This document shows positions 1 through 64,000 of a stretch of DNA of 64,000 bases, one piece after another. The notes beneath the pieces are model-generated. The model did not search any database, was not told where the DNA came from, and saw only the letters and a program-made list of their open reading frames with translations. Every line of letters starts with the position of its first letter. The first letter of the stretch is position 1. The stretch spans positions 186,001-250,000 of the forward strand of contig JAHHHN010000008.1 in NCBI GenBank assembly GCA_019359325.1, written 5' to 3'. The DNA comes from Mojavia pulchra JT2-VF2 (GTDB lineage: Bacteria; Cyanobacteriota; Cyanobacteriia; Cyanobacteriales; Nostocaceae). Made by a program: the position numbers and the translations under genes.

Positions 1-100
1 CTACCAATATTGTGTACCTTTATTGCGCGGTCGTGGCTTTTTAGTTAATTCCTAATAATTTCTGGGAACCATAATATTAGCCTTTATTGGTTTAAGAGCA

Positions 101-451
101 ATGGGAATATTCGATATATTCAAGGATGTTAAAGACTTTGGTACAGAATTTGACAAAGCATTTAACTTTGTAATGCATGATAGTAAAGATTATTACGGTG
201 AAGTAGATGTACAAGATAGTTCTGGTACTTTATGGAGAATCAGGGTGCGTAGAACAGGAGACCGAGGGCGATACTTAAAAATTAATTCAAAAACAAATAG
301 CTCACGGCAAATCCGAGCTACAGCAGACGGTTACAAAGATTATGTACAAATTACACCAGATGAATGGGATATGTTTCGTCTATTAGTTGGTAATCCGAAT
401 CATGTGGAACTTTACCTTAATGCTAAAAAAGTTTTATCTCGGATAGTATGA
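101..451 (+). CDS. Hypothetical protein, 116 aa
   Basis: I do not recognise this family. The protein is small and soluble, with no signal peptide or membrane segment. The first ~25 residues (MGIFDIFKDVKDFGTEF...) look amphipathic and helical. The middle is basic (RIRVRRTGDRGRYLK) and alternates like beta strands. An AAGAG stretch lies a few bases before the ATG as a modest ribosome site. No neighbour in the window hints at a job, and the gene to its left is outside the view. It looks coding because of its length and even composition in an AT-rich stretch, but it could be a lineage-specific orphan. Confidence 0.5.
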   Translation: MGIFDIFKDVKDFGTEFDKAFNFVMHDSKDYYGEVDVQDSSGTLWRIRVRRTGDRGRYLKINSKTNSSRQIRATADGYKDYVQITPDEWDMFRLLVGNPNHVELYLNAKKVLSRIV

Positions 452-750
452 TAGTTCAAAAATAAATATAGTTTTGAAAAAATTGTAGCGGTAATGGAAA
501 ATGACTTTTATTGCTCATCACGCCCATTACTGCTTTTTACTAAAATTTATTTTCACCATCATAAATTCATATTTATCTTACAAGATCCTGAAGGATTTAC
601 AAATATAGATTATTAAACATTTAGGCTAGATATCTCTTTAATCATCAGACATAACTGTGTATTTAATTCTCACTAATTACTGTTCTCAAAGCTGCTTAAC
701 TTTGTTGCGCGATCCTTTGATTATTTTTGTATAGTCAAAAACCTTATAGT
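452..750. other. Intergenic region, no gene seen
   Basis: AT-rich spacer between the small unknown gene and the repeat downstream of the OCP gene. I see no convincing reading frame, RNA gene or operator here. Confidence 0.5.
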
Positions 751-811
751 GCGTAGGTTGGGTTGAACGTAGTGAAACCCAACATTTCCGGGGGTTTGTT
801 GGGTTTCACTT
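751..811. repeat. Interspersed hairpin repeat of the TTGGGTT / AACCCAA type
   Basis: Two perfect 12-base arms, GTGAAACCCAAC (772-783) and GTTGGGTTTCAC (798-809), enclose a 14-base G/C-rich loop. Another TTGGGTT lies just upstream, near 758. Sequences of this type are scattered through many cyanobacterial chromosomes. It lies about 20 bases past the OCP stop codon on that gene's downstream side, so it could also serve as its terminator (inference). Confidence 0.65.
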
Positions 812-831
812 ATTTCTTAAATAGATGCTTT

Positions 832-1800
832 CTACACAGGACGCAGGCTAAGTAATTCTTGAGGAGATGCCAGCATATCGATCGCCACAAAGAAAATCTT
901 GCCTTGCGGATTGATTAAGAACCGCCAAGCAATATTCATCCCTACGTTGACACCAAACCAAGGAGTTTGTACTACACCTGTAATTTTAAGCTGCTTAGAG
1001 CCATCTGGTTGAACTTCGCTAATGCCCTGCTTTGGCATCATGTTAAGTCCTTGGGCTTCTTCACGCATATATTTGGCGATCGCCTCACGACCAACAATCG
1101 CTTTTTGGAATGGTGGTTGTAGCGCACCGTCAGGAGTAAACAGATTAATCGCAGCATCAAAGTTGTCTGCATTCATAGCTTCAATGTAGCTGAGTACAGC
1201 AGGTTCTGTGATGCCATCTATCTTGACTGAGGTAGCAACGGGAGCTGTACGTGGGAACGCAGGCTCTGCAACGGCTTTGGGATAACTACTTGGGCCAAGC
1301 TCTGAAGTATCGAATCCCATGTTTACTACGGTATTACGTAGTACTGTAATTTGCTGACCTGGATCAAGCTTCTGGGTTGCTTCTAGCACTACTTTCACAC
1401 CAGGGGACATTTGATAACCTGTTGGGACAGGAGTGACGATACCCTGTTTCATCAACTCTCCCAACTCATACCAAAAAGCCAGCTTGGTATTAACGCTGAA
1501 GAATCCGTAAGAACGGCTAATAGGAGTATCAGCACGGTTAGCAAGATCTCGCATGACTTGCATTTGCTCTTCCTGAGACATCAGCTTAATTTGGGTTAGC
1601 AAACTTTCTGCTAGTTGCAGGCGTGCTGCGCCAGGAGCAGCAGGGGTAATTGTACGACCCATTTCAGTGTAGGCATACCAGAGATATGCCAACTGATCAT
1701 CAACACTGAGTTGATCGAACAGCGCTATAGTGGCTGGAATCGGGCTAGGAACTTGAGTGTTAGAGAAAATACTTTGAGCGGACTCGATAGTCAAAGCCAT
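832..1800 (-). CDS. ocp: Orange carotenoid protein (OCP)
   Basis: Soluble ketocarotenoid-binding photoreceptor. Under strong blue-green light it binds the phycobilisome and dissipates excess energy as heat. The N-terminal all-helical carotenoid domain spans about residues 15-165, and an NTF2-like C-terminal domain about 192-320, joined by a flexible linker slightly longer than in Synechocystis OCP. Known key positions are present: Tyr44 and Trp110 around the carotenoid, Arg155 (salt bridge and phycobilisome docking), a Tyr at 205 matching Tyr201, and the Trp in NIAWRF matching Trp288. I chose the ATG at 1798-1800 over the upstream in-frame GTG at 1804-1806: the protein then begins MALTIES like known OCPs and a GGAG lies about 10 bases before it. 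No fluorescence recovery protein gene is adjacent, so OCP1 versus OCP2 cannot be settled from context. Confidence 0.95.
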   Translation of the reverse strand: MALTIESAQSIFSNTQVPSPIPATIALFDQLSVDDQLAYLWYAYTEMGRTITPAAPGAARLQLAESLLTQIKLMSQEEQMQVMRDLANRADTPISRSYGFFSVNTKLAFWYELGELMKQGIVTPVPTGYQMSPGVKVVLEATQKLDPGQQITVLRNTVVNMGFDTSELGPSSYPKAVAEPAFPRTAPVATSVKIDGITEPAVLSYIEAMNADNFDAAINLFTPDGALQPPFQKAIVGREAIAKYMREEAQGLNMMPKQGISEVQPDGSKQLKITGVVQTPWFGVNVGMNIAWRFLINPQGKIFFVAIDMLASPQELLSLRPV

Positions 1801-2517
1801 GATCACAATCTCCAGTATTGTTTGTTAATTAGCTGCTTTCAAAATTTCAACGAAGGATCTTAAAACTGAGGCAAGCTAGCAAGAAACCCTATCAACTCTC
1901 CTCAATTCAAGACTTTCAGCGCTAAAAGTGAGACACAACCAACCCGAAAGTACTTGCAAAAAGTAAGTTTGTTTGCATACCAACTCAAGCCAGTCTGGGG
2001 ACTGTCTTGCAGGTACATATTTAGTGCGATTGCAAATGTGTTAATTCACACTTAGCGGTGGATGACAAAACTGCACTTAGTCATGCAGCCCTCTCATCAG
2101 AGGTTTATCTTTTATGTAAAGAAGTGTAACAATAAAACTTAAGTTTTGTAAAGTTTTTTAAAATATTTGTGACATAGTTCGGCAAAACCTTGCCTCCTAC
2201 TGCCTTTCACGGATGATCCTGAAGCAAGCTTGGTGGAAAAGAAAAGCTTGTGGTGCAAGCCTCGCAACTTTAATATCACAAGCTTTTCTTAATTTTTACC
2301 TAACTTACCAGTGCTAAATTGTTAACTTGATCACTAAGCACTAAAAACCGCTAGTGAGCGATCGCACCCAACACTTAGAACGCAACTAGAAACGTATTTA
2401 TATGATTTAAATTTGCTGAAAACGCTTTATCCAAGATGTTCTCAACATCTGCGTTTTCTACAAAAGGCACAGCCTAAGAAATTGCTACTGTTACGAAAGT
2501 TTCGCCACTGCTAAAAA
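1801..2517. other. Long intergenic region with two strong hairpins
   Basis: About 0.7 kb between OCP and the upstream glycosyltransferase, without a gene; the OCP promoter must lie in its left part. It holds two inverted repeats. First, AAGAAAAGCTTGTG (2239-2252) and CACAAGCTTTTCTT (2277-2290) are perfect 14-base arms with a 24-base loop. Second, GAAAACGC (2418-2425) plus AGATGTT (2434-2440) pair with AACATCT (2444-2450) plus GCGTTTTC (2451-2458), giving a 15-bp stem with an 8-base bulge on one side only. Confidence 0.6.
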
Positions 2518-2553
2518 GTTTTGAAAACGCCTTTCTAGCAGGTGTTTCAAAAA
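2510..2553 (-). terminator. Probable terminator of the GT4 gene
   Basis: An imperfect hairpin (TTTTGAAAACGCC paired with GGTGTTTCAAAA) lies about 60 bases past the glycosyltransferase stop. On the minus strand it is followed by ACTTTTTAG, which fits a rho-independent terminator. Confidence 0.5.
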
Positions 2554-2614
2554 GCAAGTTTTCAGATAGCGAAAAACTAAAAATACTAACCAAAATTCAG
2601 ATAAGAACTTTTTT

Positions 2615-3763
2615 CTACGCTCCCCAACTTAACTGTACAGGTCGCTGTGTTAATACTTCCTGATACAGTTCTTCCAGTAGAGTAATATTTTTACTGAGAG
2701 TATAGCGGTCTAATACACGCTTTCTGGCTTTTTGCCCCAGCAAAGTGGTTAACTCAGGATGGTCTTGAAATAGTGGCAAGAGAGTTCGTAATTGCGATCG
2801 CACTGTCTTTGTATTCAGAACTACCCCTGCCCCTTTTTCTAAAACTTCTCCATCTGCACCCACGTTGGTTGCTAAACAAGCCAGCCCAGATGCCATAGCT
2901 TCTAACAGAGATAGGGATAATCCCTCTACCAATGAAGGCAAAATGAATACATCTGCTCCCCGCAGAATATCGATACGTCGGTTTTCATCGGCAATAAATC
3001 CTAACCAGATAATGCCCTCATCTGCACCATAAAATGGCTGTAAAGAAGGCTTCAAAGGGCCATCACCAACGATTAACAACTTGCTATCAGACCCCATTTG
3101 CGACTGCTTCCAAGCCTTTAGCAGAGGTTCAACATTTTTTTCAGGAGCTATGCGGCCTTGATAAACAAATAAGCGTTCGGCTTGAAATTCTACTTTAACT
3201 TTAGAAGGCCCCGGAGAATACTTAGCAGTATCAACTCCATTGGGAATTACGGCGATATTTTTTTCTTGCACACCCATACGCGCCAATAATTCTCGCTGAA
3301 TTTGGGAAAAGACAATTACGCGATCATAGTTACCCAAAAAAGGTGCGTATAGTTGATATGCCAATAGTTGAGTTCCTGATATCAGTTTTGCTCCCTTTCC
3401 TGCAAATGGTGTGTGGAAAGTAGCAATTAGTGGCAAATTCAGTTGCTCACAAATTTCTGGTAGAACAAAGTCAAGCGGAGACAGAGTTAGAGAAGCATGA
3501 ACGATATCTGGTTTGATTTCCCGCAGCGAATCAGTTAATACCTTAGTTGCTTTGAAAGTGGGAATTGTGTAAACCTGGGACTTGTAAATGAAGGGAAGGG
3601 AAACTTCTTGGAAATTTGGCCACTTGTCGGGTTCAGATTCTTCTTGGGCAAAGTGGAGAAAGCTAACTTGATGCCCTCGGTCTAGCAAGGCATTTGTAAT
3701 TTCTCGACTGTAGGTAACATTGCCACAAAAGGGTGATTTTTTTCCAATCCAGGCTATACGCAT
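2615..3763 (-). CDS. Glycosyltransferase, GT4 family
   Basis: GT-B fold glycosyltransferase that should move a sugar from a nucleotide donor to a lipid or polysaccharide acceptor; the substrate cannot be told. The N-terminal acceptor domain (about 1-180) begins MRIAWIG and has a glycine-poor loop. The C-terminal GT4 domain (about 190-365) carries the donor-binding EX7E pair at Glu280 and Glu288 (VEGLSLSLLEAMASG). There is no membrane segment, so it is cytosolic or peripheral. It stands alone between long gaps rather than in a polysaccharide operon. Length (382 aa) is normal for the family. Confidence 0.85.
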   Translation of the reverse strand: MRIAWIGKKSPFCGNVTYSREITNALLDRGHQVSFLHFAQEESEPDKWPNFQEVSLPFIYKSQVYTIPTFKATKVLTDSLREIKPDIVHASLTLSPLDFVLPEICEQLNLPLIATFHTPFAGKGAKLISGTQLLAYQLYAPFLGNYDRVIVFSQIQRELLARMGVQEKNIAVIPNGVDTAKYSPGPSKVKVEFQAERLFVYQGRIAPEKNVEPLLKAWKQSQMGSDSKLLIVGDGPLKPSLQPFYGADEGIIWLGFIADENRRIDILRGADVFILPSLVEGLSLSLLEAMASGLACLATNVGADGEVLEKGAGVVLNTKTVRSQLRTLLPLFQDHPELTTLLGQKARKRVLDRYTLSKNITLLEELYQEVLTQRPVQLSWGA

Positions 3764-4120
3764 TCTTTATTCAGTTATAAGAACAGCGGGTAATATTTCA
3801 GTTTTGTTTGCTTTGTAGTTTTTCTTTAATTCTGTTCTACTAGCTGGCTTTTTATGTATTATTAAATTCCACTTTTTATTTTGCAAAAAAGCCACATTTT
3901 GCTCTTAATTTACCCAGTAAATTTATAATTTTATTTATTCTAATTGTCAGTTGTTAATGGTTATGCATCGATAACAACTTATTCAAGCCAATATTCATAA
4001 TGATCCCTACTTTAGACTATGGTTAATTGATTGCTGAAATCAGTTTACCACGAAAACAAAAGCTTTCAGTAAATTATTAACTATGCCAAGTAATGATTAA
4101 TAGCTTTATTTATCGGATAA
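3764..4120. other. AT-rich intergenic region
   Basis: No gene is seen. There is one small inverted repeat, AGTTGTTA (3949-3956) and TAACAACT (3972-3979). It lies between the end of the MFS gene and the start of the GT4 gene, so it must contain the GT4 promoter. Confidence 0.45.
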
Positions 4121-5773
4121 CTATTTATGGGAGTTATACCAGGTGAATATACCTCCAAAAAAGACAATCGCAGCTAATGATAAAAAGACTGCTTGTAATC
4201 CGATAAAGGTTTCTGCTAAACCTGCTAATGCCAAGGGTAAGGAAAGGGCAATATTAATCACATTGTTTTGCAGACCAAAAACTTTGCCACGCATTTCTGG
4301 CGGGGTTTCTGTTTGGATTGCAGTTTGCATGGGTATACCCACTAGCGCTCCAAAAATTCCCAATAGTGCTATCAAAAGCAGGACTATCCATAGTTGTGTT
4401 GTAAATAGCGACAAACCAATCAGGGAAGTTGCCATACCTACACAACCGCACAGACTGAGGCTGGTATAGGAGAAGCGTTGACCAAACTGCCCTAGAATTG
4501 TCGCTCCAGCCGCGATGCCAACACCACCAGCTGCTAGTAAAAAGCCGAATTGGGAGGCTTTCAAGTTGGGAATTATTTCTGCCATGCGAACGGCTAGAAC
4601 AGTTAATGCCGCAAAGATGGAAAACAAGATGATCAATTGCAATAAAGCACTGCGGACACGATGATTGTCTTTGAGATAGCGCAGTCCATCGTGCAGATCA
4701 GAGAAAACGTGGGGAAATTCTGTTTCAGGCCCGTGGGGTTTTTCTTTCGTAGCCAGGAAAAACAAAATTAGCCCAGCGATCGCATAACTGCCACCCACGA
4801 CAATTTCTTTACCCAATTCACCACTACCACCAAGTTGCAGCCAAAGTTGATCTGCGATCGCCAACAGTGGCTCTCCTACAGCAAACCCTACAATTACCGA
4901 TGCCATCATTGTAGTCGTGTACAGAGAGTTAGCCGAGAGTAAATGCTGTTCTTCCACCACTAAAGGAATTGCTGCCTGTTCTGCTGGTGCAAAAAACTGC
5001 GTCAGCGTGGACACTAAAAATGTCACACCCAAGATGATCAAAAAACCAATTGGTAACATTCCTAATGGTTTCCAATCATGAGTCAACCATAACAGTAGGG
5101 GAATAGCCAAAACCAAGATACCCCGCCAAACATTTGTTGCTACCAGTACCGCCTTTTTTGGCCAGCGATCCACAAAAACACCAGCTACAGAACCAAATAG
5201 TACTGCTGGAATTGTAAAAGACATCATTAAGGCTGACACCCAAGCGCTAATGCTCTGATTACCTGCTTGAAACTGAGTGTTAATCAAGGCAATCATCAGC
5301 ACTAGATAAACTTTATCCGCCAATTGACAGAAAACTTGACCACCCCAAAGAGCTAGAAAATTAGGGTTTTTTAATACAGGCAAAAAACCCTTCTGTTGTA
5401 CATCATTTGATTCTTCTTCTGTGCTTGAATCAACATCTTTTAATTTCGGCGGTTCTTTTACTGGGTTAATAACGGCTGGCATCTGCGTGATGGAAGTACC
5501 TTTGCCGCTTGCCTCAGTAGTTCTTAATTGCTCTTTTGAGTGTTTTTCAGATGCTTCTGTAACATCGGCTTTTGGTATTTCCGATGTCCAATTTTTATCA
5601 ATTTTAGAAACGTCTTTTGGAGACACTTCTTGGCTATTAATTTGATCGGGTGTAGACTTAGGAACAGCACTTAGGTGATTAGGTGCTGTAGAATCTGATG
5701 CTCTATTCTGTTTTTTGGCGTAGCTTGGCGACAAAGGCAGAATTTTGGTATCCAAATCAGACGGTTGCATCAT
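4121..5773 (-). CDS. MFS transporter with long hydrophilic N-terminal extension
   Basis: Major facilitator family membrane transporter, of the branch containing EntS-like exporters (MFS_3). The transport core starts near residue 133 ([21 protein letters not shown]) and shows about 12 hydrophobic segments and a basic cytoplasmic loop (VDRWPKK). The substrate is unknown. Residues 1-130 are unusual: rich in Ser, Lys, Glu, Thr and Pro, with no hydrophobic stretch, so probably disordered and cytoplasmic. The start ATG overlaps the recO stop codon (ATGA, 5770-5773), so translation is probably coupled to recO. Confidence 0.85.
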
Positions 5774-6681
5774 GGTTGGTTGGCAGCAAAATAAGAATCT
5801 ATTAAGGTGGCGGAGCGAATCGGGTGACCTAAATGATATTGAGCATACTGGCGTAGAATTTGCTCAATGGATAACCAGCCATCATCGCTGGCTGCATTAA
5901 TTTGCATTATCTCTGGTTGCGACAGCTGCTGGAGTATAGCCAGTTGTGTGGCATTCAGACGAGTAGAAATCACAGGTATTTCTTGCCGATGGGTAACTGT
6001 TTGGTAGCTGGGAATTGGAGTGGCTGTAGTGATTGGGGGATGGCGTGATGGGGCGACAGAAGTATCTGTTTTTTTCTCCCTTTGTGTCTGTTTTCGCAAG
6101 TCTTCCCAAGCCTTTAAGCAAATTATTCCACCCATAGGGACGCTAAATCCTACCTGCCAATTGGGATCTATAAAGTTTGGCGTTAGAGGGCGTTGAGTTA
6201 AGCAACAGACTTGCACCTGAGGCGTTAGTCCTGCAAAGGCTAAAAGATGAAAAACCCCATGAGCTAGATTAGCGAGAATACTTGATGCCTTTGTATTAGG
6301 CAACACCTCTAACCGATTAAGATGTTCGTTGAGTAATTCATAAAGTTCTTCTTGGGATTGTTCGCTCAAAGCTTGGCATAGGACTACCTCAGCTAAATAC
6401 TGGCTGGCTGCCAGTTTACCTAAATTTTTAGCCAGACCTGGATAAGTTTTTATTGTTTGTGCTTGTGTAATTTTATCGAGCGATCGCCCTTTAGCAATCA
6501 GTAGTTCATTTACTACAAACATCCCACTCCTACCACCCAAGCTTGAGTTATGCTTGCGTGCCCCAGGAGCAACTGCTCGAATCAGACCGAACTCACGTGT
6601 CAAAATTGTCACTATTCGATCCGATTCTCCTAGTACCTGGGTTTTAAGATTAATTCCAGTTGCTTGATAGGTTTTACTCAT
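5770..6681 (-). CDS. recO: DNA repair protein RecO
   Basis: Mediator of the RecFOR pathway that helps RecA load onto SSB-coated single-stranded DNA and anneals strands. The N-terminal OB-fold is clear ([20 protein letters not shown], then the [15 protein letters not shown] region), followed by the helical domain typical of the family. Length is 303 aa. A low-complexity insert around residues 200-235 (Thr, Pro, Gln rich) is lineage-typical padding. It is the first gene of a two-gene unit with the MFS transporter. The ATG directly abuts STRR repeats on its upstream side, so its ribosome site lies inside repeat sequence. Confidence 0.93.
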
Positions 6682-6813
6682 TAGTCATTAGCCATTAGTC
6701 ATTAGTCGTTAGCCATCAGTCGTTAGTGAGTAGCCAGTGGTCAGTGGTCAGTGGCAAAACACAAACAACTACAACTGACAACAAACAACTGACAAAGGAC
6801 AAAACACAAATGA
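6682..6813. repeat. STRR-type short tandem repeats between recO and deoC
   Basis: The spacer consists almost wholly of degenerate 7-base units: (T)CATTAGT / GCCATTA / CGTTAGC, then CAGTGGT three times, then CAACTGACAA-type units. Such short tandemly repeated repetitive sequences are typical of heterocystous cyanobacteria. Confidence 0.8.
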
Positions 6814-7494
6814 CTATTCAACCTTTTCCAGGTTATCGCGCTGACGGATCAAATCGATACCGCGAGATGTGCCTAATCTAGTAGCACCTGCCAAGATTAA
6901 GTCTAAAGCTTGATTGATAGTACGAATACCGCCTGAGGCCTTAATTCCCACCCTTTCCTTTGCTACTTCCTTCAAAAGGCGTACATCCGCCACCGTAGCA
7001 CCACCATTCCAACCTGTACTGGTTTTTAAGAATGCTGCCCCTGCTTCCATAGATATTTCTGCTGCCAGTTTTTTCTCTGCATCTGTCAGCAGGTTAGTTT
7101 CCAGAATTACTTTGACAGTTTGCCCAGTCTCTTCACAAATTTCGGCAATTTCTCGGTGAACTTCTTCAGTTTTGCCAGCTTTTAACCAGCCCAAGTTGAT
7201 AACCACATCGAGTTCAGTGGCTCCATTTTCTACTGCTTCTTGAGCCTCATATAGCTTAACTGCTGGAGTGGTTGCTCCAGTGGGAAAACCAATCACTGTA
7301 CAGACTTTAGGATTCTTGCCATGCAGAATTTCTGCCGCCTTCTTCACGTAGCTAGGGTGCAGGCAAACCGCCGCAAAATTAAATCTGTATGCTTCTTCAC
7401 ACCATTGCTCAACCTGCTCTGGGGTAGCCGTTGGCATCAGCAGGGAATGATCGATAAATGGCGCAATATCAATGTCTGGATAGTCTGCTGCCAT
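6814..7494 (-). CDS. deoC: Deoxyribose-phosphate aldolase
   Basis: Cytosolic class I aldolase that splits 2-deoxyribose 5-phosphate into glyceraldehyde 3-phosphate and acetaldehyde in deoxynucleoside breakdown. The TIM-barrel active site is complete: Asp96 (ELDVVINLG), the Schiff-base Lys157 in FLKTSTGW, and the second Lys185 in [10 protein letters not shown]. Length (226 aa) is normal. It is read in the same direction as recO but separated by repeats. Confidence 0.95.
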
Positions 7495-7605
7495 TGTGTC
7501 TTCTACCAGTGATTGCTTTGATTATTAATCTATATGAAAAATTAAATCATTTCTTATATATATATTAAACCACATTTATTACGGGTTTCCCCGAAAACAC
7601 TCTAC

Positions 7606-7680
7606 TTATTTAGCCTTGGATGCAGGCTGTGCAGGTACATCTGAATTACTGTCGGTATTAGAGTTACCATTAGCCAGTTG
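7606..7680 (-). pseudogene. Probable 3' remnant of another gene (24-codon tail)
   Basis: Past the methyltransferase stop codon, an overlapping minus-strand frame encodes a tail beginning QLANGNSNTD and ending PASKAK before a TAA (7606-7608). It is rich in Asn, Ser, Ala and Pro, like a disordered C-terminus, and has no start of its own. The frame closes with a stop a few codons further upstream inside the methyltransferase. It looks like the end of a gene whose body was replaced by the methyltransferase. A ribosome hibernation factor (lrtA/hpf) gene, which I recall as a common deoC neighbour in related genomes, is a candidate, but this is a guess. It could be chance. Confidence 0.35.
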
Positions 7681-8851
7681 TAACCTGAGAAAGATCAACA
7701 GGATTTTTGATCCCAGTTATTAGAAAATTAAGAATAGTTTGAGCTAATGCTTTTGATGCCAAATACGGTACACCATTACCAATAGTTTTAAACATATTGG
7801 TGAGTGACATATTCTCAGATAGGTAAAAATTTGCAGGCAAAGATTGAATTGCTAAAGCTTCCGCTACAGAAATTCGCCTTAGTTTGTAGGGATGTAAGTG
7901 AACTTCATTATTTCCATAGCAAGCTGTGGGAGAGTAACGCCATCTGTGAAGACGTTTGAAAGACTTCTTAGAATCATCTCCTTCATCAACAGCAGCAAAT
8001 TTTGTAATACCTGCCTTAGGTTGAAAATGGTGTTCAGTATTAGGATGGTTCAACACATTATTTTTGTTAAACCAGTATTCAACTGTTAGTTCTTGAGGAA
8101 TACCTTCAGGACAAGGAATTATAGAATCTACTTGAAATGGTTCACACTTACCCCAAGGGTAAGCAAAAACTTTTTCTTTAGGATAGAGAATCTGATTCTT
8201 CCAAGGAAAAACTTCTTCAGGTATTACTTGGTCGCTTAGAAATTGTATTCTCATATCCTGAATTAAATCTTTTTGGAAGCCAATCAGAATGATTCTTTCT
8301 CTATCCTGCGGTACACCATATTCAATGGCATTAATCAGGCGTTCTGTTAATATATAGCCTGCTTGCTTTAACTTGTGCTTAAGTGACTCAAAAAATAAAC
8401 GGTGTTTTTTCGTTTTCCACAATCCCTTGACATTCTCAAATAAAAAGAAGTCTGGCAGATTTCGACAAATTAATTCAATATAGGCAGATGAAAGTTTACC
8501 ATTATCTCCTAAGTAACCTCTGTTTTTTCCCCCAATAGAAAAATCAGGACAGGGAGGCCCACCGATAAAGCCAATAATATTATGGGATTTGCGACAATCT
8601 TTGACTAATTGCCAGAAGTGTTGTGCTTCTATTCCTTCGATAAGTTTACTTACGTCTGCTGCTTCTCCGTGATGATATTCATATTCTGGCAATGGCAGTT
8701 TGAGAACTTCCCTTGAATAGCGATATGCTGCCATAAATGGGGAAAATATCTCGTTGACGTAGACTATGTTAAAACCGCTAGTTTCAAATCCTAAATCTAG
8801 AAACCCTGAACCAGCAAAAAAGGAGAAAAGACAAGGGCGAAAACTAGCCAT
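7670..8851 (-). CDS. DNA (cytosine-5-)-methyltransferase
   Basis: Transfers a methyl group from S-adenosylmethionine to C5 of cytosine in a specific DNA site; the site cannot be read from sequence. Motifs are in canonical order: motif I FAGSGFLDLGF (about 12-22), motif IV GGPPCPDFS with catalytic Cys101, motif VI ENV (139-141), motif VIII QDRERI (about 179-184), a variable target-recognition region, and motif X with TIGNGVP near the C-terminus. Length is 393 aa. No restriction endonuclease gene lies beside it, so it is an orphan methyltransferase. The gene and its flanks are AT-rich, and it ends on top of an apparent foreign gene tail, which suggests acquisition. Confidence 0.93.
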   Translation of the reverse strand: MASFRPCLFSFFAGSGFLDLGFETSGFNIVYVNEIFSPFMAAYRYSREVLKLPLPEYEYHHGEAADVSKLIEGIEAQHFWQLVKDCRKSHNIIGFIGGPPCPDFSIGGKNRGYLGDNGKLSSAYIELICRNLPDFFLFENVKGLWKTKKHRLFFESLKHKLKQAGYILTERLINAIEYGVPQDRERIILIGFQKDLIQDMRIQFLSDQVIPEEVFPWKNQILYPKEKVFAYPWGKCEPFQVDSIIPCPEGIPQELTVEYWFNKNNVLNHPNTEHHFQPKAGITKFAAVDEGDDSKKSFKRLHRWRYSPTACYGNNEVHLHPYKLRRISVAEALAIQSLPANFYLSENMSLTNMFKTIGNGVPYLASKALAQTILNFLITGIKNPVDLSQVTTG

Positions 8852-9052
8852 CTATTAACATATAATCCTTGTAAAAATTACTATATAAATATTTTGTCTG
8901 CAATCAAAATCACAGGTTTATAAGGAAAGTATCCCAACATTTAAGAATTATACCTTTGCATGAGATTATCAAGGTATTTAATTAGCAAGTTAAATTTTGT
9001 AGATGCACGTATCAAATTTATAGTGAGATTATTTATTATAATAAAAACCTTT

Positions 9053-9694
9053 TTAATACTTCAATCTTTGGCTCACCCAAGTACGAAACGAGCGCAAAGT
9101 TAATGTTTCTCCCTCAGTTAGGCTTTGCTCAATAAACCGAGGAATTACATCTAGCATTAACAAAGGAAAAGTCGGACTCTGTTGTACTAGGGTATAAATT
9201 AAGATTGGCTCAGATAGCACAAAAAATTTTAGAGTGCGCCCATCATACAACAAAAATTCTGGCACACCCAAATTTGCATAAATTGGGCGTTTATCTAAAG
9301 AAGTACTAGTAATATCAATTTCAATAACTAAGTCTGGCGGTGGGTCAAAGTTTAAGTCAATATCTCTTTTACCTCTGGCAAGAGACTCATTTTGAATATA
9401 GTAGCAAGAGTCAGGTTCTACTCCACGCTGCATATCATCACGCTTCAGGGTTAAGGAACCAAACTTTTTCAAATTTAGATTTAATTCATCTGCTAATATC
9501 CGAATCAAATCATCAATAAATCTATTGGTGTTTTCATGCTCTCCCAAGGGAGTCATAATTTCTAAAGTTCCTTGGTTATATGCCAAACGCGCAGCTCGTT
9601 TCTCACCCAATTCTTTTAGAATAGCTGTGAAAGTTTGCCAGCTGATGTTGTTAAGAATCACCCGCTGTTCCGCAAGAGCCGCAGCCGTCACCAT
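9053..9694 (-). CDS. Uma2 family (DUF820) putative endonuclease
   Basis: Member of the PD-(D/E)XK-like Uma2 family, which is greatly expanded in cyanobacteria; the biological role is unknown. The conserved core is PPDLVIEIDITSTS followed by the DKRPIYANLGVPEFLLYD stretch, the usual family signature. The N-terminal part has the EHENTNRFIDDLI segment. Length (213 aa) is standard. It stands alone between the methyltransferase and the GTPase gene. Confidence 0.88.
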   Translation of the reverse strand: MVTAAALAEQRVILNNISWQTFTAILKELGEKRAARLAYNQGTLEIMTPLGEHENTNRFIDDLIRILADELNLNLKKFGSLTLKRDDMQRGVEPDSCYYIQNESLARGKRDIDLNFDPPPDLVIEIDITSTSLDKRPIYANLGVPEFLLYDGRTLKFFVLSEPILIYTLVQQSPTFPLLMLDVIPRFIEQSLTEGETLTLRSFRTWVSQRLKY

Positions 9695-9832
9695 AGACTT
9701 TTACCAAACTACTGTTTTACTTCACGCCAAGCCGCCAAGATGCTAAGAATATCTTTGCGCCTTATACCAATTCTGTACGAAGATGCGCCCAATTATTTAT
9801 AGGACATAGCGCAAGAAATCAGAAACGAATCA

Positions 9833-9874
9833 CAAAAAAGAGGCAGTGCTGGAATCACCGCAACGCCCTGCCTC
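9833..9874 (-). terminator. Rho-independent terminator of the GTPase gene
   Basis: GAGGCAG (9840-9846) pairs with CTGCCTC (9868-9874), and on the minus strand the stem is followed by TTTTTT. It lies 15 bases past the GTPase stop codon. Confidence 0.8.
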
Positions 9875-9888
9875 GCCTTTGCGCGAAA

Positions 9889-11352
9889 TTATCCCACAGC
9901 TTTCTCAACAGCGATGAGTTCACCCTGCTGGGCTTCTGGCAACAGCTGCTTCACACCCTGCTTAACAAAACCTTGTAGGAAAGCCATCTGTTGATTTTGT
10001 TGAAACACTTTTTGCAAGGTTTGGCGTAACTTATCGAGATTCAAAGCAGTACCCGAATCTGTAGCTATTTCCTGTTGCTCAAAATATTCAACTAAACTTA
10101 ACCCGGCTACTCTGGTGAGATAAGCTGCACTTACTCCCTGCACGACGCCGCCAGCCACAAAGGTGATGGCGTTACTTTTAAGAACAGTACTAATAGCTTT
10201 GGTAGAAAGTTCTACTAAACCGAGTTTCAGCATTAAACTTCCCATTGTTCCAGCTACGGTTTGTGCTTGTTCCAAAGAAAATTTCTGCTGATAAATATTA
10301 CCCAAATCCATTACCATCTGGGCATTAATAGCCGCAGTTGCCAAAACATCAAGTGCTGGGACTGGGTTGGCAAAGGCAGCAGCGGCAGCTATCCACTGAT
10401 ATTGTTCAATGGTTGGGGTAGCGCGATCGCGTCTTGTTGCATTCAGCCAATTTTTCGCCTCAGCTTTTAGCAACCTAGCTTTTCTGATCGTAGTTGCCCA
10501 TACGAGCTTTTGTGCTTGCTGAACTAAAATTTCACTCAACTGCTGTGTCAAAGACTCGATGTCTGGTGCTGGTTGTTCCATCCACTCTTGCACAGAACCG
10601 TCTGCCTCGTGTTTCCGCACTTTGATGGTAAGGGGAGAGGCTGCTGTTGCAACTAAATTACCTGACATCCGCTGTTTCAACGACAGCAAAATGCTAGCGC
10701 GTTCATCAGGCAAATATTGGTCTTGTTTGTTGAAAACCAGCATTATCGGCTGATTTGCTGCTTTTAGCTGCTGTAGAGTTTGAAATTCTGAATCTGTTAA
10801 ATCACCGTTGGTGAGGAACAGAACAAAATCTGATTTTTGTACTTCTGCCAAAACAGCTGTATCTGACTTGCCACCCGCTTCTATAAATAAAGGTGCTGTT
10901 TCTTGATAGGTAATCTTTCGCTGTATTTCTTGCTGCCAACTAGACTCTAAAACTTGAATCAAAGTGGTTTTACCCACTGATTTGCCGCCAGTAACAGCTA
11001 ATTTAATGTCTTGCCTATCTAATTCCTTGAGTAATTGGGTAACTTGTTCTCGTAGGTTCCCTAAGGCTGTATGGTTTTCCGCTTCTTGTGCTAGTTGATT
11101 AATTACGGCTTCAGTTTTGGCGATCGCACTTTCTACGCTTGCCCGATCTACAACTGCATCATCTAGAAAATCTAGGTTGCTTTTAGGGCGAGTTTGCCGC
11201 AATAACCACAAACCACCGCCGACGGCTATGGCACTCAATAAACCAAACTCACCAACTTGCACTATTGAATCGTGCCAACTGTCTAACATCCACAGGGAAA
11301 AGGACAGTCCCAATCCTCCCACTAAAATTGGTCGCTGCAACTTCACAACCAT
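9889..11352 (-). CDS. Membrane-associated GTPase with DUF697 domain
   Basis: Dynamin/Era-like GTP-binding protein family; the precise function is unknown. Two hydrophobic segments at about 9-27 and 33-51 probably anchor it. The P-loop is TGGKSVGKTTL (about 121-131). A DxxG-like switch is weak, and the base-recognition motif NKQD lies near residue 205. The C-terminal half (about 300-450) is the alanine-rich helical DUF697 (YcjF-like) domain, with hydrophobic stretches that may dip into the membrane. Length is 487 aa. It is a single gene with its own terminator. Confidence 0.82.
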   Translation of the reverse strand: MVVKLQRPILVGGLGLSFSLWMLDSWHDSIVQVGEFGLLSAIAVGGGLWLLRQTRPKSNLDFLDDAVVDRASVESAIAKTEAVINQLAQEAENHTALGNLREQVTQLLKELDRQDIKLAVTGGKSVGKTTLIQVLESSWQQEIQRKITYQETAPLFIEAGGKSDTAVLAEVQKSDFVLFLTNGDLTDSEFQTLQQLKAANQPIMLVFNKQDQYLPDERASILLSLKQRMSGNLVATAASPLTIKVRKHEADGSVQEWMEQPAPDIESLTQQLSEILVQQAQKLVWATTIRKARLLKAEAKNWLNATRRDRATPTIEQYQWIAAAAAFANPVPALDVLATAAINAQMVMDLGNIYQQKFSLEQAQTVAGTMGSLMLKLGLVELSTKAISTVLKSNAITFVAGGVVQGVSAAYLTRVAGLSLVEYFEQQEIATDSGTALNLDKLRQTLQKVFQQNQQMAFLQGFVKQGVKQLLPEAQQGELIAVEKAVG

Positions 11353-11452
11353 GACTCTCCGCGCTTTTTGGATGGCTTCTACCAGGATAGATCAAAATAA
11401 AACAAATCCCTGCAACCTTAACAGATTACAGGGGTTTGTTTTATCTTTAACT

Positions 11453-11529
<77 letters not shown>

Positions 11530-11578
11530 TCGTTTTCTTTACTTTTATAGTATAACCACAAAGTTCCAACTTTGGCAA

Positions 11579-12532
11579 CTATAAAAGTGATAATTCTCCA
11601 ACAACTTCTAAACGCTTGTATTTTCCCAAGATCATAAACTTTTCAGACAGGCTTTCTGCCACACTGGGACTAATCCAGCCCATTTGTTGAAGCAAGTAAA
11701 TAGCAACGGCATATTTTGCTCGTTTTGCCCCATCCATGACTTTAATCGCTAATCCCATACCTTCCCCTAGCCTGCCAATACACTGAACGCCTTCAGCGCC
11801 AGCTTTACTGACCAATTCTCCTGGGGCTAGGCGCATTAGTTCCGTATCAAATTCACCATCTCCAGCTACCATAGTTGGGTGATGAGTCATGGCACGGACA
11901 ATGCGCTCCATATCCAAAGTTTTACCAGAGGCTAGTAAGGCATACAGAGATGCCATCTGACCGAGTTGCATGAGATAAGTCGGTGCACCACAGTCGTCAT
12001 GAGCGCTGAGAAATTCTTCAGATGGCATTCGGAGCAATTCTGCTACCTTGCTGAGAATTAATTGTTGCACTGGGTGTTTGCGTTCTAAGTAGTTAGTCAA
12101 AGGCCAGTGGCGTTGCTGACAAACAGCTAACATTCCCGCATGTTTACCAGAGCAATTGTATTCTAGAGGACTGCGTTTTCCTTCAGGAATTGGACATTGA
12201 AGAGTAGTCGGGTCAAGATCGGCCCGCCAAAGAATGTTAAATGCCTGTCTTACCTGTTCTACTGTTCCTTTATGGGAACTAGTAATAATCGCTAAATCAC
12301 GATCGCTGAGGTCGTAGCGTTCCAATGTACCTGTGGATGTAACTGCAAGTGCCTGAAACGGTTTGAGTGCTGACCGGACAAATGCAGCAGTTTCAGAGTT
12401 TCCGGCAACGGACAAAACCCGTCCCCGCTCGTCGCATACAACAGCCTGGACTATATGCCTCGATTCAATGATTCCTTCCCGGAGCAACCTGACTTCCAGT
12501 GCTGCGGCTTGTGTTCGTTTTCCCATTGTCAT
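11579..12532 (-). CDS. L-asparaginase II family protein
   Basis: Asparaginase_II family (Rhizobium etli AnsA-like), predicted to hydrolyse asparagine to aspartate and ammonia in the cytosol. Family blocks are visible: RSALKPFQALA, ITSSHKGT, the NCSGKHAGMLA segment, HDDCGAPTY, and MVAGDGEFDTELM. Length is 317 aa from the first ATG; a second in-frame ATG two codons later (12524-12526) is equally possible because neither has a strong ribosome site. It is unrelated in fold to plant-type and E. coli type asparaginases. Confidence 0.9.
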   Translation of the reverse strand: MTMGKRTQAAALEVRLLREGIIESRHIVQAVVCDERGRVLSVAGNSETAAFVRSALKPFQALAVTSTGTLERYDLSDRDLAIITSSHKGTVEQVRQAFNILWRADLDPTTLQCPIPEGKRSPLEYNCSGKHAGMLAVCQQRHWPLTNYLERKHPVQQLILSKVAELLRMPSEEFLSAHDDCGAPTYLMQLGQMASLYALLASGKTLDMERIVRAMTHHPTMVAGDGEFDTELMRLAPGELVSKAGAEGVQCIGRLGEGMGLAIKVMDGAKRAKYAVAIYLLQQMGWISPSVAESLSEKFMILGKYKRLEVVGELSLL

Positions 12533-12632
12533 GGGTTAAAATTTATCACTTTTGTGTTATTTACAATTTTTTATTTGTCAACAACCAAAAGACCCTAGTT
12601 AAGAGCTATTTGACTGTTGACGATATGACTAT

Positions 12633-13133
12633 TTACAACAAATGCCAAACTATAGTACCAGCAAGGAACATTACTGCCAAGCCAGCAAAAGTAAATTGCA
12701 AGCGCTGGAGAATAGGTTTGATTTCGTATGTAGCAATCAGGCGATCGCGGGTTAGCACTTCCTGCGGTTTCGTCCAAGTTTGACCGTCGTACCACCCAGA
12801 CTCTTCATAAAATACCGTTGGGCTGAAGAGGCGATCGCGCACATAGAACCAGCCCAAATATAATCGCACTAGTGCCAGCACTACACCTATACTCGCTCCT
12901 GCTGCACTACAGAGAATAAATTGGGCAATATGTTTATGTGGGGGAAAACTGGCTGCTGCCACTGGCCCTGCCACCAGCCAGGATAAACCCCAAATCCAAA
13001 CCATTTTCGTGATCTGCTCACTCCAATTTGAGGCACAATCACGAAACAGCCAGGACGCTTTTAATTCTTCGTACTCATTGAGTGGTTGTTGTTCAGTCGG
13101 AACTGGGCAATTTGAAACCGAGGATTTCATCAT
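12633..13133 (-). CDS. CGLD27-like (DUF1230) membrane protein
   Basis: Conserved in cyanobacteria, algae and plants (conserved in the green lineage and diatoms 27); the exact function is not established. Visible features are the N-terminal PVPTEQQPLNEYEEL signature, three hydrophobic segments (about 43-62, 70-93 and 145-164), and the block GWYVRDRL-like WFYVRDRLFSPTVFYEESGWYDGQ between the second and third, which is the family hallmark. The start overlaps the rsfS stop by 4 bases, so the two are probably translationally coupled. Confidence 0.88.
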   Translation of the reverse strand: MMKSSVSNCPVPTEQQPLNEYEELKASWLFRDCASNWSEQITKMVWIWGLSWLVAGPVAAASFPPHKHIAQFILCSAAGASIGVVLALVRLYLGWFYVRDRLFSPTVFYEESGWYDGQTWTKPQEVLTRDRLIATYEIKPILQRLQFTFAGLAVMFLAGTIVWHLL

Positions 13134-13591
13134 GTTGGTTTACTCCCACCGTCATCGGATGTTGGAAGTTCTAAGCGTTCTGCATGAGACCAGAACGCTT
13201 CTAAATTATAAAACTCCCGCTCTCTAGGCATCATGATGTGAACAATCACTTCGCCATAGTCTTGCAGAACCCAACTTCCCTCTGCTTTGCCTGCTGTCCG
13301 CAAGGGACGCCGTTGCCATTCACTTTCTACTTGTTCTTCAATAGCTTCGGCGATCGCTCTTACTTGTACCCTAGAGTAGCCAGTCATCATCACGAAGTAA
13401 TCTGCCAAGTAAGATACATCTGCTACCCTGAGCAATAAAATATCCCCAGCTTTGCGGTCTGATGCTGCTTCAGCGACAGTTAAAGCTATTTTTCTACTCG
13501 CTTCTTCGTTTTCAGCTTGTGCGCTTGTGACCGCACTCTTTGTCAAAGAAACGGACTGTATTGGGAAATCTCCTTGGAAATAATCAGCCAT
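13130..13591 (-). CDS. rsfS: Ribosomal silencing factor RsfS
   Basis: Iojap/YbeB family protein that binds ribosomal protein L14 and blocks joining of the 30S and 50S subunits, lowering translation in poor conditions. The conserved core runs from about residue 36 (LTVAEAASDRKAGDILLLRV) through YLADYFVMMTGYSRVQVRAIAEAIEE to GSWVLQDYGEVIVHIM and REFYNLEAFWSHA. The first ~30 residues form a variable lead. It heads a two-gene unit with the CGLD27-like gene. Confidence 0.95.
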   Translation of the reverse strand: MADYFQGDFPIQSVSLTKSAVTSAQAENEEASRKIALTVAEAASDRKAGDILLLRVADVSYLADYFVMMTGYSRVQVRAIAEAIEEQVESEWQRRPLRTAGKAEGSWVLQDYGEVIVHIMMPREREFYNLEAFWSHAERLELPTSDDGGSKPT

Positions 13592-14381
13592 TAAACCTCA
13601 GGTACTTTATCCCTTTCGTTACAATTTTTTACAATTACTGACAACCAACAATTGAACTGTAACTGTAAGTATGTAAATTGTTTTTCTTGAATACTAACAA
13701 AAAAAAGGGTGTCGATGCGGCTTGGTTATACTATTGGCTGTTTGAATTTCAAGATTAACGAGAAAGCATCTGACGCTAGTTTCGGTAATCTGGCTGGCAA
13801 TTTAGATATTAGGTGAACTAGTTTATTAAACAGATGCGCTCAATGCTCTACATGACTACTGCCTAGACCAAAGACGGTTTTTGCTAATTGAGCATGTTAT
13901 GAGAGCAAAAACTAATTGTGAGTGAATATTGCGCGGGAATATATCAAGCAATGGCTGTCAAGCAGTAATTTCAGGAAATAATTACAGAATCACCAAACAA
14001 CTTGAGATATATAATATAAGATCGCTCCCGGAGTCATAAATTGTATTGTTATTCAGAAATATTGCCGCATCTTGCATCCACGTGTTCTGTTGAAAATAAC
14101 ATACACCATAGCGAAGTCATACTTGGTCTATCTAAAGTTTGATTGGCAAACAGTTGTAATACTTCTTCAAGTAACCATTAAGAGAGTAATACATCTTGAC
14201 TAAGGTTGTCCTGGCAGACAATTACCTAATTTTTTAGGTTATCCCAGCGATTCGAGTCTATTAATGCCGACGTAAATCTACAAGCTTGGGGATGTCATGC
14301 CTCATAAACTCGCTTAGTATAATCACACTTTCAGATATTCATCTACTTTGTAGTCATGAGTGGGAACACAATGCGGATTTC
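13592..14381. other. Intergenic region, no gene seen
   Basis: Nearly 0.8 kb between the WcaI-like glycosyltransferase stop and the rsfS start. It contains the rsfS promoter region on its left. I find no reading frame with coding character, tRNA or strong hairpin. Confidence 0.45.
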
Positions 14382-15653
14382 TTAAACTTTCTGTTCTGAA
14401 ACACTTGTGGGCTTCATTGCGGTGAAATCTGCTTTTAGAGAGTAACACAACATCTCATAGCTATTTAAAGCTTGCTCAAAAGCATATTGTTCAACAGCAT
14501 ATTGGCGACTTTTATAACCTAGATTTTTGGCTTTTTCTGGATGTTGATGTAAGTCTAAAATTGCATTTGCTAAAGCTTGGGGATCTTCTGGAGGAACAAT
14601 GAATCCGCCACCACTTTGCCTGATGGCTCTTGCTGCTGTGCCATTTTCCGGTACAGACGCAACTAATGCCCGTCCGCTGGCAAGTAAAACTTGTATTTTT
14701 GAAGGCATATTAAAAGAGATAACATTTTTCTTTTGCACCACCAAACCAACATCCGCTGCTGCCAACATCTGTGGCAGATTTTCGCGGGCTTGAAATGGCA
14801 GTAGTAAAACGTTATCTGCTCCGCAGTTCAGACACTCCTGCTGTAGTCTATTTAACCCTTTAGCTTCCCCAACAATCACGAAGGCAATGTTTGGGATATG
14901 GCGTAACATAGCCGCGGCTTTGACGACAGTTTCTAAGCCTTGAGTCAGGGCAATATTACCGGAATATAAAACTACGAATTTGTCCTTCAGGTTATGTGTC
15001 GCACGAAAAGGATTATTTTCTACAGGTAAAGGACGAATAAAATTCACATCAACCCAATTGGGAATTTGCACAATTTTATGAGACGCTACGCCCTTATTTT
15101 GCAAATTCTCTACAAATCCATCAGTGATAACGCTAATTTTAGTGGCGCTGTGATAAGCAAATTTTTCTAAGTTCGTAAATAGCTTGATAAGCCATTTATT
15201 TTTTAATAGTCCTACATGAATAGCTGCTTCCGGCAATATATCTTGAAGATTTAAAACTACCGGGCAAGCACGCAACCATCCTAAAAGAGCAGCTGGTAAA
15301 CAAACAGGTAATGATGGTGACGTTGAGATTATCACATCTGGACGCCAGCCCATGAGTGCGGGCAAAAAGCTGGTAACGACAAAACTAGCATCTAGTAATA
15401 CCCGGTCTAGTAGGTTTGGTTGTGGGCGAATCCAAACATAACTGCGTTGAATTTGAACACCATTTTTGTATTCAGTCATATACCACTTGCCTCGATAGCC
15501 TGGATAAATTTGACGCTCAGGATAGTTGGGCATAGCGGTGACTACACGCACTTGGTGTCCACGCTTAACCAGACCCTCTGCTAATTCCGTCATCAGCGGG
15601 GCAATACCAATTGGTTCTGGATAGTAGTTGTAGGAATAAATTAAAATCCGCAT
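14382..15653 (-). CDS. WcaI-like glycosyltransferase family 4 protein
   Basis: Likely transfers a sugar during extracellular polysaccharide assembly, by similarity to the colanic-acid enzyme WcaI. The GT-B fold is recognisable: N-terminal MRILIYSYNYYPEPIGIAP, the LNLQDILPEAA block, IPNWVDVNFI at the domain junction, LYSGNIALTQGLETV, and NMPSKIQVLLASGRALVA near the donor site. The classical EX7E glutamate pair of GT4 is not evident, as is usual in WcaI proteins. No other sugar genes are adjacent. Length is 423 aa. Confidence 0.85.
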   Translation of the reverse strand: MRILIYSYNYYPEPIGIAPLMTELAEGLVKRGHQVRVVTAMPNYPERQIYPGYRGKWYMTEYKNGVQIQRSYVWIRPQPNLLDRVLLDASFVVTSFLPALMGWRPDVIISTSPSLPVCLPAALLGWLRACPVVLNLQDILPEAAIHVGLLKNKWLIKLFTNLEKFAYHSATKISVITDGFVENLQNKGVASHKIVQIPNWVDVNFIRPLPVENNPFRATHNLKDKFVVLYSGNIALTQGLETVVKAAAMLRHIPNIAFVIVGEAKGLNRLQQECLNCGADNVLLLPFQARENLPQMLAAADVGLVVQKKNVISFNMPSKIQVLLASGRALVASVPENGTAARAIRQSGGGFIVPPEDPQALANAILDLHQHPEKAKNLGYKSRQYAVEQYAFEQALNSYEMLCYSLKADFTAMKPTSVSEQKV

Positions 15654-16571
15654 AACAAATTAGTCAGAAGTCCCTGGCTTTTTATTAAAAAACAATATTT
15701 TTATCAAGGATCGTTAGTGATCTAAAGCATCTATACTTAATTCTCTATGTAGATGGGTTTTATGTCAGTAATATTTTTTGAAGATTGAGTAAAATTTGAT
15801 ATAAAATCCGTAAATAGTACGTAAGGTATTTATTACTAATCAGATATTTTTTGACTTTTGTATCTCGAAGTATTACTTAAGTATAATTACTATAAATTTT
15901 AGTTCATAAAGCTTCCAATAATAATCAAAATAACTTTCTCAATTTTTTTAAAACCAAGACTAAACAGAGAGTAGAACGTTTAGTAAAGATAAAAATTATT
16001 GTAGTATCGACAACTTTAGAAATTACTGCCCAACAACAAAAAATATAAATTTATTATACAGATTTTATCTTAGAGCGTCATTACATTTAGTAAAATTTGA
16101 TACTTGCTTAATGAGGTTAAACTATAGCGCTCTACACCTGAAAAAGATTTTAAATAATATATTAATGGATATTTATGCAATTATAAAAATGTAAATTTAA
16201 TATATAAATACAGCTATTTTTAGATAAATAGACCACGCTTTAGAGGCACAGTAATGCTGTGGCATTACGAGTATTAGCTATAGCTGATCTTATATAAAAG
16301 TACGTTTAATTAACCTGTACACTAAAAGATTAGATTTATAGGTGGACATGAGCAAAATATCAAAAGTTTAAATTCTAGTAATCAGACTTAATTAAGTAGA
16401 AGCCTCTGGCGGAATTTTATCCTTTACTAAGTCGTGAGACAAATTATATCTAATTTCAATATAACGCCTAAAAATTGAATAATATTTAAATTTTTTATGG
16501 GTAATTAAATTAATTAAACTGATTAAAATTTAGCTTTATTAAGCTAGCTATAGGTGCAGATTTTATTGCAT
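15654..16571. other. Long, very AT-rich intergenic region
   Basis: About 0.9 kb with no supported gene. It contains one hairpin repeat around 16242-16270 (CACAG / CTGTG), related to the one at 23072-23100. It must carry the promoter of the WcaI-like gene at its left end. Confidence 0.5.
16242..16270. repeat. Degenerate hairpin repeat, copy 1
   Basis: GAGGCACAGTAATGCTGTGG followed by CATTACGAG. It shares the layout GRGGCACA-loop-TGTG-TTACGA with the copy at 23072-23100. Confidence 0.45.
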
Positions 16572-17471
16572 TCATTCTTGAATGGATTGACTACAAATAT
16601 TTCTCACAACCTGTAAAAATTCTCTAATTACTGGCGTTATATTTTCTTGCTGCCATACTACAGAAGTTTCTACTAATGGTGTTTTTTCTTGTACTAGACA
16701 ATAGACTACGCCAGACCTTTGAAAATTTTGCAAAGAAGACGGTACGATTGCAATCCCTATTCCTGCTGACACTAGCCCAATAATTGTTTGCATCTGGATG
16801 GCTTCTTGAGCCACTTTGGGGCTGAAATTTCCTAGCTGACAAAGACTCACAATTTGGTCGTAAAGTCCCGGCCCTAAATGGCGAGGAAACATAATAAAAG
16901 ACTCATCAGCCAGCGATCGCACTGATATACGTTCTTGTTTAGCTAAGGAATGCGTTTCTGACAAAGCTACAATTAGGGGTTCTTGCTGAATACACTCCTG
17001 AGAAAGTGTGTTGTTTTCCAAGGGTGGATGGGCAAAACCCACATGAATGGAGCGATCACCTAATGCCTGCTCTTGTTGGGTTGTGCTTAACTCTTGCAAA
17101 ATTAACTCAACCTCTGGAAATTGCTCTCGAAAACTCCGCAAAATTACAGGAAGTACATCATAACTCACCAAACTGGTGAACCCGATTCGTAACTGTCCTC
17201 TCTCACCTCGTCCCGTCCGTTGAGTTAAATCGATTGCCTTGTCTAGTTGAGCTAAGAGTTGATAAGCCTCTTGCAAAAATACTTGGCCGGCTGCTGTTAG
17301 CTGTACCTGTCGCTTAGTTTTGCGATCAAATAGTTCTACCCCTAATTCCGCCTCTAGCTGCTGAATTTGCTGGCTTAAGGGAGGTTGAGCAATATGCAGT
17401 CGTTCTGCAGCTCTACTAAAGTGCAGTTCTTCAGCCACAGCAATAAAGTAGCGCAGGTGTCGCAATTCCAT
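16572..17471 (-). CDS. LysR family transcriptional regulator
   Basis: DNA-binding regulator with the N-terminal winged helix-turn-helix (MELRHLRYFIAVAEELHFSR, AAERLHIAQPPLSQQIQQLE) and a C-terminal substrate-binding domain from about residue 90 (RGQLRIGFTSLVSYDVLPVI). The HTH and the EQEPLIVALSETHSLA block place it in the BenM/CatR-like branch, but the inducer is unknown. It is transcribed away from the methyltransferase gene at 17577, with a palindrome between them, so that gene is its most likely target alongside itself (inference). Length (299 aa) is standard. Confidence 0.92.
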   Translation of the reverse strand: MELRHLRYFIAVAEELHFSRAAERLHIAQPPLSQQIQQLEAELGVELFDRKTKRQVQLTAAGQVFLQEAYQLLAQLDKAIDLTQRTGRGERGQLRIGFTSLVSYDVLPVILRSFREQFPEVELILQELSTTQQEQALGDRSIHVGFAHPPLENNTLSQECIQQEPLIVALSETHSLAKQERISVRSLADESFIMFPRHLGPGLYDQIVSLCQLGNFSPKVAQEAIQMQTIIGLVSAGIGIAIVPSSLQNFQRSGVVYCLVQEKTPLVETSVVWQQENITPVIREFLQVVRNICSQSIQE

Positions 17472-17535
17472 TAATTTGATATTTTATAAGTGTCAATTTA
17501 GTTTAAATATATATTGGACATCTAAAAACTGCCTA

Positions 17536-17556
17536 TCTATGATACTCATACATAGA
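17536..17556. promoter_or_regulatory. Candidate LysR-type operator
   Basis: The inverted repeat TCTATG-N9-CATAGA lies 65 bases from the LysR start and 20 bases from the methyltransferase start. The arm size and spacing fit the LysR-type pattern of dyads containing T-N11-A. Assignment is inferred from position only. Confidence 0.45.
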
Positions 17557-17576
17557 CATCAGAAGTAGTTAAAGTC

Positions 17577-18362
17577 ATGCCGGAAAAGTATACTCCAGGC
17601 TATTCAAGCAACGCGACGAATTTCATGGCAAATCGTACTGTAGATAGCCATGCTGTATTTTTTCTGCCTTATCTGCGTCCAGGAATGAAATTGTTAGATT
17701 GCGGCTGTGGCCCTGGTACGATTACCTTGGGTTTGGCACGAGCAATAGCTCCCGGTACGGTTACAGGTATTGACCAAGAAGCTTCTCAAATTTGCATAGC
17801 TGCTGAAAATACTTTGAAACAAGCGATCGCTAATGCTAATTTCCGACAGGCAAATATTTATGATTTACCTTTTGCTAATGAATCGTTTGATGCTGTTTTT
17901 TCTCATGCTTTGTTTGAGCATCTTCAAGAACCAGCTAAGGCTTTGCAGGAAATATTCAGAGTTTTAAAACCAGAGGGAGTTATTGGTCTTCGCAGTCCTG
18001 ATTGGAGTGGTTTTTTAATTGCACCAAGCACTCCAGAATTAGATCAGGCAATGTCTTATTACAAGTGGCTTCAGCAGCAGAATGGTGGAAATCTTGAGGT
18101 AGGTAGAGAGTTACGTGCGTTGCTACGACAAGCCGGGTTTATCAATATCAAAGCTTCAGCTTCTTATCAGTGCTATGAACCATTGAGTTTAGCAGCAGAA
18201 TATTTGGCACTACAAATTGAGGTTGCTGTGAATGTCCCTCAAGGCGTGGAGAAGGAAGCTTATGACGTGAAACTGATGAGTAATGCTTTACGAGAATGGA
18301 GCCAGCATCCTGATGGATTTTTTGCTCAAACTTGGTGTGAGGTTGTAGGGCATAAAGGCTAA
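17577..18362 (+). CDS. Class I SAM-dependent methyltransferase
   Basis: Rossmann-fold methyltransferase using S-adenosylmethionine; the acceptor substrate is unknown. Motif I is LLDCGCGPGTITLGLA (about 39-54), the acidic post-I residue is in VTGIDQEA, motif II is around FDAVFSHALFEHL, and the post-II EIFRVLKPEGVIGL block is typical of UbiE/Methyltransf_11 proteins. Length is 261 aa. It is divergent from the LysR regulator, which probably controls it. It ends 34 bases from the convergent bgtA gene. Confidence 0.9.
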   Translation: MPEKYTPGYSSNATNFMANRTVDSHAVFFLPYLRPGMKLLDCGCGPGTITLGLARAIAPGTVTGIDQEASQICIAAENTLKQAIANANFRQANIYDLPFANESFDAVFSHALFEHLQEPAKALQEIFRVLKPEGVIGLRSPDWSGFLIAPSTPELDQAMSYYKWLQQQNGGNLEVGRELRALLRQAGFINIKASASYQCYEPLSLAAEYLALQIEVAVNVPQGVEKEAYDVKLMSNALREWSQHPDGFFAQTWCEVVGHKG

Positions 18363-18389
18363 AAAATTCAAAAAAGAATTCACACTCGA

Positions 18390-18407
18390 AAATTCTCTAG
18401 AGAATTT
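18390..18407. repeat. 18-bp perfect palindrome over the bgtA stop codon
   Basis: AAATTCTCTAGAGAATTT lies between the convergent methyltransferase and bgtA genes and contains the bgtA stop codon. It may help end transcription, but it lacks a U-run. Confidence 0.4.
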
Positions 18408-19137
18408 GTGATAAAAACTTGCGAGTTCGTTCTTCTTGGGGTTTGGTGAAAAATGCTTCGGGGGTGGCTGACTCTACTAAGGAACCGCTATCCATCAGAA
18501 TTACTCTGTCAGCAACTTCACGAGCAAATCCAACCTCATGAGTAACTACTACCATTGTCATGCCGTCACGGGCAAGACCTCGCATTACATCCAAAACTTC
18601 TCGTACCATTTCTGGATCTAAAGCTGAAGTGGGTTCATCAAACAACATAATTTTAGGCTGCATGGCTAATGCACGAGCGATCGCCACCCGTTGTTGCTGT
18701 CCTCCAGATAACTGTCCTGGATATTTATGTGCTTGTTCTAATATTCCTACTCTTTCTAGCAGTTGCATCGCCAATTCTTCAGCTTTTGCCTTCGTCCAAC
18801 GACGCACCCAAATTGGTGCTAATGTAATATTTTGCAGCACTGTTAAATGAGGAAATAAATTGAATTGTTGAAATACCATTCCTACTTCTTTGCGGATTGC
18901 TTCAATATTTCGCAAGTCGTGGCTAAGTGTAATTCCGTCAATGATAATTTTTCCTTGTTGATATTCTTCTAAAGCATTAAATGTACGGATAAAAGTGGAT
19001 TTTCCTGAACCAGAAGGCCCCATTAATACCACTACTTCTCCGCGATTTACTGTTAAGCTCACACCTTGAAGAGCATGAAATTTTCCATACCATTTGTGAA
19101 CATCTTCAGCAACAATTATCTGGTTTTGTTCTGACAT
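18397..19137 (-). CDS. bgtA: Amino-acid ABC transporter ATPase BgtA
   Basis: Cytoplasmic ATPase of a polar amino-acid importer. The P-loop is GPSGSGKST (about 40-48), the signature [16 protein letters not shown], and Walker [13 protein letters not shown]; the switch His is in [10 protein letters not shown]. Gene order natF-natG-natH-bgtA matches the Anabaena N-II system, in which BgtA also energises the basic amino-acid/glutamine (Bgt) system. The start has a good upstream GAGAGGTG. Assignment to bgtA rests on family and context. Confidence 0.88.
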
Positions 19138-19257
19138 AGAATTTCACCTCTCAGTATTTAATGTTGATGTGATAAAAGCAGAAGAAAAAATTCAAATTAA
19201 AGATTCATAATTCAAAAATATACCAAGGGAAACATTCCTGCATCGAATGATTAATGA

Positions 19258-20409
19258 CTAATTACTTAACTGCCTTTCTAACCGTCGAGAAGCTAAGGAC
19301 ATCGAGTAACAAAATAGCCAGTAAATTAATCCAATAAATAGATATACTTCTGCATAGCGTCCGAGAAATTGCGGCTGTGCCAAAATAGAACGGGCAATAC
19401 CGGTAAGTTCTATCAAGCCCACTAAAGATAAGAGTGAAGTGTCTTTAAATAAGCCGATAAACTGACCTACAATTGCAGGAATCACGGCACGTAAGGCTTG
19501 CGGTAGCACAATTAATATAACCAAAAACAGAGAGTTAAATCCTAATGCTTTGGCGGCTTCAATTTGTCCACGTGGAATTGCCTGAAGTCCACCGCGTACA
19601 TTTTCTGCCATGTAAGCAGCACTGAATAACACCAGTCCAGCAATTCCTCGCAGTAACCGATCTAAACGTACATCTGCTGGTAGAAATAATGGCAACATAA
19701 CCTGTGCAAGGAATAAAATTCCAATCAGAGGTAATCCCCTGATAATTTCAATGTACAAGATACAAAACCAACGTACTACTGGCAAATTACTGGTGCGTCC
19801 TAAAGCGAGTAAAACTCCAATGGGAAAAGAAAGCACAATACTAATTGTTGCCATCAACAATGTCAGTAGTAAACCGTTCCACAAATTTGTAGATACAGAT
19901 TGCAAGCCAAATCCACCGCCAATTAACCACACTATAACGGGGAAAGACAACAACCATACTAAAGAAAGCCAAGGAGCTATTAATTTGGCGAATTTTCTGC
20001 CAACCCAAAAACCTAAAAATAGCAAAGTACCAATTAACAGCAACCAGAGGCGAGATATTAAATCCAATGGCAAAACAACCAACAACACGCCAAAAATTGA
20101 AGCTAACAAAGCAATCTTACGCCTTGTTAAATGTTGTCTACCAGAAAATACACCCCAAGTCACCGCGCCTAAAGTCGAAGCGATCGCCAGTATTATCCAA
20201 ACTCGCCAGTACAAGGCTTGAGGAAATCTGCCAACTAAAAATAAACGTAAATTAACTAAAATTACTGCCCATTGTGCTTGGGTAATTGCCCAAGTTAAAA
20301 TTCCCCGCACTACCCAAAACAATAATACTAAGCAGACAACAGTTAACAAGCTGTTGTACCAAGTACTAAATAGGTTTTTACGCAGCCACAATAATTGAGG
20401 ATTAGTCAT
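19258..20409 (-). CDS. natH: N-II amino-acid transporter permease NatH
   Basis: Inner-membrane permease of the polar amino-acid type (HisMQ/AapM-BztC-like). The long form (383 aa) has an N-terminal extension of about four hydrophobic segments before the transport core. The core is marked by LWNGLLLTLLMATISIVLSF and the EAA loop (GQIEAAKALGFNSLFLVILIVLPQALRAVIPA), which contacts the ATPase. It pairs with NatG. Start codon context is repeat-like (TTAGTCATTAGTCATT upstream), so a later start cannot be excluded. Confidence 0.87.
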   Translation of the reverse strand: MTNPQLLWLRKNLFSTWYNSLLTVVCLVLLFWVVRGILTWAITQAQWAVILVNLRLFLVGRFPQALYWRVWIILAIASTLGAVTWGVFSGRQHLTRRKIALLASIFGVLLVVLPLDLISRLWLLLIGTLLFLGFWVGRKFAKLIAPWLSLVWLLSFPVIVWLIGGGFGLQSVSTNLWNGLLLTLLMATISIVLSFPIGVLLALGRTSNLPVVRWFCILYIEIIRGLPLIGILFLAQVMLPLFLPADVRLDRLLRGIAGLVLFSAAYMAENVRGGLQAIPRGQIEAAKALGFNSLFLVILIVLPQALRAVIPAIVGQFIGLFKDTSLLSLVGLIELTGIARSILAQPQFLGRYAEVYLFIGLIYWLFCYSMSLASRRLERQLSN

Positions 20410-20425
20410 TAGTCATTAGTCAAGA
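20402..20425. repeat. Short STRR stretch before natH
   Basis: ATTAGTCATTAGTCATTAGT units overlap the natH start codon and its upstream region. Confidence 0.6.
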
Positions 20426-20460
20426 GTATTTAGTTCTCCTTGTCTTACCCAACTTCCCAG

Positions 20461-21408
20461 TTATCTCTCCTGAATCTGCACCATGCGGTTTAACAAATTC
20501 ATCATTATAGAAATAGTTAAACTGAGGGTGAGATAGGTAAGCATAATTAGTAACATGACTTCTACCGCTCTCCCCGTTTGGTTAAAGGTGGTGGAGGCGA
20601 CAAAATAAATATCAGGGTAACCAATGGCGATCGCTAAACTGGTATTTTTAGTTAAATTGAGATACTGGCTTGTTAGCGGTGGTATGATCACCCGCAATGC
20701 TTGGGGAAAAACCACTAGACGCATCACTAATCCTGGTTTTAACCCTAGCGATCGCGCGGCTTCCCATTGTCCCTTTGCTACTGATTGAATTCCGCCTCGG
20801 ACAATTTCAGCAATAAATGCACCTGTGTAAAAAATCAAACCCAGCAGTAAAGTCGAAAACTCTGGAGATAAGGTAAACCAAGGAAGTTCTATGCCATTTT
20901 GACTAAAGGAAATCAACCCCCAGACGGAAATTTTATTTTCTACTTTGAAAAAACCGAGGAAAACGGCAAAGTACCAAAACAGCAATTGTAAAAGTAAAGG
21001 TGTATTACGAAAAATTTCTACATAAACTTGTGCGATATTACGTACTAACCAGTTGTCAGACAAACGACCAATTCCTGCGCTTAACCCCACAATTGTTGCG
21101 AAGAAAATTCCTACAATCGCTACCCGCAACGAGTTAATTAGCCCTACCCATAAAGCGCGGCTGTAAGCATCAGTTGGTTTGTAAGCAATTGGAGTTTCAC
21201 CAATGTCAAAAGACGCTTGCTGCTGGAGAAAATCAAAGCCGAACTGAATGCCTAATTGCTGCAAATTACGGTTGAGGTTGCCCCATAAGATTATGATGAC
21301 AACTGCTACTAAAAATACGCTGATAAATTGTCCAGCAATACGCCAGAAGCGATAATTACGCCACAACAACAATTTTGGATTTTGGATTTTGGACTTTAGA
21401 TTATTCAT
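20461..21408 (-). CDS. natG: N-II amino-acid transporter permease NatG
   Basis: Second permease of the polar amino-acid ABC importer (AapQ/BztB-like, 315 aa). One N-terminal hydrophobic segment is followed by a periplasmic-type loop (GFDFLQQQASFDIGE), then the transport core starting ALWVGLINSLRVAIVG. The EAA loop is KGQWEAARSLGLKPGLVMRLVVFPQALRVIIPP. It lies between natF and natH, separated by 34 and 51 bases, consistent with one operon. Confidence 0.88.
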   Translation of the reverse strand: MNNLKSKIQNPKLLLWRNYRFWRIAGQFISVFLVAVVIIILWGNLNRNLQQLGIQFGFDFLQQQASFDIGETPIAYKPTDAYSRALWVGLINSLRVAIVGIFFATIVGLSAGIGRLSDNWLVRNIAQVYVEIFRNTPLLLQLLFWYFAVFLGFFKVENKISVWGLISFSQNGIELPWFTLSPEFSTLLLGLIFYTGAFIAEIVRGGIQSVAKGQWEAARSLGLKPGLVMRLVVFPQALRVIIPPLTSQYLNLTKNTSLAIAIGYPDIYFVASTTFNQTGRAVEVMLLIMLTYLTLSLTISIMMNLLNRMVQIQER

Positions 21409-21442
21409 TAGTCAGTGGTCAATAGTATCCCCCATCTTTCTT

Positions 21443-22522
21443 TTACCGGAACGGTGGAGAATAAAGTAATCCGCCCTTTGACCAAAGTTGATTTTGACCG
21501 CGAGTTAGATTGAGTTTTGTCTTTGCTCCGAGATTGCGATCGTAAATTTCGCCATAGTTACCGACGTGCTTAACTATCTTAGATGCGAAGTCATTGGTTA
21601 AGCCAAGACTCTCACCAAGGTTACCTTCTGTTCCCAAAAATCGTTTAATATCTGGGTCATTACTAGTAGCAAATTGTGCCACATTTTGGGAATTAATCCC
21701 TAACTCTTCGGCTTTAACTAGAGAATAAACCACCCATTTGACGATATCAGCCCACCTACTGTCTCCTTTTGCAATTGCTGGCGCTAGCGGTTCTGAAGAA
21801 ATGGCTTCATCCAAAATTACGTTATCTTCTGGTTTGGGTAAAATACTACGTCGAGAAACCAACGCTGAACGATCAGCTGTAATACCGTCGCAACGTCCCT
21901 CAGCATAAGTGGCAAAGGTAATGTTAACGTCTTCAAAAACAACAGGTTTGTAAGTGATCCCCCGTTTCCGCATTTGGTCTGCTAAGTTCTGCTCTGTAGT
22001 AGTACCAGTTTGAACACAGATAGCTTTGCCTTTCAGGTCTGCAAGGGACTTGCTCCCGCTATTTTTACGAACCATTATGGCTTGACCGTCGTAAAAGACT
22101 ACAGGCGCAAATTCCAAACCAACTGAAGTTTCACGGCTAAGTGTCCATGTAGTGTTGCGGCTGAGAATGTCTACTTCTCCAGTTTGCAAAGCTGTAAATC
22201 GCTCTTTGGAATTGAGATTGCGAAATTCTACTGCATCTGGGTTGTCAAATAAAGCAGCTGCTATGGCGCGACAAATATCTACGTCGATACCGCTGTATTT
22301 ACCGTCAGTTCCCACAAAGCTAAACCCTGGTACTTCACCGCTGACACCGCAAATTAACTGACCACGGTTTTTGATCGTATCCCAGCGATTTTGAGTTACT
22401 TGTCTTGTTGAAGCACTACCTGGGGCGCTGGCTGTGTTCGCTGTATTTCCTGATTCCCCACTACAAGCACTGATGGCAAAGATTAGGGGTGCGATCGCTA
22501 AAATTAACGCTGATTTATCCAT
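21443..22522 (-). CDS. natF: N-II periplasmic amino-acid-binding protein NatF
   Basis: Substrate-binding subunit that delivers acidic and neutral polar amino acids to NatG/NatH (role known from Anabaena). The signal sequence ends in a lipobox (ISAC, Cys20), so it is probably a membrane-anchored lipoprotein rather than free in the periplasm. The SBP_bac_3 fold is seen from about residue 48 (NRWDTIKNRGQLICGVSGEV), with the GVDVDICRAIAAALF-like block GIDVDICRAIAAALFDN and the GRCDGITADRSAL segment. Length (359 aa) fits the AapJ/BztA type. First gene of the operon. Confidence 0.9.
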   Translation of the reverse strand: MDKSALILAIAPLIFAISACSGESGNTANTASAPGSASTRQVTQNRWDTIKNRGQLICGVSGEVPGFSFVGTDGKYSGIDVDICRAIAAALFDNPDAVEFRNLNSKERFTALQTGEVDILSRNTTWTLSRETSVGLEFAPVVFYDGQAIMVRKNSGSKSLADLKGKAICVQTGTTTEQNLADQMRKRGITYKPVVFEDVNITFATYAEGRCDGITADRSALVSRRSILPKPEDNVILDEAISSEPLAPAIAKGDSRWADIVKWVVYSLVKAEELGINSQNVAQFATSNDPDIKRFLGTEGNLGESLGLTNDFASKIVKHVGNYGEIYDRNLGAKTKLNLTRGQNQLWSKGGLLYSPPFR

Positions 22523-23537
22523 AAATATTAATGTTTTTTCAACTACAATATTTTTGTGAAAGCAGATAGATTCTTGTAATATAAAACTTTTTTAGACCCT
22601 GTGTTAAAGTTACTTACAGAAAATTGGTAAGTAGGTCAACCTTCAAAAAGGTATATCTCTTCACAAGGCAGGGGGCAGGAGGCATAAGTGAATAAAGTTT
22701 TTGAGCTACTTTTCATGTTTTATGTTTATTTATATTCATCTAATTATTTGAGATTTTTACTTATTTTTAAAACTAGCTTCGATAGATGATTGTCATTTCA
22801 ACTATTATTTATTATGAGGAATAAGTTGGCGTTTTGTTCAGTTTGTTAAATCAAAAGTAGTTATAATTTTTTAAAATTTTAATAAAATGTAAGGATTTTT
22901 CATTATTAGCTTTTAAAGTAATTTTCCAAATAATTAATATTTTTTTACTAATTAACTGTGAAAGTACAAAATAGCCAAGCTTAAAACACACAAAAACAAA
23001 TCTAACTTGTTCTTCTAATAAAATCATCAAGTAAAGCTATAGAGTTTTTCAGGCGAATGAAGTACATGGATAGGGGCACAACAGTGTTGTGCTCTTACGA
23101 TAATCTTTACCTCATACCATTTCACGAAATGCCTGATACAAATGATTTGTCTCTAATTCTTTCCCCCTGCTGCCTATTTGTATCAACCTTAAAGTGAAAC
23201 GGTATCACTCTTTTGCAATCAATCTGTTGTATATATCTGGCAACTCAATTCTGAAACTTTGACCAGCAGAATTAATTATTGTTGAGCTTTTATTAAACAT
23301 AAATTGCCATAATTGCTGGTTATCCTACTTGTCTTTGAGAGCAAATTTTGCTCATTTTTTGCTAAATTCATCAAAACTGGATAAATTCAAAACCAGTATA
23401 GGCTGAGGCTAATGAATCAATGCTTTATTGCATACTTTTATATAGAGGAGAAGTAAATACACCAACTTAAGCATCTGCCGCTAGCAGGTTAAACTAAGTC
23501 TGGTAAGAACTGCTCCACCGTTCCTTATGAGGCTTTT
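22523..23537. other. 1-kb intergenic region upstream of natF
   Basis: No gene is seen. The minus strand has a weak NtcA-like element, GTA-N8-TAA (22604-22617), 20 bases before a TATATT box (22578-22583), about 55 bases from the natF start. A G-rich stretch (GGCAGGGGGCAGGAGGC) lies near 22665. A hairpin repeat is at 23072-23100. The promoter of the YbjN gene must lie at the right end. Confidence 0.4.
23072..23100. repeat. Degenerate hairpin repeat, copy 2
   Basis: GCACAACA and TGTTGTGC are perfect 8-base arms around a single base (23075-23091), flanked by AGGG and CTCTTACGA. It resembles the copy at 16242-16270. Confidence 0.5.
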
Positions 23538-24095
23538 ATGGGAGCTAATCTGAAACAGATTGCCAAATACTTAGACAACCTTGGTTGGGACTATCGTTTT
23601 GATGGTGAAGAAGATCGTATTATCACAGGTGTGGAAGCCGATAACATAGAAGACTTCCTGATAGTTGTTCAACTAGATGAAGAGGGAAAGTTTTTCCGAG
23701 TATTTGCTCCGCAAGTTCTGGTGGGAGTTCAAGAGCATCCCTACAAAGGAGCTATCCTACAGACGATGCTTGCTATTTCCTGGGAAACCAAAATGCTGCA
23801 ATGGGAGTATGACCCATGTGATGGAGAGATCCGTGCCATTATCGAGTTTCCCTTGGAAGACTCGATTCTCACAGAAAGACAATTTAACCGTTGTTTAAGC
23901 GCTTTAATTCAGATTGTAGATAGCATCGCAATGCCACGTCTACAAGAGGTCATGGAAACAGGTCAAGATCCGGGGAATATAGAACTTGGGGAAAGACTTT
24001 TACTTAGTATCCAGGAAGAGGCTCCTGGATTACTAGAAATTCTAGAAAAGGCAATGGAAGCCCGGAAAAAGCGAGGAAGCTTTCCCAACGAGTGA
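23538..24095 (+). CDS. YbjN domain-containing protein
   Basis: YbjN-fold protein, similar to type III secretion chaperones in shape but of unknown function in cyanobacteria. It is acidic and soluble, 185 aa, with the typical pattern LKQIAKYLDNLGWDYRFDGE, a beta-strand centre (FLIVVQLDEEGKFFRVFAP), then the LAISWETKMLQWEYDPCDGEI block. The C-terminal ~40 residues are helical and charged. It precedes the DUF3318 gene in the same direction by 78 bases and may share its transcript. Confidence 0.82.
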   Translation: MGANLKQIAKYLDNLGWDYRFDGEEDRIITGVEADNIEDFLIVVQLDEEGKFFRVFAPQVLVGVQEHPYKGAILQTMLAISWETKMLQWEYDPCDGEIRAIIEFPLEDSILTERQFNRCLSALIQIVDSIAMPRLQEVMETGQDPGNIELGERLLLSIQEEAPGLLEILEKAMEARKKRGSFPNE

Positions 24096-24173
24096 GGCGA
24101 ATTATCACTGAAATAGCTATACTCCAAAGTGATAACCTCACTATATACTGAATTTTTCTAGGGCTGGATTTTT

Positions 24174-24818
24174 ATGACATCCTATGCAACCTCCTCTGCC
24201 AAAGCGGAAATGAGTGAACTCCGGCGGTTGAAAGGCTTACTACCGCCAGAATTGCAGAGCTGGGTCACGGTTGAAGGCACAACTGAGGTCAATCCACCCC
24301 TGATCCGGTGCGAAGAAATTGGTAAAGACCAGGTAGAAATTCAAATTGACCTGGTGAAATGGGATTCCCTCGCAATGGATCAGCGTAATCTGCTGTTTTG
24401 GCACGAAGTCGCTCGCATTCAAAATGACACGATCCCCAAAGATGGTTGGGAAATGGCAGCACTGGCGATTGGTTTAGGTGGTGCTGTAGGTGAATTGTGG
24501 GTACAGGATGGATTGCTACTAGTTTTAGCATTGGCACTGTGTGGCGTGTCAGGCTGGCGACTGTATCAAAAGAATAACGGAGACAAGCAACTCAAAGAAT
24601 TGGCTGATGCTGACGAGAAAGCGATCGCTCTGGCAACTCGCTTTGGCTATAGTATTCCTAATGCCTACAAGAGTCTTGGTAGTGCCTTGAAAACCCTGAT
24701 TGATAACACTCCTAGCAAGCGCCAGCGATCCAGATACGAAGCACGTCTGGCTGCCCTCAAACGCAGTGCTAATAAAGCAAAAGCTAAGTCCAGGACTACA
24801 GATGAGAGCGGACTATAA
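24174..24818 (+). CDS. DUF3318 domain-containing membrane protein
   Basis: Cyanobacterial family of unknown function. Soluble N-terminus (MSELRRLKGLLPPELQSWV) and the LLFWHEVARIQNDTIPKDGW block precede two hydrophobic segments at about 93-110 and 112-128. The C-terminus carries a helical charged region ending in a basic tail (KAKAKSR). Length is 214 aa. It follows the YbjN gene and is convergent with queE. Confidence 0.8.
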   Translation: MTSYATSSAKAEMSELRRLKGLLPPELQSWVTVEGTTEVNPPLIRCEEIGKDQVEIQIDLVKWDSLAMDQRNLLFWHEVARIQNDTIPKDGWEMAALAIGLGGAVGELWVQDGLLLVLALALCGVSGWRLYQKNNGDKQLKELADADEKAIALATRFGYSIPNAYKSLGSALKTLIDNTPSKRQRSRYEARLAALKRSANKAKAKSRTTDESGL

Positions 24819-24820
24819 TT

Positions 24821-24930
24821 AGTGCTGAGTCTGGAGTTTTGAGTAAGAAGTTAAGAGCCAGTATGTAAATCAAGTTTCTAATTCACAACTCAAAACTCTT
24901 AACTTAAAACTCAACACTCAGTCAGCACTT
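24821..24930. repeat. Long imperfect inverted repeat between convergent genes
   Basis: Three paired blocks in order: GTGCTGA/TCAGCAC, AGTTTTGAGT/ACTCAAAACT and AAGTTAAGAG/CTCTTAACTT, built from STRR-like units. It fills the whole gap between the DUF3318 and queE stop codons, so it probably acts as a two-way terminator. Confidence 0.65.
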
Positions 24931-24931
24931 C

Positions 24932-25729
24932 TCATAGCTGGTTTAGCATTTTATGAGTTTGAGGCACGACACGGACGTGTGCCAAAAATCGCTTCATCAA
25001 AGCTTGCCACGTTAAAACTTGTTCGGGAGAAGGGGCAAGCACTGGTATTGCGCTGAGTTTTTCAGACGCTGGCAAGGGTGTTACTGGCTGTAAAAATACT
25101 GGGATATTAGGACTAACTGCTGCCACCAACAAAGCTGAACGTTCTAACTCAGATGGGTCTGTATTTTGGGAAACAATTATTTTGATAAAAACGCTTAAGT
25201 GTGATTCGTAGCATAGTGTCAGACATTTCGCATGTTCTTGCCAATAACTTTCGCCGCTAACACTAGGCAGCTTGAGATCCATTCCCACGGAGTCTAAGTA
25301 AGGCAGAAGTATAGCCAGTTGTTCTGGGCGATGGCCTCCAGTCTCTAGATAAATAGGTAAATTAGTTAGCGATCGCACTTGCGGTAGGAAAAGTGCTAAA
25401 AATCGAGCATGAAGAAGTGGCTCGCCCCCAGTTAGGCTAATGCTATCGTGTAGAGAAGGTAGATTTTGCCGTTCAACCCATTCTAATAAAATGGGCAGAG
25501 GGATAGGATTTGAATGAATTTCAAAGTCTCGTAACCCTGGGGTTTTCTCTATCCTACAGGTAGGGGATGCACTCCAAGTATGGGCACTATCGCAAAAGTG
25601 GCAACGTAAGTCACAAAAAGCAAAGCGAATAAAAATCTGACGTGTCCCGACATTCAGTCCTTCCCCTTGAATAGCAGAAAAGACCTCAACCAGGCGTGCA
25701 GTAGGTTTAACCGTAGTTTTAGCAGTCAT
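24932..25729 (-). CDS. queE: 7-carboxy-7-deazaguanine synthase QueE
   Basis: Radical SAM enzyme that contracts 6-carboxytetrahydropterin to 7-carboxy-7-deazaguanine on the queuosine/preQ0 route. The cluster motif is C-x3-C-x2-C (CDLRCHFC), closer than the classical CX3CX2C only in flanks, followed by DSAHTWS. The substrate-pocket start VEVFSAIQGEGLNVGTRQIF and the SLTGGEPLLH block are typical. I use the ATG at 25727-25729 (MTAKTTVKP, 265 aa); an upstream frame extension of 30 residues lacks family character. Confidence 0.92.
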   Translation of the reverse strand: MTAKTTVKPTARLVEVFSAIQGEGLNVGTRQIFIRFAFCDLRCHFCDSAHTWSASPTCRIEKTPGLRDFEIHSNPIPLPILLEWVERQNLPSLHDSISLTGGEPLLHARFLALFLPQVRSLTNLPIYLETGGHRPEQLAILLPYLDSVGMDLKLPSVSGESYWQEHAKCLTLCYESHLSVFIKIIVSQNTDPSELERSALLVAAVSPNIPVFLQPVTPLPASEKLSAIPVLAPSPEQVLTWQALMKRFLAHVRVVPQTHKMLNQL

Positions 25730-25910
25730 GGGATGATAGCAACGCGATCGCGCCGCGTCGTCACAAAAACAAGTATGTTTATTTTGGCTTCTTGTTCTAT
25801 TGTGAATCGTCGCTGGCAATCTCCAATCTCACCCAAAGTAACTTGCGATTAGTCCTGATTCCTACTAATTCAAAATGAGGTTAGATAACTTATTAGGACA
25901 AAATTAACGT

Positions 25911-26978
25911 TTGGCAGCTTACATTTACACGGCAACTAAAGTGCAAAGCTTCATGACTAGCCCATCCAAAGAGGTCGATTTTCCAGTTATTTCCCTAAAT
26001 GAAATAGCAATAGTGCAGGTACCTGCTCGGTTGAGTGTACTTGAGGCAGTAGGCTTTAAGCGAACTTGCCAAGAGTTAATCCAATCTCATGCACATCTCA
26101 AGCAAATTTTTATTGACTTTCACCAAACAACTTTTATGGATAGTAGTGGTTTAGGTGCCCTAGTCAGTAATTTTAAAACTGCTAAGGAAAAACGAATTAC
26201 AATTATACTACGTAATGTTACCCCTCCAGTAATGGCAGTCCTTAATCTTACAGGATTAGATCAAGTACTGCCAATCGAATCTTTGAGTATTTTGTCGCCA
26301 AAAGAACCAACTTATTCACTAGATACTCAGAGATTTTCTTCTCGTAAAGTTGAGCCGCTACCCAGTACTCATCCTTCTGTAGCATCGTGGATGAAGCGGT
26401 TAATCGATATTTTTGGCGCACTCATAGGTTTGGTCATTACAGGAGTTTTGTTGATTCCGATTGCAGTTGCGATTCAAATCGATGATCCTGGCCCTATTTT
26501 CTTTAGTCAAACCCGCTGCGGTTGGATGGGTAGGCGTTTTCAGATTTGGAAATTCCGCTCAATGTGTGTGGATGCAGAAGCAAAAAAATCTCAAGTCCAA
26601 AACCAAGTGCAAGGCGCTTTCTTCAAGAATGAGAGCGATCCCAGAGTAACACGCATAGGGCGCTTTTTACGGCGAACCAGTCTGGATGAATTGCCGCAAT
26701 TTTGGAATGTTCTCAAAGGAGATATGAGTTTAGTTGGTACTAGACCACCCACGCCTGATGAAGTGGAACGCTATGAAGTACCAGAATGGCAACGTTTGGA
26801 TGTTAAACCTGGTATGACTGGAGAATGGCAAGTTAATGGAAGGTCTACAGTACGTAGTTTTGAAGATGTCATTCGCCTGGATTTACAGTATCAAAAAAAC
26901 TGGAGTTTACTGTACGATTTCAAGCTAATCTTCAAAACTCTAGTCATTTTATTTAATAAAAACAGTGGTGCAGTTTAG
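25911..26978 (+). CDS. STAS domain fused to a sugar (glycosylphospho)transferase
   Basis: Two-domain protein. Residues ~24-128 form a STAS (anti-sigma-factor antagonist-like) domain with the phosphorylatable-type motif DSSG at 77-80. Residues ~160-355 form a bacterial sugar transferase of the WcaJ/RfbP type, which loads a sugar phosphate onto undecaprenyl phosphate to start exopolysaccharide synthesis. The latter shows one membrane segment (166-190), [19 protein letters not shown], and [20 protein letters not shown] with GTRP. The given start is TTG; an ATG at 25953-25955 (residue 15) is equally plausible, as neither has a clear ribosome site. No anti-sigma kinase or other polysaccharide genes are adjacent. 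Confidence 0.9.
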
Positions 26979-27014
26979 CCAATTATCCTCATTTGTAATT
27001 TTTCAGTAAGTCAG

Positions 27015-27064
27015 AAAATACAAAAATAATTCTTGGGTGCACCCAAGAATTATTTTTGTATTTT
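27015..27064. terminator. Perfect 50-bp palindrome, probable two-way terminator
   Basis: A 23-base arm (27015-27037) and its exact complement (27042-27064) flank TGCA, so all 50 bases form a perfect palindrome. The inner part is TTCTTGGGTGCACCCAAGAA and the outer part AT-rich with T-runs on both strands. It lies 36 bases past the sugar transferase stop. Confidence 0.7.
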
Positions 27065-27225
27065 AACAAATGTAAAAACTAGCTATTGCTGTCAGTTAAA
27101 AGTAATTTTCGAGCTACATCTAATCCTTGAGGAGGCAATTTTGTAATTTCCATTAAGTTAAGAAGGAAAAACTAAGATTTAATATAAGATTTTTAACATT
27201 TTTGATTATCCGAATTTATCCTCTT

Positions 27226-27253
27226 CCTCTGCGTTCTCTGTGCCTCTGCGGTT
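27226..27253. repeat. Interspersed repeat (CCTCTGCG...CCTCTGCGGTT type), copy 1
   Basis: A 28-base unit matching 25 of 28 bases of the copy at 41567-41594 in the same orientation. A more diverged copy lies at 57328-57355 in the opposite orientation. Confidence 0.65.
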
Positions 27254-27256
27254 CAT

Positions 27257-27281
27257 AAAAAAAGCGAACTTTCGAGTTCGC
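27257..27281 (-). terminator. Rho-independent terminator of chlN
   Basis: GCGAACT (27264-27270) pairs with AGTTCGC (27275-27281) around a TTCG tetraloop, and the minus strand continues in seven T residues. It lies about 50 bases past the chlN stop. Confidence 0.88.
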
Positions 27282-27328
27282 CTTGATTAATTATAGTGTT
27301 ATGCTGTTGATCGATTAAAACCCAAATC

Positions 27329-29655
<2,327 letters not shown>

Positions 29656-29687
29656 ATTATTTTCCCCCATCCTGAGAATTAGATGAT

Positions 29688-30554
29688 TTATACAATCATC
29701 AAGTCTAATTCCTCTTCCGGATTCCGCACCTGGGGTTTACTCGGATTTAGATAAAAATCCGACAACAAAGAGAACAATTCACGATCTGGGGCATCGTTCG
29801 GTACTACACCTTCTGGGCGTGCCAGAATTTGGTCAGCGATATTGAGGTAGTAATCGCAAACGTAGTTCAAAGATGGGTCGGATTCTGCCATTTCAAACAA
29901 AGTTTTACCCTTGACGCGGGAAACACGGATGTCTTCAATTAAAGGCAGAACTTCCAAAACTGGCATTGGTACTGCTTCTATATATTTCTCAATTAAATCG
30001 CGCTTGGAGGTACGATTACCAATTAAACCAGCTAAACGTAGTGGATGAGTGCGTGATTTCTCCCTGACTGAGGCAGCAATGCGATTGGCAGCAAACAAAG
30101 CATCGAAGCCGTTGTCGGTCACAATCAAGCAATAATCTGCGTAGTTGAGTGGTGCTGCAAAACCACCACAAACAACGTCACCTAGTACGTCAAACAGAAT
30201 TACATCGTACTCATCAAAGGCGTTGAGTTCTTTCAGTAATTTTACAGTTTCGCCTACTACATAACCACCGCATCCAGCACCCGCTGGTGGGCCACCTGCC
30301 TCGACGCAATCGACACCACCGTAGCCTTTGTAAATCACATCTTCCGGCCAGACATCTTCGTAGTGGTAGTCCTTTTCTTGGAGGGTGTCAATAATCGTTG
30401 GAATCAAAAACCCTGTGAGAGTAAAGGTACTGTCATGTTTGGGGTCGCAGCCAATTTGCAGCACCTTCTTGCCGCGTTTGGCTAGGGCGACTGAGATGTT
30501 ACAGCTAGTTGTGGATTTCCCGATTCCACCTTTTCCATAAACTGCTAGTTTCAC
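29688..30554 (-). CDS. chlL: Light-independent protochlorophyllide reductase ATP-binding subunit L
   Basis: Nitrogenase-Fe-protein-like ATPase that donates electrons to ChlN-ChlB. The P-loop GKGGIGKST is at the N-terminus; the bridging [4Fe-4S] cysteines sit in GAGCGGY and DVVCGGF. I choose the GTG at 30552-30554 ([10 protein letters not shown], 288 aa): AGAGG lies 9 bases before it and the product begins like other ChlL proteins. The frame continues upstream without similarity. Because the cluster is oxygen-sensitive, the system works best in low-oxygen or dark conditions. Confidence 0.96.
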
Positions 30555-31107
30555 TGTTGTTTGCCTCTTATAGTTTCTTGTCAAACTCTTGGCTGAAACA
30601 TTTGCCTTCACCTAGCCTGAAATGGCGATGCGTGAGGTCTCTTGAGTGTCATTATTGTCCAAATTACACGGGAAATAAAGTAGCTTTGAATATGCTAGAA
30701 GCATATAACAATATATTTAGCGATTGTCGCTTTGTTATTATATGTTAATCTTATCAAAAAACATAAATATGCTTTAAAATCTTTTTTTTATAAATTTTAT
30801 TAGCGTTTTAAATAAAAATAGTTACAAAAAACAAAAGCTTGCAATCCAGTTTTTTCAATACTTTCCATAGAATTAGATTGTCCTCATATCAGCTTATTAG
30901 AGGTCATAGATACTAAGGCTGAAACGTAGATATAGGTATTCGCAGCCAGATAGTAGAAATACCAAATAAATTATCAATAACTGATAAACTGGCAGTTTTT
31001 GGGCAACTGCCAAGAATCTCGAATTATGGTTTTTGAGCAAGGAATTTTTATTATGTAAAAAATGATTAATTTTTTACATATTGTCTATCGTTGTAGCACC
31101 TAGTAAA
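30555..31107. other. Intergenic region upstream of chlL
   Basis: No gene is seen in about 0.55 kb, which should contain the chlL promoter. It holds one hairpin, TGGCAGTT (30990-30997) and AACTGCCA (31005-31012). Confidence 0.45.
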
Positions 31108-31362
31108 TTAGGAGACGTCTCCTTCGAGTTGCTCTATTTCCTTTAATGGTTGCCAGCCAGCTTGCCACTGCGAGTTGTCTTGTAATAATTTGGCATTAAT
31201 CCAGAAGCGGACTTTTGGATCACAGGCTGCAACCATTTCGGCATAAACCCACTTACCCTGATTTTTACGGTTGACGACTTGGAAGTGTCGCCAACCATCT
31301 ACTTTTTGCTGCGCTGTCCATCTAGAACCAACAAGGTAAGGAAATTTCTGCTTTTTAGTCAT
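31108..31362 (-). CDS. TIGR02450 family Trp-rich protein
   Basis: Small tryptophan-rich protein, 84 aa with six Trp residues (in SRWT, DGWRHF, GKWVY, RFWINA, SQWQ and AGWQPL). This pattern is the hallmark of a family found in cyanobacteria and some other bacteria; its function is unknown. The N-terminus is basic (MTKKQKFPYLVGS). It is soluble and monocistronic. Confidence 0.85.
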   Translation of the reverse strand: MTKKQKFPYLVGSRWTAQQKVDGWRHFQVVNRKNQGKWVYAEMVAACDPKVRFWINAKLLQDNSQWQAGWQPLKEIEQLEGDVS

Positions 31363-31683
31363 TTGTTAAGTAGTTGGACAAAAATAAATTCATCAGTGGA
31401 GACAGGGAACAGAACAACAAGTGTAATTAATTCTGTCTAAGTACTGCTTTGCATAAGTTCGTAGCTTTTTTAAACGCAAGGGGACGCAAAATAAGCGCAG
31501 AGTATTTTCACGCGTCAATTCGCTACGGATTTATACTAGCGTTGTGTGGGAGCAGGAGGATGGGAGCAGAGGCGCAGGGGAGAATGATTTATAGCTTTAA
31601 TTTAAAAAATTCGTTACAATGTATAATTATTTACTTTTTAATACAGTAATAATTACTAGAACATGACAGTTTTTCATAAAGAT
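31363..31683. other. Intergenic region, no gene seen
   Basis: Spacer between the purQ end and the Trp-rich gene. It has a G-rich stretch near 31550-31585 (GGGAGCAGGAGG and relatives) of the kind scattered in this genome, and no supported reading frame. Confidence 0.4.
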
Positions 31684-31719
31684 GGGTTAGAGACGCGAAA
31701 TTCCGCGTCTCTTGAACCC
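31684..31719 (-). terminator. Hairpin repeat overlapping the purQ stop codon
   Basis: AGAGACGCG (31689-31697) pairs with CGCGTCTCT (31704-31712), and GGGTT (31684-31688) with AACCC (31715-31719). The AGACGCG/CGCGTCT core looks like an interspersed Nostoc-type repeat. It begins at the last base of the purQ stop codon and may act as its terminator. Confidence 0.55.
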
Positions 31720-32396
31720 TAAGCGATCGCCGCCACCTTTTCCAATAAACCCTGAAATAGCCTCAAACCATCGCTACCGCCTAATATGGGGTCAGAAGCT
31801 CTTTCCGGGTGGGGCATCATGCCCAAAACATTGCCTTGGCGGTTGCAAATGCCAGCAATGTTGTTTAATGAGCCGTTGGGGTTCTCCCCTTGATAACGGA
31901 ACACTACTTGCCCGTTATTTTCAATTTCTGCCAGAGTATCTGCATCAGCATAAAATCGGCCTTCTCCATGGGCAACAGGTACAGTGATAATTTCATCGGT
32001 TGCATAAACTTGCGTCCAAGGAAGATCGGTACGCTCGACTTTTAGAGGCAGGCGATCGCATATAAAATGCAAATCCTGATTTCTTGCTAATGCCCCTGGT
32101 AATAGTCCTGCTTCAGTTAATACTTGAAAACCATTACAAATACCGAGAACAAACTTACCTTTTTGGACGTGTTCGACAACCTGCTGCATTACTGGCGAAA
32201 ACCGCGCGATCGCACCGCAACGTAAGTAATCCCCATAGCTAAAACCACCAGGAATGACAATCACATCCAAATCAGCAATATCCGTCTCTTGATGCCAAAC
32301 CATGCGAGTTGGTTGCTTTAGTAAGTCTCTAGTTACATAAGCAACATCGCGATCGCAATTAGAACCTGGAAAAACAACAACACCGAATTTAGTCAT
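31719..32396 (-). CDS. purQ: Phosphoribosylformylglycinamidine synthase subunit PurQ
   Basis: Glutaminase subunit that supplies ammonia to PurL in the fourth step of purine synthesis, in complex with PurS. Class I glutamine amidotransferase fold: the nucleophile Cys in GICNGFQVL and the His/Glu pair in MPHPERA. N-terminus KFGVVVFPGSNCDRD is typical. Length (225 aa) is normal. It follows purS in the same direction, 109 bases apart, with STRR-like sequence between. Confidence 0.96.
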   Translation of the reverse strand: MTKFGVVVFPGSNCDRDVAYVTRDLLKQPTRMVWHQETDIADLDVIVIPGGFSYGDYLRCGAIARFSPVMQQVVEHVQKGKFVLGICNGFQVLTEAGLLPGALARNQDLHFICDRLPLKVERTDLPWTQVYATDEIITVPVAHGEGRFYADADTLAEIENNGQVVFRYQGENPNGSLNNIAGICNRQGNVLGMMPHPERASDPILGGSDGLRLFQGLLEKVAAIA

Positions 32397-32450
32397 TAGT
32401 CATTTAGTAACTAGTTACTTAGTCATCAGCCAATGGCTACTGAATATTAG
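32397..32450. repeat. STRR-like repeats between purS and purQ
   Basis: Units such as TTAGTCATTTAGTAACTAGT, TTAGTCATCAGCCAATGGCT and related heptamers fill the left part of the purS-purQ gap. Confidence 0.55.
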
Positions 32451-32505
32451 GTATCGGAAACTGGGTATCTAGAAAAATTCCTTTCTTATTCCTTGTCCCC
32501 AGTCC

Positions 32506-32784
32506 CTAAAAAACTCCCGTTTGTGTTTCGACCTCAATCAAATCAAAGCGATAATTTTCAATTACTGGATTTGCTAGCATTTGGTCACAGATGCTATCTA
32601 GATTTTGGCGTGCTGTCTTTTCGTCAGACGAGGTGATGGTTAATTCAATGTATTTACCAATTCGCACCTGTTCTACGTTGTCGTATCCCATCTGCTTGAG
32701 ACCAGATTGTACAGCCACACCAGCAGGGTCTAAGACCGAAGGGCGAAGCGTTACAAAAATTTTAGCTAAATACTTGCTTTGCAC
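32506..32784 (-). CDS. purS: Phosphoribosylformylglycinamidine synthase subunit PurS
   Basis: Small subunit that bridges PurQ and PurL in the FGAM synthase complex. The pattern AKIFVTLRPSVLDPAGVAVQ, GLKQMGYDNVEQVRIGKYIE and the C-terminal NPVIENYRFDLIE are family hallmarks. It is 92 aa, slightly longer than Bacillus PurS. purL is not nearby. Confidence 0.95.
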   Translation of the reverse strand: MQSKYLAKIFVTLRPSVLDPAGVAVQSGLKQMGYDNVEQVRIGKYIELTITSSDEKTARQNLDSICDQMLANPVIENYRFDLIEVETQTGVF

Positions 32785-32929
32785 AGGTTTTTTGCTGAAT
32801 GCTGCGATCGCTATACTATAACTTTCTGTCGCAACTGAGCGAAAATAAGATTACGAACCGATTACACTTAATTTATCAGTTAGCCAATATGACAGCTTCA
32901 ATTACAGCGGCAAATTTAAAAAATAGTTT

Positions 32930-33334
32930 ATGAGAGCCATACGCACCCGCAGTCAAGAGCGGATTTTGAACCTGTTAAAAACCATCAAACAAGGGATTTC
33001 TGCTCAGGATATTTACGTAGAATTACGTAGCCGTAATCAAAGTATGGGTTTAGCAACAGTTTACCGCTCCTTGGAAGCCTTAAAACTTGAAGGCTTGGTG
33101 CAAATACGGACGTTAGCAAATGGCGAAGCCCTTTATAGTTTAGCGCAACAAGACAAACACCACCTAACTTGCTTGCAATGTGGCATTTCAATTCCAATTA
33201 ATCAATGCCCAGTCCATGACTTAGAAGACCAGTTGCAAGACAATCATAAATTTAAAATTTTTTACCACACTCTAGAGTTTTTTGGTTTGTGTGGTCAATG
33301 CCAAATCAATCAAGCTAACGAGATTAGCCAATAG
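32930..33334 (+). CDS. zur: Fur family regulator, probably Zur (FurB)
   Basis: Metal-responsive repressor with an N-terminal winged helix (SQERILNLLKTIKQGISAQD, SMGLATVYRSLEALKLEGLV) and a C-terminal dimerisation domain holding the structural zinc cysteines in CLQCG and CGQC. The HHLTCLQCG segment with short overall length (134 aa) resembles the Anabaena FurB/Zur protein, the zinc-uptake regulator, more than FurA or FurC. This subfamily call is from memory of family features. It is divergent from purS; no zinc transporter gene is adjacent. Confidence 0.75.
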   Translation: MRAIRTRSQERILNLLKTIKQGISAQDIYVELRSRNQSMGLATVYRSLEALKLEGLVQIRTLANGEALYSLAQQDKHHLTCLQCGISIPINQCPVHDLEDQLQDNHKFKIFYHTLEFFGLCGQCQINQANEISQ

Positions 33335-33363
33335 CAGGTTGCTGCGCTCCAATTAAAAATGAA

Positions 33364-33401
33364 AAATTCAAAATTAGAAAATTGATTCTAATTTTGAATT
33401 T
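33364..33401. terminator. Two-way terminator hairpin between convergent genes
   Basis: Perfect 16-base arms, AAATTCAAAATTAGAA (33364-33379) and TTCTAATTTTGAATTT (33386-33401), with a 6-base loop, lie between the zur-like and SPFH gene ends. Confidence 0.6.
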
Positions 33402-33432
33402 GCTTTGTATCTCTTGCGTGTCTCACTCTCAA

Positions 33433-34437
33433 CTAAGAGCGGTTATTATTGAACCCTGGTAACTCGCTTTTGAGAAGTCCGTTAGAGTCAGTCTGAGTAT
33501 CTGAGACAATAGAGCGTATGCCTTCTAAAGTAGCAGGGATAGTGCGCGGGTCCATAAACATAACCTTACTGCTATCGCTTTTACCAATTGTTGTGCCCAT
33601 ATCTAAATAACCTAAAGCCAGAAGAACTTCCAGTGCTTGTTGTCCGTCGGGGTTATTTTTGATTTTTTGAGCAATAATTTCTGCTGACTCAGCAATAGCC
33701 TGTGCTTTGAGAACTTGTTGTTGACGTTCTGCTTGTGCTCTAAGAACAATAGCTTTTTGTTCAGCTTCAGCCTGCATAATTACAGATTTTTGACGGGCTT
33801 CTGCGTCCAGAAGTTGAGCGTCAGCCTTACCTCTAGCGCTATTAACAGCAGATTCGCGATCGCCTTCTGAAGTAAGAATTGATGCGCGTTTGCGCCGTTC
33901 TGCTGACATCTGTAATTCCATCGATTCCTGCACTGCCTTAGAGGGGATAATATCTCGCAATTCTACGCGTGTGACTTTTACACCCCAAGGATCGGTAGCA
34001 ATATCCAAATCTCGCAATAGAAGTTCATTGATTTGAGAACGGGCAGTAAATGTATCATCCAACTCCAATTGCCCCATTTCCGAGCGAATTTGAGTTAGCA
34101 CTAAATTCACCATTGCTGACTGGAGATTTTCTACTTTGTAATAAGCTTTCTCCAGATCCATGATCCGCCAGTAAACCACTGCATCAGCGGTAATAGACAC
34201 ATTGTCACGAGTGATACATTGTTGTGGCGGAATATCTAAAACTTTTTCTCTGATAGTTTGTTTGTAAACAATTTTATCGAGAAAAGGGGTAACAAAGTTC
34301 AGCCCCGGTTCTAGTTTTTTGTTATAGCTACCCAATCGTTCAACCAAGGCCTCATCACCTTGATTAATAACTTTAACTGATCCAGCTAAGGCAGAACCTC
34401 CAAGGGCCAAAAAGACTAGCAAAAAGAACTGTTCCAT
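33433..34437 (-). CDS. SPFH/stomatin-like membrane protein (QmcA type)
   Basis: Membrane-anchored scaffold protein of the stomatin/prohibitin family, thought to organise membrane microdomains and influence proteolysis. An N-terminal anchor ([18 protein letters not shown]) leads into the SPFH domain (about 22-190; [38 protein letters not shown]), followed by a long Ala/Glu/Gln-rich coiled coil (190-270). Length is 334 aa. It follows an nfeD gene, the classic partner. Confidence 0.92.
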
Positions 34438-34522
34438 AGTGATTGTCTCGTTTTGTGGAGTATTAAATATGAGCGGTGAGAGATGGACAAAGGAAAAATT
34501 ATTGTTAAATATTGACTATTGA

Positions 34523-34957
34523 TTAAGAATGCAAAATGTTTTCTGGCATCACAATCAACGTAGTGCCTTGCCTACGGACGACATAAACTCTTTGATGGGG
34601 TGCAACGCTGAGTTTGTCATCGTCACATCTGGCCTGCCAAGAATTTCCTTCGTATAGCACCCGCCCTGCTTTCCCAGCCGGAATCTCTGTTAAGGTTTCA
34701 GCTATAATTTCGTCCTGAATGATTGACTTGCGTCGTCGCGGTTGTACCAACCTGCGGGAAAGTACGACTAGCAATGTAGAAAGCAACAGCCAAACTACAA
34801 CTTGTAGCCATAAACTTCCCAAAACTACTTGAGATAGCAGCGCCACGACAAAGGCGCTAATGCCCATCATGAAAGCAACAAAAGCCGATGGTAGGAACAG
34901 TTCTGTTAAACATAGAACCGATCCTGCCAGTAGCCAGATTAAGGTATAACTTGGCAT
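34523..34957 (-). CDS. NfeD family membrane protein
   Basis: Short NfeD-type protein: hydrophobic segments at about 5-25 and 28-67, then an OB-fold C-terminal domain (AGKAGRVLYEGNSWQARCDD, APHQRVYVVRRQGTTLIVMP). It lacks the N-terminal serine-protease domain of long NfeD proteins. It partners the stomatin-like protein encoded 85 bases downstream in the same direction, so the two probably form one membrane complex (inference from the widespread gene pair). Confidence 0.9.
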   Translation of the reverse strand: MPSYTLIWLLAGSVLCLTELFLPSAFVAFMMGISAFVVALLSQVVLGSLWLQVVVWLLLSTLLVVLSRRLVQPRRRKSIIQDEIIAETLTEIPAGKAGRVLYEGNSWQARCDDDKLSVAPHQRVYVVRRQGTTLIVMPENILHS

Positions 34958-35190
34958 AGCGCCATCCTAGACACTACATTCACGTAAATGTATTTCTTTT
35001 ACTAGATACACCCAGAACTTGGCTATTTACGGAAAGCAAAATATGGTGTTTTTAACATCAATTTTGATTAATTTCAGTAACAAGGTGTAGCCAGATGTAC
35101 ACGAAACCAGTCTATTCTAGCCTTCAAGTATTTGACAGCTATATTTAAACGAAATTCACAAGTTGATTTATCTCTTAAATTTATAACTTT

Positions 35191-37119
35191 ATGATTTCTA
35201 CTCAACGGATAATTTATTGCATAAATCCAGACTGTTCTAGCCCTATTAATTCTTTGGGAAGCCAAATTTGTATAAATTGCCAAACTCCTTTAGTTCACCG
35301 CTATCTCTGGGCTGTCGGCTCATTGGCAACTAAAATTCCACCAGAAACAATGGTGACAAATAGGTATGAGGTAATTACATACCAGATTTGGCTGGATACT
35401 CAACCAGGGCTATTGCCAGATATACCCGAAGAACTGCCACCACAAGTTATTCCTTACCTAAAGTTATATCAACAGCGATTACATCTTCCCCAAGTGTACG
35501 GATTAGCTCGCTCCTTGGAAGAAGACGCAGATGATATTTTCTTACTGGAAAATGTGCCGATAGATGAAAATGGAAATTTATATCCGGCGATCGCTGATGT
35601 ATGGGAACAAGCAACGGCGGTAAGACAACTCTACTGGCTATGGCAGATTCTTCAACTTTGGAAACCTTTATCAGAATTGGAAGTTGCCAGTAGTTTACTG
35701 TTGCCAGACAACTTACGAGTCCAAGGTTGGTGTGTACGTCTATTGGAACTTCAGCAGACAAACGAAAACTTACCTAGTTTGCAAGATTTAGGGCAATCTT
35801 GGCAGCCTTGGGTAGCGTCTGCAAAAGCACCGATAGCCCAAGAGTTACAGAATATAATCGAGCAGATGTGTAGAGATGATGTAGAGCTAGAAGCAATCAC
35901 CAAGCAACTCAACGCCTTACTACTATCAACTGCGGCAGAATTACCATTAACCCTAGAAGTGGCAGGGGCAACGGATATTGGCCCAGAACTGATACGAAAT
36001 GAAGATAGTTGCTACCCTAACGGCTCTAGTTATCTAGACGACTTATTACTACCACGCTTGTCGATTGTTTGTGATGGCATTGGTGGGCATCAAGGCGGAG
36101 AGGTTGCCAGCCAATTGGCAGTGCAGTCCATGAAGTTGCAAATTCCTGCCTTATTAGCAGAGGTAGCACAACAAACTGAACTGATTTCACCAGACTTATT
36201 AACAGAACAACTAGAGGCAAGCTTACGGGTAGTAAATAACGTGATTTGTACCCGTAATGACGAACAAAAACGCCAAGGTAGAGAACGCATGGCTACAACT
36301 CTTGTGATGGCAGTGCAAGTGCCACAACGAGTGCAGACAATCTCTGGTAAGGTTTCAGACAATGCTCATGAACTTTACTTAGCTAGCGTTGGCGATAGCC
36401 GTGCTTATTGGATTACTCGTAACTATTGCCAGCTACTGACAGTAGATGATGATGTAGTAGCACGGGAACTACGCTTTGCCCGGAATTTATATCGTCAAGC
36501 CCTCCTCAGACCAGATGCGGCTGCATTAACCCAAGCATTAGGAACAAGAGATGCCGAATCTCTGAGAATTTTGATGAAGCGATTTATTTTGGAAGAAGAT
36601 GGCATATTGCTGCTGTGTTCCGATGGTTTAAGTGACAATAACTGGGTGGAACAATCCTGGCAGAATTACGCAGTGCCAGTGTTAACAGGTAAACTTGCCC
36701 TTGAAGATGCTGTCCAAGACTGGATTAAATTAGCCAACCAAAAAAATGGCCATGACAATACATCAGTTGTTTTAACTCTTTGCCGTATCTCTAGAGAGTA
36801 CTTAGTGCCAGTAGTTCGTAAACAGCAACAGCCGCAAGTAGAGGTTGTAGAAGTAGAAGTAGAAAAAGAAGAATTCTCTTTGGCAGAAAGTTCGCAAGTA
36901 CTGCTAGATTTGGATATTACAGCAGAAGAAATCTCAACTCCAGTCCAAAAACCAAGCCGAGGTAAGCTTGTAGTGCTACTTGGAGGATTATTAGCAGTAT
37001 TTGTGGGGGGTACGAGCTTGGGATTATTTGCTTGGTCGCAACTTCATCCCCAAACATTTCAGGAAGTTTGTCGTCAACTTCCTGCCAACGTACAGCAGTT
37101 ATGTCCCCAGAAAAAGTAA
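35191..37119 (+). CDS. PP2C-type serine/threonine phosphatase with zinc ribbon and C-terminal membrane anchor
   Basis: Predicted metal-dependent protein phosphatase. Residues ~8-35 form a four-Cys zinc ribbon (CINPDC...CINCQTPL) like those in front of cyanobacterial Ser/Thr kinases. Residues ~50-240 are a variable region without motifs I recognise. The PP2C core (~255-540) has the acidic metal ligands in RNEDS, DGIGGHQGGEVAS, GDSRAYWI, CSDGLSDNNW and GHDNTSVVL. A Glu-rich stretch is followed by one membrane segment (VVLLGGLLAVFVGGTSLGLF) and a short Cys-containing end. It may be membrane-tethered with the catalytic part in the cytosol. No kinase gene is adjacent. Confidence 0.88.
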   Translation: MISTQRIIYCINPDCSSPINSLGSQICINCQTPLVHRYLWAVGSLATKIPPETMVTNRYEVITYQIWLDTQPGLLPDIPEELPPQVIPYLKLYQQRLHLPQVYGLARSLEEDADDIFLLENVPIDENGNLYPAIADVWEQATAVRQLYWLWQILQLWKPLSELEVASSLLLPDNLRVQGWCVRLLELQQTNENLPSLQDLGQSWQPWVASAKAPIAQELQNIIEQMCRDDVELEAITKQLNALLLSTAAELPLTLEVAGATDIGPELIRNEDSCYPNGSSYLDDLLLPRLSIVCDGIGGHQGGEVASQLAVQSMKLQIPALLAEVAQQTELISPDLLTEQLEASLRVVNNVICTRNDEQKRQGRERMATTLVMAVQVPQRVQTISGKVSDNAHELYLASVGDSRAYWITRNYCQLLTVDDDVVARELRFARNLYRQALLRPDAAALTQALGTRDAESLRILMKRFILEEDGILLLCSDGLSDNNWVEQSWQNYAVPVLTGKLALEDAVQDWIKLANQKNGHDNTSVVLTLCRISREYLVPVVRKQQQPQVEVVEVEVEKEEFSLAESSQVLLDLDITAEEISTPVQKPSRGKLVVLLGGLLAVFVGGTSLGLFAWSQLHPQTFQEVCRQLPANVQQLCPQKK

Positions 37120-37250
37120 GTAGCGTGACTACTATATTTTTCTCCTGCTAATGCCTAATGCCCAATCACAATTGGTTTCGCTGCTTAATAGCATTTCTAT
37201 TCGGCACAGCATCTAGGGATAGAATAACTATCTTGTTGTAGAATTAGACT

Positions 37251-37465
37251 TGGCGTTAAAGCGCCCAGTAAGAGCTAAAGCGGGTTATCCTTTTGCCCGT
37301 GAAGCTAGCTGCCCATCCTCTACATCAGCGCCTCTGAGACACCCGTGGGAGTGGACAAGTGCAAAGAGGAAGCAGTGGTGGCGTGGATTTTCCTGCTCAC
37401 TATCTGCCGCTCGGCGGAAGTCGCAGCTGGAGTTCATCGCTTTCTTACCGTCAGTAAGAAAAAAT
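37251..37465 (+). ncRNA. Structured non-coding RNA candidate (possibly 6S RNA)
   Basis: This GC-richer block in an AT-rich gap can fold into a long rod. GTAAG (37268-37272) and AAAGCG (37277-37282) pair with CTTAC (37444-37448) and CGCTTT (37438-37443) as a closing stem. Inside, AGCTGC pairs with GCAGCT and CCTCT with AGAGG, and local hairpins CACCC/GGGAGTG and CCGC/GCGG appear. A TAGAAT box (37239-37244) lies 6 bases upstream, a GGCG/CGCC hairpin is at the 5' end and a terminator at the 3' end. Size and the closed rod fit cyanobacterial 6S RNA, but I cannot confirm the family. A 90-codon open frame across it has no protein-like features. Confidence 0.5.
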
Positions 37466-37472
37466 AAATTTT
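37441..37472 (+). terminator. Terminator hairpin of the structured RNA
   Basis: TTTCTTAC (37441-37448) and GTAAGAAA (37454-37461) are perfect arms around CGTCA, followed by AAATAAATTTTT. The left arm is shared with the RNA's closing stem, so the two structures compete. Confidence 0.55.
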
Positions 37473-37979
37473 TCCCACATAACCTGTCGATGCATTCTGT
37501 CTACTCTGAGGTACGGAGTTGATTTAAAACTAAAAAGCCTGGCTCGTTCAAATGGCGGGTTTTTCATCAAGGCAAAATTTGAAAGTAAAGATGCAATTAA
37601 TTGCTTCTTTCTAAAGTAAAAGAAAAATCTTTTAGCTTTAATCTTTAAATTTTGGCTTGTTTGAGGCTGGTTAAGACGCATTAAGACAGAAAGAAAATCT
37701 CCAGGGTTTTCTGGTTAACCACTGTTTGTGACAAACTGATTGTCAGAGTTTGTTGAACTGTGGGAAGTTGAAAAGTTAATTGCAATTAAAAGGATTAGAC
37801 CTCTTGCTAAAGCACCAGGCGGCTGTGATGTCGCCGATTGATCAACTTCAAAGCCTGCACGGGCAGGCTTTGTTCGTATAGCAGGTACGAAGATATTCAA
37901 CAGCCAGTCTGTACAGATGATCTCTGAAGTGCGACTGTTGCAAGCAGTCTATTTTTCAAAAAAGCAAGTTCAGTGAGGA
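37473..37979. other. Intergenic region between the structured RNA and ftrV
   Basis: No gene is supported. There is a perfect hairpin CAAAGCCTGC-ACGG-GCAGGCTTTG (37849-37872) followed by TTCG, resembling a terminator or attenuator about 110 bases before ftrV. Another small palindrome, GTTTGTGACAAAC, lies near 37724. Confidence 0.5.
37849..37872 (+). terminator. Perfect GC-rich hairpin upstream of ftrV
   Basis: 10-base arms with an ACGG loop. The following T-run is weak (TTTGTTCG), so it may be an RNA processing or regulatory hairpin rather than a strong terminator. Confidence 0.4.
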
Positions 37980-38252
37980 ATGGCTGTGGAGATACTTGTG
38001 GAAAAGGAAAAGCTAGGTGTAAATGCTGTTATGAAAGTTGGCGATCGCGTTCGTATTAAAGATTCGGTTGTAGTTTACCATCATCCTGAACATCGTGGTC
38101 AGGCTTTTGACCTTCAAGGCTCAGAAGGCGAAGTCGTGGCTATTGTTAACCAGTGGCAAGGTAGACCTGTGAGCGCTAATCTGCCAATTTTAGTCCAGTT
38201 TAGTAAAAAATTTAAAGCTCACTTACGTGAAAATGAGTTAGAAATCATCTAG
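37980..38252 (+). CDS. ftrV: Ferredoxin-thioredoxin reductase variable chain
   Basis: Non-catalytic subunit that, with the Fe-S catalytic chain FtrC, passes electrons from photosystem-I-reduced ferredoxin to thioredoxin. The SH3-like core begins MKVGDRVRIKDSVVVYHHPE and includes FDLQGSEGEVVAIVNQWQGR and SANLPILVQF. The given start adds a 17-residue lead. AGGA touches the first ATG, so a GTG two codons later (spacing 6) may be the real start; the internal ATG at residue 18 (37980+51) would give the classical ~73-aa size but lacks a ribosome site. Confidence 0.92.
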   Translation: MAVEILVEKEKLGVNAVMKVGDRVRIKDSVVVYHHPEHRGQAFDLQGSEGEVVAIVNQWQGRPVSANLPILVQFSKKFKAHLRENELEII

Positions 38253-38257
38253 ATATT

Positions 38258-38479
38258 TCAGGAGCGGCGAAACCACTGCAAAATATTAAATTCGCCGCGC
38301 ATTCTTTCTAGTTCTTGACGATGGCTTTTTGCTGTTTTGTGATACCACTCACAATGGCGTTGGAATTCTGACCGCTCCCGAACTTCATGGTAAAACTGGT
38401 GAGTTGTTTGGTAAGTGGCAAAAGCTTCCTCAACTTCGGTTGGAGTTGCGGGAATAATATAAGGTAAATTTTTAGACAT
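38258..38479 (-). CDS. Conserved small cyanobacterial protein, 73 aa
   Basis: I do not know a named family. It is charged and predicted helical: MSKNLPYIIPATPTEVEEAF, then HQFYHEVRERSEFQRHCEWY and a HRQELERMRGEFNILQWF end. No signal peptide or membrane segment. It is convergent with ftrV, 5 bases apart. The coding look (proline-bounded start, amphipathic helix) is good for such a short gene. Confidence 0.65.
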   Translation of the reverse strand: MSKNLPYIIPATPTEVEEAFATYQTTHQFYHEVRERSEFQRHCEWYHKTAKSHRQELERMRGEFNILQWFRRS

Positions 38480-38667
38480 AAATCAGGGATTGCTGATTCC
38501 TGAGGAATTTAAAAATAAAAATTTGTGACTATTGAAATTATAGCTATTGACAATCCAACACCTAATACAATTTCACTTTCAAGTTGCAACAGATTAGGTA
38601 ATGATGAGAAAAATATTAGTATTTATGGGAAAGTGCGATGTTCCTCATTTCCATTACCCAGAATTTG

Positions 38668-39459
38668 CTATAGCCAACCACGCAAGCTATAGACAAAAAA
38701 GCCAATGTACTCTTTTAAAGCGCTAGTAAACTGGTGTAGGTTGTCGGTATCAGGTAACAAATTTAATATAGCGGCTTTAGGAGTGCTGCCCAGTTCTTGC
38801 AGTTCGCCTTGGCTGACGAGAAAATCAGTAGGTGCAGGGATAGCCTCAATTCCTTGACGCTGAAAAATTTTGAGCGATCGCGGCATATGCATTGCCGAAG
38901 TTACTAATAATACCTGACGAATGTTCTGAGACTGGAGAATTTTACGAACATTCACGGCATTTTCATAAGTATTGAGAGAATTAGGCTCTTCAACAATTGC
39001 CTCTGGTGGTATCCCAATAGACGTGAGAACCGCTGCCATATCCGCCGACTCTGGCGAACCACCGCCACGCCAATCGATGCGACCGCCACTGAGAATAATT
39101 ATCGGAGCTTTTTGTTGACGATATAGTTGAGCAGCATAAATCACGCGATCGCCCTGTTCGCTTAAATCGACAGTAGGTCGCGGCCAAAAATTTGATTTAG
39201 TTGCACCACCCAAAACCACAATGGCTTCTGCATTAGGAATTTGGGCAGATGGGATATTTTGCCATTCTAGCGATCGCACCAGCAAATGAGAGATCCAACT
39301 ATTGCTGCAAAATAGCAATAAAATTAGTGCTGACACAATTGCGATCGCTGCCGTGCGTGGGCGTTTCCGTAAAGTTACTAATGCCACTACTAAACTTACA
39401 CAGGCAAGCCCTAACGGATAGAAAAATAACGGCAACAACTTGGATAGATACAAAAACAT
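38668..39459 (-). CDS. YdcF/ElyC family (DUF218) membrane protein
   Basis: DUF218 protein related to ElyC and SanA, envelope proteins linked to peptidoglycan or polysaccharide precursor handling; the activity is not defined. Two N-terminal membrane segments (about 2-30 and 37-56 from the chosen start) are followed by the DUF218 domain: AEAIVVLGGATKSNFWPRPT, IILSGGRIDWRGGGSPESAD, EEPNSLNTYENAVNV and LLVTSAMHMPRSLKIFQRQG. I prefer the ATG at 39457-39459 because the longer frame would overlap the upstream gene; no strong ribosome site favours either. Confidence 0.87.
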   Translation of the reverse strand: MFLYLSKLLPLFFYPLGLACVSLVVALVTLRKRPRTAAIAIVSALILLLFCSNSWISHLLVRSLEWQNIPSAQIPNAEAIVVLGGATKSNFWPRPTVDLSEQGDRVIYAAQLYRQQKAPIIILSGGRIDWRGGGSPESADMAAVLTSIGIPPEAIVEEPNSLNTYENAVNVRKILQSQNIRQVLLVTSAMHMPRSLKIFQRQGIEAIPAPTDFLVSQGELQELGSTPKAAILNLLPDTDNLHQFTSALKEYIGFFVYSLRGWL

Positions 39460-39497
39460 ACTAAGGGCTGGGTATTGGCGAAGATTCTTCCCTAATG

Positions 39498-40001
39498 CTA
39501 CCGTTCCCAAAACCTAAAATTGATACCTCTAGAAGTGCGGCGGAATCGGCGGGTAGGTTTCCTTCTTTGCTGTCTGGTGATTCTGCTGCTAGATTGTTCA
39601 CTTTCGCCATCTTCTGCGGTTTCAAGTGGTAGCTGAGTTCTAGTTTCTTCTTTGCTACCCCACCAAGCGAAAATCAAGCCCGCAGCTAAAGCACCTACTG
39701 CCCCAAGTAAGATACTTGAGGGTGCTGGATACCCTAACCAACTAAAACCAACCAAGAAAAATAACCAATATTTAAGTGCTGCATCAATGCCATCCGAAGA
39801 GGCTACAGACTGGGCTTGGGGACTATTATTACTGGCTGCGGTGATCCAGCCTAAAGAAAAACCACCGATGATGCCTAAGAATATACTCAGAGCCAGCGAA
39901 GACCCTGACATGGACAATACGAGGGTTAGAATTAACCCAAATATCAGTTGAGATAGGAACTGTGGCGAAAGATTGAAGAGGTCGTTGTTTTTCTGTGCCA
40001 T
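39498..40001 (-). CDS. Hypothetical membrane protein, 167 aa
   Basis: No family recognised. Four hydrophobic stretches at about 15-35, 37-56, 77-95 and 97-115 suggest an integral membrane protein. The C-terminal ~50 residues are hydrophilic: first acidic (ETAEDGESEQSSS), then strongly basic (TRQQRRKPTRRFRRTSRG), which may touch lipid head groups or nucleic acid. It starts 14 bases after the APH-kinase fusion gene stops and probably shares its transcript with that gene and ydcF-like. Confidence 0.65.
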   Translation of the reverse strand: MAQKNNDLFNLSPQFLSQLIFGLILTLVLSMSGSSLALSIFLGIIGGFSLGWITAASNNSPQAQSVASSDGIDAALKYWLFFLVGFSWLGYPAPSSILLGAVGALAAGLIFAWWGSKEETRTQLPLETAEDGESEQSSSRITRQQRRKPTRRFRRTSRGINFRFWER

Positions 40002-40014
40002 GAGGTAAACAAGG

Positions 40015-41559
40015 CTATTGGCGAATTACTGCTTTTAATTGTGCCTGGAGTGGCACAGTTGTATCCAAAATCTTAACGTAAGGTTTTTCTGTGTCAGTGA
40101 ATGGTTCAATTTGTTTGAGTTGTGACTCCAATAATTCGGCAGTAGCATCAGCGATATCCCCAGTACGCTTGAGTAAACGCTCTTGCAATACTTCTACAGG
40201 TGCTGTGCATTGGATAATCTCAAGGGGAATTTGATATTTTTCAGCTTGGGCGATCGCCTCTTGTCGCAGCTCTTGTTTATCATACTTGGCATCTAAAATT
40301 ACTGTCCATCCTTGATTAGCCAGTATAATCCCCAATGCTAACAGCCGTGTATAAGTTTTTTGATTCATCTCTGATGTATAAATTTCATTCCCACCACGCT
40401 CCAATAGGGGAATTCCTGACAAATGTTTTCTGACTGCATCTGAGCGAATGTGAATTCCTCCCAGCTGAGAGGCTAAATATCGCGCTGTTGTACTTTTACC
40501 AGAACCAGACAACCCTGACATCAAAATCAGTTGCCCTTGCTTGGGCTGAGTATACTCCCAAGCCTGCTTGTAATAATCAGAAGCTGTTTTTGCCGCTTCT
40601 TCTTTTACCGTTACGGGTACACCAGGATCATCTAACAAAAACGAAGTCACCTTTGCCCGCACGTAAGCCTGACGGCTTAAATACAAAGGCAGCACCTGTA
40701 AACCTTCCCAGTCTCCAGTTTGCTCCGCATAAGCATTCAAAAACACATTAGCTAAGTCTTTTCGCTGTCGCGCTTCAATATCCATCACCGTGAATGCCAC
40801 ATCGTACATGACATCAACAAAGCGAAACGGCTCATTAAACTCAATGCAGTCGAATAGCATGATTTTGTCATGCCACAGAGCAATATTTCTCAGGTGTAAA
40901 TCCCCGTGACATTCACGAATGTATTGATTGTGAATTCTGCTAGCAAATAATTCTGGATGTTCCGCAAAAAAGTTATCTGTGTATTGCTTTGTTTCCTCAA
41001 ACTGTACTTGTGTCTGGGGGCCGCCAATATACTTCTGGGTTTGCTCGTAATTCTCATCAAATGCTGCTCGTACTTTTGGGATTTCGCCAAAACTACGAAT
41101 GTAATCATTTGTCTCGGCTTGAGCATGGTATTGAGCCACCACCCCTCCCAAATCTTTTAAGTGGGTTTCATTCAATTTCTCTTGTTCAAACAGTGTGCTA
41201 AACAGCGCCTCTTGGGGAAACTGGCGCATTTTCAGCAAATATTCTACAGTCTCTCCTGTTCCCTGGAGATGATATTGCTCCTCCATAAAAGTTACAGGTA
41301 GCACTTCCAAATAAAGTTCGCCTGCTCCCCGTTGATTCAACCGTAATTCTTCCTGACAAAAATGCTGCCGCTTTTCTAAGGTTGAGTAATCTAAAAAGCC
41401 AAAATTTACGGGTTTTTTCAGCTTATAGGCGTAATTGCCAGTTAGCAGTACATAAGAAACGTGGGTTTGCATCAGTTGAATCGGTTCTGTTACCGCATGG
41501 GGATAAAATCCAGGCTGCAACATTTGCTGCACTAAAGCCGGAATAGACACTTGTGCCAT
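40015..41559 (-). CDS. Fusion of an aminoglycoside-phosphotransferase-like domain and a P-loop kinase
   Basis: Residues ~30-330 are APH/choline-kinase-like with HGDLHLRNIALWHDK (catalytic Asp) and FDCIEFNEPFRFVD (metal Asp). Residues ~345-510 are a zeta-toxin/gluconate-kinase-like P-loop domain (LMSGLSGSGKSTTARYLASQ). The combination recurs in bacteria, mostly annotated as bifunctional APH/ATP-binding protein; the substrates are unknown. It is 514 aa, cytosolic, with no linked resistance genes. Upstream lies an interspersed repeat (41567-41594). Confidence 0.87.
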   Translation of the reverse strand: MAQVSIPALVQQMLQPGFYPHAVTEPIQLMQTHVSYVLLTGNYAYKLKKPVNFGFLDYSTLEKRQHFCQEELRLNQRGAGELYLEVLPVTFMEEQYHLQGTGETVEYLLKMRQFPQEALFSTLFEQEKLNETHLKDLGGVVAQYHAQAETNDYIRSFGEIPKVRAAFDENYEQTQKYIGGPQTQVQFEETKQYTDNFFAEHPELFASRIHNQYIRECHGDLHLRNIALWHDKIMLFDCIEFNEPFRFVDVMYDVAFTVMDIEARQRKDLANVFLNAYAEQTGDWEGLQVLPLYLSRQAYVRAKVTSFLLDDPGVPVTVKEEAAKTASDYYKQAWEYTQPKQGQLILMSGLSGSGKSTTARYLASQLGGIHIRSDAVRKHLSGIPLLERGGNEIYTSEMNQKTYTRLLALGIILANQGWTVILDAKYDKQELRQEAIAQAEKYQIPLEIIQCTAPVEVLQERLLKRTGDIADATAELLESQLKQIEPFTDTEKPYVKILDTTVPLQAQLKAVIRQ

Positions 41560-41566
41560 CTCTTTC

Positions 41567-41594
41567 CTCTGCGCTCTTTGCGCCTCTGCGGTTA
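41567..41594. repeat. Interspersed repeat (CCTCTGCG...CCTCTGCGGTT type), copy 2
   Basis: 28-base unit just upstream of the APH-kinase fusion start. Matches the copy at 27226-27253 at 25 of 28 bases. Confidence 0.65.
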
Positions 41595-41656
41595 AAATGC
41601 AAAAACCAGGAGTTCCCCCCTGGCATCATCAAAAATTATTACACAGTTTATGTAGC

Positions 41657-42247
41657 TTAAGAGGCTGTCTCACTCTCTGTATCAGCGCTTATTGAGGGCG
41701 GCAAAACGCTGACAACTAGTCGTTCTGGTTCAGCTAGAGCTGTCACACCTTCAGGGAAAGGTATATCACTGATATGTAGGCTGTCACCAATATTCAGGTT
41801 AGAGACATCAACTTCAATTACATCTGGGATGTTCTCAGGCGCACAACTCACTTGCACTTCGTTGATTACAGTGTCTAACAAACCACCTTCTTGTTTAACA
41901 CCAATAGCTTCTCCTACAAAACGCAGGCGTACTTCTACATTGGTGTCGCCATGGCCTGCAACCGCAAAAAAGCTGAGGTGGTAAGGCGTACCTTTTGCTG
42001 GATGAATCTGAAGTTCCCGCAGCAGCGCTTTGCCCCGCCAAGGTATATCAGTAACGTTTAAATCAATCAAGGTGTTGTTAACGGAAGCCTTTTTGAGCAA
42101 ACGTTCTACAGTTTTGGCACTAATGGTCAAAGAAATTGATTCTGTACCCTTGTGACCGTATAAATTTGCAGGTATTTCCCCAGAACGGCGCAAAGCTCTA
42201 GGCTTGCTACCTTCTGGTCGCTTTTGACATTCGACTGTAAGAGCCAT
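41657..42247 (-). CDS. rplY: 50S ribosomal protein L25 (CTC form)
   Basis: 5S rRNA-binding ribosomal protein of the long CTC type. N-terminal L25 domain ([36 protein letters not shown]) and C-terminal TL5 beta domain ([40 protein letters not shown]). Length (196 aa) is normal for the CTC form. It lies 71 bases downstream of purA, separated by STRR repeats, and is read the same way. Confidence 0.95.
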
Positions 42248-42305
42248 ACAAGTTGTTAGTTGTCAGTTATCAATTATCAGTTGTCAGTTGTTAGTTGCTT
42301 AATCA
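42248..42305. repeat. STRR-type repeats between purA and rplY
   Basis: Tandem heptamer-like units (TTGTTAG, TTGTCAG, TTATCAA, TTATCAG, TTGTCAG, TTGTTAG) fill the gap up to the rplY start codon. Confidence 0.75.
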
Positions 42306-42318
42306 CTAATTAGTAGCT

Positions 42319-44137
<1,819 letters not shown>

Positions 44138-45181
44138 ATGGCTTTATACGCTGAATTGCATCGACACCTGGGCGGTTCGGTTGTACCTCGTGTTTTGTGG
44201 CGATATTTCGAGAGACATTCATCCGAATTGATTTCCCGTTTTGCGAACTATCCAGAATTTGAAGACTTTTATACACGACCGCGCAATACCTTAGATGAGT
44301 ATCTGGAATTGCACACCTTGGTAGAAAGTGTACAAACTGTAGAGACTTTGCCTTACTTTATCTATCGCTTGCTACGGGGTGCTTATATATTTGAAAATTT
44401 AGCTTATCTGGAACTGCGCTATACTCCGTATTTGCGGACTCCTGAGCATCTGAGTCAATCTGAAAGAATTGACAAGATGGCGGAAATTGTGGAAGTTGTT
44501 GGACAAGCCAGTCACCTGGAAGAATATCCAATTGTGACTAGTCAAATTCTTTGTATGCACTCGCGCCTACCCTATGAGGTTAACAAGGCAATTGTTGATT
44601 TAGCAGCACAAAACAAACAGTATGTCTGTGCTGTAGACATAGCTGGTGGTGATAGCTACTATGCCGAGCGCCTAGAAGAATGGATTAGTCTGTATAATTA
44701 TGCCTGCTCTTTAAACATTAAGACAACGGGACACGTTTACGAAACCACTGCTGGTTGTTATCCCCAACTTTTACCTTATTTGAAGCGCATTGGTCACGGT
44801 ATCCAGATACCTTTGTTGTATCCTGAGTTACTTCCTGATTTAGCTAGACAGGGGCAGTGTTTGGAGGTTTGCCCTACAACCTATCTAAAAACTGGTACTT
44901 TACAAGATATACGTCAACTCAAGTTGGTATTTGACCGATGTTTTGATGCTGGGGTAGACATTGCTATTTGTACTGATAATGCTGGCTTACACAATGTACG
45001 TCTACCATTTGAGTATGAAAATCTCTTGACTTACGACATTATTAGTTTTGGACAATTACAAGCTTGTCAAGATGCTGCTTTCCGTCATGCTTTTGCTTGG
45101 CCCCATGACAAACGTCCTGCATCTTTGTTGAACGGTTTACTAAAACCTGAACCCCCTAAACTTCTGGCAATGAGGGATTAA
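44138..45181 (+). CDS. Adenosine-deaminase-like amidohydrolase
   Basis: ADA/AMP-deaminase superfamily TIM barrel, predicted to deaminate a purine nucleoside or relative. Zinc ligands are kept: HRH in AELHRHLGGS, the His of GHVYE, and the Asp of CTDNAG. The general-base Glu (HVYE) and the RIGHG His are also kept. Two departures from classical ADA stand out: HAGE is HVYE and TDDP is TDNA, so the second Asp, which contacts the purine N7 in ADA, is Asn. Substrate is therefore uncertain. Length is 347 aa. It stands divergent from purA. Confidence 0.82.
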   Translation: MALYAELHRHLGGSVVPRVLWRYFERHSSELISRFANYPEFEDFYTRPRNTLDEYLELHTLVESVQTVETLPYFIYRLLRGAYIFENLAYLELRYTPYLRTPEHLSQSERIDKMAEIVEVVGQASHLEEYPIVTSQILCMHSRLPYEVNKAIVDLAAQNKQYVCAVDIAGGDSYYAERLEEWISLYNYACSLNIKTTGHVYETTAGCYPQLLPYLKRIGHGIQIPLLYPELLPDLARQGQCLEVCPTTYLKTGTLQDIRQLKLVFDRCFDAGVDIAICTDNAGLHNVRLPFEYENLLTYDIISFGQLQACQDAAFRHAFAWPHDKRPASLLNGLLKPEPPKLLAMRD

Positions 45182-45243
45182 TTAACAAAGGTAAGTGCAA
45201 AAAATCTTGATGTCGCAGCCAGTGAATCTTTTTACTTTGAAAA

Positions 45244-45390
45244 AATGTACTGCATAGTGGTTCATCGCATTAATTATGAGGAGTGAATTAGTTCATAGTT
45301 ACGACTTCACTTATAGAATATTTTCAGTACTAAAGTGCTTACTACAAACCATCAAAATTAATACGATAGACCACTAGTATGCAGTACAAA
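45244..45390. mobile_element. MITE-like element with imperfect terminal inverted repeats
   Basis: The left end TGTACTGCATAGTGGTTCAT (from 45246) recurs inverted at the right end (down to about 45388) with a 3-base insertion and three substitutions over some 30 bases. The interior (~80 bases) is non-coding. No transposase is present. It lies immediately downstream of the decayed rhodanese gene. Confidence 0.6.
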
Positions 45391-45403
45391 AAATTAGACA
45401 ATA

Positions 45404-45747
45404 TTAAGCACCAATACCTTCTGTTGCACCACCGACAGTTTTTCAAGCCCAAAGACCACCTTGGATTTCAGATACCTGAGTAAAACCGCCTCTCGAAGTA
45501 TTTGGGCTGCATGGGCTGATTGCTACTCATCTGTGCCATAAACATAAATGTGGCGTTCTGTATGCAAAGCAGATTTAGCTCTTTGTGCCAATTCATCTAA
45601 TGAGATTTGAATCGCTCCAGTGATATGTCCATCATTGTATGTGTAGCGATCGCGCACATCAACAATTGTAAAAGCTGGTTGACCCCATTCTAGGCGAGAC
45701 TTTATATCGTGTACATCAGCATTTACCGCTTCTATCCTTAAAAGCAA
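45404..45747 (-). pseudogene. Rhodanese-like protein, degraded
   Basis: The first 74 codons read as a rhodanese domain (SRLEWGQPAFTIVDVRDRYT, GHITGAIQISLDELAQRA, HIYVYGTDE) and then hit a TAG stop at 45523-45525. The frame continues past it (QSAHAAQILREA), then a frame change is needed to read GFTQVSEIQGGLWA, then a TGA stop interrupts before KTVGGATEGIGA and a final TAA (45404-45406). Two nonsense codons and one frameshift in a recognisable domain mean a pseudogene. The usual active-site Cys position reads Gly, which may be native to this cyanobacterial subfamily. The first codon would be TTG. Confidence 0.8.
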
Positions 45748-45865
45748 TCTATCAAAGATCTAATTTCTATCGAGGTTTCTTTACAATTAATCAAAATTTC
45801 TGTTGAACGATAAATAAAATTGCTTATCCTATTCAGTGGTTGGCTGTTCGCCTACACTGTAATTT

Positions 45866-47548
45866 ATGTCATCTACTATTCAAGCTTTACCAACAGAAGT
45901 CGTATATCTAATTACAGCTGGAGAGGTTATCGACTCTTTAGCTTCTGTAGTGCGAGAATTGGTAGAAAATTCCCTCGATGCAGGCGCAACAAGAATTGTA
46001 GTTTCCGTCTGGCCGCAACAGTGGCGAGTCCGCGTGGCAGATAACGGTTGTGGAATGGACTTAGATGACTTGCAAAAAGCCGCTGCAACCCATAGCACCA
46101 GTAAGATTTACAGTTGTGCAGATTTATGGAAAATCACCAGTTTGGGGTTTCGCGGTGAAGCGTTGCACAGCTTAACTAATCTGGCAGATTTGGAGATTTT
46201 GAGTCGTCCGGCTGGTGGGGATTTGGGATGGCGGGTTGTTTATGGTGAAGCGGGGAAAGCTAGTCAAGTAGAAATAGCTGCGATCGCTCCTGGTACAGTA
46301 GTCACAGTCTCTAACTTATTTGCTAATTGTGCAGCGCGTCGTCAAGGTTTACCCACAGTCGCACAGCAAATGAAAGCCGTGCAAGCAGCAATTCAACAAA
46401 TTGCCCTGTGTCATCCCCATGTTACCTGGCAAGTTTGGCAAAATGGCCGTGAATGGTTCACCATCTGTCCATCTACTACAATCAAACAATTACTGCCGCA
46501 GTTTTTACCTCAAGTTAAAGAAGCTGATTTACAGGAGGTAAAACTCAAATTATCCAATCCTCCTAACTCAGAACTCAAAACTGAAAACTCAGCACTTACA
46601 TTGGTGGTAGGATTACCTGATCGCTGTCATCGTCATCGTCCAGATTGGGTGCGGGTGGCTATTAACGGACGGATGGTAAAGTCGCCGGAATTAGAGCAAA
46701 CAATTCTGGTAGCATTTCACAAAACATTACCACGCGATCGCTATCCAATTTGTTTCTTACATCTTGCGATTTGCCCCGATCATATTAACTGGAATCGCAA
46801 TCCAGCAAAAACAGAAATTTACCTTAATGAAGTCAACTATTGGCAAGAGCAAATTAACCAAGCAATTGATCAAGCACTCCGCATCAATTCTGCCAATCTT
46901 AAAGAAGCAGTTCATACAACGCGAGTTAGTAAATTAATCAAAGCTGCCGAAGCCAAAAGCGGTTACAATTTTAATCCTAAAAATACCGACGAAGGAGATA
47001 ACACTCAGCACTCATTAAAAGCTGTTGCTCAAGTTAGTAATACTTACATGGTGGTAGAACATCCTGAGGGAGTGTGGTTAGTAGAACAGCACATCGCCCA
47101 TGAACGAGTTTTGTATGAGCAATTATGCGATAACTGGCAACTTATCCCCGTCGAACCAGCAATAATTCTCTATCAATTGTCTCCAGCCCAAGTTTCGCAG
47201 CTGCAACGCATCGGTTTAGATATAGAACCCTTTGGTGAACAACTTTGGGCAGTCCGTAATGTACCTGCAATGTTGCAGCAGCGAGACGACTGTGCCGACG
47301 CAATTTTAGAACTCAGTTTAGGTGGTGATTTACAAGCAGCGCAAGTAGCCGTTGCTTGTCGCAGTGCCATTCGTAATGGTACACCGATGAATTTGCAACA
47401 AATGCAGAAATTGTTAGATGATTGGCAACGCACTCGTAACCCCCGCACCTGTCCCCACGGAAGACCAATTTATTTATCGTTAGAAGAGTCTGCTTTAGCG
47501 CGATTTTTCCGGCGTAATTGGGTAATTGGTAAAAGTCACGGTATTTGA
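45866..47548 (+). CDS. mutL: DNA mismatch repair protein MutL
   Basis: Mismatch repair ATPase that links MutS recognition to strand removal. The N-terminal GHKL ATPase has ELVENSLDAGA, DNGCGMD, and GFRGEALHSL. The C-terminal domain carries the endonuclease-type signatures EQHIAHERVLYE (the family consensus begins DQHA) and, near the end, CPHGRPIYL. This fits organisms without MutH, where MutL nicks the strand itself, but the first metal-site Asp is Glu here. Length is 560 aa. Linker ~345-370 is variable. Confidence 0.95.
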   Translation: MSSTIQALPTEVVYLITAGEVIDSLASVVRELVENSLDAGATRIVVSVWPQQWRVRVADNGCGMDLDDLQKAAATHSTSKIYSCADLWKITSLGFRGEALHSLTNLADLEILSRPAGGDLGWRVVYGEAGKASQVEIAAIAPGTVVTVSNLFANCAARRQGLPTVAQQMKAVQAAIQQIALCHPHVTWQVWQNGREWFTICPSTTIKQLLPQFLPQVKEADLQEVKLKLSNPPNSELKTENSALTLVVGLPDRCHRHRPDWVRVAINGRMVKSPELEQTILVAFHKTLPRDRYPICFLHLAICPDHINWNRNPAKTEIYLNEVNYWQEQINQAIDQALRINSANLKEAVHTTRVSKLIKAAEAKSGYNFNPKNTDEGDNTQHSLKAVAQVSNTYMVVEHPEGVWLVEQHIAHERVLYEQLCDNWQLIPVEPAIILYQLSPAQVSQLQRIGLDIEPFGEQLWAVRNVPAMLQQRDDCADAILELSLGGDLQAAQVAVACRSAIRNGTPMNLQQMQKLLDDWQRTRNPRTCPHGRPIYLSLEESALARFFRRNWVIGKSHGI

Positions 47549-47650
47549 CTTTCAAAACTAGAACTTTTTGGTCAAGCTTACTTTCTTAGCAAAACTGAGA
47601 TAAGCTCTAAGATTGTAAAATTAAGAAGTTGAAAAAATAGACAATTAATC

Positions 47651-47796
47651 AACGTGAGTTCGACAGATCTAAAAAACCCCGCTTCCATTCCTCTCCCCCA
47701 AAGGGAGAGAGGCTTTGAAACCTGATTATTACCTTGCTTCTCCCTCGCCTTGTAGGAGAGGGAGGCTGGGAGAGAGAGGTTTGCCGAACTCACGTT
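47651..47796. mobile_element. MITE-like element with 12-bp perfect terminal inverted repeats
   Basis: Ends are AACGTGAGTTCG (47651-47662) and CGAACTCACGTT (47785-47796). TTAATC occurs at 47645-47650 and again at 47795-47800, as expected for a target duplication or a palindromic target. The 120-base interior holds purine/pyrimidine-rich low-complexity sequence (CTCTCCC, GGGAGAGAGG) and no coding frame. Confidence 0.65.
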
Positions 47797-47808
47797 AATC
47801 AAGTACTG

Positions 47809-47934
47809 ATATCATGTCCGGCAAATCACCCTTAATGTCATTGCGAGTGGAACGAAGTCAAACGACGCAATCGCAATGTTTTTGGGATTGCTTCCCTACG
47901 GTCGCAATGACGGTTATTTGAATGGACATGATAT
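47809..47934. mobile_element. Second MITE-like element (GTCATTGCGA type)
   Basis: The left end ATATCATGTCC-N-AAATCACC...GTCATTGCGA is matched inverted by TCGCAATGAC...GGTTATTT-N-GGACATGATAT at the right end, with a 4-base size difference. The interior contains GTCATTGCGAGTGGAACGAA, a common dispersed bacterial hairpin repeat. It is only 12 bases from the element at 47651-47796. Confidence 0.65.
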
Positions 47935-48039
47935 GATGACACATCCAGAACTTCGCCAAAAAGCGATTTTACTCGAATTCATCAGGCTCAATCCTTTGCC
48001 TTAGAATCTTGGCTGTAACTTGCAACGCCTGCTATTTAT

Positions 48040-49140
48040 TTAAAACCCAACTTCTTGGAAAGAACAAGCGATCGCCAACTCAGCGTGTTCTCGTAATGTA
48101 TCTTTATCCAGAGTATGGACGAGATATTGGGGAGTTGCAGCCAGCAGTTTCTCGATTCTGCTTCTAGCTGCTGCTACTACTGATTCATCGAGGTTACCCT
48201 TACCAAGGGAATCGCCAAAATCTTCAGCAATCTGGTAGATACGTTCGATAGATGATGAGTTGATATTACGCGAGACAATAAACAGATCGCAGCCAGCCTG
48301 AAATGACCGCGCTACAGTTCCCTTCTGGATAAACATATCTGAGACCGCTTTCATATCCAAATCATCAGACACCACTATTCCCTGATAGCCTAATTCCTGG
48401 CGCAGTATGGTATTGAGGATAGGCTGAGAAAGAGTTGCAGGTACATCAGGATCTATTTTGGGAAACAGGATATGGGCTGTCATAATCAAAGGCACTTGTT
48501 CTTCAATTAGTGCTTTGAAGGGGATAAGTTCTCGATTTCGCAAGTCTTCTGTAGTCAAATTGAGGATTGGTAACTCAATATGAGAGTCCTTGCTGGTATC
48601 TCCATGACCAGGAAAATGCTTGCCACATCCTAAAACTCCTGACTCTTGAAGTCCGAAGTAATATTCACGGACACATTTGGCAACGGTTTCGGGAGTTATA
48701 CCAAAAGCGCGAGGCCCAATAACGGGATTTTGGGGATTGGAATAAATATCTGCTACAGGTGCCCAAGATAAATTTATGCCCAGCGATTTGAGTTCAACTC
48801 CTGTAGCTCTTCCTACCTGACGCGATCGCGATTGCAACAGAAAGGCATGAGGAAATCGAGTAATTGGTAATGGTGTGCGGACAACCCGGCCTCCTTCATG
48901 ATCCAAAGTAATAAACATGGAATCACGTTCAGCATATTGTCGTATCTGGTCAATCAACTCCCTAAAGGTTTGCAACCAAATCTCATAGGAAGTGCCATCT
49001 AGAAAGTTTTTAGCAAAAAATATCACCCCAACTGGTTGCAATTCACTAAGTACACGTTTATCGTCATCGCTTAATGTAGTTCCTGAAACACCGAGAATCA
49101 AATGATGCCCAAAGTTTTGTAGATGCTGTCCTACTGGCAT
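48040..49140 (-). CDS. nagZ: Beta-N-acetylhexosaminidase (NagZ-like, GH3)
   Basis: Glycoside hydrolase family 3 enzyme that removes N-acetylglucosamine from muropeptides during cell-wall recycling. Hallmark KHFPGHGDTSKDSH holds the catalytic His-Asp dyad, and the nucleophile Asp is in GIVVSDDLDMKAVS. The LFIVSRNINS segment is typical. No signal peptide is evident, so cytosolic. Length is 366 aa. Confidence 0.92.
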   Translation of the reverse strand: MPVGQHLQNFGHHLILGVSGTTLSDDDKRVLSELQPVGVIFFAKNFLDGTSYEIWLQTFRELIDQIRQYAERDSMFITLDHEGGRVVRTPLPITRFPHAFLLQSRSRQVGRATGVELKSLGINLSWAPVADIYSNPQNPVIGPRAFGITPETVAKCVREYYFGLQESGVLGCGKHFPGHGDTSKDSHIELPILNLTTEDLRNRELIPFKALIEEQVPLIMTAHILFPKIDPDVPATLSQPILNTILRQELGYQGIVVSDDLDMKAVSDMFIQKGTVARSFQAGCDLFIVSRNINSSSIERIYQIAEDFGDSLGKGNLDESVVAAARSRIEKLLAATPQYLVHTLDKDTLREHAELAIACSFQEVGF

Positions 49141-49767
49141 AATATTTTACCTATTTTTATAAACTAAAAATTTAATACCGATTAATTTTTGATCTCAAAA
49201 GTATGGTAATTGTTACCAGATAATTATGCAATTAGTTATTAGTAATTAGATATGAGGAAACAGTGATACTTTTGGAAAAGAGTCAAATTATACATTGTTT
49301 CTTGCTGTTCTACGAGTATTGTTAATCTATTTACTTGCTAAAAAGTCACTACTATAGGACTCCTATTTGACTTTTGAACAATACTTAGTACACATCTATG
49401 CCTTTTTTCCTGTTACCTGCCCACGCAAGTAATTCGGGAATCAAATTGGATTGCTATATAGTAATTTTGTTGAGAATTTTTTCTACTTAAACAAGTAAAT
49501 AATACTTTCTGATATTATTTTTAAATATTAGTTTTTTAATTTAAAATTTTTATAATTAATTTGTTTCTTACAATAAAAGATTGAAAATAAATGTAGAAGC
49601 ACGCAAATCTAGCTAACCTTTTAAATCAAAATTGCATTAATGGGTATGTTTAAATATTTGTAGCGATCGCTTAAACCAAATACTTACTGTGGTAGTTGTG
49701 AATGCAACACAAAGCGCCGACTCTCTAACAGCATATTAGTTGGCAGAAAACAAAATTGCTGAATTCC
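49141..49767. other. AT-rich intergenic region, no gene seen
   Basis: Upstream of nagZ. AT-rich, with no supported frame or RNA gene. Confidence 0.45.
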
Positions 49768-49953
49768 TCAACCTGGAGAGAGAAGAGGTGAATTCTGGCT
49801 AGTGTAATTTGGCTGCGGAAACTGAGAATCTTGTAAATCATCAAACATCTGAGCTTGTAGGTATTTATTTTGGTATACCGGAAAAGCTGCCAATAGGAGT
49901 GCTAGTAGTGATTTTGCAGGTAATTTAGAAGTTTTTTCGTGAAGCGATCGCAC
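49768..49953 (-). CDS. Possible small secreted or anchored protein, 61 aa
   Basis: Starts with GTG and has a basic N-terminus followed by a hydrophobic run (KSLLALLLAAFPVYQNKYLQ) resembling a signal peptide with an AQ-type end, then a Gln/Asn/Pro/Ser-rich tail. No family recognised and no strong ribosome site. It is divergent from crtP. It could be a chance frame. Confidence 0.3.
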   Translation of the reverse strand: MRSLHEKTSKLPAKSLLALLLAAFPVYQNKYLQAQMFDDLQDSQFPQPNYTSQNSPLLSPG

Positions 49954-50035
49954 ATCGGCCGCTAAATGTAACAGATTGCAACGTATAATGAGAACGGCAA
50001 AACGATTAAGAAATATTGAAGAATAGTAGGGTTAA

Positions 50036-52391
<2,356 letters not shown>

Positions 52392-52563
52392 AGAGTCCTG
52401 AGTTAAAAGTGCTGAGTCCTGAGTTAAAAAACCGCGCCCACAAGGAGCGGGGCATATACCAGATGCTAAGACAGTGTTGAGTAAGGAGTAACGACGAGTA
52501 CTGACCAAAAGATTCATTACTCTATTCACTCAGCACTCACTACTCAGCACTCACTACTCAGCT
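52392..52563. repeat. STRR-like repeats downstream of crtB
   Basis: Units GAGTCCTGAGTTAAAA twice, then CAGCACTCACTACT twice in complementary sense, so the region can form a long imperfect hairpin. Likely dispersed repeat material that may end the crtP-crtB transcript. Confidence 0.6.
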
Positions 52564-52621
52564 GACTAAAAAGTATTTGACTTTTCACAACATATCAGCT
52601 AATATTGTTATTCGTGACCCA

Positions 52622-52713
52622 GGAGAGGTGGCTGAGTGGTCGAAAGCGGCAGATTGCTAATCTGTTGTACGGCAGGCAACTCCGTACCGAGGGTTCGAAT
52701 CCCTCCCTCTCCG
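52622..52713 (+). tRNA. tRNA-Ser (GCT)
   Basis: 92 bases with a 7-bp acceptor stem (GGAGAGG/CCTCTCC), discriminator G, the long variable arm of tRNA-Ser, anticodon loop TTGCTAA giving GCT, and T-loop TTCGAAT. No encoded CCA; a T-run follows. Confidence 0.96.
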
Positions 52714-52999
52714 TTTTTCAAAGCATTTAGCTAAGTGATGAATAATGGAAAGTAGATCTCATCACTGACGAAAACTAACCTTTTTACAATTGTTTCTACA
52801 ATTGTGGATAAAGAATTTGTATACCCCTTTAAAAAATAGGTCTTTAGGTATAGGTATTAATATAGAGGCTTGTACATCTATATCTTCAGCAGGATGCTAT
52901 TATTTATCCTTTGGAGTCTGTATAAGATCAACCTAACCTGAAAATCTAGTTTGAGTCTTACTTTCAGGCTCCTGAAGATTAGAGGAGCGAAAGTAATTT

Positions 53000-54316
53000 A
53001 TGCAAAGAATTAGTACAGCCTTAGCCCTCAGTGTGGCTACCCTAGCAACAGGGGTCTTTTTAGGCGCTTGCAGTGATACTACTACAACCAATACCACAGG
53101 TAGCACTGGAGTTTCTGCGGCCCCAGCAGCAAACACAACTAGCAGTGCCAAGGGGTTAAAAATTGGTTCCCTACTTCCAACAACTGGCGACTTGGCTTCC
53201 ATCGGACAGCAGATGGTGGGTTCAGTTCCCTTGCTCGTTGAGACAGTCAATGCCTGTGGCGGAGTCAATGGTGAACCAGTAACTTTAGTGCCAGTAGACG
53301 ATCAAACCGATCCCAAAGCAGGTGCAGCTGGTATGACCAAACTGGCAACTCTGGATAAGGTTGCTGGTGTAGTAGGTTCCTTTGCTAGCAGTGTTTCTAC
53401 TGCCGCCGTCTCAGTAGCCACACCTAATAAAGTAATGCTGGTTTCCCCTGGTAGCACCAGCCCTGTATTTACCGAAAAAGCCCAAAAAGGTGACTTTAAT
53501 GGCTTTTGGGCCCGTACTGCTCCCCCCGATACCTACCAAGCACTAGCTTTAGCCCAACTTGCTAATAAAAAAGGATTTAAGCGAGTTTCTACAGTTGTAA
53601 TTAATAACGACTATGGCGTTGGTTTTGAAAAAGCATTTGTACAAACTTTTGAAAAATTGGGTGGAACTGTAGTTAATAAAAACAGACCTGTCCGCTACGA
53701 CCCCAAAGCTCAGACATTTGACACCGAAGCCGCTGCTGCTTTTGCTGGTAAACCAGATGCAGTACTGGCGGTGCTATATGCCGAGACTGGCAGTTTGTTC
53801 CTCAAAGCTGCCTATCAACAAGGCTTAACTAAGGGAGTGCAAATTCTACTTACCGATGGCGTGAAAGCACCTACTTTTCCTGAGCAAGTTGGCAAAGGTA
53901 GCGACGGCAAATATATTTTAACCGGAGCGATCGGTACAGTCCCTGGTTCTGATGGTAAGGCTTTAGAAGGTTTCAATAAGCTGTGGAAAGAGAAAAAGGG
54001 CGGTTCACCTGGTGAATATGCACCTCAAGCTTGGGACGCAGCTGCACTGCTGGTATTAGCTGCACAAGCCGCTAAGGAAAATACAGGCGTTGGCATTGCC
54101 AACAAAATTCGTGAAGTTTCCAGTGGGACTGGTACAGAAGTTACCGATGTCTGTGAGGGGTTGAAGTTACTTAAAGAAGGTAAAAAAATTAACTACCAAG
54201 GAGCCAGCGGTAACGTAGACGTTGACGCAAATGGCGATGTTGTGGGTGTCTACGATGTCTGGACGGTAGGAGAAGATGGACAAATCAAGGTGATTGACAA
54301 AGTTAGCCCCAAGTAG
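53000..54316 (+). CDS. natB: N-I transporter amino-acid-binding protein NatB
   Basis: Periplasmic binding protein of the branched-chain/hydrophobic amino-acid type (Peripla_BP_6), feeding the N-I neutral amino-acid importer. Signal peptide with lipobox ending at Cys24 (FLGAC), then a Thr/Ser/Ala-rich linker, then the fold from ~52 (LKIGSLLPTTGDLASIGQQM) with DDQTDPKAGAAG and VVINNDYGVGFEKAF. In Anabaena natB follows crtP-crtB, as here, with a tRNA between. Its permeases and ATPases are encoded elsewhere. GAGGAG precedes the ATG. Confidence 0.85.
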   Translation: MQRISTALALSVATLATGVFLGACSDTTTTNTTGSTGVSAAPAANTTSSAKGLKIGSLLPTTGDLASIGQQMVGSVPLLVETVNACGGVNGEPVTLVPVDDQTDPKAGAAGMTKLATLDKVAGVVGSFASSVSTAAVSVATPNKVMLVSPGSTSPVFTEKAQKGDFNGFWARTAPPDTYQALALAQLANKKGFKRVSTVVINNDYGVGFEKAFVQTFEKLGGTVVNKNRPVRYDPKAQTFDTEAAAAFAGKPDAVLAVLYAETGSLFLKAAYQQGLTKGVQILLTDGVKAPTFPEQVGKGSDGKYILTGAIGTVPGSDGKALEGFNKLWKEKKGGSPGEYAPQAWDAAALLVLAAQAAKENTGVGIANKIREVSSGTGTEVTDVCEGLKLLKEGKKINYQGASGNVDVDANGDVVGVYDVWTVGEDGQIKVIDKVSPK

Positions 54317-54416
54317 GGACTAAGGGCTGGGGCTGGGGATTGGGGACTGGGAGACACGGGGACAAGGAGAGAAATTGTTACTTAGCACTCAGCACTTCAT
54401 TACTCCGCACTTAGCT
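54317..54416. repeat. Low-complexity repeat downstream of natB
   Basis: GGGGCTGGGGATTGGGGACT units followed by CTTAGCACTCAGCACTTCAT units, both typical of dispersed repeats in this type of genome. Confidence 0.5.
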
Positions 54417-54440
54417 CCCCAGCCTATAACCTTTAAGTTT

Positions 54441-55274
54441 TTAGAAGCCAGTGAAGTTGTAACCGACTCCTACCAACAAACCAATATCGGTATTGTTAAA
54501 GAATCCGGCATTTACAGCAGCTGTAGCCGTAAATTGAGAATTGAGAGGGAAATCGACACCACCAGATACTAAAAAGGCTGCTTCAGAGTTATCGCCAGTT
54601 TTAAAGGCTGCACCTACTCCTACATAAGGCGCAATCGGTAACGGTTCGCTAAATGGATCTGCTACCTGTTGGAAAGAGAAGTCATAGGTAAGGGGAACTA
54701 AAATTACGGTGTTGTCTCCCAGTATTGCTGATGGCCGCACTGATAAAGCATTTGTTATCCCCACTTTGCTGATGATCGCAAAGTTCCCGTCAGCTAAACC
54801 TGAGTCACTACCACTCAAACCAATGTTGGCAGCAAGGCCAAGATAGCTTCTGCCACCACGGGTAGTTCTACCTAAATCAATATCCGCTTGCGCCACTTCG
54901 GGTGCAGATGGTTGTGAAGTAGGTTGTTGTGATGTAGCTTCTGAGTATTGGGAATCAAATGCCACAGATGAGGTTGCTACTGTACCTGGAATAGGTGTAA
55001 CTATTCGACTAGCAGTTTCCTGGTGAGCAGCGTTAGGGAACTGCTTCTCTAGTGTCGAATATTGATTTATTCCACCAGGAAGGTTTTGGCTGGTAGCCTC
55101 TACTTCAGTACTTAATTGATTGGGAGACACTACAGTTGCAGAAGTTTCGCTGATCTGCTGATTGCTTGAGGTATCTACTGTTTGGGCAACAGCGGAGAAG
55201 CCATTACCTAGAACTGCTAGAGTTGCTAAAGTTGGCAGACAAAAAACTGCTTTACGAAGAAAAATAGTATTCAC
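54441..55274 (-). CDS. Putative outer-membrane beta-barrel protein
   Basis: Secreted protein with a signal peptide (FLRKAVFCLPTLATLAVLGN, cleavage after FSAVA), a ~110-residue Ser/Thr/Gln/Pro-rich region, then a C-terminal domain of alternating hydrophobic strands (RSYLGLAANIGLSGSDSGLA to GLLVGVGYNFTGF) ending in aromatic Phe, as in outer-membrane barrels. No named family recognised. I choose the GTG at 55272-55274: TTAGGAG lies 5 bases before it and the signal peptide then starts VNTIFLRK; the upstream frame adds 27 residues of poor quality. Confidence 0.7.
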   Translation of the reverse strand: MNTIFLRKAVFCLPTLATLAVLGNGFSAVAQTVDTSSNQQISETSATVVSPNQLSTEVEATSQNLPGGINQYSTLEKQFPNAAHQETASRIVTPIPGTVATSSVAFDSQYSEATSQQPTSQPSAPEVAQADIDLGRTTRGGRSYLGLAANIGLSGSDSGLADGNFAIISKVGITNALSVRPSAILGDNTVILVPLTYDFSFQQVADPFSEPLPIAPYVGVGAAFKTGDNSEAAFLVSGGVDFPLNSQFTATAAVNAGFFNNTDIGLLVGVGYNFTGF

Positions 55275-55654
55275 ATTCACTCCTAACAGAAAATTACCAC
55301 ACATAGATAAACGATTTTTTGTGTTGAGCAAGAAATCTTGGCAACACTCAACCATTTTTTAGCACGAAAAAATTAATTCTCACATCCTGTAATTGACGGA
55401 GTTCCTTAAGATTCCACACCAAAAATCTATACAAAATATCCTGAAGTTGATGGATGGCAATAATTTCAAAAAATAGCGTTATATTACTTGGTAATAATAA
55501 AAAGCCTCTATATCTAACGTAGCCTGAGTAGTCGCGCAAAAACAAAGCCCTGGCTTCAGCCTAGATAAATATCGCTTTTTAACGCTGATGTTTTGAATTT
55601 AGGGAACTAACTGATTTCTGCAAGCCTCAGGAGAAAATATAACTTCAGTTAGCG
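55275..55654. other. Intergenic region, no gene seen
   Basis: Between the serine hydrolase stop and the beta-barrel gene start. It contains the latter's promoter. I see no other supported feature. Confidence 0.4.
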
Positions 55655-56593
55655 TTAGAGGCTACCAACTGCTTCAGTAACTAGCTTTGAAATCAAGGGC
55701 AAAATATCCCTATTTTTAGCATTTGCTTTGCCTTCAGTAAATACCACTAAAAGGTAGGGATGTTGATCTGGTATTTCAATGTATGCTGCATCATGGCGCA
55801 CTTGACTTGTCCAACCTGCTTTTGACCAAAGTTGGGCATTTTGGGGAAGTCCACCGCCCAAAAAGCCTGTTACCTGATCTTCTTCTACATCAGTGGGCAA
55901 ATCATCAGGGTTGAGGCTACGTTTGAGCAAAGCCATCATTTGTTGCGATCGCCCACTCGAAACTGCCACCCCACCAACAATACTATGTAATAATCTAGCG
56001 ATCGCATTGGTCGTCAGCATATTGCGATTGTCTAGCATTTCCCCATAAAACGCCCTCTCCCTACCATAAGGGCCATCACCCCAAGCCTTTTGACAGGCGT
56101 TAATCGTCTCCATTTCTTCCCAGCCTAAAGACTGATAATAGCGGTTAACAATATGGCGTTGAAACTTCCAGGTTTCAAATGGCCCTGGCGGTAACTCTGG
56201 CCCTGAGGTGGTTCCACTGAGAACATCCATAACCAAGCTAGTAGCATCATTGCTGGAGTCCACAATCATATCGCGTATGGCTCTCTCCAACTCCTTAGAA
56301 GTTTGAGTCATGCCTTTTTCTAGCCATTCGTGGATTGCCACTAGATAAAATAATTTCACTACACTCGCAGGATAAATCCGCTCAACACCACGATAAGTAA
56401 AACCACGGACAGCATGGTTCCAAAAAGCATTGGGAGTTAAAGCACCACCAGTATTTACTAGTACAGGCGGATCGTAGACAATCCAAGTCAGAGCAATTTG
56501 ATTACGGGCTAAGGTAGGAAATTCTGCCCAAGTTGCCTTTAATATGTCTGATCCAAGTTTTTCGAGTTGTTCGTCTTTGTGAAAGAAAATCAT
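55655..56593 (-). CDS. Serine hydrolase of the class A beta-lactamase fold
   Basis: Penicillin-binding/beta-lactamase-like serine hydrolase. Catalytic elements: Ser-x-x-Lys in PASVVKLF, an SxN motif in VDSSNDATS, and KAG (for KTG) in SKAGWTSQVRHD. No signal peptide is visible, so unlike true beta-lactamases it appears cytosolic or uses an unrecognised route; resistance is not implied. Length is 312 aa. It is divergent from the NlpC/P60 endopeptidase gene 22 bases away, and the pair may share wall-recycling roles (inference). Confidence 0.82.
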   Translation of the reverse strand: MIFFHKDEQLEKLGSDILKATWAEFPTLARNQIALTWIVYDPPVLVNTGGALTPNAFWNHAVRGFTYRGVERIYPASVVKLFYLVAIHEWLEKGMTQTSKELERAIRDMIVDSSNDATSLVMDVLSGTTSGPELPPGPFETWKFQRHIVNRYYQSLGWEEMETINACQKAWGDGPYGRERAFYGEMLDNRNMLTTNAIARLLHSIVGGVAVSSGRSQQMMALLKRSLNPDDLPTDVEEDQVTGFLGGGLPQNAQLWSKAGWTSQVRHDAAYIEIPDQHPYLLVVFTEGKANAKNRDILPLISKLVTEAVGSL

Positions 56594-56615
56594 TGTTAGT
56601 TATTAACCTTGCAGA

Positions 56616-57344
56616 ATGGTCTCTAATCTAAAATCCCCAATTCAAAATCTCCAAGCGGCTGAGTACGATTGCCTCGCTGACCTCAACATATATGATTCTG
56701 CTGAATGTACGCGCTTGGCAACTCAAGCCTCAGTTGGGCGACATCTACGGGTAACATCAAATTATCAGGATGCGGCTGTTGAGGTGTATTTGTGTGAAGA
56801 TGATTACCCTGGTTGGTTATCCCTTGCTGATGTGAGTTTATTACAAAGAGCTACTTTACCTTATCGAGCTGCAATATTTTCTGAATCTGAAATTAAAAAA
56901 CTGCTACCGAAGGTAATCGCCTTCACGCACAAAGCGATGCAACAATCTAACTATTATCTTTGGGGTGGTACGGTCGGGCCAAATTACGACTGTTCTGGAT
57001 TGATGCAAGCTGCGTTTGTCTCGGTGGGTATTTGGTTACCTAGAGATGCCTATCAACAGGAAGCTTTTACTCAACCAATTGCGTTCCCGTTTCGGGTTGC
57101 CGAAGGCATCGCGCAATTAGAACCTGGAGATCTAATATTTTTTGGAACTCCCCAAAAAGCAACTCACGTAGGTTTGCATTTGGGAGATGGTTACTATATC
57201 CATAGTTCTGGAAAAGATAAAGGACGAAACGGTATTGGAATTGACCGCCTCACGGAACAGGGAGATGAGGTTAGTCGGTCATATTATCAGCAACTGCGCG
57301 GTGCTGGCAGAGTTGTGAAGAGTTACGAACCACAGAGACGCTGA
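56616..57344 (+). CDS. NlpC/P60 peptidoglycan endopeptidase with SH3b domain
   Basis: Cysteine peptidase cutting between gamma-D-Glu and the diamino acid of muropeptides; close relatives from Anabaena variabilis and Nostoc punctiforme have been solved structurally. An SH3b-like N-terminal domain (about 15-85) restricts substrate; the NlpC/P60 domain follows with catalytic Cys126 (NYDCSGLM), His184 (KATHVGLHLG) and His196 (YYIHSSG). Length is 242 aa, with no signal peptide, matching a cell-wall recycling role. Its last codons lie in an interspersed repeat. Confidence 0.92.
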   Translation: MVSNLKSPIQNLQAAEYDCLADLNIYDSAECTRLATQASVGRHLRVTSNYQDAAVEVYLCEDDYPGWLSLADVSLLQRATLPYRAAIFSESEIKKLLPKVIAFTHKAMQQSNYYLWGGTVGPNYDCSGLMQAAFVSVGIWLPRDAYQQEAFTQPIAFPFRVAEGIAQLEPGDLIFFGTPQKATHVGLHLGDGYYIHSSGKDKGRNGIGIDRLTEQGDEVSRSYYQQLRGAGRVVKSYEPQRR

Positions 57345-57355
57345 GGATGCGGAGG
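57328..57355. repeat. Interspersed repeat spanning a coding junction
   Basis: AACCACAGAGACGCTGAGGA and the following bases are a diverged, inverted copy of the 28-base repeat at 27226-27253 and 41567-41594 (20-21 of 28 matches). It encodes the last residues of the NlpC/P60 protein and the first of the GT2 protein. Confidence 0.5.
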
Positions 57356-58372
57356 AATATGAGGAGTGGGCTGGTTCCTGAAAAAACGGCTGGGGAAAAT
57401 GGGGCAATTGTATCAACTGTCCTAGATATTTCAGTGGTAGTACCGGTGCGTGATGAAGTGGAAAGTTTGCCGCTGTTGCTGGAGGCGATCGCTTCTACTA
57501 TTAGCGCCAGTCAGCTGAGTTACGAAATTATTTGTGTGGATGACGGTTCAACTGATGGTTCTGCCGAATTTCTCAAGCAACAAGCACAAACCCGCAGTGA
57601 TTTAAAAGCGGTGATTCTGCGGCGTAACTACGGCCAAACTGCGGCAATGTCAGCCGGGTTTAACCATGCTTTAGGTAAAGCGATCGTCACTTTAGATGCT
57701 GACTTACAAAATGACCCTGCTGATATACCCATATTATTGGCAAAACTGGAGGAAGGTTACGATTTGGTCAGTGGTTGGCGACATAAACGGCAAGATGCAG
57801 CACTGTCGCGGTTACTTCCTTCTAAAATTGCCAACTGGCTGATTGGCAACATCACTGGTGTGAAATTACATGACTATGGCTGTTCCCTAAAAGCCTATCG
57901 TGCAGAAGTGTTGGCCGATATGAATTTATATGGGGAACTGCATCGATTTTTACCTGCCCTAGCTTATATCGAAGGAGCAAGAATTACAGAAATACCCGTG
58001 CGTCACCATCCCCGGCGCTTTGGCCGAAGTAAGTATGGGTTATCGCGGACTTTCCGGGTAATGATGGATTTGTTAACCATTTCCTTTATGAAAAAGTTCC
58101 TCACACGCCCAATGCACGTTTTTGGGCTTTTGGGCTTATTTTCAATGGTTACAGGGACAATCATCGGAATTTACTTAACTTTTGTCAAATTAGTTTTAGG
58201 CGAGATGATTGGCAATCGCCCATTGCTGATTTTAGCGGTTCTGCTATTGGTAACCGGGGTGCAGCTATTTTCCTTTGGCCTTTTGGCAGAGTTATTGATG
58301 CGTACCTACCATGAATCCCAAGGAAGACCCATCTATCGAGTGCGGGAGGTGGTAGCTAAAAGTGTTAACTAA
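57347..58372 (+). CDS. Glycosyltransferase family 2, polyprenyl-phosphate type
   Basis: DPM1/GtrB/ArnC-like enzyme that transfers a sugar from a nucleotide donor to a polyprenyl phosphate. GT-A domain from ~28: VVPVRDEVESL, VDDGSTDGS, LDADLQNDP, then RHHPRRFGRSKYG; two C-terminal membrane segments (about 252-280 and 290-315). The N-terminal ~25 residues are variable and repeat-derived; an ATG at 57359 with GGAGG 3 bases before it, or an internal GTG, could be the true start. It follows the NlpC/P60 gene by 2 bases, so co-transcription is likely. Confidence 0.88.
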   Translation: MRRNMRSGLVPEKTAGENGAIVSTVLDISVVVPVRDEVESLPLLLEAIASTISASQLSYEIICVDDGSTDGSAEFLKQQAQTRSDLKAVILRRNYGQTAAMSAGFNHALGKAIVTLDADLQNDPADIPILLAKLEEGYDLVSGWRHKRQDAALSRLLPSKIANWLIGNITGVKLHDYGCSLKAYRAEVLADMNLYGELHRFLPALAYIEGARITEIPVRHHPRRFGRSKYGLSRTFRVMMDLLTISFMKKFLTRPMHVFGLLGLFSMVTGTIIGIYLTFVKLVLGEMIGNRPLLILAVLLLVTGVQLFSFGLLAELLMRTYHESQGRPIYRVREVVAKSVN

Positions 58373-58417
58373 CGTAACAATAGGAATAAAACACATTAGT
58401 CTTCAATTGCATCAGCC

Positions 58418-59650
58418 TTGAAAGTCCTTCACTTCTTTGGTTCCCAACTACGACGTAACCTGCTGGCGTTATTCACAGCAGGTTTATTATTCTGGTCTAG
58501 TTTAGGTTCTCTATTACCAACGCTACCGCTCTACATGGAAGAGTTGGGTGCAACCAACCAACAAATTGGAATTGTGCTAGGCAGTTTTGCAATTGGTATG
58601 TTGCTATTTCGTTCTTTATTTGGGCGGTTGGCAGATAACCGAGGACGTAAAATTGTCTTGCTGATCGGGATGCTGGTCAATGCGATCGCACCGCTTGGTT
58701 ACTTAGTAGCCAAATCAATTCCTGAGTTAATCGTGCTGCGTGCCTTTCATGGTATCAGTATCGCTGCTTTTACCACAGGTTATTTAGCACTGGTAGCAGA
58801 CTTGGCCCCAGAAAAAAATCGTGGTGAAATCATTGGCTATATGAGTTTGGTAACTCCGATTGGTGCAGCCATTGGGCCAGCATTAGGAGGATATTTACAA
58901 GCTGCGACTGGTTACACGCTGTTATTTTTGTTAGCTGCGGGATTGGCTGGGGTCGGTTTATTGTGTCTTGTCCCGATTGTCAATCCACCAATCCAAAAGC
59001 AGCACCGAGTTAACAGTAACGATCGCAAATTTTGGCAACTGTTATTTAGTCCGAGAGTGAGAGTTCTAGCAACAGTCATGTTACTGATTGGCTTGGTTTT
59101 TGGGACTTTGCACACCTTTGTGCCTTTATTTATCAAATCTGCTCAGGTAAATTTAAACCCAGGCTTGTTTTATACAGTTGGCGCACTTGCTAGTTTTAGC
59201 GTCCGATTTTTCAGTGGTAAAGCTAGCGATCGCTACGGTCGAGGTTTGTTTATTACCCTCAGCCTCGTGATTTATGCTGTATCCATGATTTTGCTATGGA
59301 AAGCTAACAGCGCGAATATTTTCTTAATAGCAGGATTTTTGGAGGGGGCTGGTTCTGGTATCCTGATGCCGATGGTTTCTACAGTGGTTGCGGATCGGGC
59401 ACTGCCGCAAGAAAGGGGACGAGTATTTTCTATCTGTATTATGGGTTTAGATGTAGGAATTGTGATCGCTGGCCCTGTTCTGGGTTCTGTAGCTGAACAA
59501 GTCGGCTACCGTAATATGTTTGCTTACTGCGCTGGTTTAACTGTTCTGGCACTGCTGATTTTCCTGACTCAGTGCAGCAGAAACCTGTCAGATTCTCTGC
59601 GTTTTGCTCTTGGCCGTGGGCGAGATGCTTATGCCCTAAATAAATCTTGA
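58418..59650 (+). CDS. MFS transporter
   Basis: Drug/proton antiporter-like major facilitator with about 12 membrane segments and the loop 2-3 motif GRLADNRGRKIVL (about 68-80). The second half repeats the pattern (FSGKASDRYGRGLF). Substrate unknown. The start is TTG at 58418 (product KVLHFFGSQLRR...); no better upstream codon is seen. Length is 410 aa. It follows GT2 by 45 bases. Confidence 0.87.
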   Translation: MKVLHFFGSQLRRNLLALFTAGLLFWSSLGSLLPTLPLYMEELGATNQQIGIVLGSFAIGMLLFRSLFGRLADNRGRKIVLLIGMLVNAIAPLGYLVAKSIPELIVLRAFHGISIAAFTTGYLALVADLAPEKNRGEIIGYMSLVTPIGAAIGPALGGYLQAATGYTLLFLLAAGLAGVGLLCLVPIVNPPIQKQHRVNSNDRKFWQLLFSPRVRVLATVMLLIGLVFGTLHTFVPLFIKSAQVNLNPGLFYTVGALASFSVRFFSGKASDRYGRGLFITLSLVIYAVSMILLWKANSANIFLIAGFLEGAGSGILMPMVSTVVADRALPQERGRVFSICIMGLDVGIVIAGPVLGSVAEQVGYRNMFAYCAGLTVLALLIFLTQCSRNLSDSLRFALGRGRDAYALNKS

Positions 59651-59695
59651 TATTGAGAGATACAATTATTTATATCTCTCAATATTCTTCATTAA

Positions 59696-59769
59696 CGGGC
59701 GAGGAGGGATTCGAACCCCCGACACCGTGGTCCGTAGCCACGTGCTCTAGTCCACTGAGCTACACGCCC
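59696..59769 (-). tRNA. tRNA-Arg (ACG)
   Basis: 74 bases. Acceptor GGGCGTG/CTCGCCC with one T-T mismatch at position 6-67, discriminator G. The anticodon loop CTACGGA gives ACG. T-loop TTCGAAT. No encoded CCA. Confidence 0.94.
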
Positions 59770-59803
59770 TTACAAGAAAATTATATTAACACGTTATCTC
59801 AAA

Positions 59804-60313
59804 ATGATGCAAGACAATTTTCAATCTAATTCTGCCAACTTAACTCATCTAGATCGGCAAGGACAGGCCCAAATGGTGGATGTGTCTGAGAAAGCCGCCA
59901 CGATTCGCCAAGCTGTAGCCGCCGCACAGGTGCGAATGCTACCAGAAACCTTCGCTGCTATTCAAGCCGGAAATGCCCCAAAAGGTGATGTGTTAGGAAC
60001 TGCTAGAATAGCTGGGATTATGGCAGCTAAACAGACAGCTTCTTTAATTCCTCTATGTCATCCCCTACCATTGCAAAAAGTTGAAGTCGAGGTAATACCC
60101 GAACCGCAACTACCCGGCTATCAAATTCAGGCCACCGTCAAAACCAAAGCCGAAACTGGTGTAGAGATGGAAGTCTTAACCGCCGTTTCTATTGCGGCTC
60201 TTACTCTTTACGATATGGCAAAAGCTTTGGAAAAGTCGATTCAAATTGAATCGATTCGGTTAATTAGTAAAACTGGCGGGAAATCAGGAGATTATTCCCC
60301 GCCTGAACTATAG
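59804..60313 (+). CDS. moaC: Cyclic pyranopterin monophosphate synthase MoaC
   Basis: Second enzyme of molybdenum cofactor synthesis, acting after MoaA. Typical blocks: [57 protein letters not shown], and [20 protein letters not shown] with the end KTGGKSGDY. Two ATGs in tandem open the gene. The first ~13 residues are variable. Length is 169 aa. It supports nitrate assimilation indirectly (nitrate reductase needs the cofactor). Confidence 0.96.
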
Positions 60314-60314
60314 C

Positions 60315-60512
60315 CTACTCAAGCTCGCCTATGGCTTCGCTGAGCTCGGTTGGGCTTTCAAATTCTTCATCTTCGGGTAATTGCTCTAAGATTGATAGCA
60401 CTTCCTCATCAGCGCCTTGCTCTTGAGCGTGTTGAATCAATTCTTCTGTGGTAGCGGGATAGTCAACACCTTTCAAGTATTTTTGTACTGAAATTGGGTT
60501 AGCTTTAGCCAT
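60315..60512 (-). CDS. DUF2795 domain-containing protein
   Basis: Small acidic protein (65 aa). N-terminal SVQKYLKGVDYPATTEELIQ and the HAQEQGADEEVLSILEQLPE segment are the DUF2795 signature; function unknown. I choose the ATG at 60510-60512 because GGAGG lies 8 bases upstream, rather than the start 5 codons earlier. It is convergent with moaC, separated by one base. Confidence 0.85.
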   Translation of the reverse strand: MAKANPISVQKYLKGVDYPATTEELIQHAQEQGADEEVLSILEQLPEDEEFESPTELSEAIGELE

Positions 60513-61246
60513 TTTATCCACCTCCAAAGTTCATTTCGATTTTCACAAGTGGATTTCTTGAATCCCTCGATCAAACAGAGGAAACATTTTTAACTTATAA
60601 ATATTTAGAGTCAGCCAATCGATTGATGTAACAATTTTTATATTAGATACTTTCTAATAATCAAAAATTCATTTTCAAAATCTATTTTTAACAACCTTTG
60701 TAATTTATTTACTATTAAATAATGGCAGAAACCAATTTATAGATCAGCAATAGTTTGTTAACTAACAATATTAAAATAATCTGGAATTTTAAGTTTTAAG
60801 TAAAACTAATCAGTTACTCAATGTTATAGTATCTGATTTAAATACTGTCACAACTGTCACAGATAAAAAGATTTAAAAAAGACGAGATTTATTAGACCAC
60901 ACTGATAACTGTGAATTGGGATTAAGGCCATGTCCTCTCTATATAGTGATGGATTTGGAGCAGGACGCGTATATAAATTTACTGGTGCAATTCCTATGAA
61001 TCTGTTGCGATCGCCAATTTATCAAGCATGGGAGCGATCGCACCTTCAAGGAGCGAACCCCTGCGCGCTACAAGCCGAAAAACTATCAAGTTTAGATGCA
61101 GAGCGTTTTGTAGAGCAAGATAGTCATCTGATCAATGCTGTTCAGTGTCAAGGAAAATTTATTTGCCGTATTGTCTGGACTAATAGTAACTACAGCCCTA
61201 ACAATCTTAGAATAATTAAGTGTGTTGAAATTTGTAACAAATATTT
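60513..61246. other. Intergenic region with a doubtful frame
   Basis: AT-rich up to about 60900, including a tandem ACTGTCACA (60844-60852 and 60853-60861) and then a stretch with several HIP1 sites. An open frame from 60930 runs into the next gene in another phase and is not convincing. Confidence 0.4.
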
Positions 61247-61504
61247 ATGCCTCCTCGTTGGCCTACCAAACCCGATCGCAAAGACCCAGCTTACCGCAAG
61301 ATAGATGACCGAATGAATTTTGCCTTGCACGTGGCGATCGCAGCTACGATTAATTCTGGGCTGTGGTTTTTCCATAATCTGAAAGCAGCTACCTGGGAGT
61401 GGCTGCCTTGGTTGACAGTAAGCTGGATAGTATTACTGTTGGTGCATTTTATTTATATTGCCGCGATCGCCAATTACTCCGAGACGCCACCCGAATCCAC
61501 CTGA
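61247..61504 (+). CDS. 2TM domain-containing small membrane protein
   Basis: 85 aa; hydrophilic start (MPPRWPTKPDRKDPAYRKID) then two membrane segments (about 26-45 and 56-76) with an LKAATWEWLPW loop between, as in the 2TM domain family (pfam13239-like). Function unknown. No strong ribosome site; the preceding TTGTAACAAATATTT is AT-rich. Confidence 0.75.
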   Translation: MPPRWPTKPDRKDPAYRKIDDRMNFALHVAIAATINSGLWFFHNLKAATWEWLPWLTVSWIVLLLVHFIYIAAIANYSETPPEST

Positions 61505-61624
61505 AGAGGGACTACTAATGCTGGGGCGATTGTAACCTGGGGCTGTAGAGTTAGCCTAGCTAATTGAGCCATAATGTTAAATAGCCTGAGAGTTCGCGCT
61601 CTTTGTTGATATAGGGTTATTTTT

Positions 61625-61933
61625 ATGGCTAAGACTAACACCACAGAATTACTGGAAGCCCTAGCAGCTGAAATAGGCGAAAACGTCTATATAGACATTG
61701 CTAAGTGGCATCTTTATTTATCTGATGCCAAGCTGCATACAGTCGTTGCTGAAAAAGTTTATCCTTTGATAAGTTCTAATGGTGTAACTGAAGACCGAGT
61801 TATAGAACTTTTGGAATCTATTCCAGTAAAGATTGGTGGTGGGAGAAAAGAACTTCCTTTAATCGATTTACTACCTCTGCAATGTCAGGTTAATCTGGTA
61901 GATATTTTAGAGAAATATCAAAGCCAAATTTAA
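61625..61933 (+). CDS. DUF3181 family protein
   Basis: Small cyanobacterial protein (102 aa) of unknown function. The pattern ELLEALAAEIGENVYIDIAK, WHLYLSDAKLHTVVAEKVYP and SIPVKIGGGRKELPLIDLLP is a recognisable family signature. Soluble. It opens a run of three tiny genes in the same direction. Confidence 0.82.
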   Translation: MAKTNTTELLEALAAEIGENVYIDIAKWHLYLSDAKLHTVVAEKVYPLISSNGVTEDRVIELLESIPVKIGGGRKELPLIDLLPLQCQVNLVDILEKYQSQI

Positions 61934-61996
61934 TTTCTCCACTTTAAAGTATTCAAAATTGCTTTTTGGGCGATGTTCTTTTAGGAGGTCAATAAC

Positions 61997-62215
61997 ATGA
62001 CCACGTATCAGTTTCATGATGAATATACTCTAGCGGAAACAGCAGAACAACTGGGTAAAAAAGCTTTAAAGTTGGGTTTAATACCAAGTTTTGTAGTGCG
62101 TTATTTTTCTGATAGCAGACAATACTACATTCCGAACGAAAATGAATCAGAACCGCTGACACCAGAAGAAGCATATATGCGGTTTAAAAAATTAGTTCAA
62201 CAATCTGGTAAGTAA
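61997..62215 (+). CDS. Conserved small protein, 72 aa
   Basis: No named family. Soluble, with TLAETAEQLGKKALKLGLIP, FVVRYFSDSRQYYIPN and a helical C-terminus (LTPEEAYMRFKKLVQQSGK). A good AGGAGGT lies 8-9 bases before the ATG, supporting translation. 63 bases after the DUF3181 gene. Confidence 0.72.
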   Translation: MTTYQFHDEYTLAETAEQLGKKALKLGLIPSFVVRYFSDSRQYYIPNENESEPLTPEEAYMRFKKLVQQSGK

Positions 62216-62382
62216 GGATTACTTTGTTGGATGGAGAATTTAAGTAATGGTTGATAGTTAACGCTAAAAATTGGGTATTTACCAAAACTAAGGTGCTTCA
62301 ACCATTTGTATTAATTCAAGCTTAGGCGAGATTATCTTCACCTCGTTTCAAATTTCCATGTAAACTTACGGAGGTTAACTTT

Positions 62383-62592
62383 ATGCTTTTACAACTCAAA
62401 GATAGTGATGATTTAGTAAAAATTATCGATGTTCAGGAACTAATTGATCCCAATATCGACGTTGTTCACGGAAAAGAACAAGAAGGTCAAGAAGAACAAG
62501 AATCTGATACATTTAAAAAAGAAAATCTGGTATTTCCTTCTGGAGAGAAGCTACCACGTTGTTGGTTAGATGCCAACTACAGAAACTCTTAA
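62383..62592 (+). CDS. Conserved small acidic protein, 69 aa
   Basis: No defined function; I recall similar Nostoc proteins being labelled acetyltransferase without a visible acetyltransferase fold. It has MLLQLKDSDDLVKIIDVQEL, a Glu/Gln-rich middle (HGKEQEGQEEQESD), and a conserved-looking end ENLVFPSGEKLPRCWLDANY. GGAGG lies about 8 bases before the ATG. Confidence 0.72.
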   Translation: MLLQLKDSDDLVKIIDVQELIDPNIDVVHGKEQEGQEEQESDTFKKENLVFPSGEKLPRCWLDANYRNS

Positions 62593-62702
62593 CTTTAGAG
62601 TTTTTCAAATTAGATAAGGAGTAATTCAATTTCTCCAATTACCCCTTACAAATTTCCTCGAACATATTTACCTATGTGTTCGAGGGTTGTATTTATATAT
62701 AA

Positions 62703-63185
62703 CTAAGCACTAGTTGATGATGCAGAATTTTCTGCTACCTTCGCTGTTTCATCTTGCTGAAAGTTGGGGAAAAATATCTTAGTGATCCAGTAAGTCAAGA
62801 TGTGAGACAAAACTCCCAACGGCCCAGCAAATAAACATAGGGCAAGGGAATGAATTGTCCAAATACCTGTTTTCTGCCCTTCCCAATATATCCAACGACC
62901 TACAAACAAATCCATTACCAAAAAATGAATCCAACCAGTTGCAGCAGCTTTTTCATCTGCAAAAAATCGTGCAATATCTGCTAACTGGGGATTTGATAAA
63001 GCTTGGGCATTTTCTGGGGTAATGCTGTTAATGAACAAATACAAATATGCCCCAGCTAAAAGCACAAAGGGTAGATAGGATTCCATTACCCGCCTTGTTA
63101 CTTTCCAATTTGGCAGGAGAATCATCAAAGCCCAAAAGGGCAAAACAAAAAGATTGGCAGCATTAAACAGTTGACTAAGAGTCAT
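62703..63185 (-). CDS. ABA4-like (DUF4281) membrane protein
   Basis: Homologue of plant ABA4, required for neoxanthin formation in plants; the cyanobacterial role is not established. Four membrane segments (about 10-28, 38-55, 90-108 and 115-140) and the conserved GWIHFLVMDLFVGRWIYWEG block are visible. The start is the ATG at 63183-63185 (MTLSQLFNAANLFVLPF); a longer frame adds 10 residues. It is read in the same direction as the cobW gene, 41 bases downstream of its stop. Confidence 0.85.
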   Translation of the reverse strand: MTLSQLFNAANLFVLPFWALMILLPNWKVTRRVMESYLPFVLLAGAYLYLFINSITPENAQALSNPQLADIARFFADEKAAATGWIHFLVMDLFVGRWIYWEGQKTGIWTIHSLALCLFAGPLGVLSHILTYWITKIFFPNFQQDETAKVAENSASSTSA

Positions 63186-63226
63186 AGTGAAATTATGAAT
63201 GATAAATATTATCATTCATAATTTAC

Positions 63227-64000
63227 TCATAAAGCTACCAGTTGTGATTCTATTTCCGCGGTTTTCAAATCACGACCAATAAAAACTAAACGGGTTAGCT
63301 TTGCTTCTTCTGGTTGCCAGGGGCGATCATAAAATTTATCAAATCGGTTTCCTACACCTTGCATTACTAGGCGCATGGGTTTATTTGGTACGACTACAAA
63401 GCCTTTAATTCGATAAATCTCTTGTTGGTTTGCCAGTATTTGCAACTGTTGTTGCAGTTTTTCTGGGTCAAAGGCACGGTCTAAAATGAGGTGAGTTGAG
63501 GTAATCTCTTCGTCGTGGTCGTGGTCTTCTTCGGTATCATGATGGCTAGGACGACTATCTAAGTTATCTTCAACTGCGGCTTGAAATCCCAGTAATATAG
63601 ATGGGTCAAGTTGACCGCGATCGCTCTCGACAATCTTCACAACTCTGGGCAACTCTTGCTTAACTAACTCCTCAACTTGGGCTTTTGTCTTGGCATCCAC
63701 CAAGTCAGTTTTATTCAACACCACCAAGTCTGCACAAGCAAGTTGGTCTTCAAAAAGTTCTTGTAAGGGTGTTTCGTGTTCTAGGCTATCATCTGCTTGC
63801 CGCTGCGCTGCGATCGCTTCTAGATCGCTGGCAAATGTCCCCGCTGCTACCGCTGCACAATCTACAACGGTAATCACAGCATCCACGGTTGCACCAGCAC
63901 GAATTTCCTGCCAGCGAAAAGCTTTTACTAGGGGTTTTGGTAAGGCTAAACCCGAAGTTTCAATCACAATGCAATCGATGCTGTCCCGCCGCTTCAGTAA
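63227..64000 (-). CDS. cobW: CobW-like G3E GTPase, cut by the window edge
   Basis: C-terminal ~258 codons of a G3E-family metal-chaperone GTPase; the N-terminus with the P-loop lies outside. The frame is open to position 64000 (LLKRRDSIDCIVIETSGLAL), so the apparent start inside is not real. ETSGLALPKPLVKAF, VVLNKTDLVD (base recognition) and the CobW C-terminal domain (IYRIKGFVVVPNKPMRLVMQ) are visible. A His/Asp/Glu-rich stretch (SRPSHHDTEEDHDHDEE) is a metal-binding loop. Family members handle zinc or cobalt; the cobW call rests on the ETSGLALP form. Confidence 0.85.
   Translation of the reverse strand, partial: LLKRRDSIDCIVIETSGLALPKPLVKAFRWQEIRAGATVDAVITVVDCAAVAAGTFASDLEAIAAQRQADDSLEHETPLQELFEDQLACADLVVLNKTDLVDAKTKAQVEELVKQELPRVVKIVESDRGQLDPSILLGFQAAVEDNLDSRPSHHDTEEDHDHDEEITSTHLILDRAFDPEKLQQQLQILANQQEIYRIKGFVVVPNKPMRLVMQGVGNRFDKFYDRPWQPEEAKLTRLVFIGRDLKTAEIESQLVAL

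Follow-up and report, generated by a model that had tools for sequence, protein, structure and literature searches.

A conserved, non-coding island in front of ftrV in heterocyst-forming cyanobacteria probably belongs to a leader RNA not yet catalogued

What kind of element fills the gap between a PP2C-type phosphatase gene and ftrV in Mojavia pulchra JT2-VF2, and is it an RNA? We addressed this question in a window of 64,000 nucleotides (assembly GCA_019359325.1, contig JAHHHN010000008.1, positions 186,001 to 250,000), taken from a genome of 8.19 Mb; all coordinates below are those of the window, and all features lie on its forward strand. The island (37239-37470) follows the PP2C-type gene (35191-37119; PF13672, E 5.2e-07), as a preliminary description of this DNA had said, and at its other side stands ftrV (37980-38252; PF02941, E 1.6e-36), the single-copy gene for the variable chain, or small subunit, of ferredoxin-thioredoxin reductase, whose most similar homologs among the named loci come from Nostoc, Calothrix and Desmonostoc. 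A PP2C-like protein is encoded in at least two places in each of the 14 genomes searched, one at 63-71% identity and a second, more distant one at 41-44%. The preliminary description had read the island as an unannotated structured RNA gene, perhaps 6S RNA. We find instead that it is a conserved, non-coding stretch in front of ftrV in heterocyst-forming cyanobacteria, that it is probably transcribed, and that it looks like part of a leader RNA which has so far not been catalogued.

The island occurs once in its own genome. With its DNA as a 251-base query, 42 of the 192 genomes of the family have a match at E ≤ 0.001, so that as a conserved stretch it exceeds chance; with a relative's version as query, 45 of 217 genomes gave matches. 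Flanks matching both PP2C and ftrV accompany 30 of the 32 loci collected from the island search, the two exceptions being a 6S locus (L009) and L029. Among the 45 distinct 5' units that were collected, the -10-like box TAGAAT is present in 40 and a recognisable core hairpin in 37, and the eight units that lack the core still have the box and the first bases; indeed, the box and the first transcribed bases form the portion that is matched most often. The middle modules differ from lineage to lineage. Measured from the box to a downstream hairpin of the GCCTGC/GCAGGC type, the shortest units span 90-115 bases and nine more 191-197, and the distance grows to about 640 bases in this window because of inserts. 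No Rfam family, 6S RNA included, matches the island at its gathering score, and even at E ≤ 10 the eight matches between 37100 and 37980 all fall at 37522-37874 and none in the island, nor did this search recognise any described riboswitch aptamer class there. The element would thus be an RNA family of a familiar kind that has no Rfam entry.

A conserved stretch of this length could also be a small protein gene, given that a frame of 90 amino acids (37250-37522) is open in this genome and that tblastn finds similar stretches in some relatives. Conservation at the protein level, which had been named beforehand as the observation that would speak against an RNA, was looked for and not found. Among the 41 of 44 relatives that entered the codon test, with at least 60 aligned bases each and related sequences counted separately, all 41 carry frame-breaking indels and 38 an in-frame stop, and the differences are spread almost evenly over the three codon positions (583, 623 and 530). 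Taken together with the absence of any protein family for the frame, the indels, the stops and the flat distribution of differences rule out a protein gene, a reading that we hold to be exceedingly improbable.

The proposal of 6S RNA rested on the size range of the island and on the competing folds of its single sequence. 6S RNA folds into a single long, closed rod that opens into a bubble at its centre. RF00013 is absent among the Rfam matches even at E ≤ 10, the layout is a different one, and the genuine 6S gene of this genome lies elsewhere (G000:C19:113379-113563, 99.8 bits against a cut-off of 46.4), so that only the size range is alike. The arms of the rod can indeed pair in the single sequence, and the two competing folds are borne out on paper: when 37262-37448 is folded, GTAAG (37268-37272) pairs with CTTAC (37444-37448), and when 37251-37472 is folded, a 3' hairpin forms in place of this pairing, the outcome depending on the span that is folded. 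Neither fold is more stable than expected, however, with z of -0.48 and 63 of 200 shuffles at least as good for the shorter span, and z of -1.20 and 24 of 200 shuffles for the longer one. Nor is the long-range closing stem maintained in 15 long-form relatives, where own arms reach -10.1 kcal/mol against -9.9 for swapped arms and 2859 of 10000 permutations are as good. The arm-swap permutations lead us to reject the closed rod, and 6S RNA is ruled out by the missing model match, the copy elsewhere and the unconserved rod; we give it practically no chance.

The structure that the relatives do support is a series of smaller hairpins behind a putative promoter, P1. Its -10-like box, TAGAAT, stands at 37239-37244, just upstream of the proposed rod as previously noted, and transcription would start near 37251; the box has no -35 partner and is absent from the output of the sigma-70 scan. 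Upstream of the box lies the palindrome GATAGAATAACTATC (37218-37232), with related, differing palindromes in relatives by eye; it might serve as an operator. We assessed each hairpin by swapping arms between relatives after removing identical arm pairs; these permutations ignore phylogeny, so that the support they give is possibly overstated. H1, the 5' hairpin with GGCG/CGCC (37252-37265), scores better with its own arms than with swapped ones, 42 of 5000 permutations being as good (20 distinct arm pairs). The same holds for H2 (AGCT..CGGG/CCCG..AGCT, 37273-37306), with 15 of 5000, and its excess of covariation is modest, the score being reached by 32 of 500 shuffles; this count used 28 distinct sequences, and for both H2 tests nine units, mostly short forms, were removed by name, one of which (L007) has a possible right arm. 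Next comes the core hairpin (37315-37370), in which CTGAGACACC...GTGGACAAGTGC is conserved inside an ATCCTC/GAGGA stem. Its outer and middle stems prefer their own partners (18 and 110 of 5000 permutations as good) and its apical stem does not (1072 of 5000), and covariation in 29 of the 37 core sequences is no higher than in shuffles, 246 of 500 of which reach the score; the core is supported mainly by the conservation of its sequence. In one unit (L025), a repeat rich in CCCCTCTCC is inserted in the H2 region, and the core hairpin downstream of it is intact.

The island closes with the end hairpin TTTCTTAC/GTAAGAAA (37441-37461) ahead of an A/T-rich run, and the left arm of this hairpin doubles as the right arm of the proposed rod. 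The hairpin is there as the preliminary description had it, but what follows it is AAATAAATTTTT and not a direct T-run, and the terminator scan does not list the site. In mean fold z, H2 reached -1.23 over 45 sequences and the core -1.39 over 37; the hairpin that ends the units reached -3.71 over 38, and compact units taken whole -2.0 over 17. RNAalifold returned no consensus structure, with an energy near zero, and was not relied on. Because of these arm-swap, covariation and fold z results, we consider a chain of hairpins likely and a closed rod not. What stands of the unannotated RNA element first described is therefore the conserved -10-like box, the hairpins that fit their own partners and the lack of a coding signal; its identity as 6S RNA and its closed form do not.

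Parts of the region are also found in dispersed repeats. The 3' half of the island (37380-37451) resembles a segment that lies, in two other genomes, inside an element with TTTATAAAGTAAA/TTTACTTTATAAA ends; in these MITE-like elements (L029, about 1350-1750, and L189, about 1650-2010) the segment shares about 80% identity with the 3' half, and one of the elements adjoins a pstB-like gene, called by translation. The GCCTGC/GCAGGC hairpin type with its tail TTTGTTTGTNTAG (37850-37881 in the window) is likewise dispersed: when two mismatches are allowed, 32 of 60 relatives contain the pattern GCCTGCNNNGGCAGGCTTTGTTYGTNTAG, as many as 27 times in one genome, and none of the 60 contains its reversed control. 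When the order was searched with the Scytonema leader, 76 of 388 genomes matched, mostly in this hairpin alone. At three loci the hairpin is followed by a second small one (GCGAC..GTCG or GCGAA..TTCGC). One locus, L174 (G346:C3:5604929-5606273), holds ten matches to the end-hairpin part of a ftrV leader within about 1.3 kb. Their spacing is about 109 bases or a multiple of that, which points to a tandem array, and none of them passed the tail-restricted filter. Because the hairpin is dispersed and a segment like the 3' half is borne by MITE-like elements, we conclude that the leader in part either stems from small mobile repeats or has passed into them.

These resemblances lend weight to a deflationary account, in which only a promoter region is conserved and what follows it is repeat-derived debris that folds by chance, giving an RNA without function. 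In its favour, matches fall most often on the box and the first transcribed bases, and it agrees with the core covariation that does not rise above shuffles as well as with the repeat likeness of both the 3' half and the 37850 hairpin. On the other hand, a core sequence that remains recognisable in 37 of 45 units, and an H2 and an outer core stem that fit their own partners, speak against it, and we consider this account unlikely. If it were correct, the locus would be an ordinary one.

The linkage with ftrV reaches beyond the loci with P1. A second putative start element, P2 (37790-37835), is homologous to one ahead of ftrV in Scytonema and others (80% identity to the Scytonema leader L049, E 1.7e-4), and in Fischerella, Scytonema, Brasilonema and Chlorogloeopsis P2, typically GAAGATAATAAGGATTAGACCTCTTGCC, precedes the same GCCTGC/GCAGGC-type hairpin upstream of ftrV. 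In one scan of the best 80 of 208 loci, all of them named ftrV loci and covered up to 1400 bases upstream of ftrV, 25 had P1 and 54 had P2; at least one of the two was present in 71, both together in 8 and neither in 9. Since 18 sequences from these loci served to train the P2 model, its hits in those 18 are by construction. On the question of whether P1 and P2 are duplicates, the P1 model scores P2 weakly, with a best E of 0.027. The PP2C gene adjoins ftrV in 37 of the 80, counted over up to 2.5 kb upstream and over fewer bases in several loci. P1 is nearly always found with the PP2C-ftrV arrangement (24 of its 25 loci), and the wider linkage to ftrV therefore rests on P2, which accompanies ftrV more closely than it does the PP2C gene. 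P2 immediately precedes ftrV in L097 and also, judged by eye, in L051, and neither P1 nor P2 was matched in the flanks (about 1.5 kb) of 14 PP2C loci from other genomes, 12 of which are without ftrV in the flanks examined and one of which (L147) covers just part of a split gene. At one locus (L052), the last 800 bases before ftrV hold, by eye, a fragment of a transposase-type frame between the P2-type leader with its hairpin and ftrV.

Downstream of P2, the hairpin AAAGCCTGC/GCAGGCTTT (37850-37871), of the dispersed type, has an interrupted T tail and is terminator-like at best; it is not listed in the terminator scan, and its arms, which hardly vary, show no preference for their own partners (948 of 5000 permutations as good). 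In relatives, the final stretch of the leader (37872-37979 in this window) contains a stem that covaries. Between the 37850-type hairpin and ftrV, 86.6% of cells are paired in 29 relatives, 28 cells have changed on both sides where shuffles give 14.5, and none of 500 shuffles reached the covariation score; by arm swapping in 43 relatives, none of 5000 permutations was as good. The covariation count used 29 of 31 sequences, L075 and L099 being left out, and 20 more loci, including L001, were excluded by name, their stretch being short, absent or of the L001 type. In this genome the stem is weak, at -2.9 kcal/mol. Because the stem covaries, it suggests that in the relatives the stretch before ftrV is transcribed as RNA together with ftrV. 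Further on, the hairpin GACTGTTGCAAGCAGTC (37933-37949) with the tail TATTTTTC makes up the only terminator-like site (37933-37957) listed between 37100 and 38000, where 0.8 would be expected by chance; its inverted repeat shows no preference for its own partners in two tests (2374 and 1455 of 5000 permutations as good). Beside it, 30 bases before the ftrV ATG, lies a widely conserved TATTTT, so that the site could be either terminator-like or, by this motif, the -10 box of ftrV itself. A candidate antiterminator, in which the first bases after the 37850-type hairpin pair with the left arm at 37933, pairs well in some relatives (L004, L012) and was rejected, with 4100 of 5000 permutations as good across 42 relatives.

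A promoter of its own for ftrV, just before the start codon, is also what the main rival to the leader reading supposes, namely a separate gene for a trans-acting small RNA in the same space, which would begin at P1 and end at the GCCTGC/GCAGGC hairpin, between 90 and about 640 bases from the box depending on the genome. The compact forms do look self-contained, with box, hairpins and end hairpin in 90-200 bases, and the conserved TATTTT would supply the promoter of ftrV. Against it, the element follows ftrV and is not free-standing, the tail of T residues on the end hairpin is interrupted, and the RNA-like covarying stem lies between that hairpin and ftrV, beyond the end of such a gene. We regard a separate small RNA as possible but doubtful.

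We propose that a long, modular leader of ftrV has this island at its 5' end and is made from an extra upstream promoter, with partial stopping and read-through, and we put the chance of this at about even. P1 would start an alternative, long untranslated leader; the polymerase would pass the chain of hairpins and then P2 (from 37790), which is the more widely distributed of the two start elements, and reach the hairpins at 37850-37871 and 37933-37949, to read through into ftrV. Stopping at these two hairpins part of the time would probably yield short leader RNAs, and the level of ftrV mRNA would depend on read-through past them. The conservation, the lack of coding, the hairpins, the tie to ftrV and the covarying stem of the relatives are shown, and transcription, start sites, stopping and regulatory use of the leader are what we infer; the proposal draws on the start elements found ahead of ftrV in 71 of the 80 loci as against 37 with PP2C, on their absence around other PP2C genes, on the covarying stem, on the own-partner fit of H1, H2 and the outer core stem, and on the lack of a coding signal. 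Several observations pull the other way: the missing -35 box of P1 and its distance of about 740 bases from ftrV in this window, the poor tail and dispersed type of the 37850 hairpin, the weakness of the pre-ftrV stem here and the loci outside its covariation set, the core covariation, the failed antiterminator and the TATTTT, which could be the promoter of ftrV. Two of the 14 PP2C loci from other genomes (L143, L144), moreover, have PP2C next to ftrV and yet carry neither P1 nor P2.

If the leader reading is true, ftrV, which forms part of the link from light to metabolism, has a conserved and rapidly remodelled RNA leader outside any Rfam family. The thioredoxin system would then have a further layer of control open to testing, and the leader would show how modules come and go and are exchanged with small mobile repeats. 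A further step would be that the core (CTGAGACACC...GTGGACAAGTGC) senses a metabolite, a redox state or a protein and sets ftrV read-through, an RNA-level control of the thioredoxin system in heterocyst-formers; this is a speculation that we judge improbable. Were it true, a sensing leader might help to explain why the catalytic subunit of the reductase was undetected in heterocysts of Anabaena 7120, a finding of the paper that identifies FTR-V of this strain as asl2469 (PMC7242069). Judging from gene order, all2470 would be the PP2C gene of strain 7120.

Small RNAs already described in this group offer one comparison. NsiR1, NsiR3, NsiR8, NsiR9 and NsrR1 (PMC4734099; PMC6166021) are, like the island, short conserved units confined to this group that have a start box at one end and a hairpin at the other; NsrR1, unlike the island at ftrV (asl2469), lies between alr1709 and all1710 (PMC6166021). 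The small RNA survey of Nostoc 7120 admitted a start only if the next gene on its strand lay 200 bases or more downstream (PMC4734099), and a short form such as L088, with its box about 200 bases before ftrV, could therefore be missed; Table 1 there gives positions only, and none of the entries 268249f, 2462444f and 1938093f could be tied to the ftrV locus. Within the titles and abstracts of the best-ranked literature on ftrV, asl2469, all2470 and prpJ2, we found no published account of the leader element. Attenuated or otherwise regulated 5' leaders are a general kind among bacterial genes. The ftrV element differs from them in that its terminator is a candidate only, its description includes no ligand, no alternative pairing passes the test and its middle modules vary between lineages. 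It is like them in being a long, conserved, non-coding stretch before one gene, with hairpins ahead of that gene and a stem that covaries in relatives.
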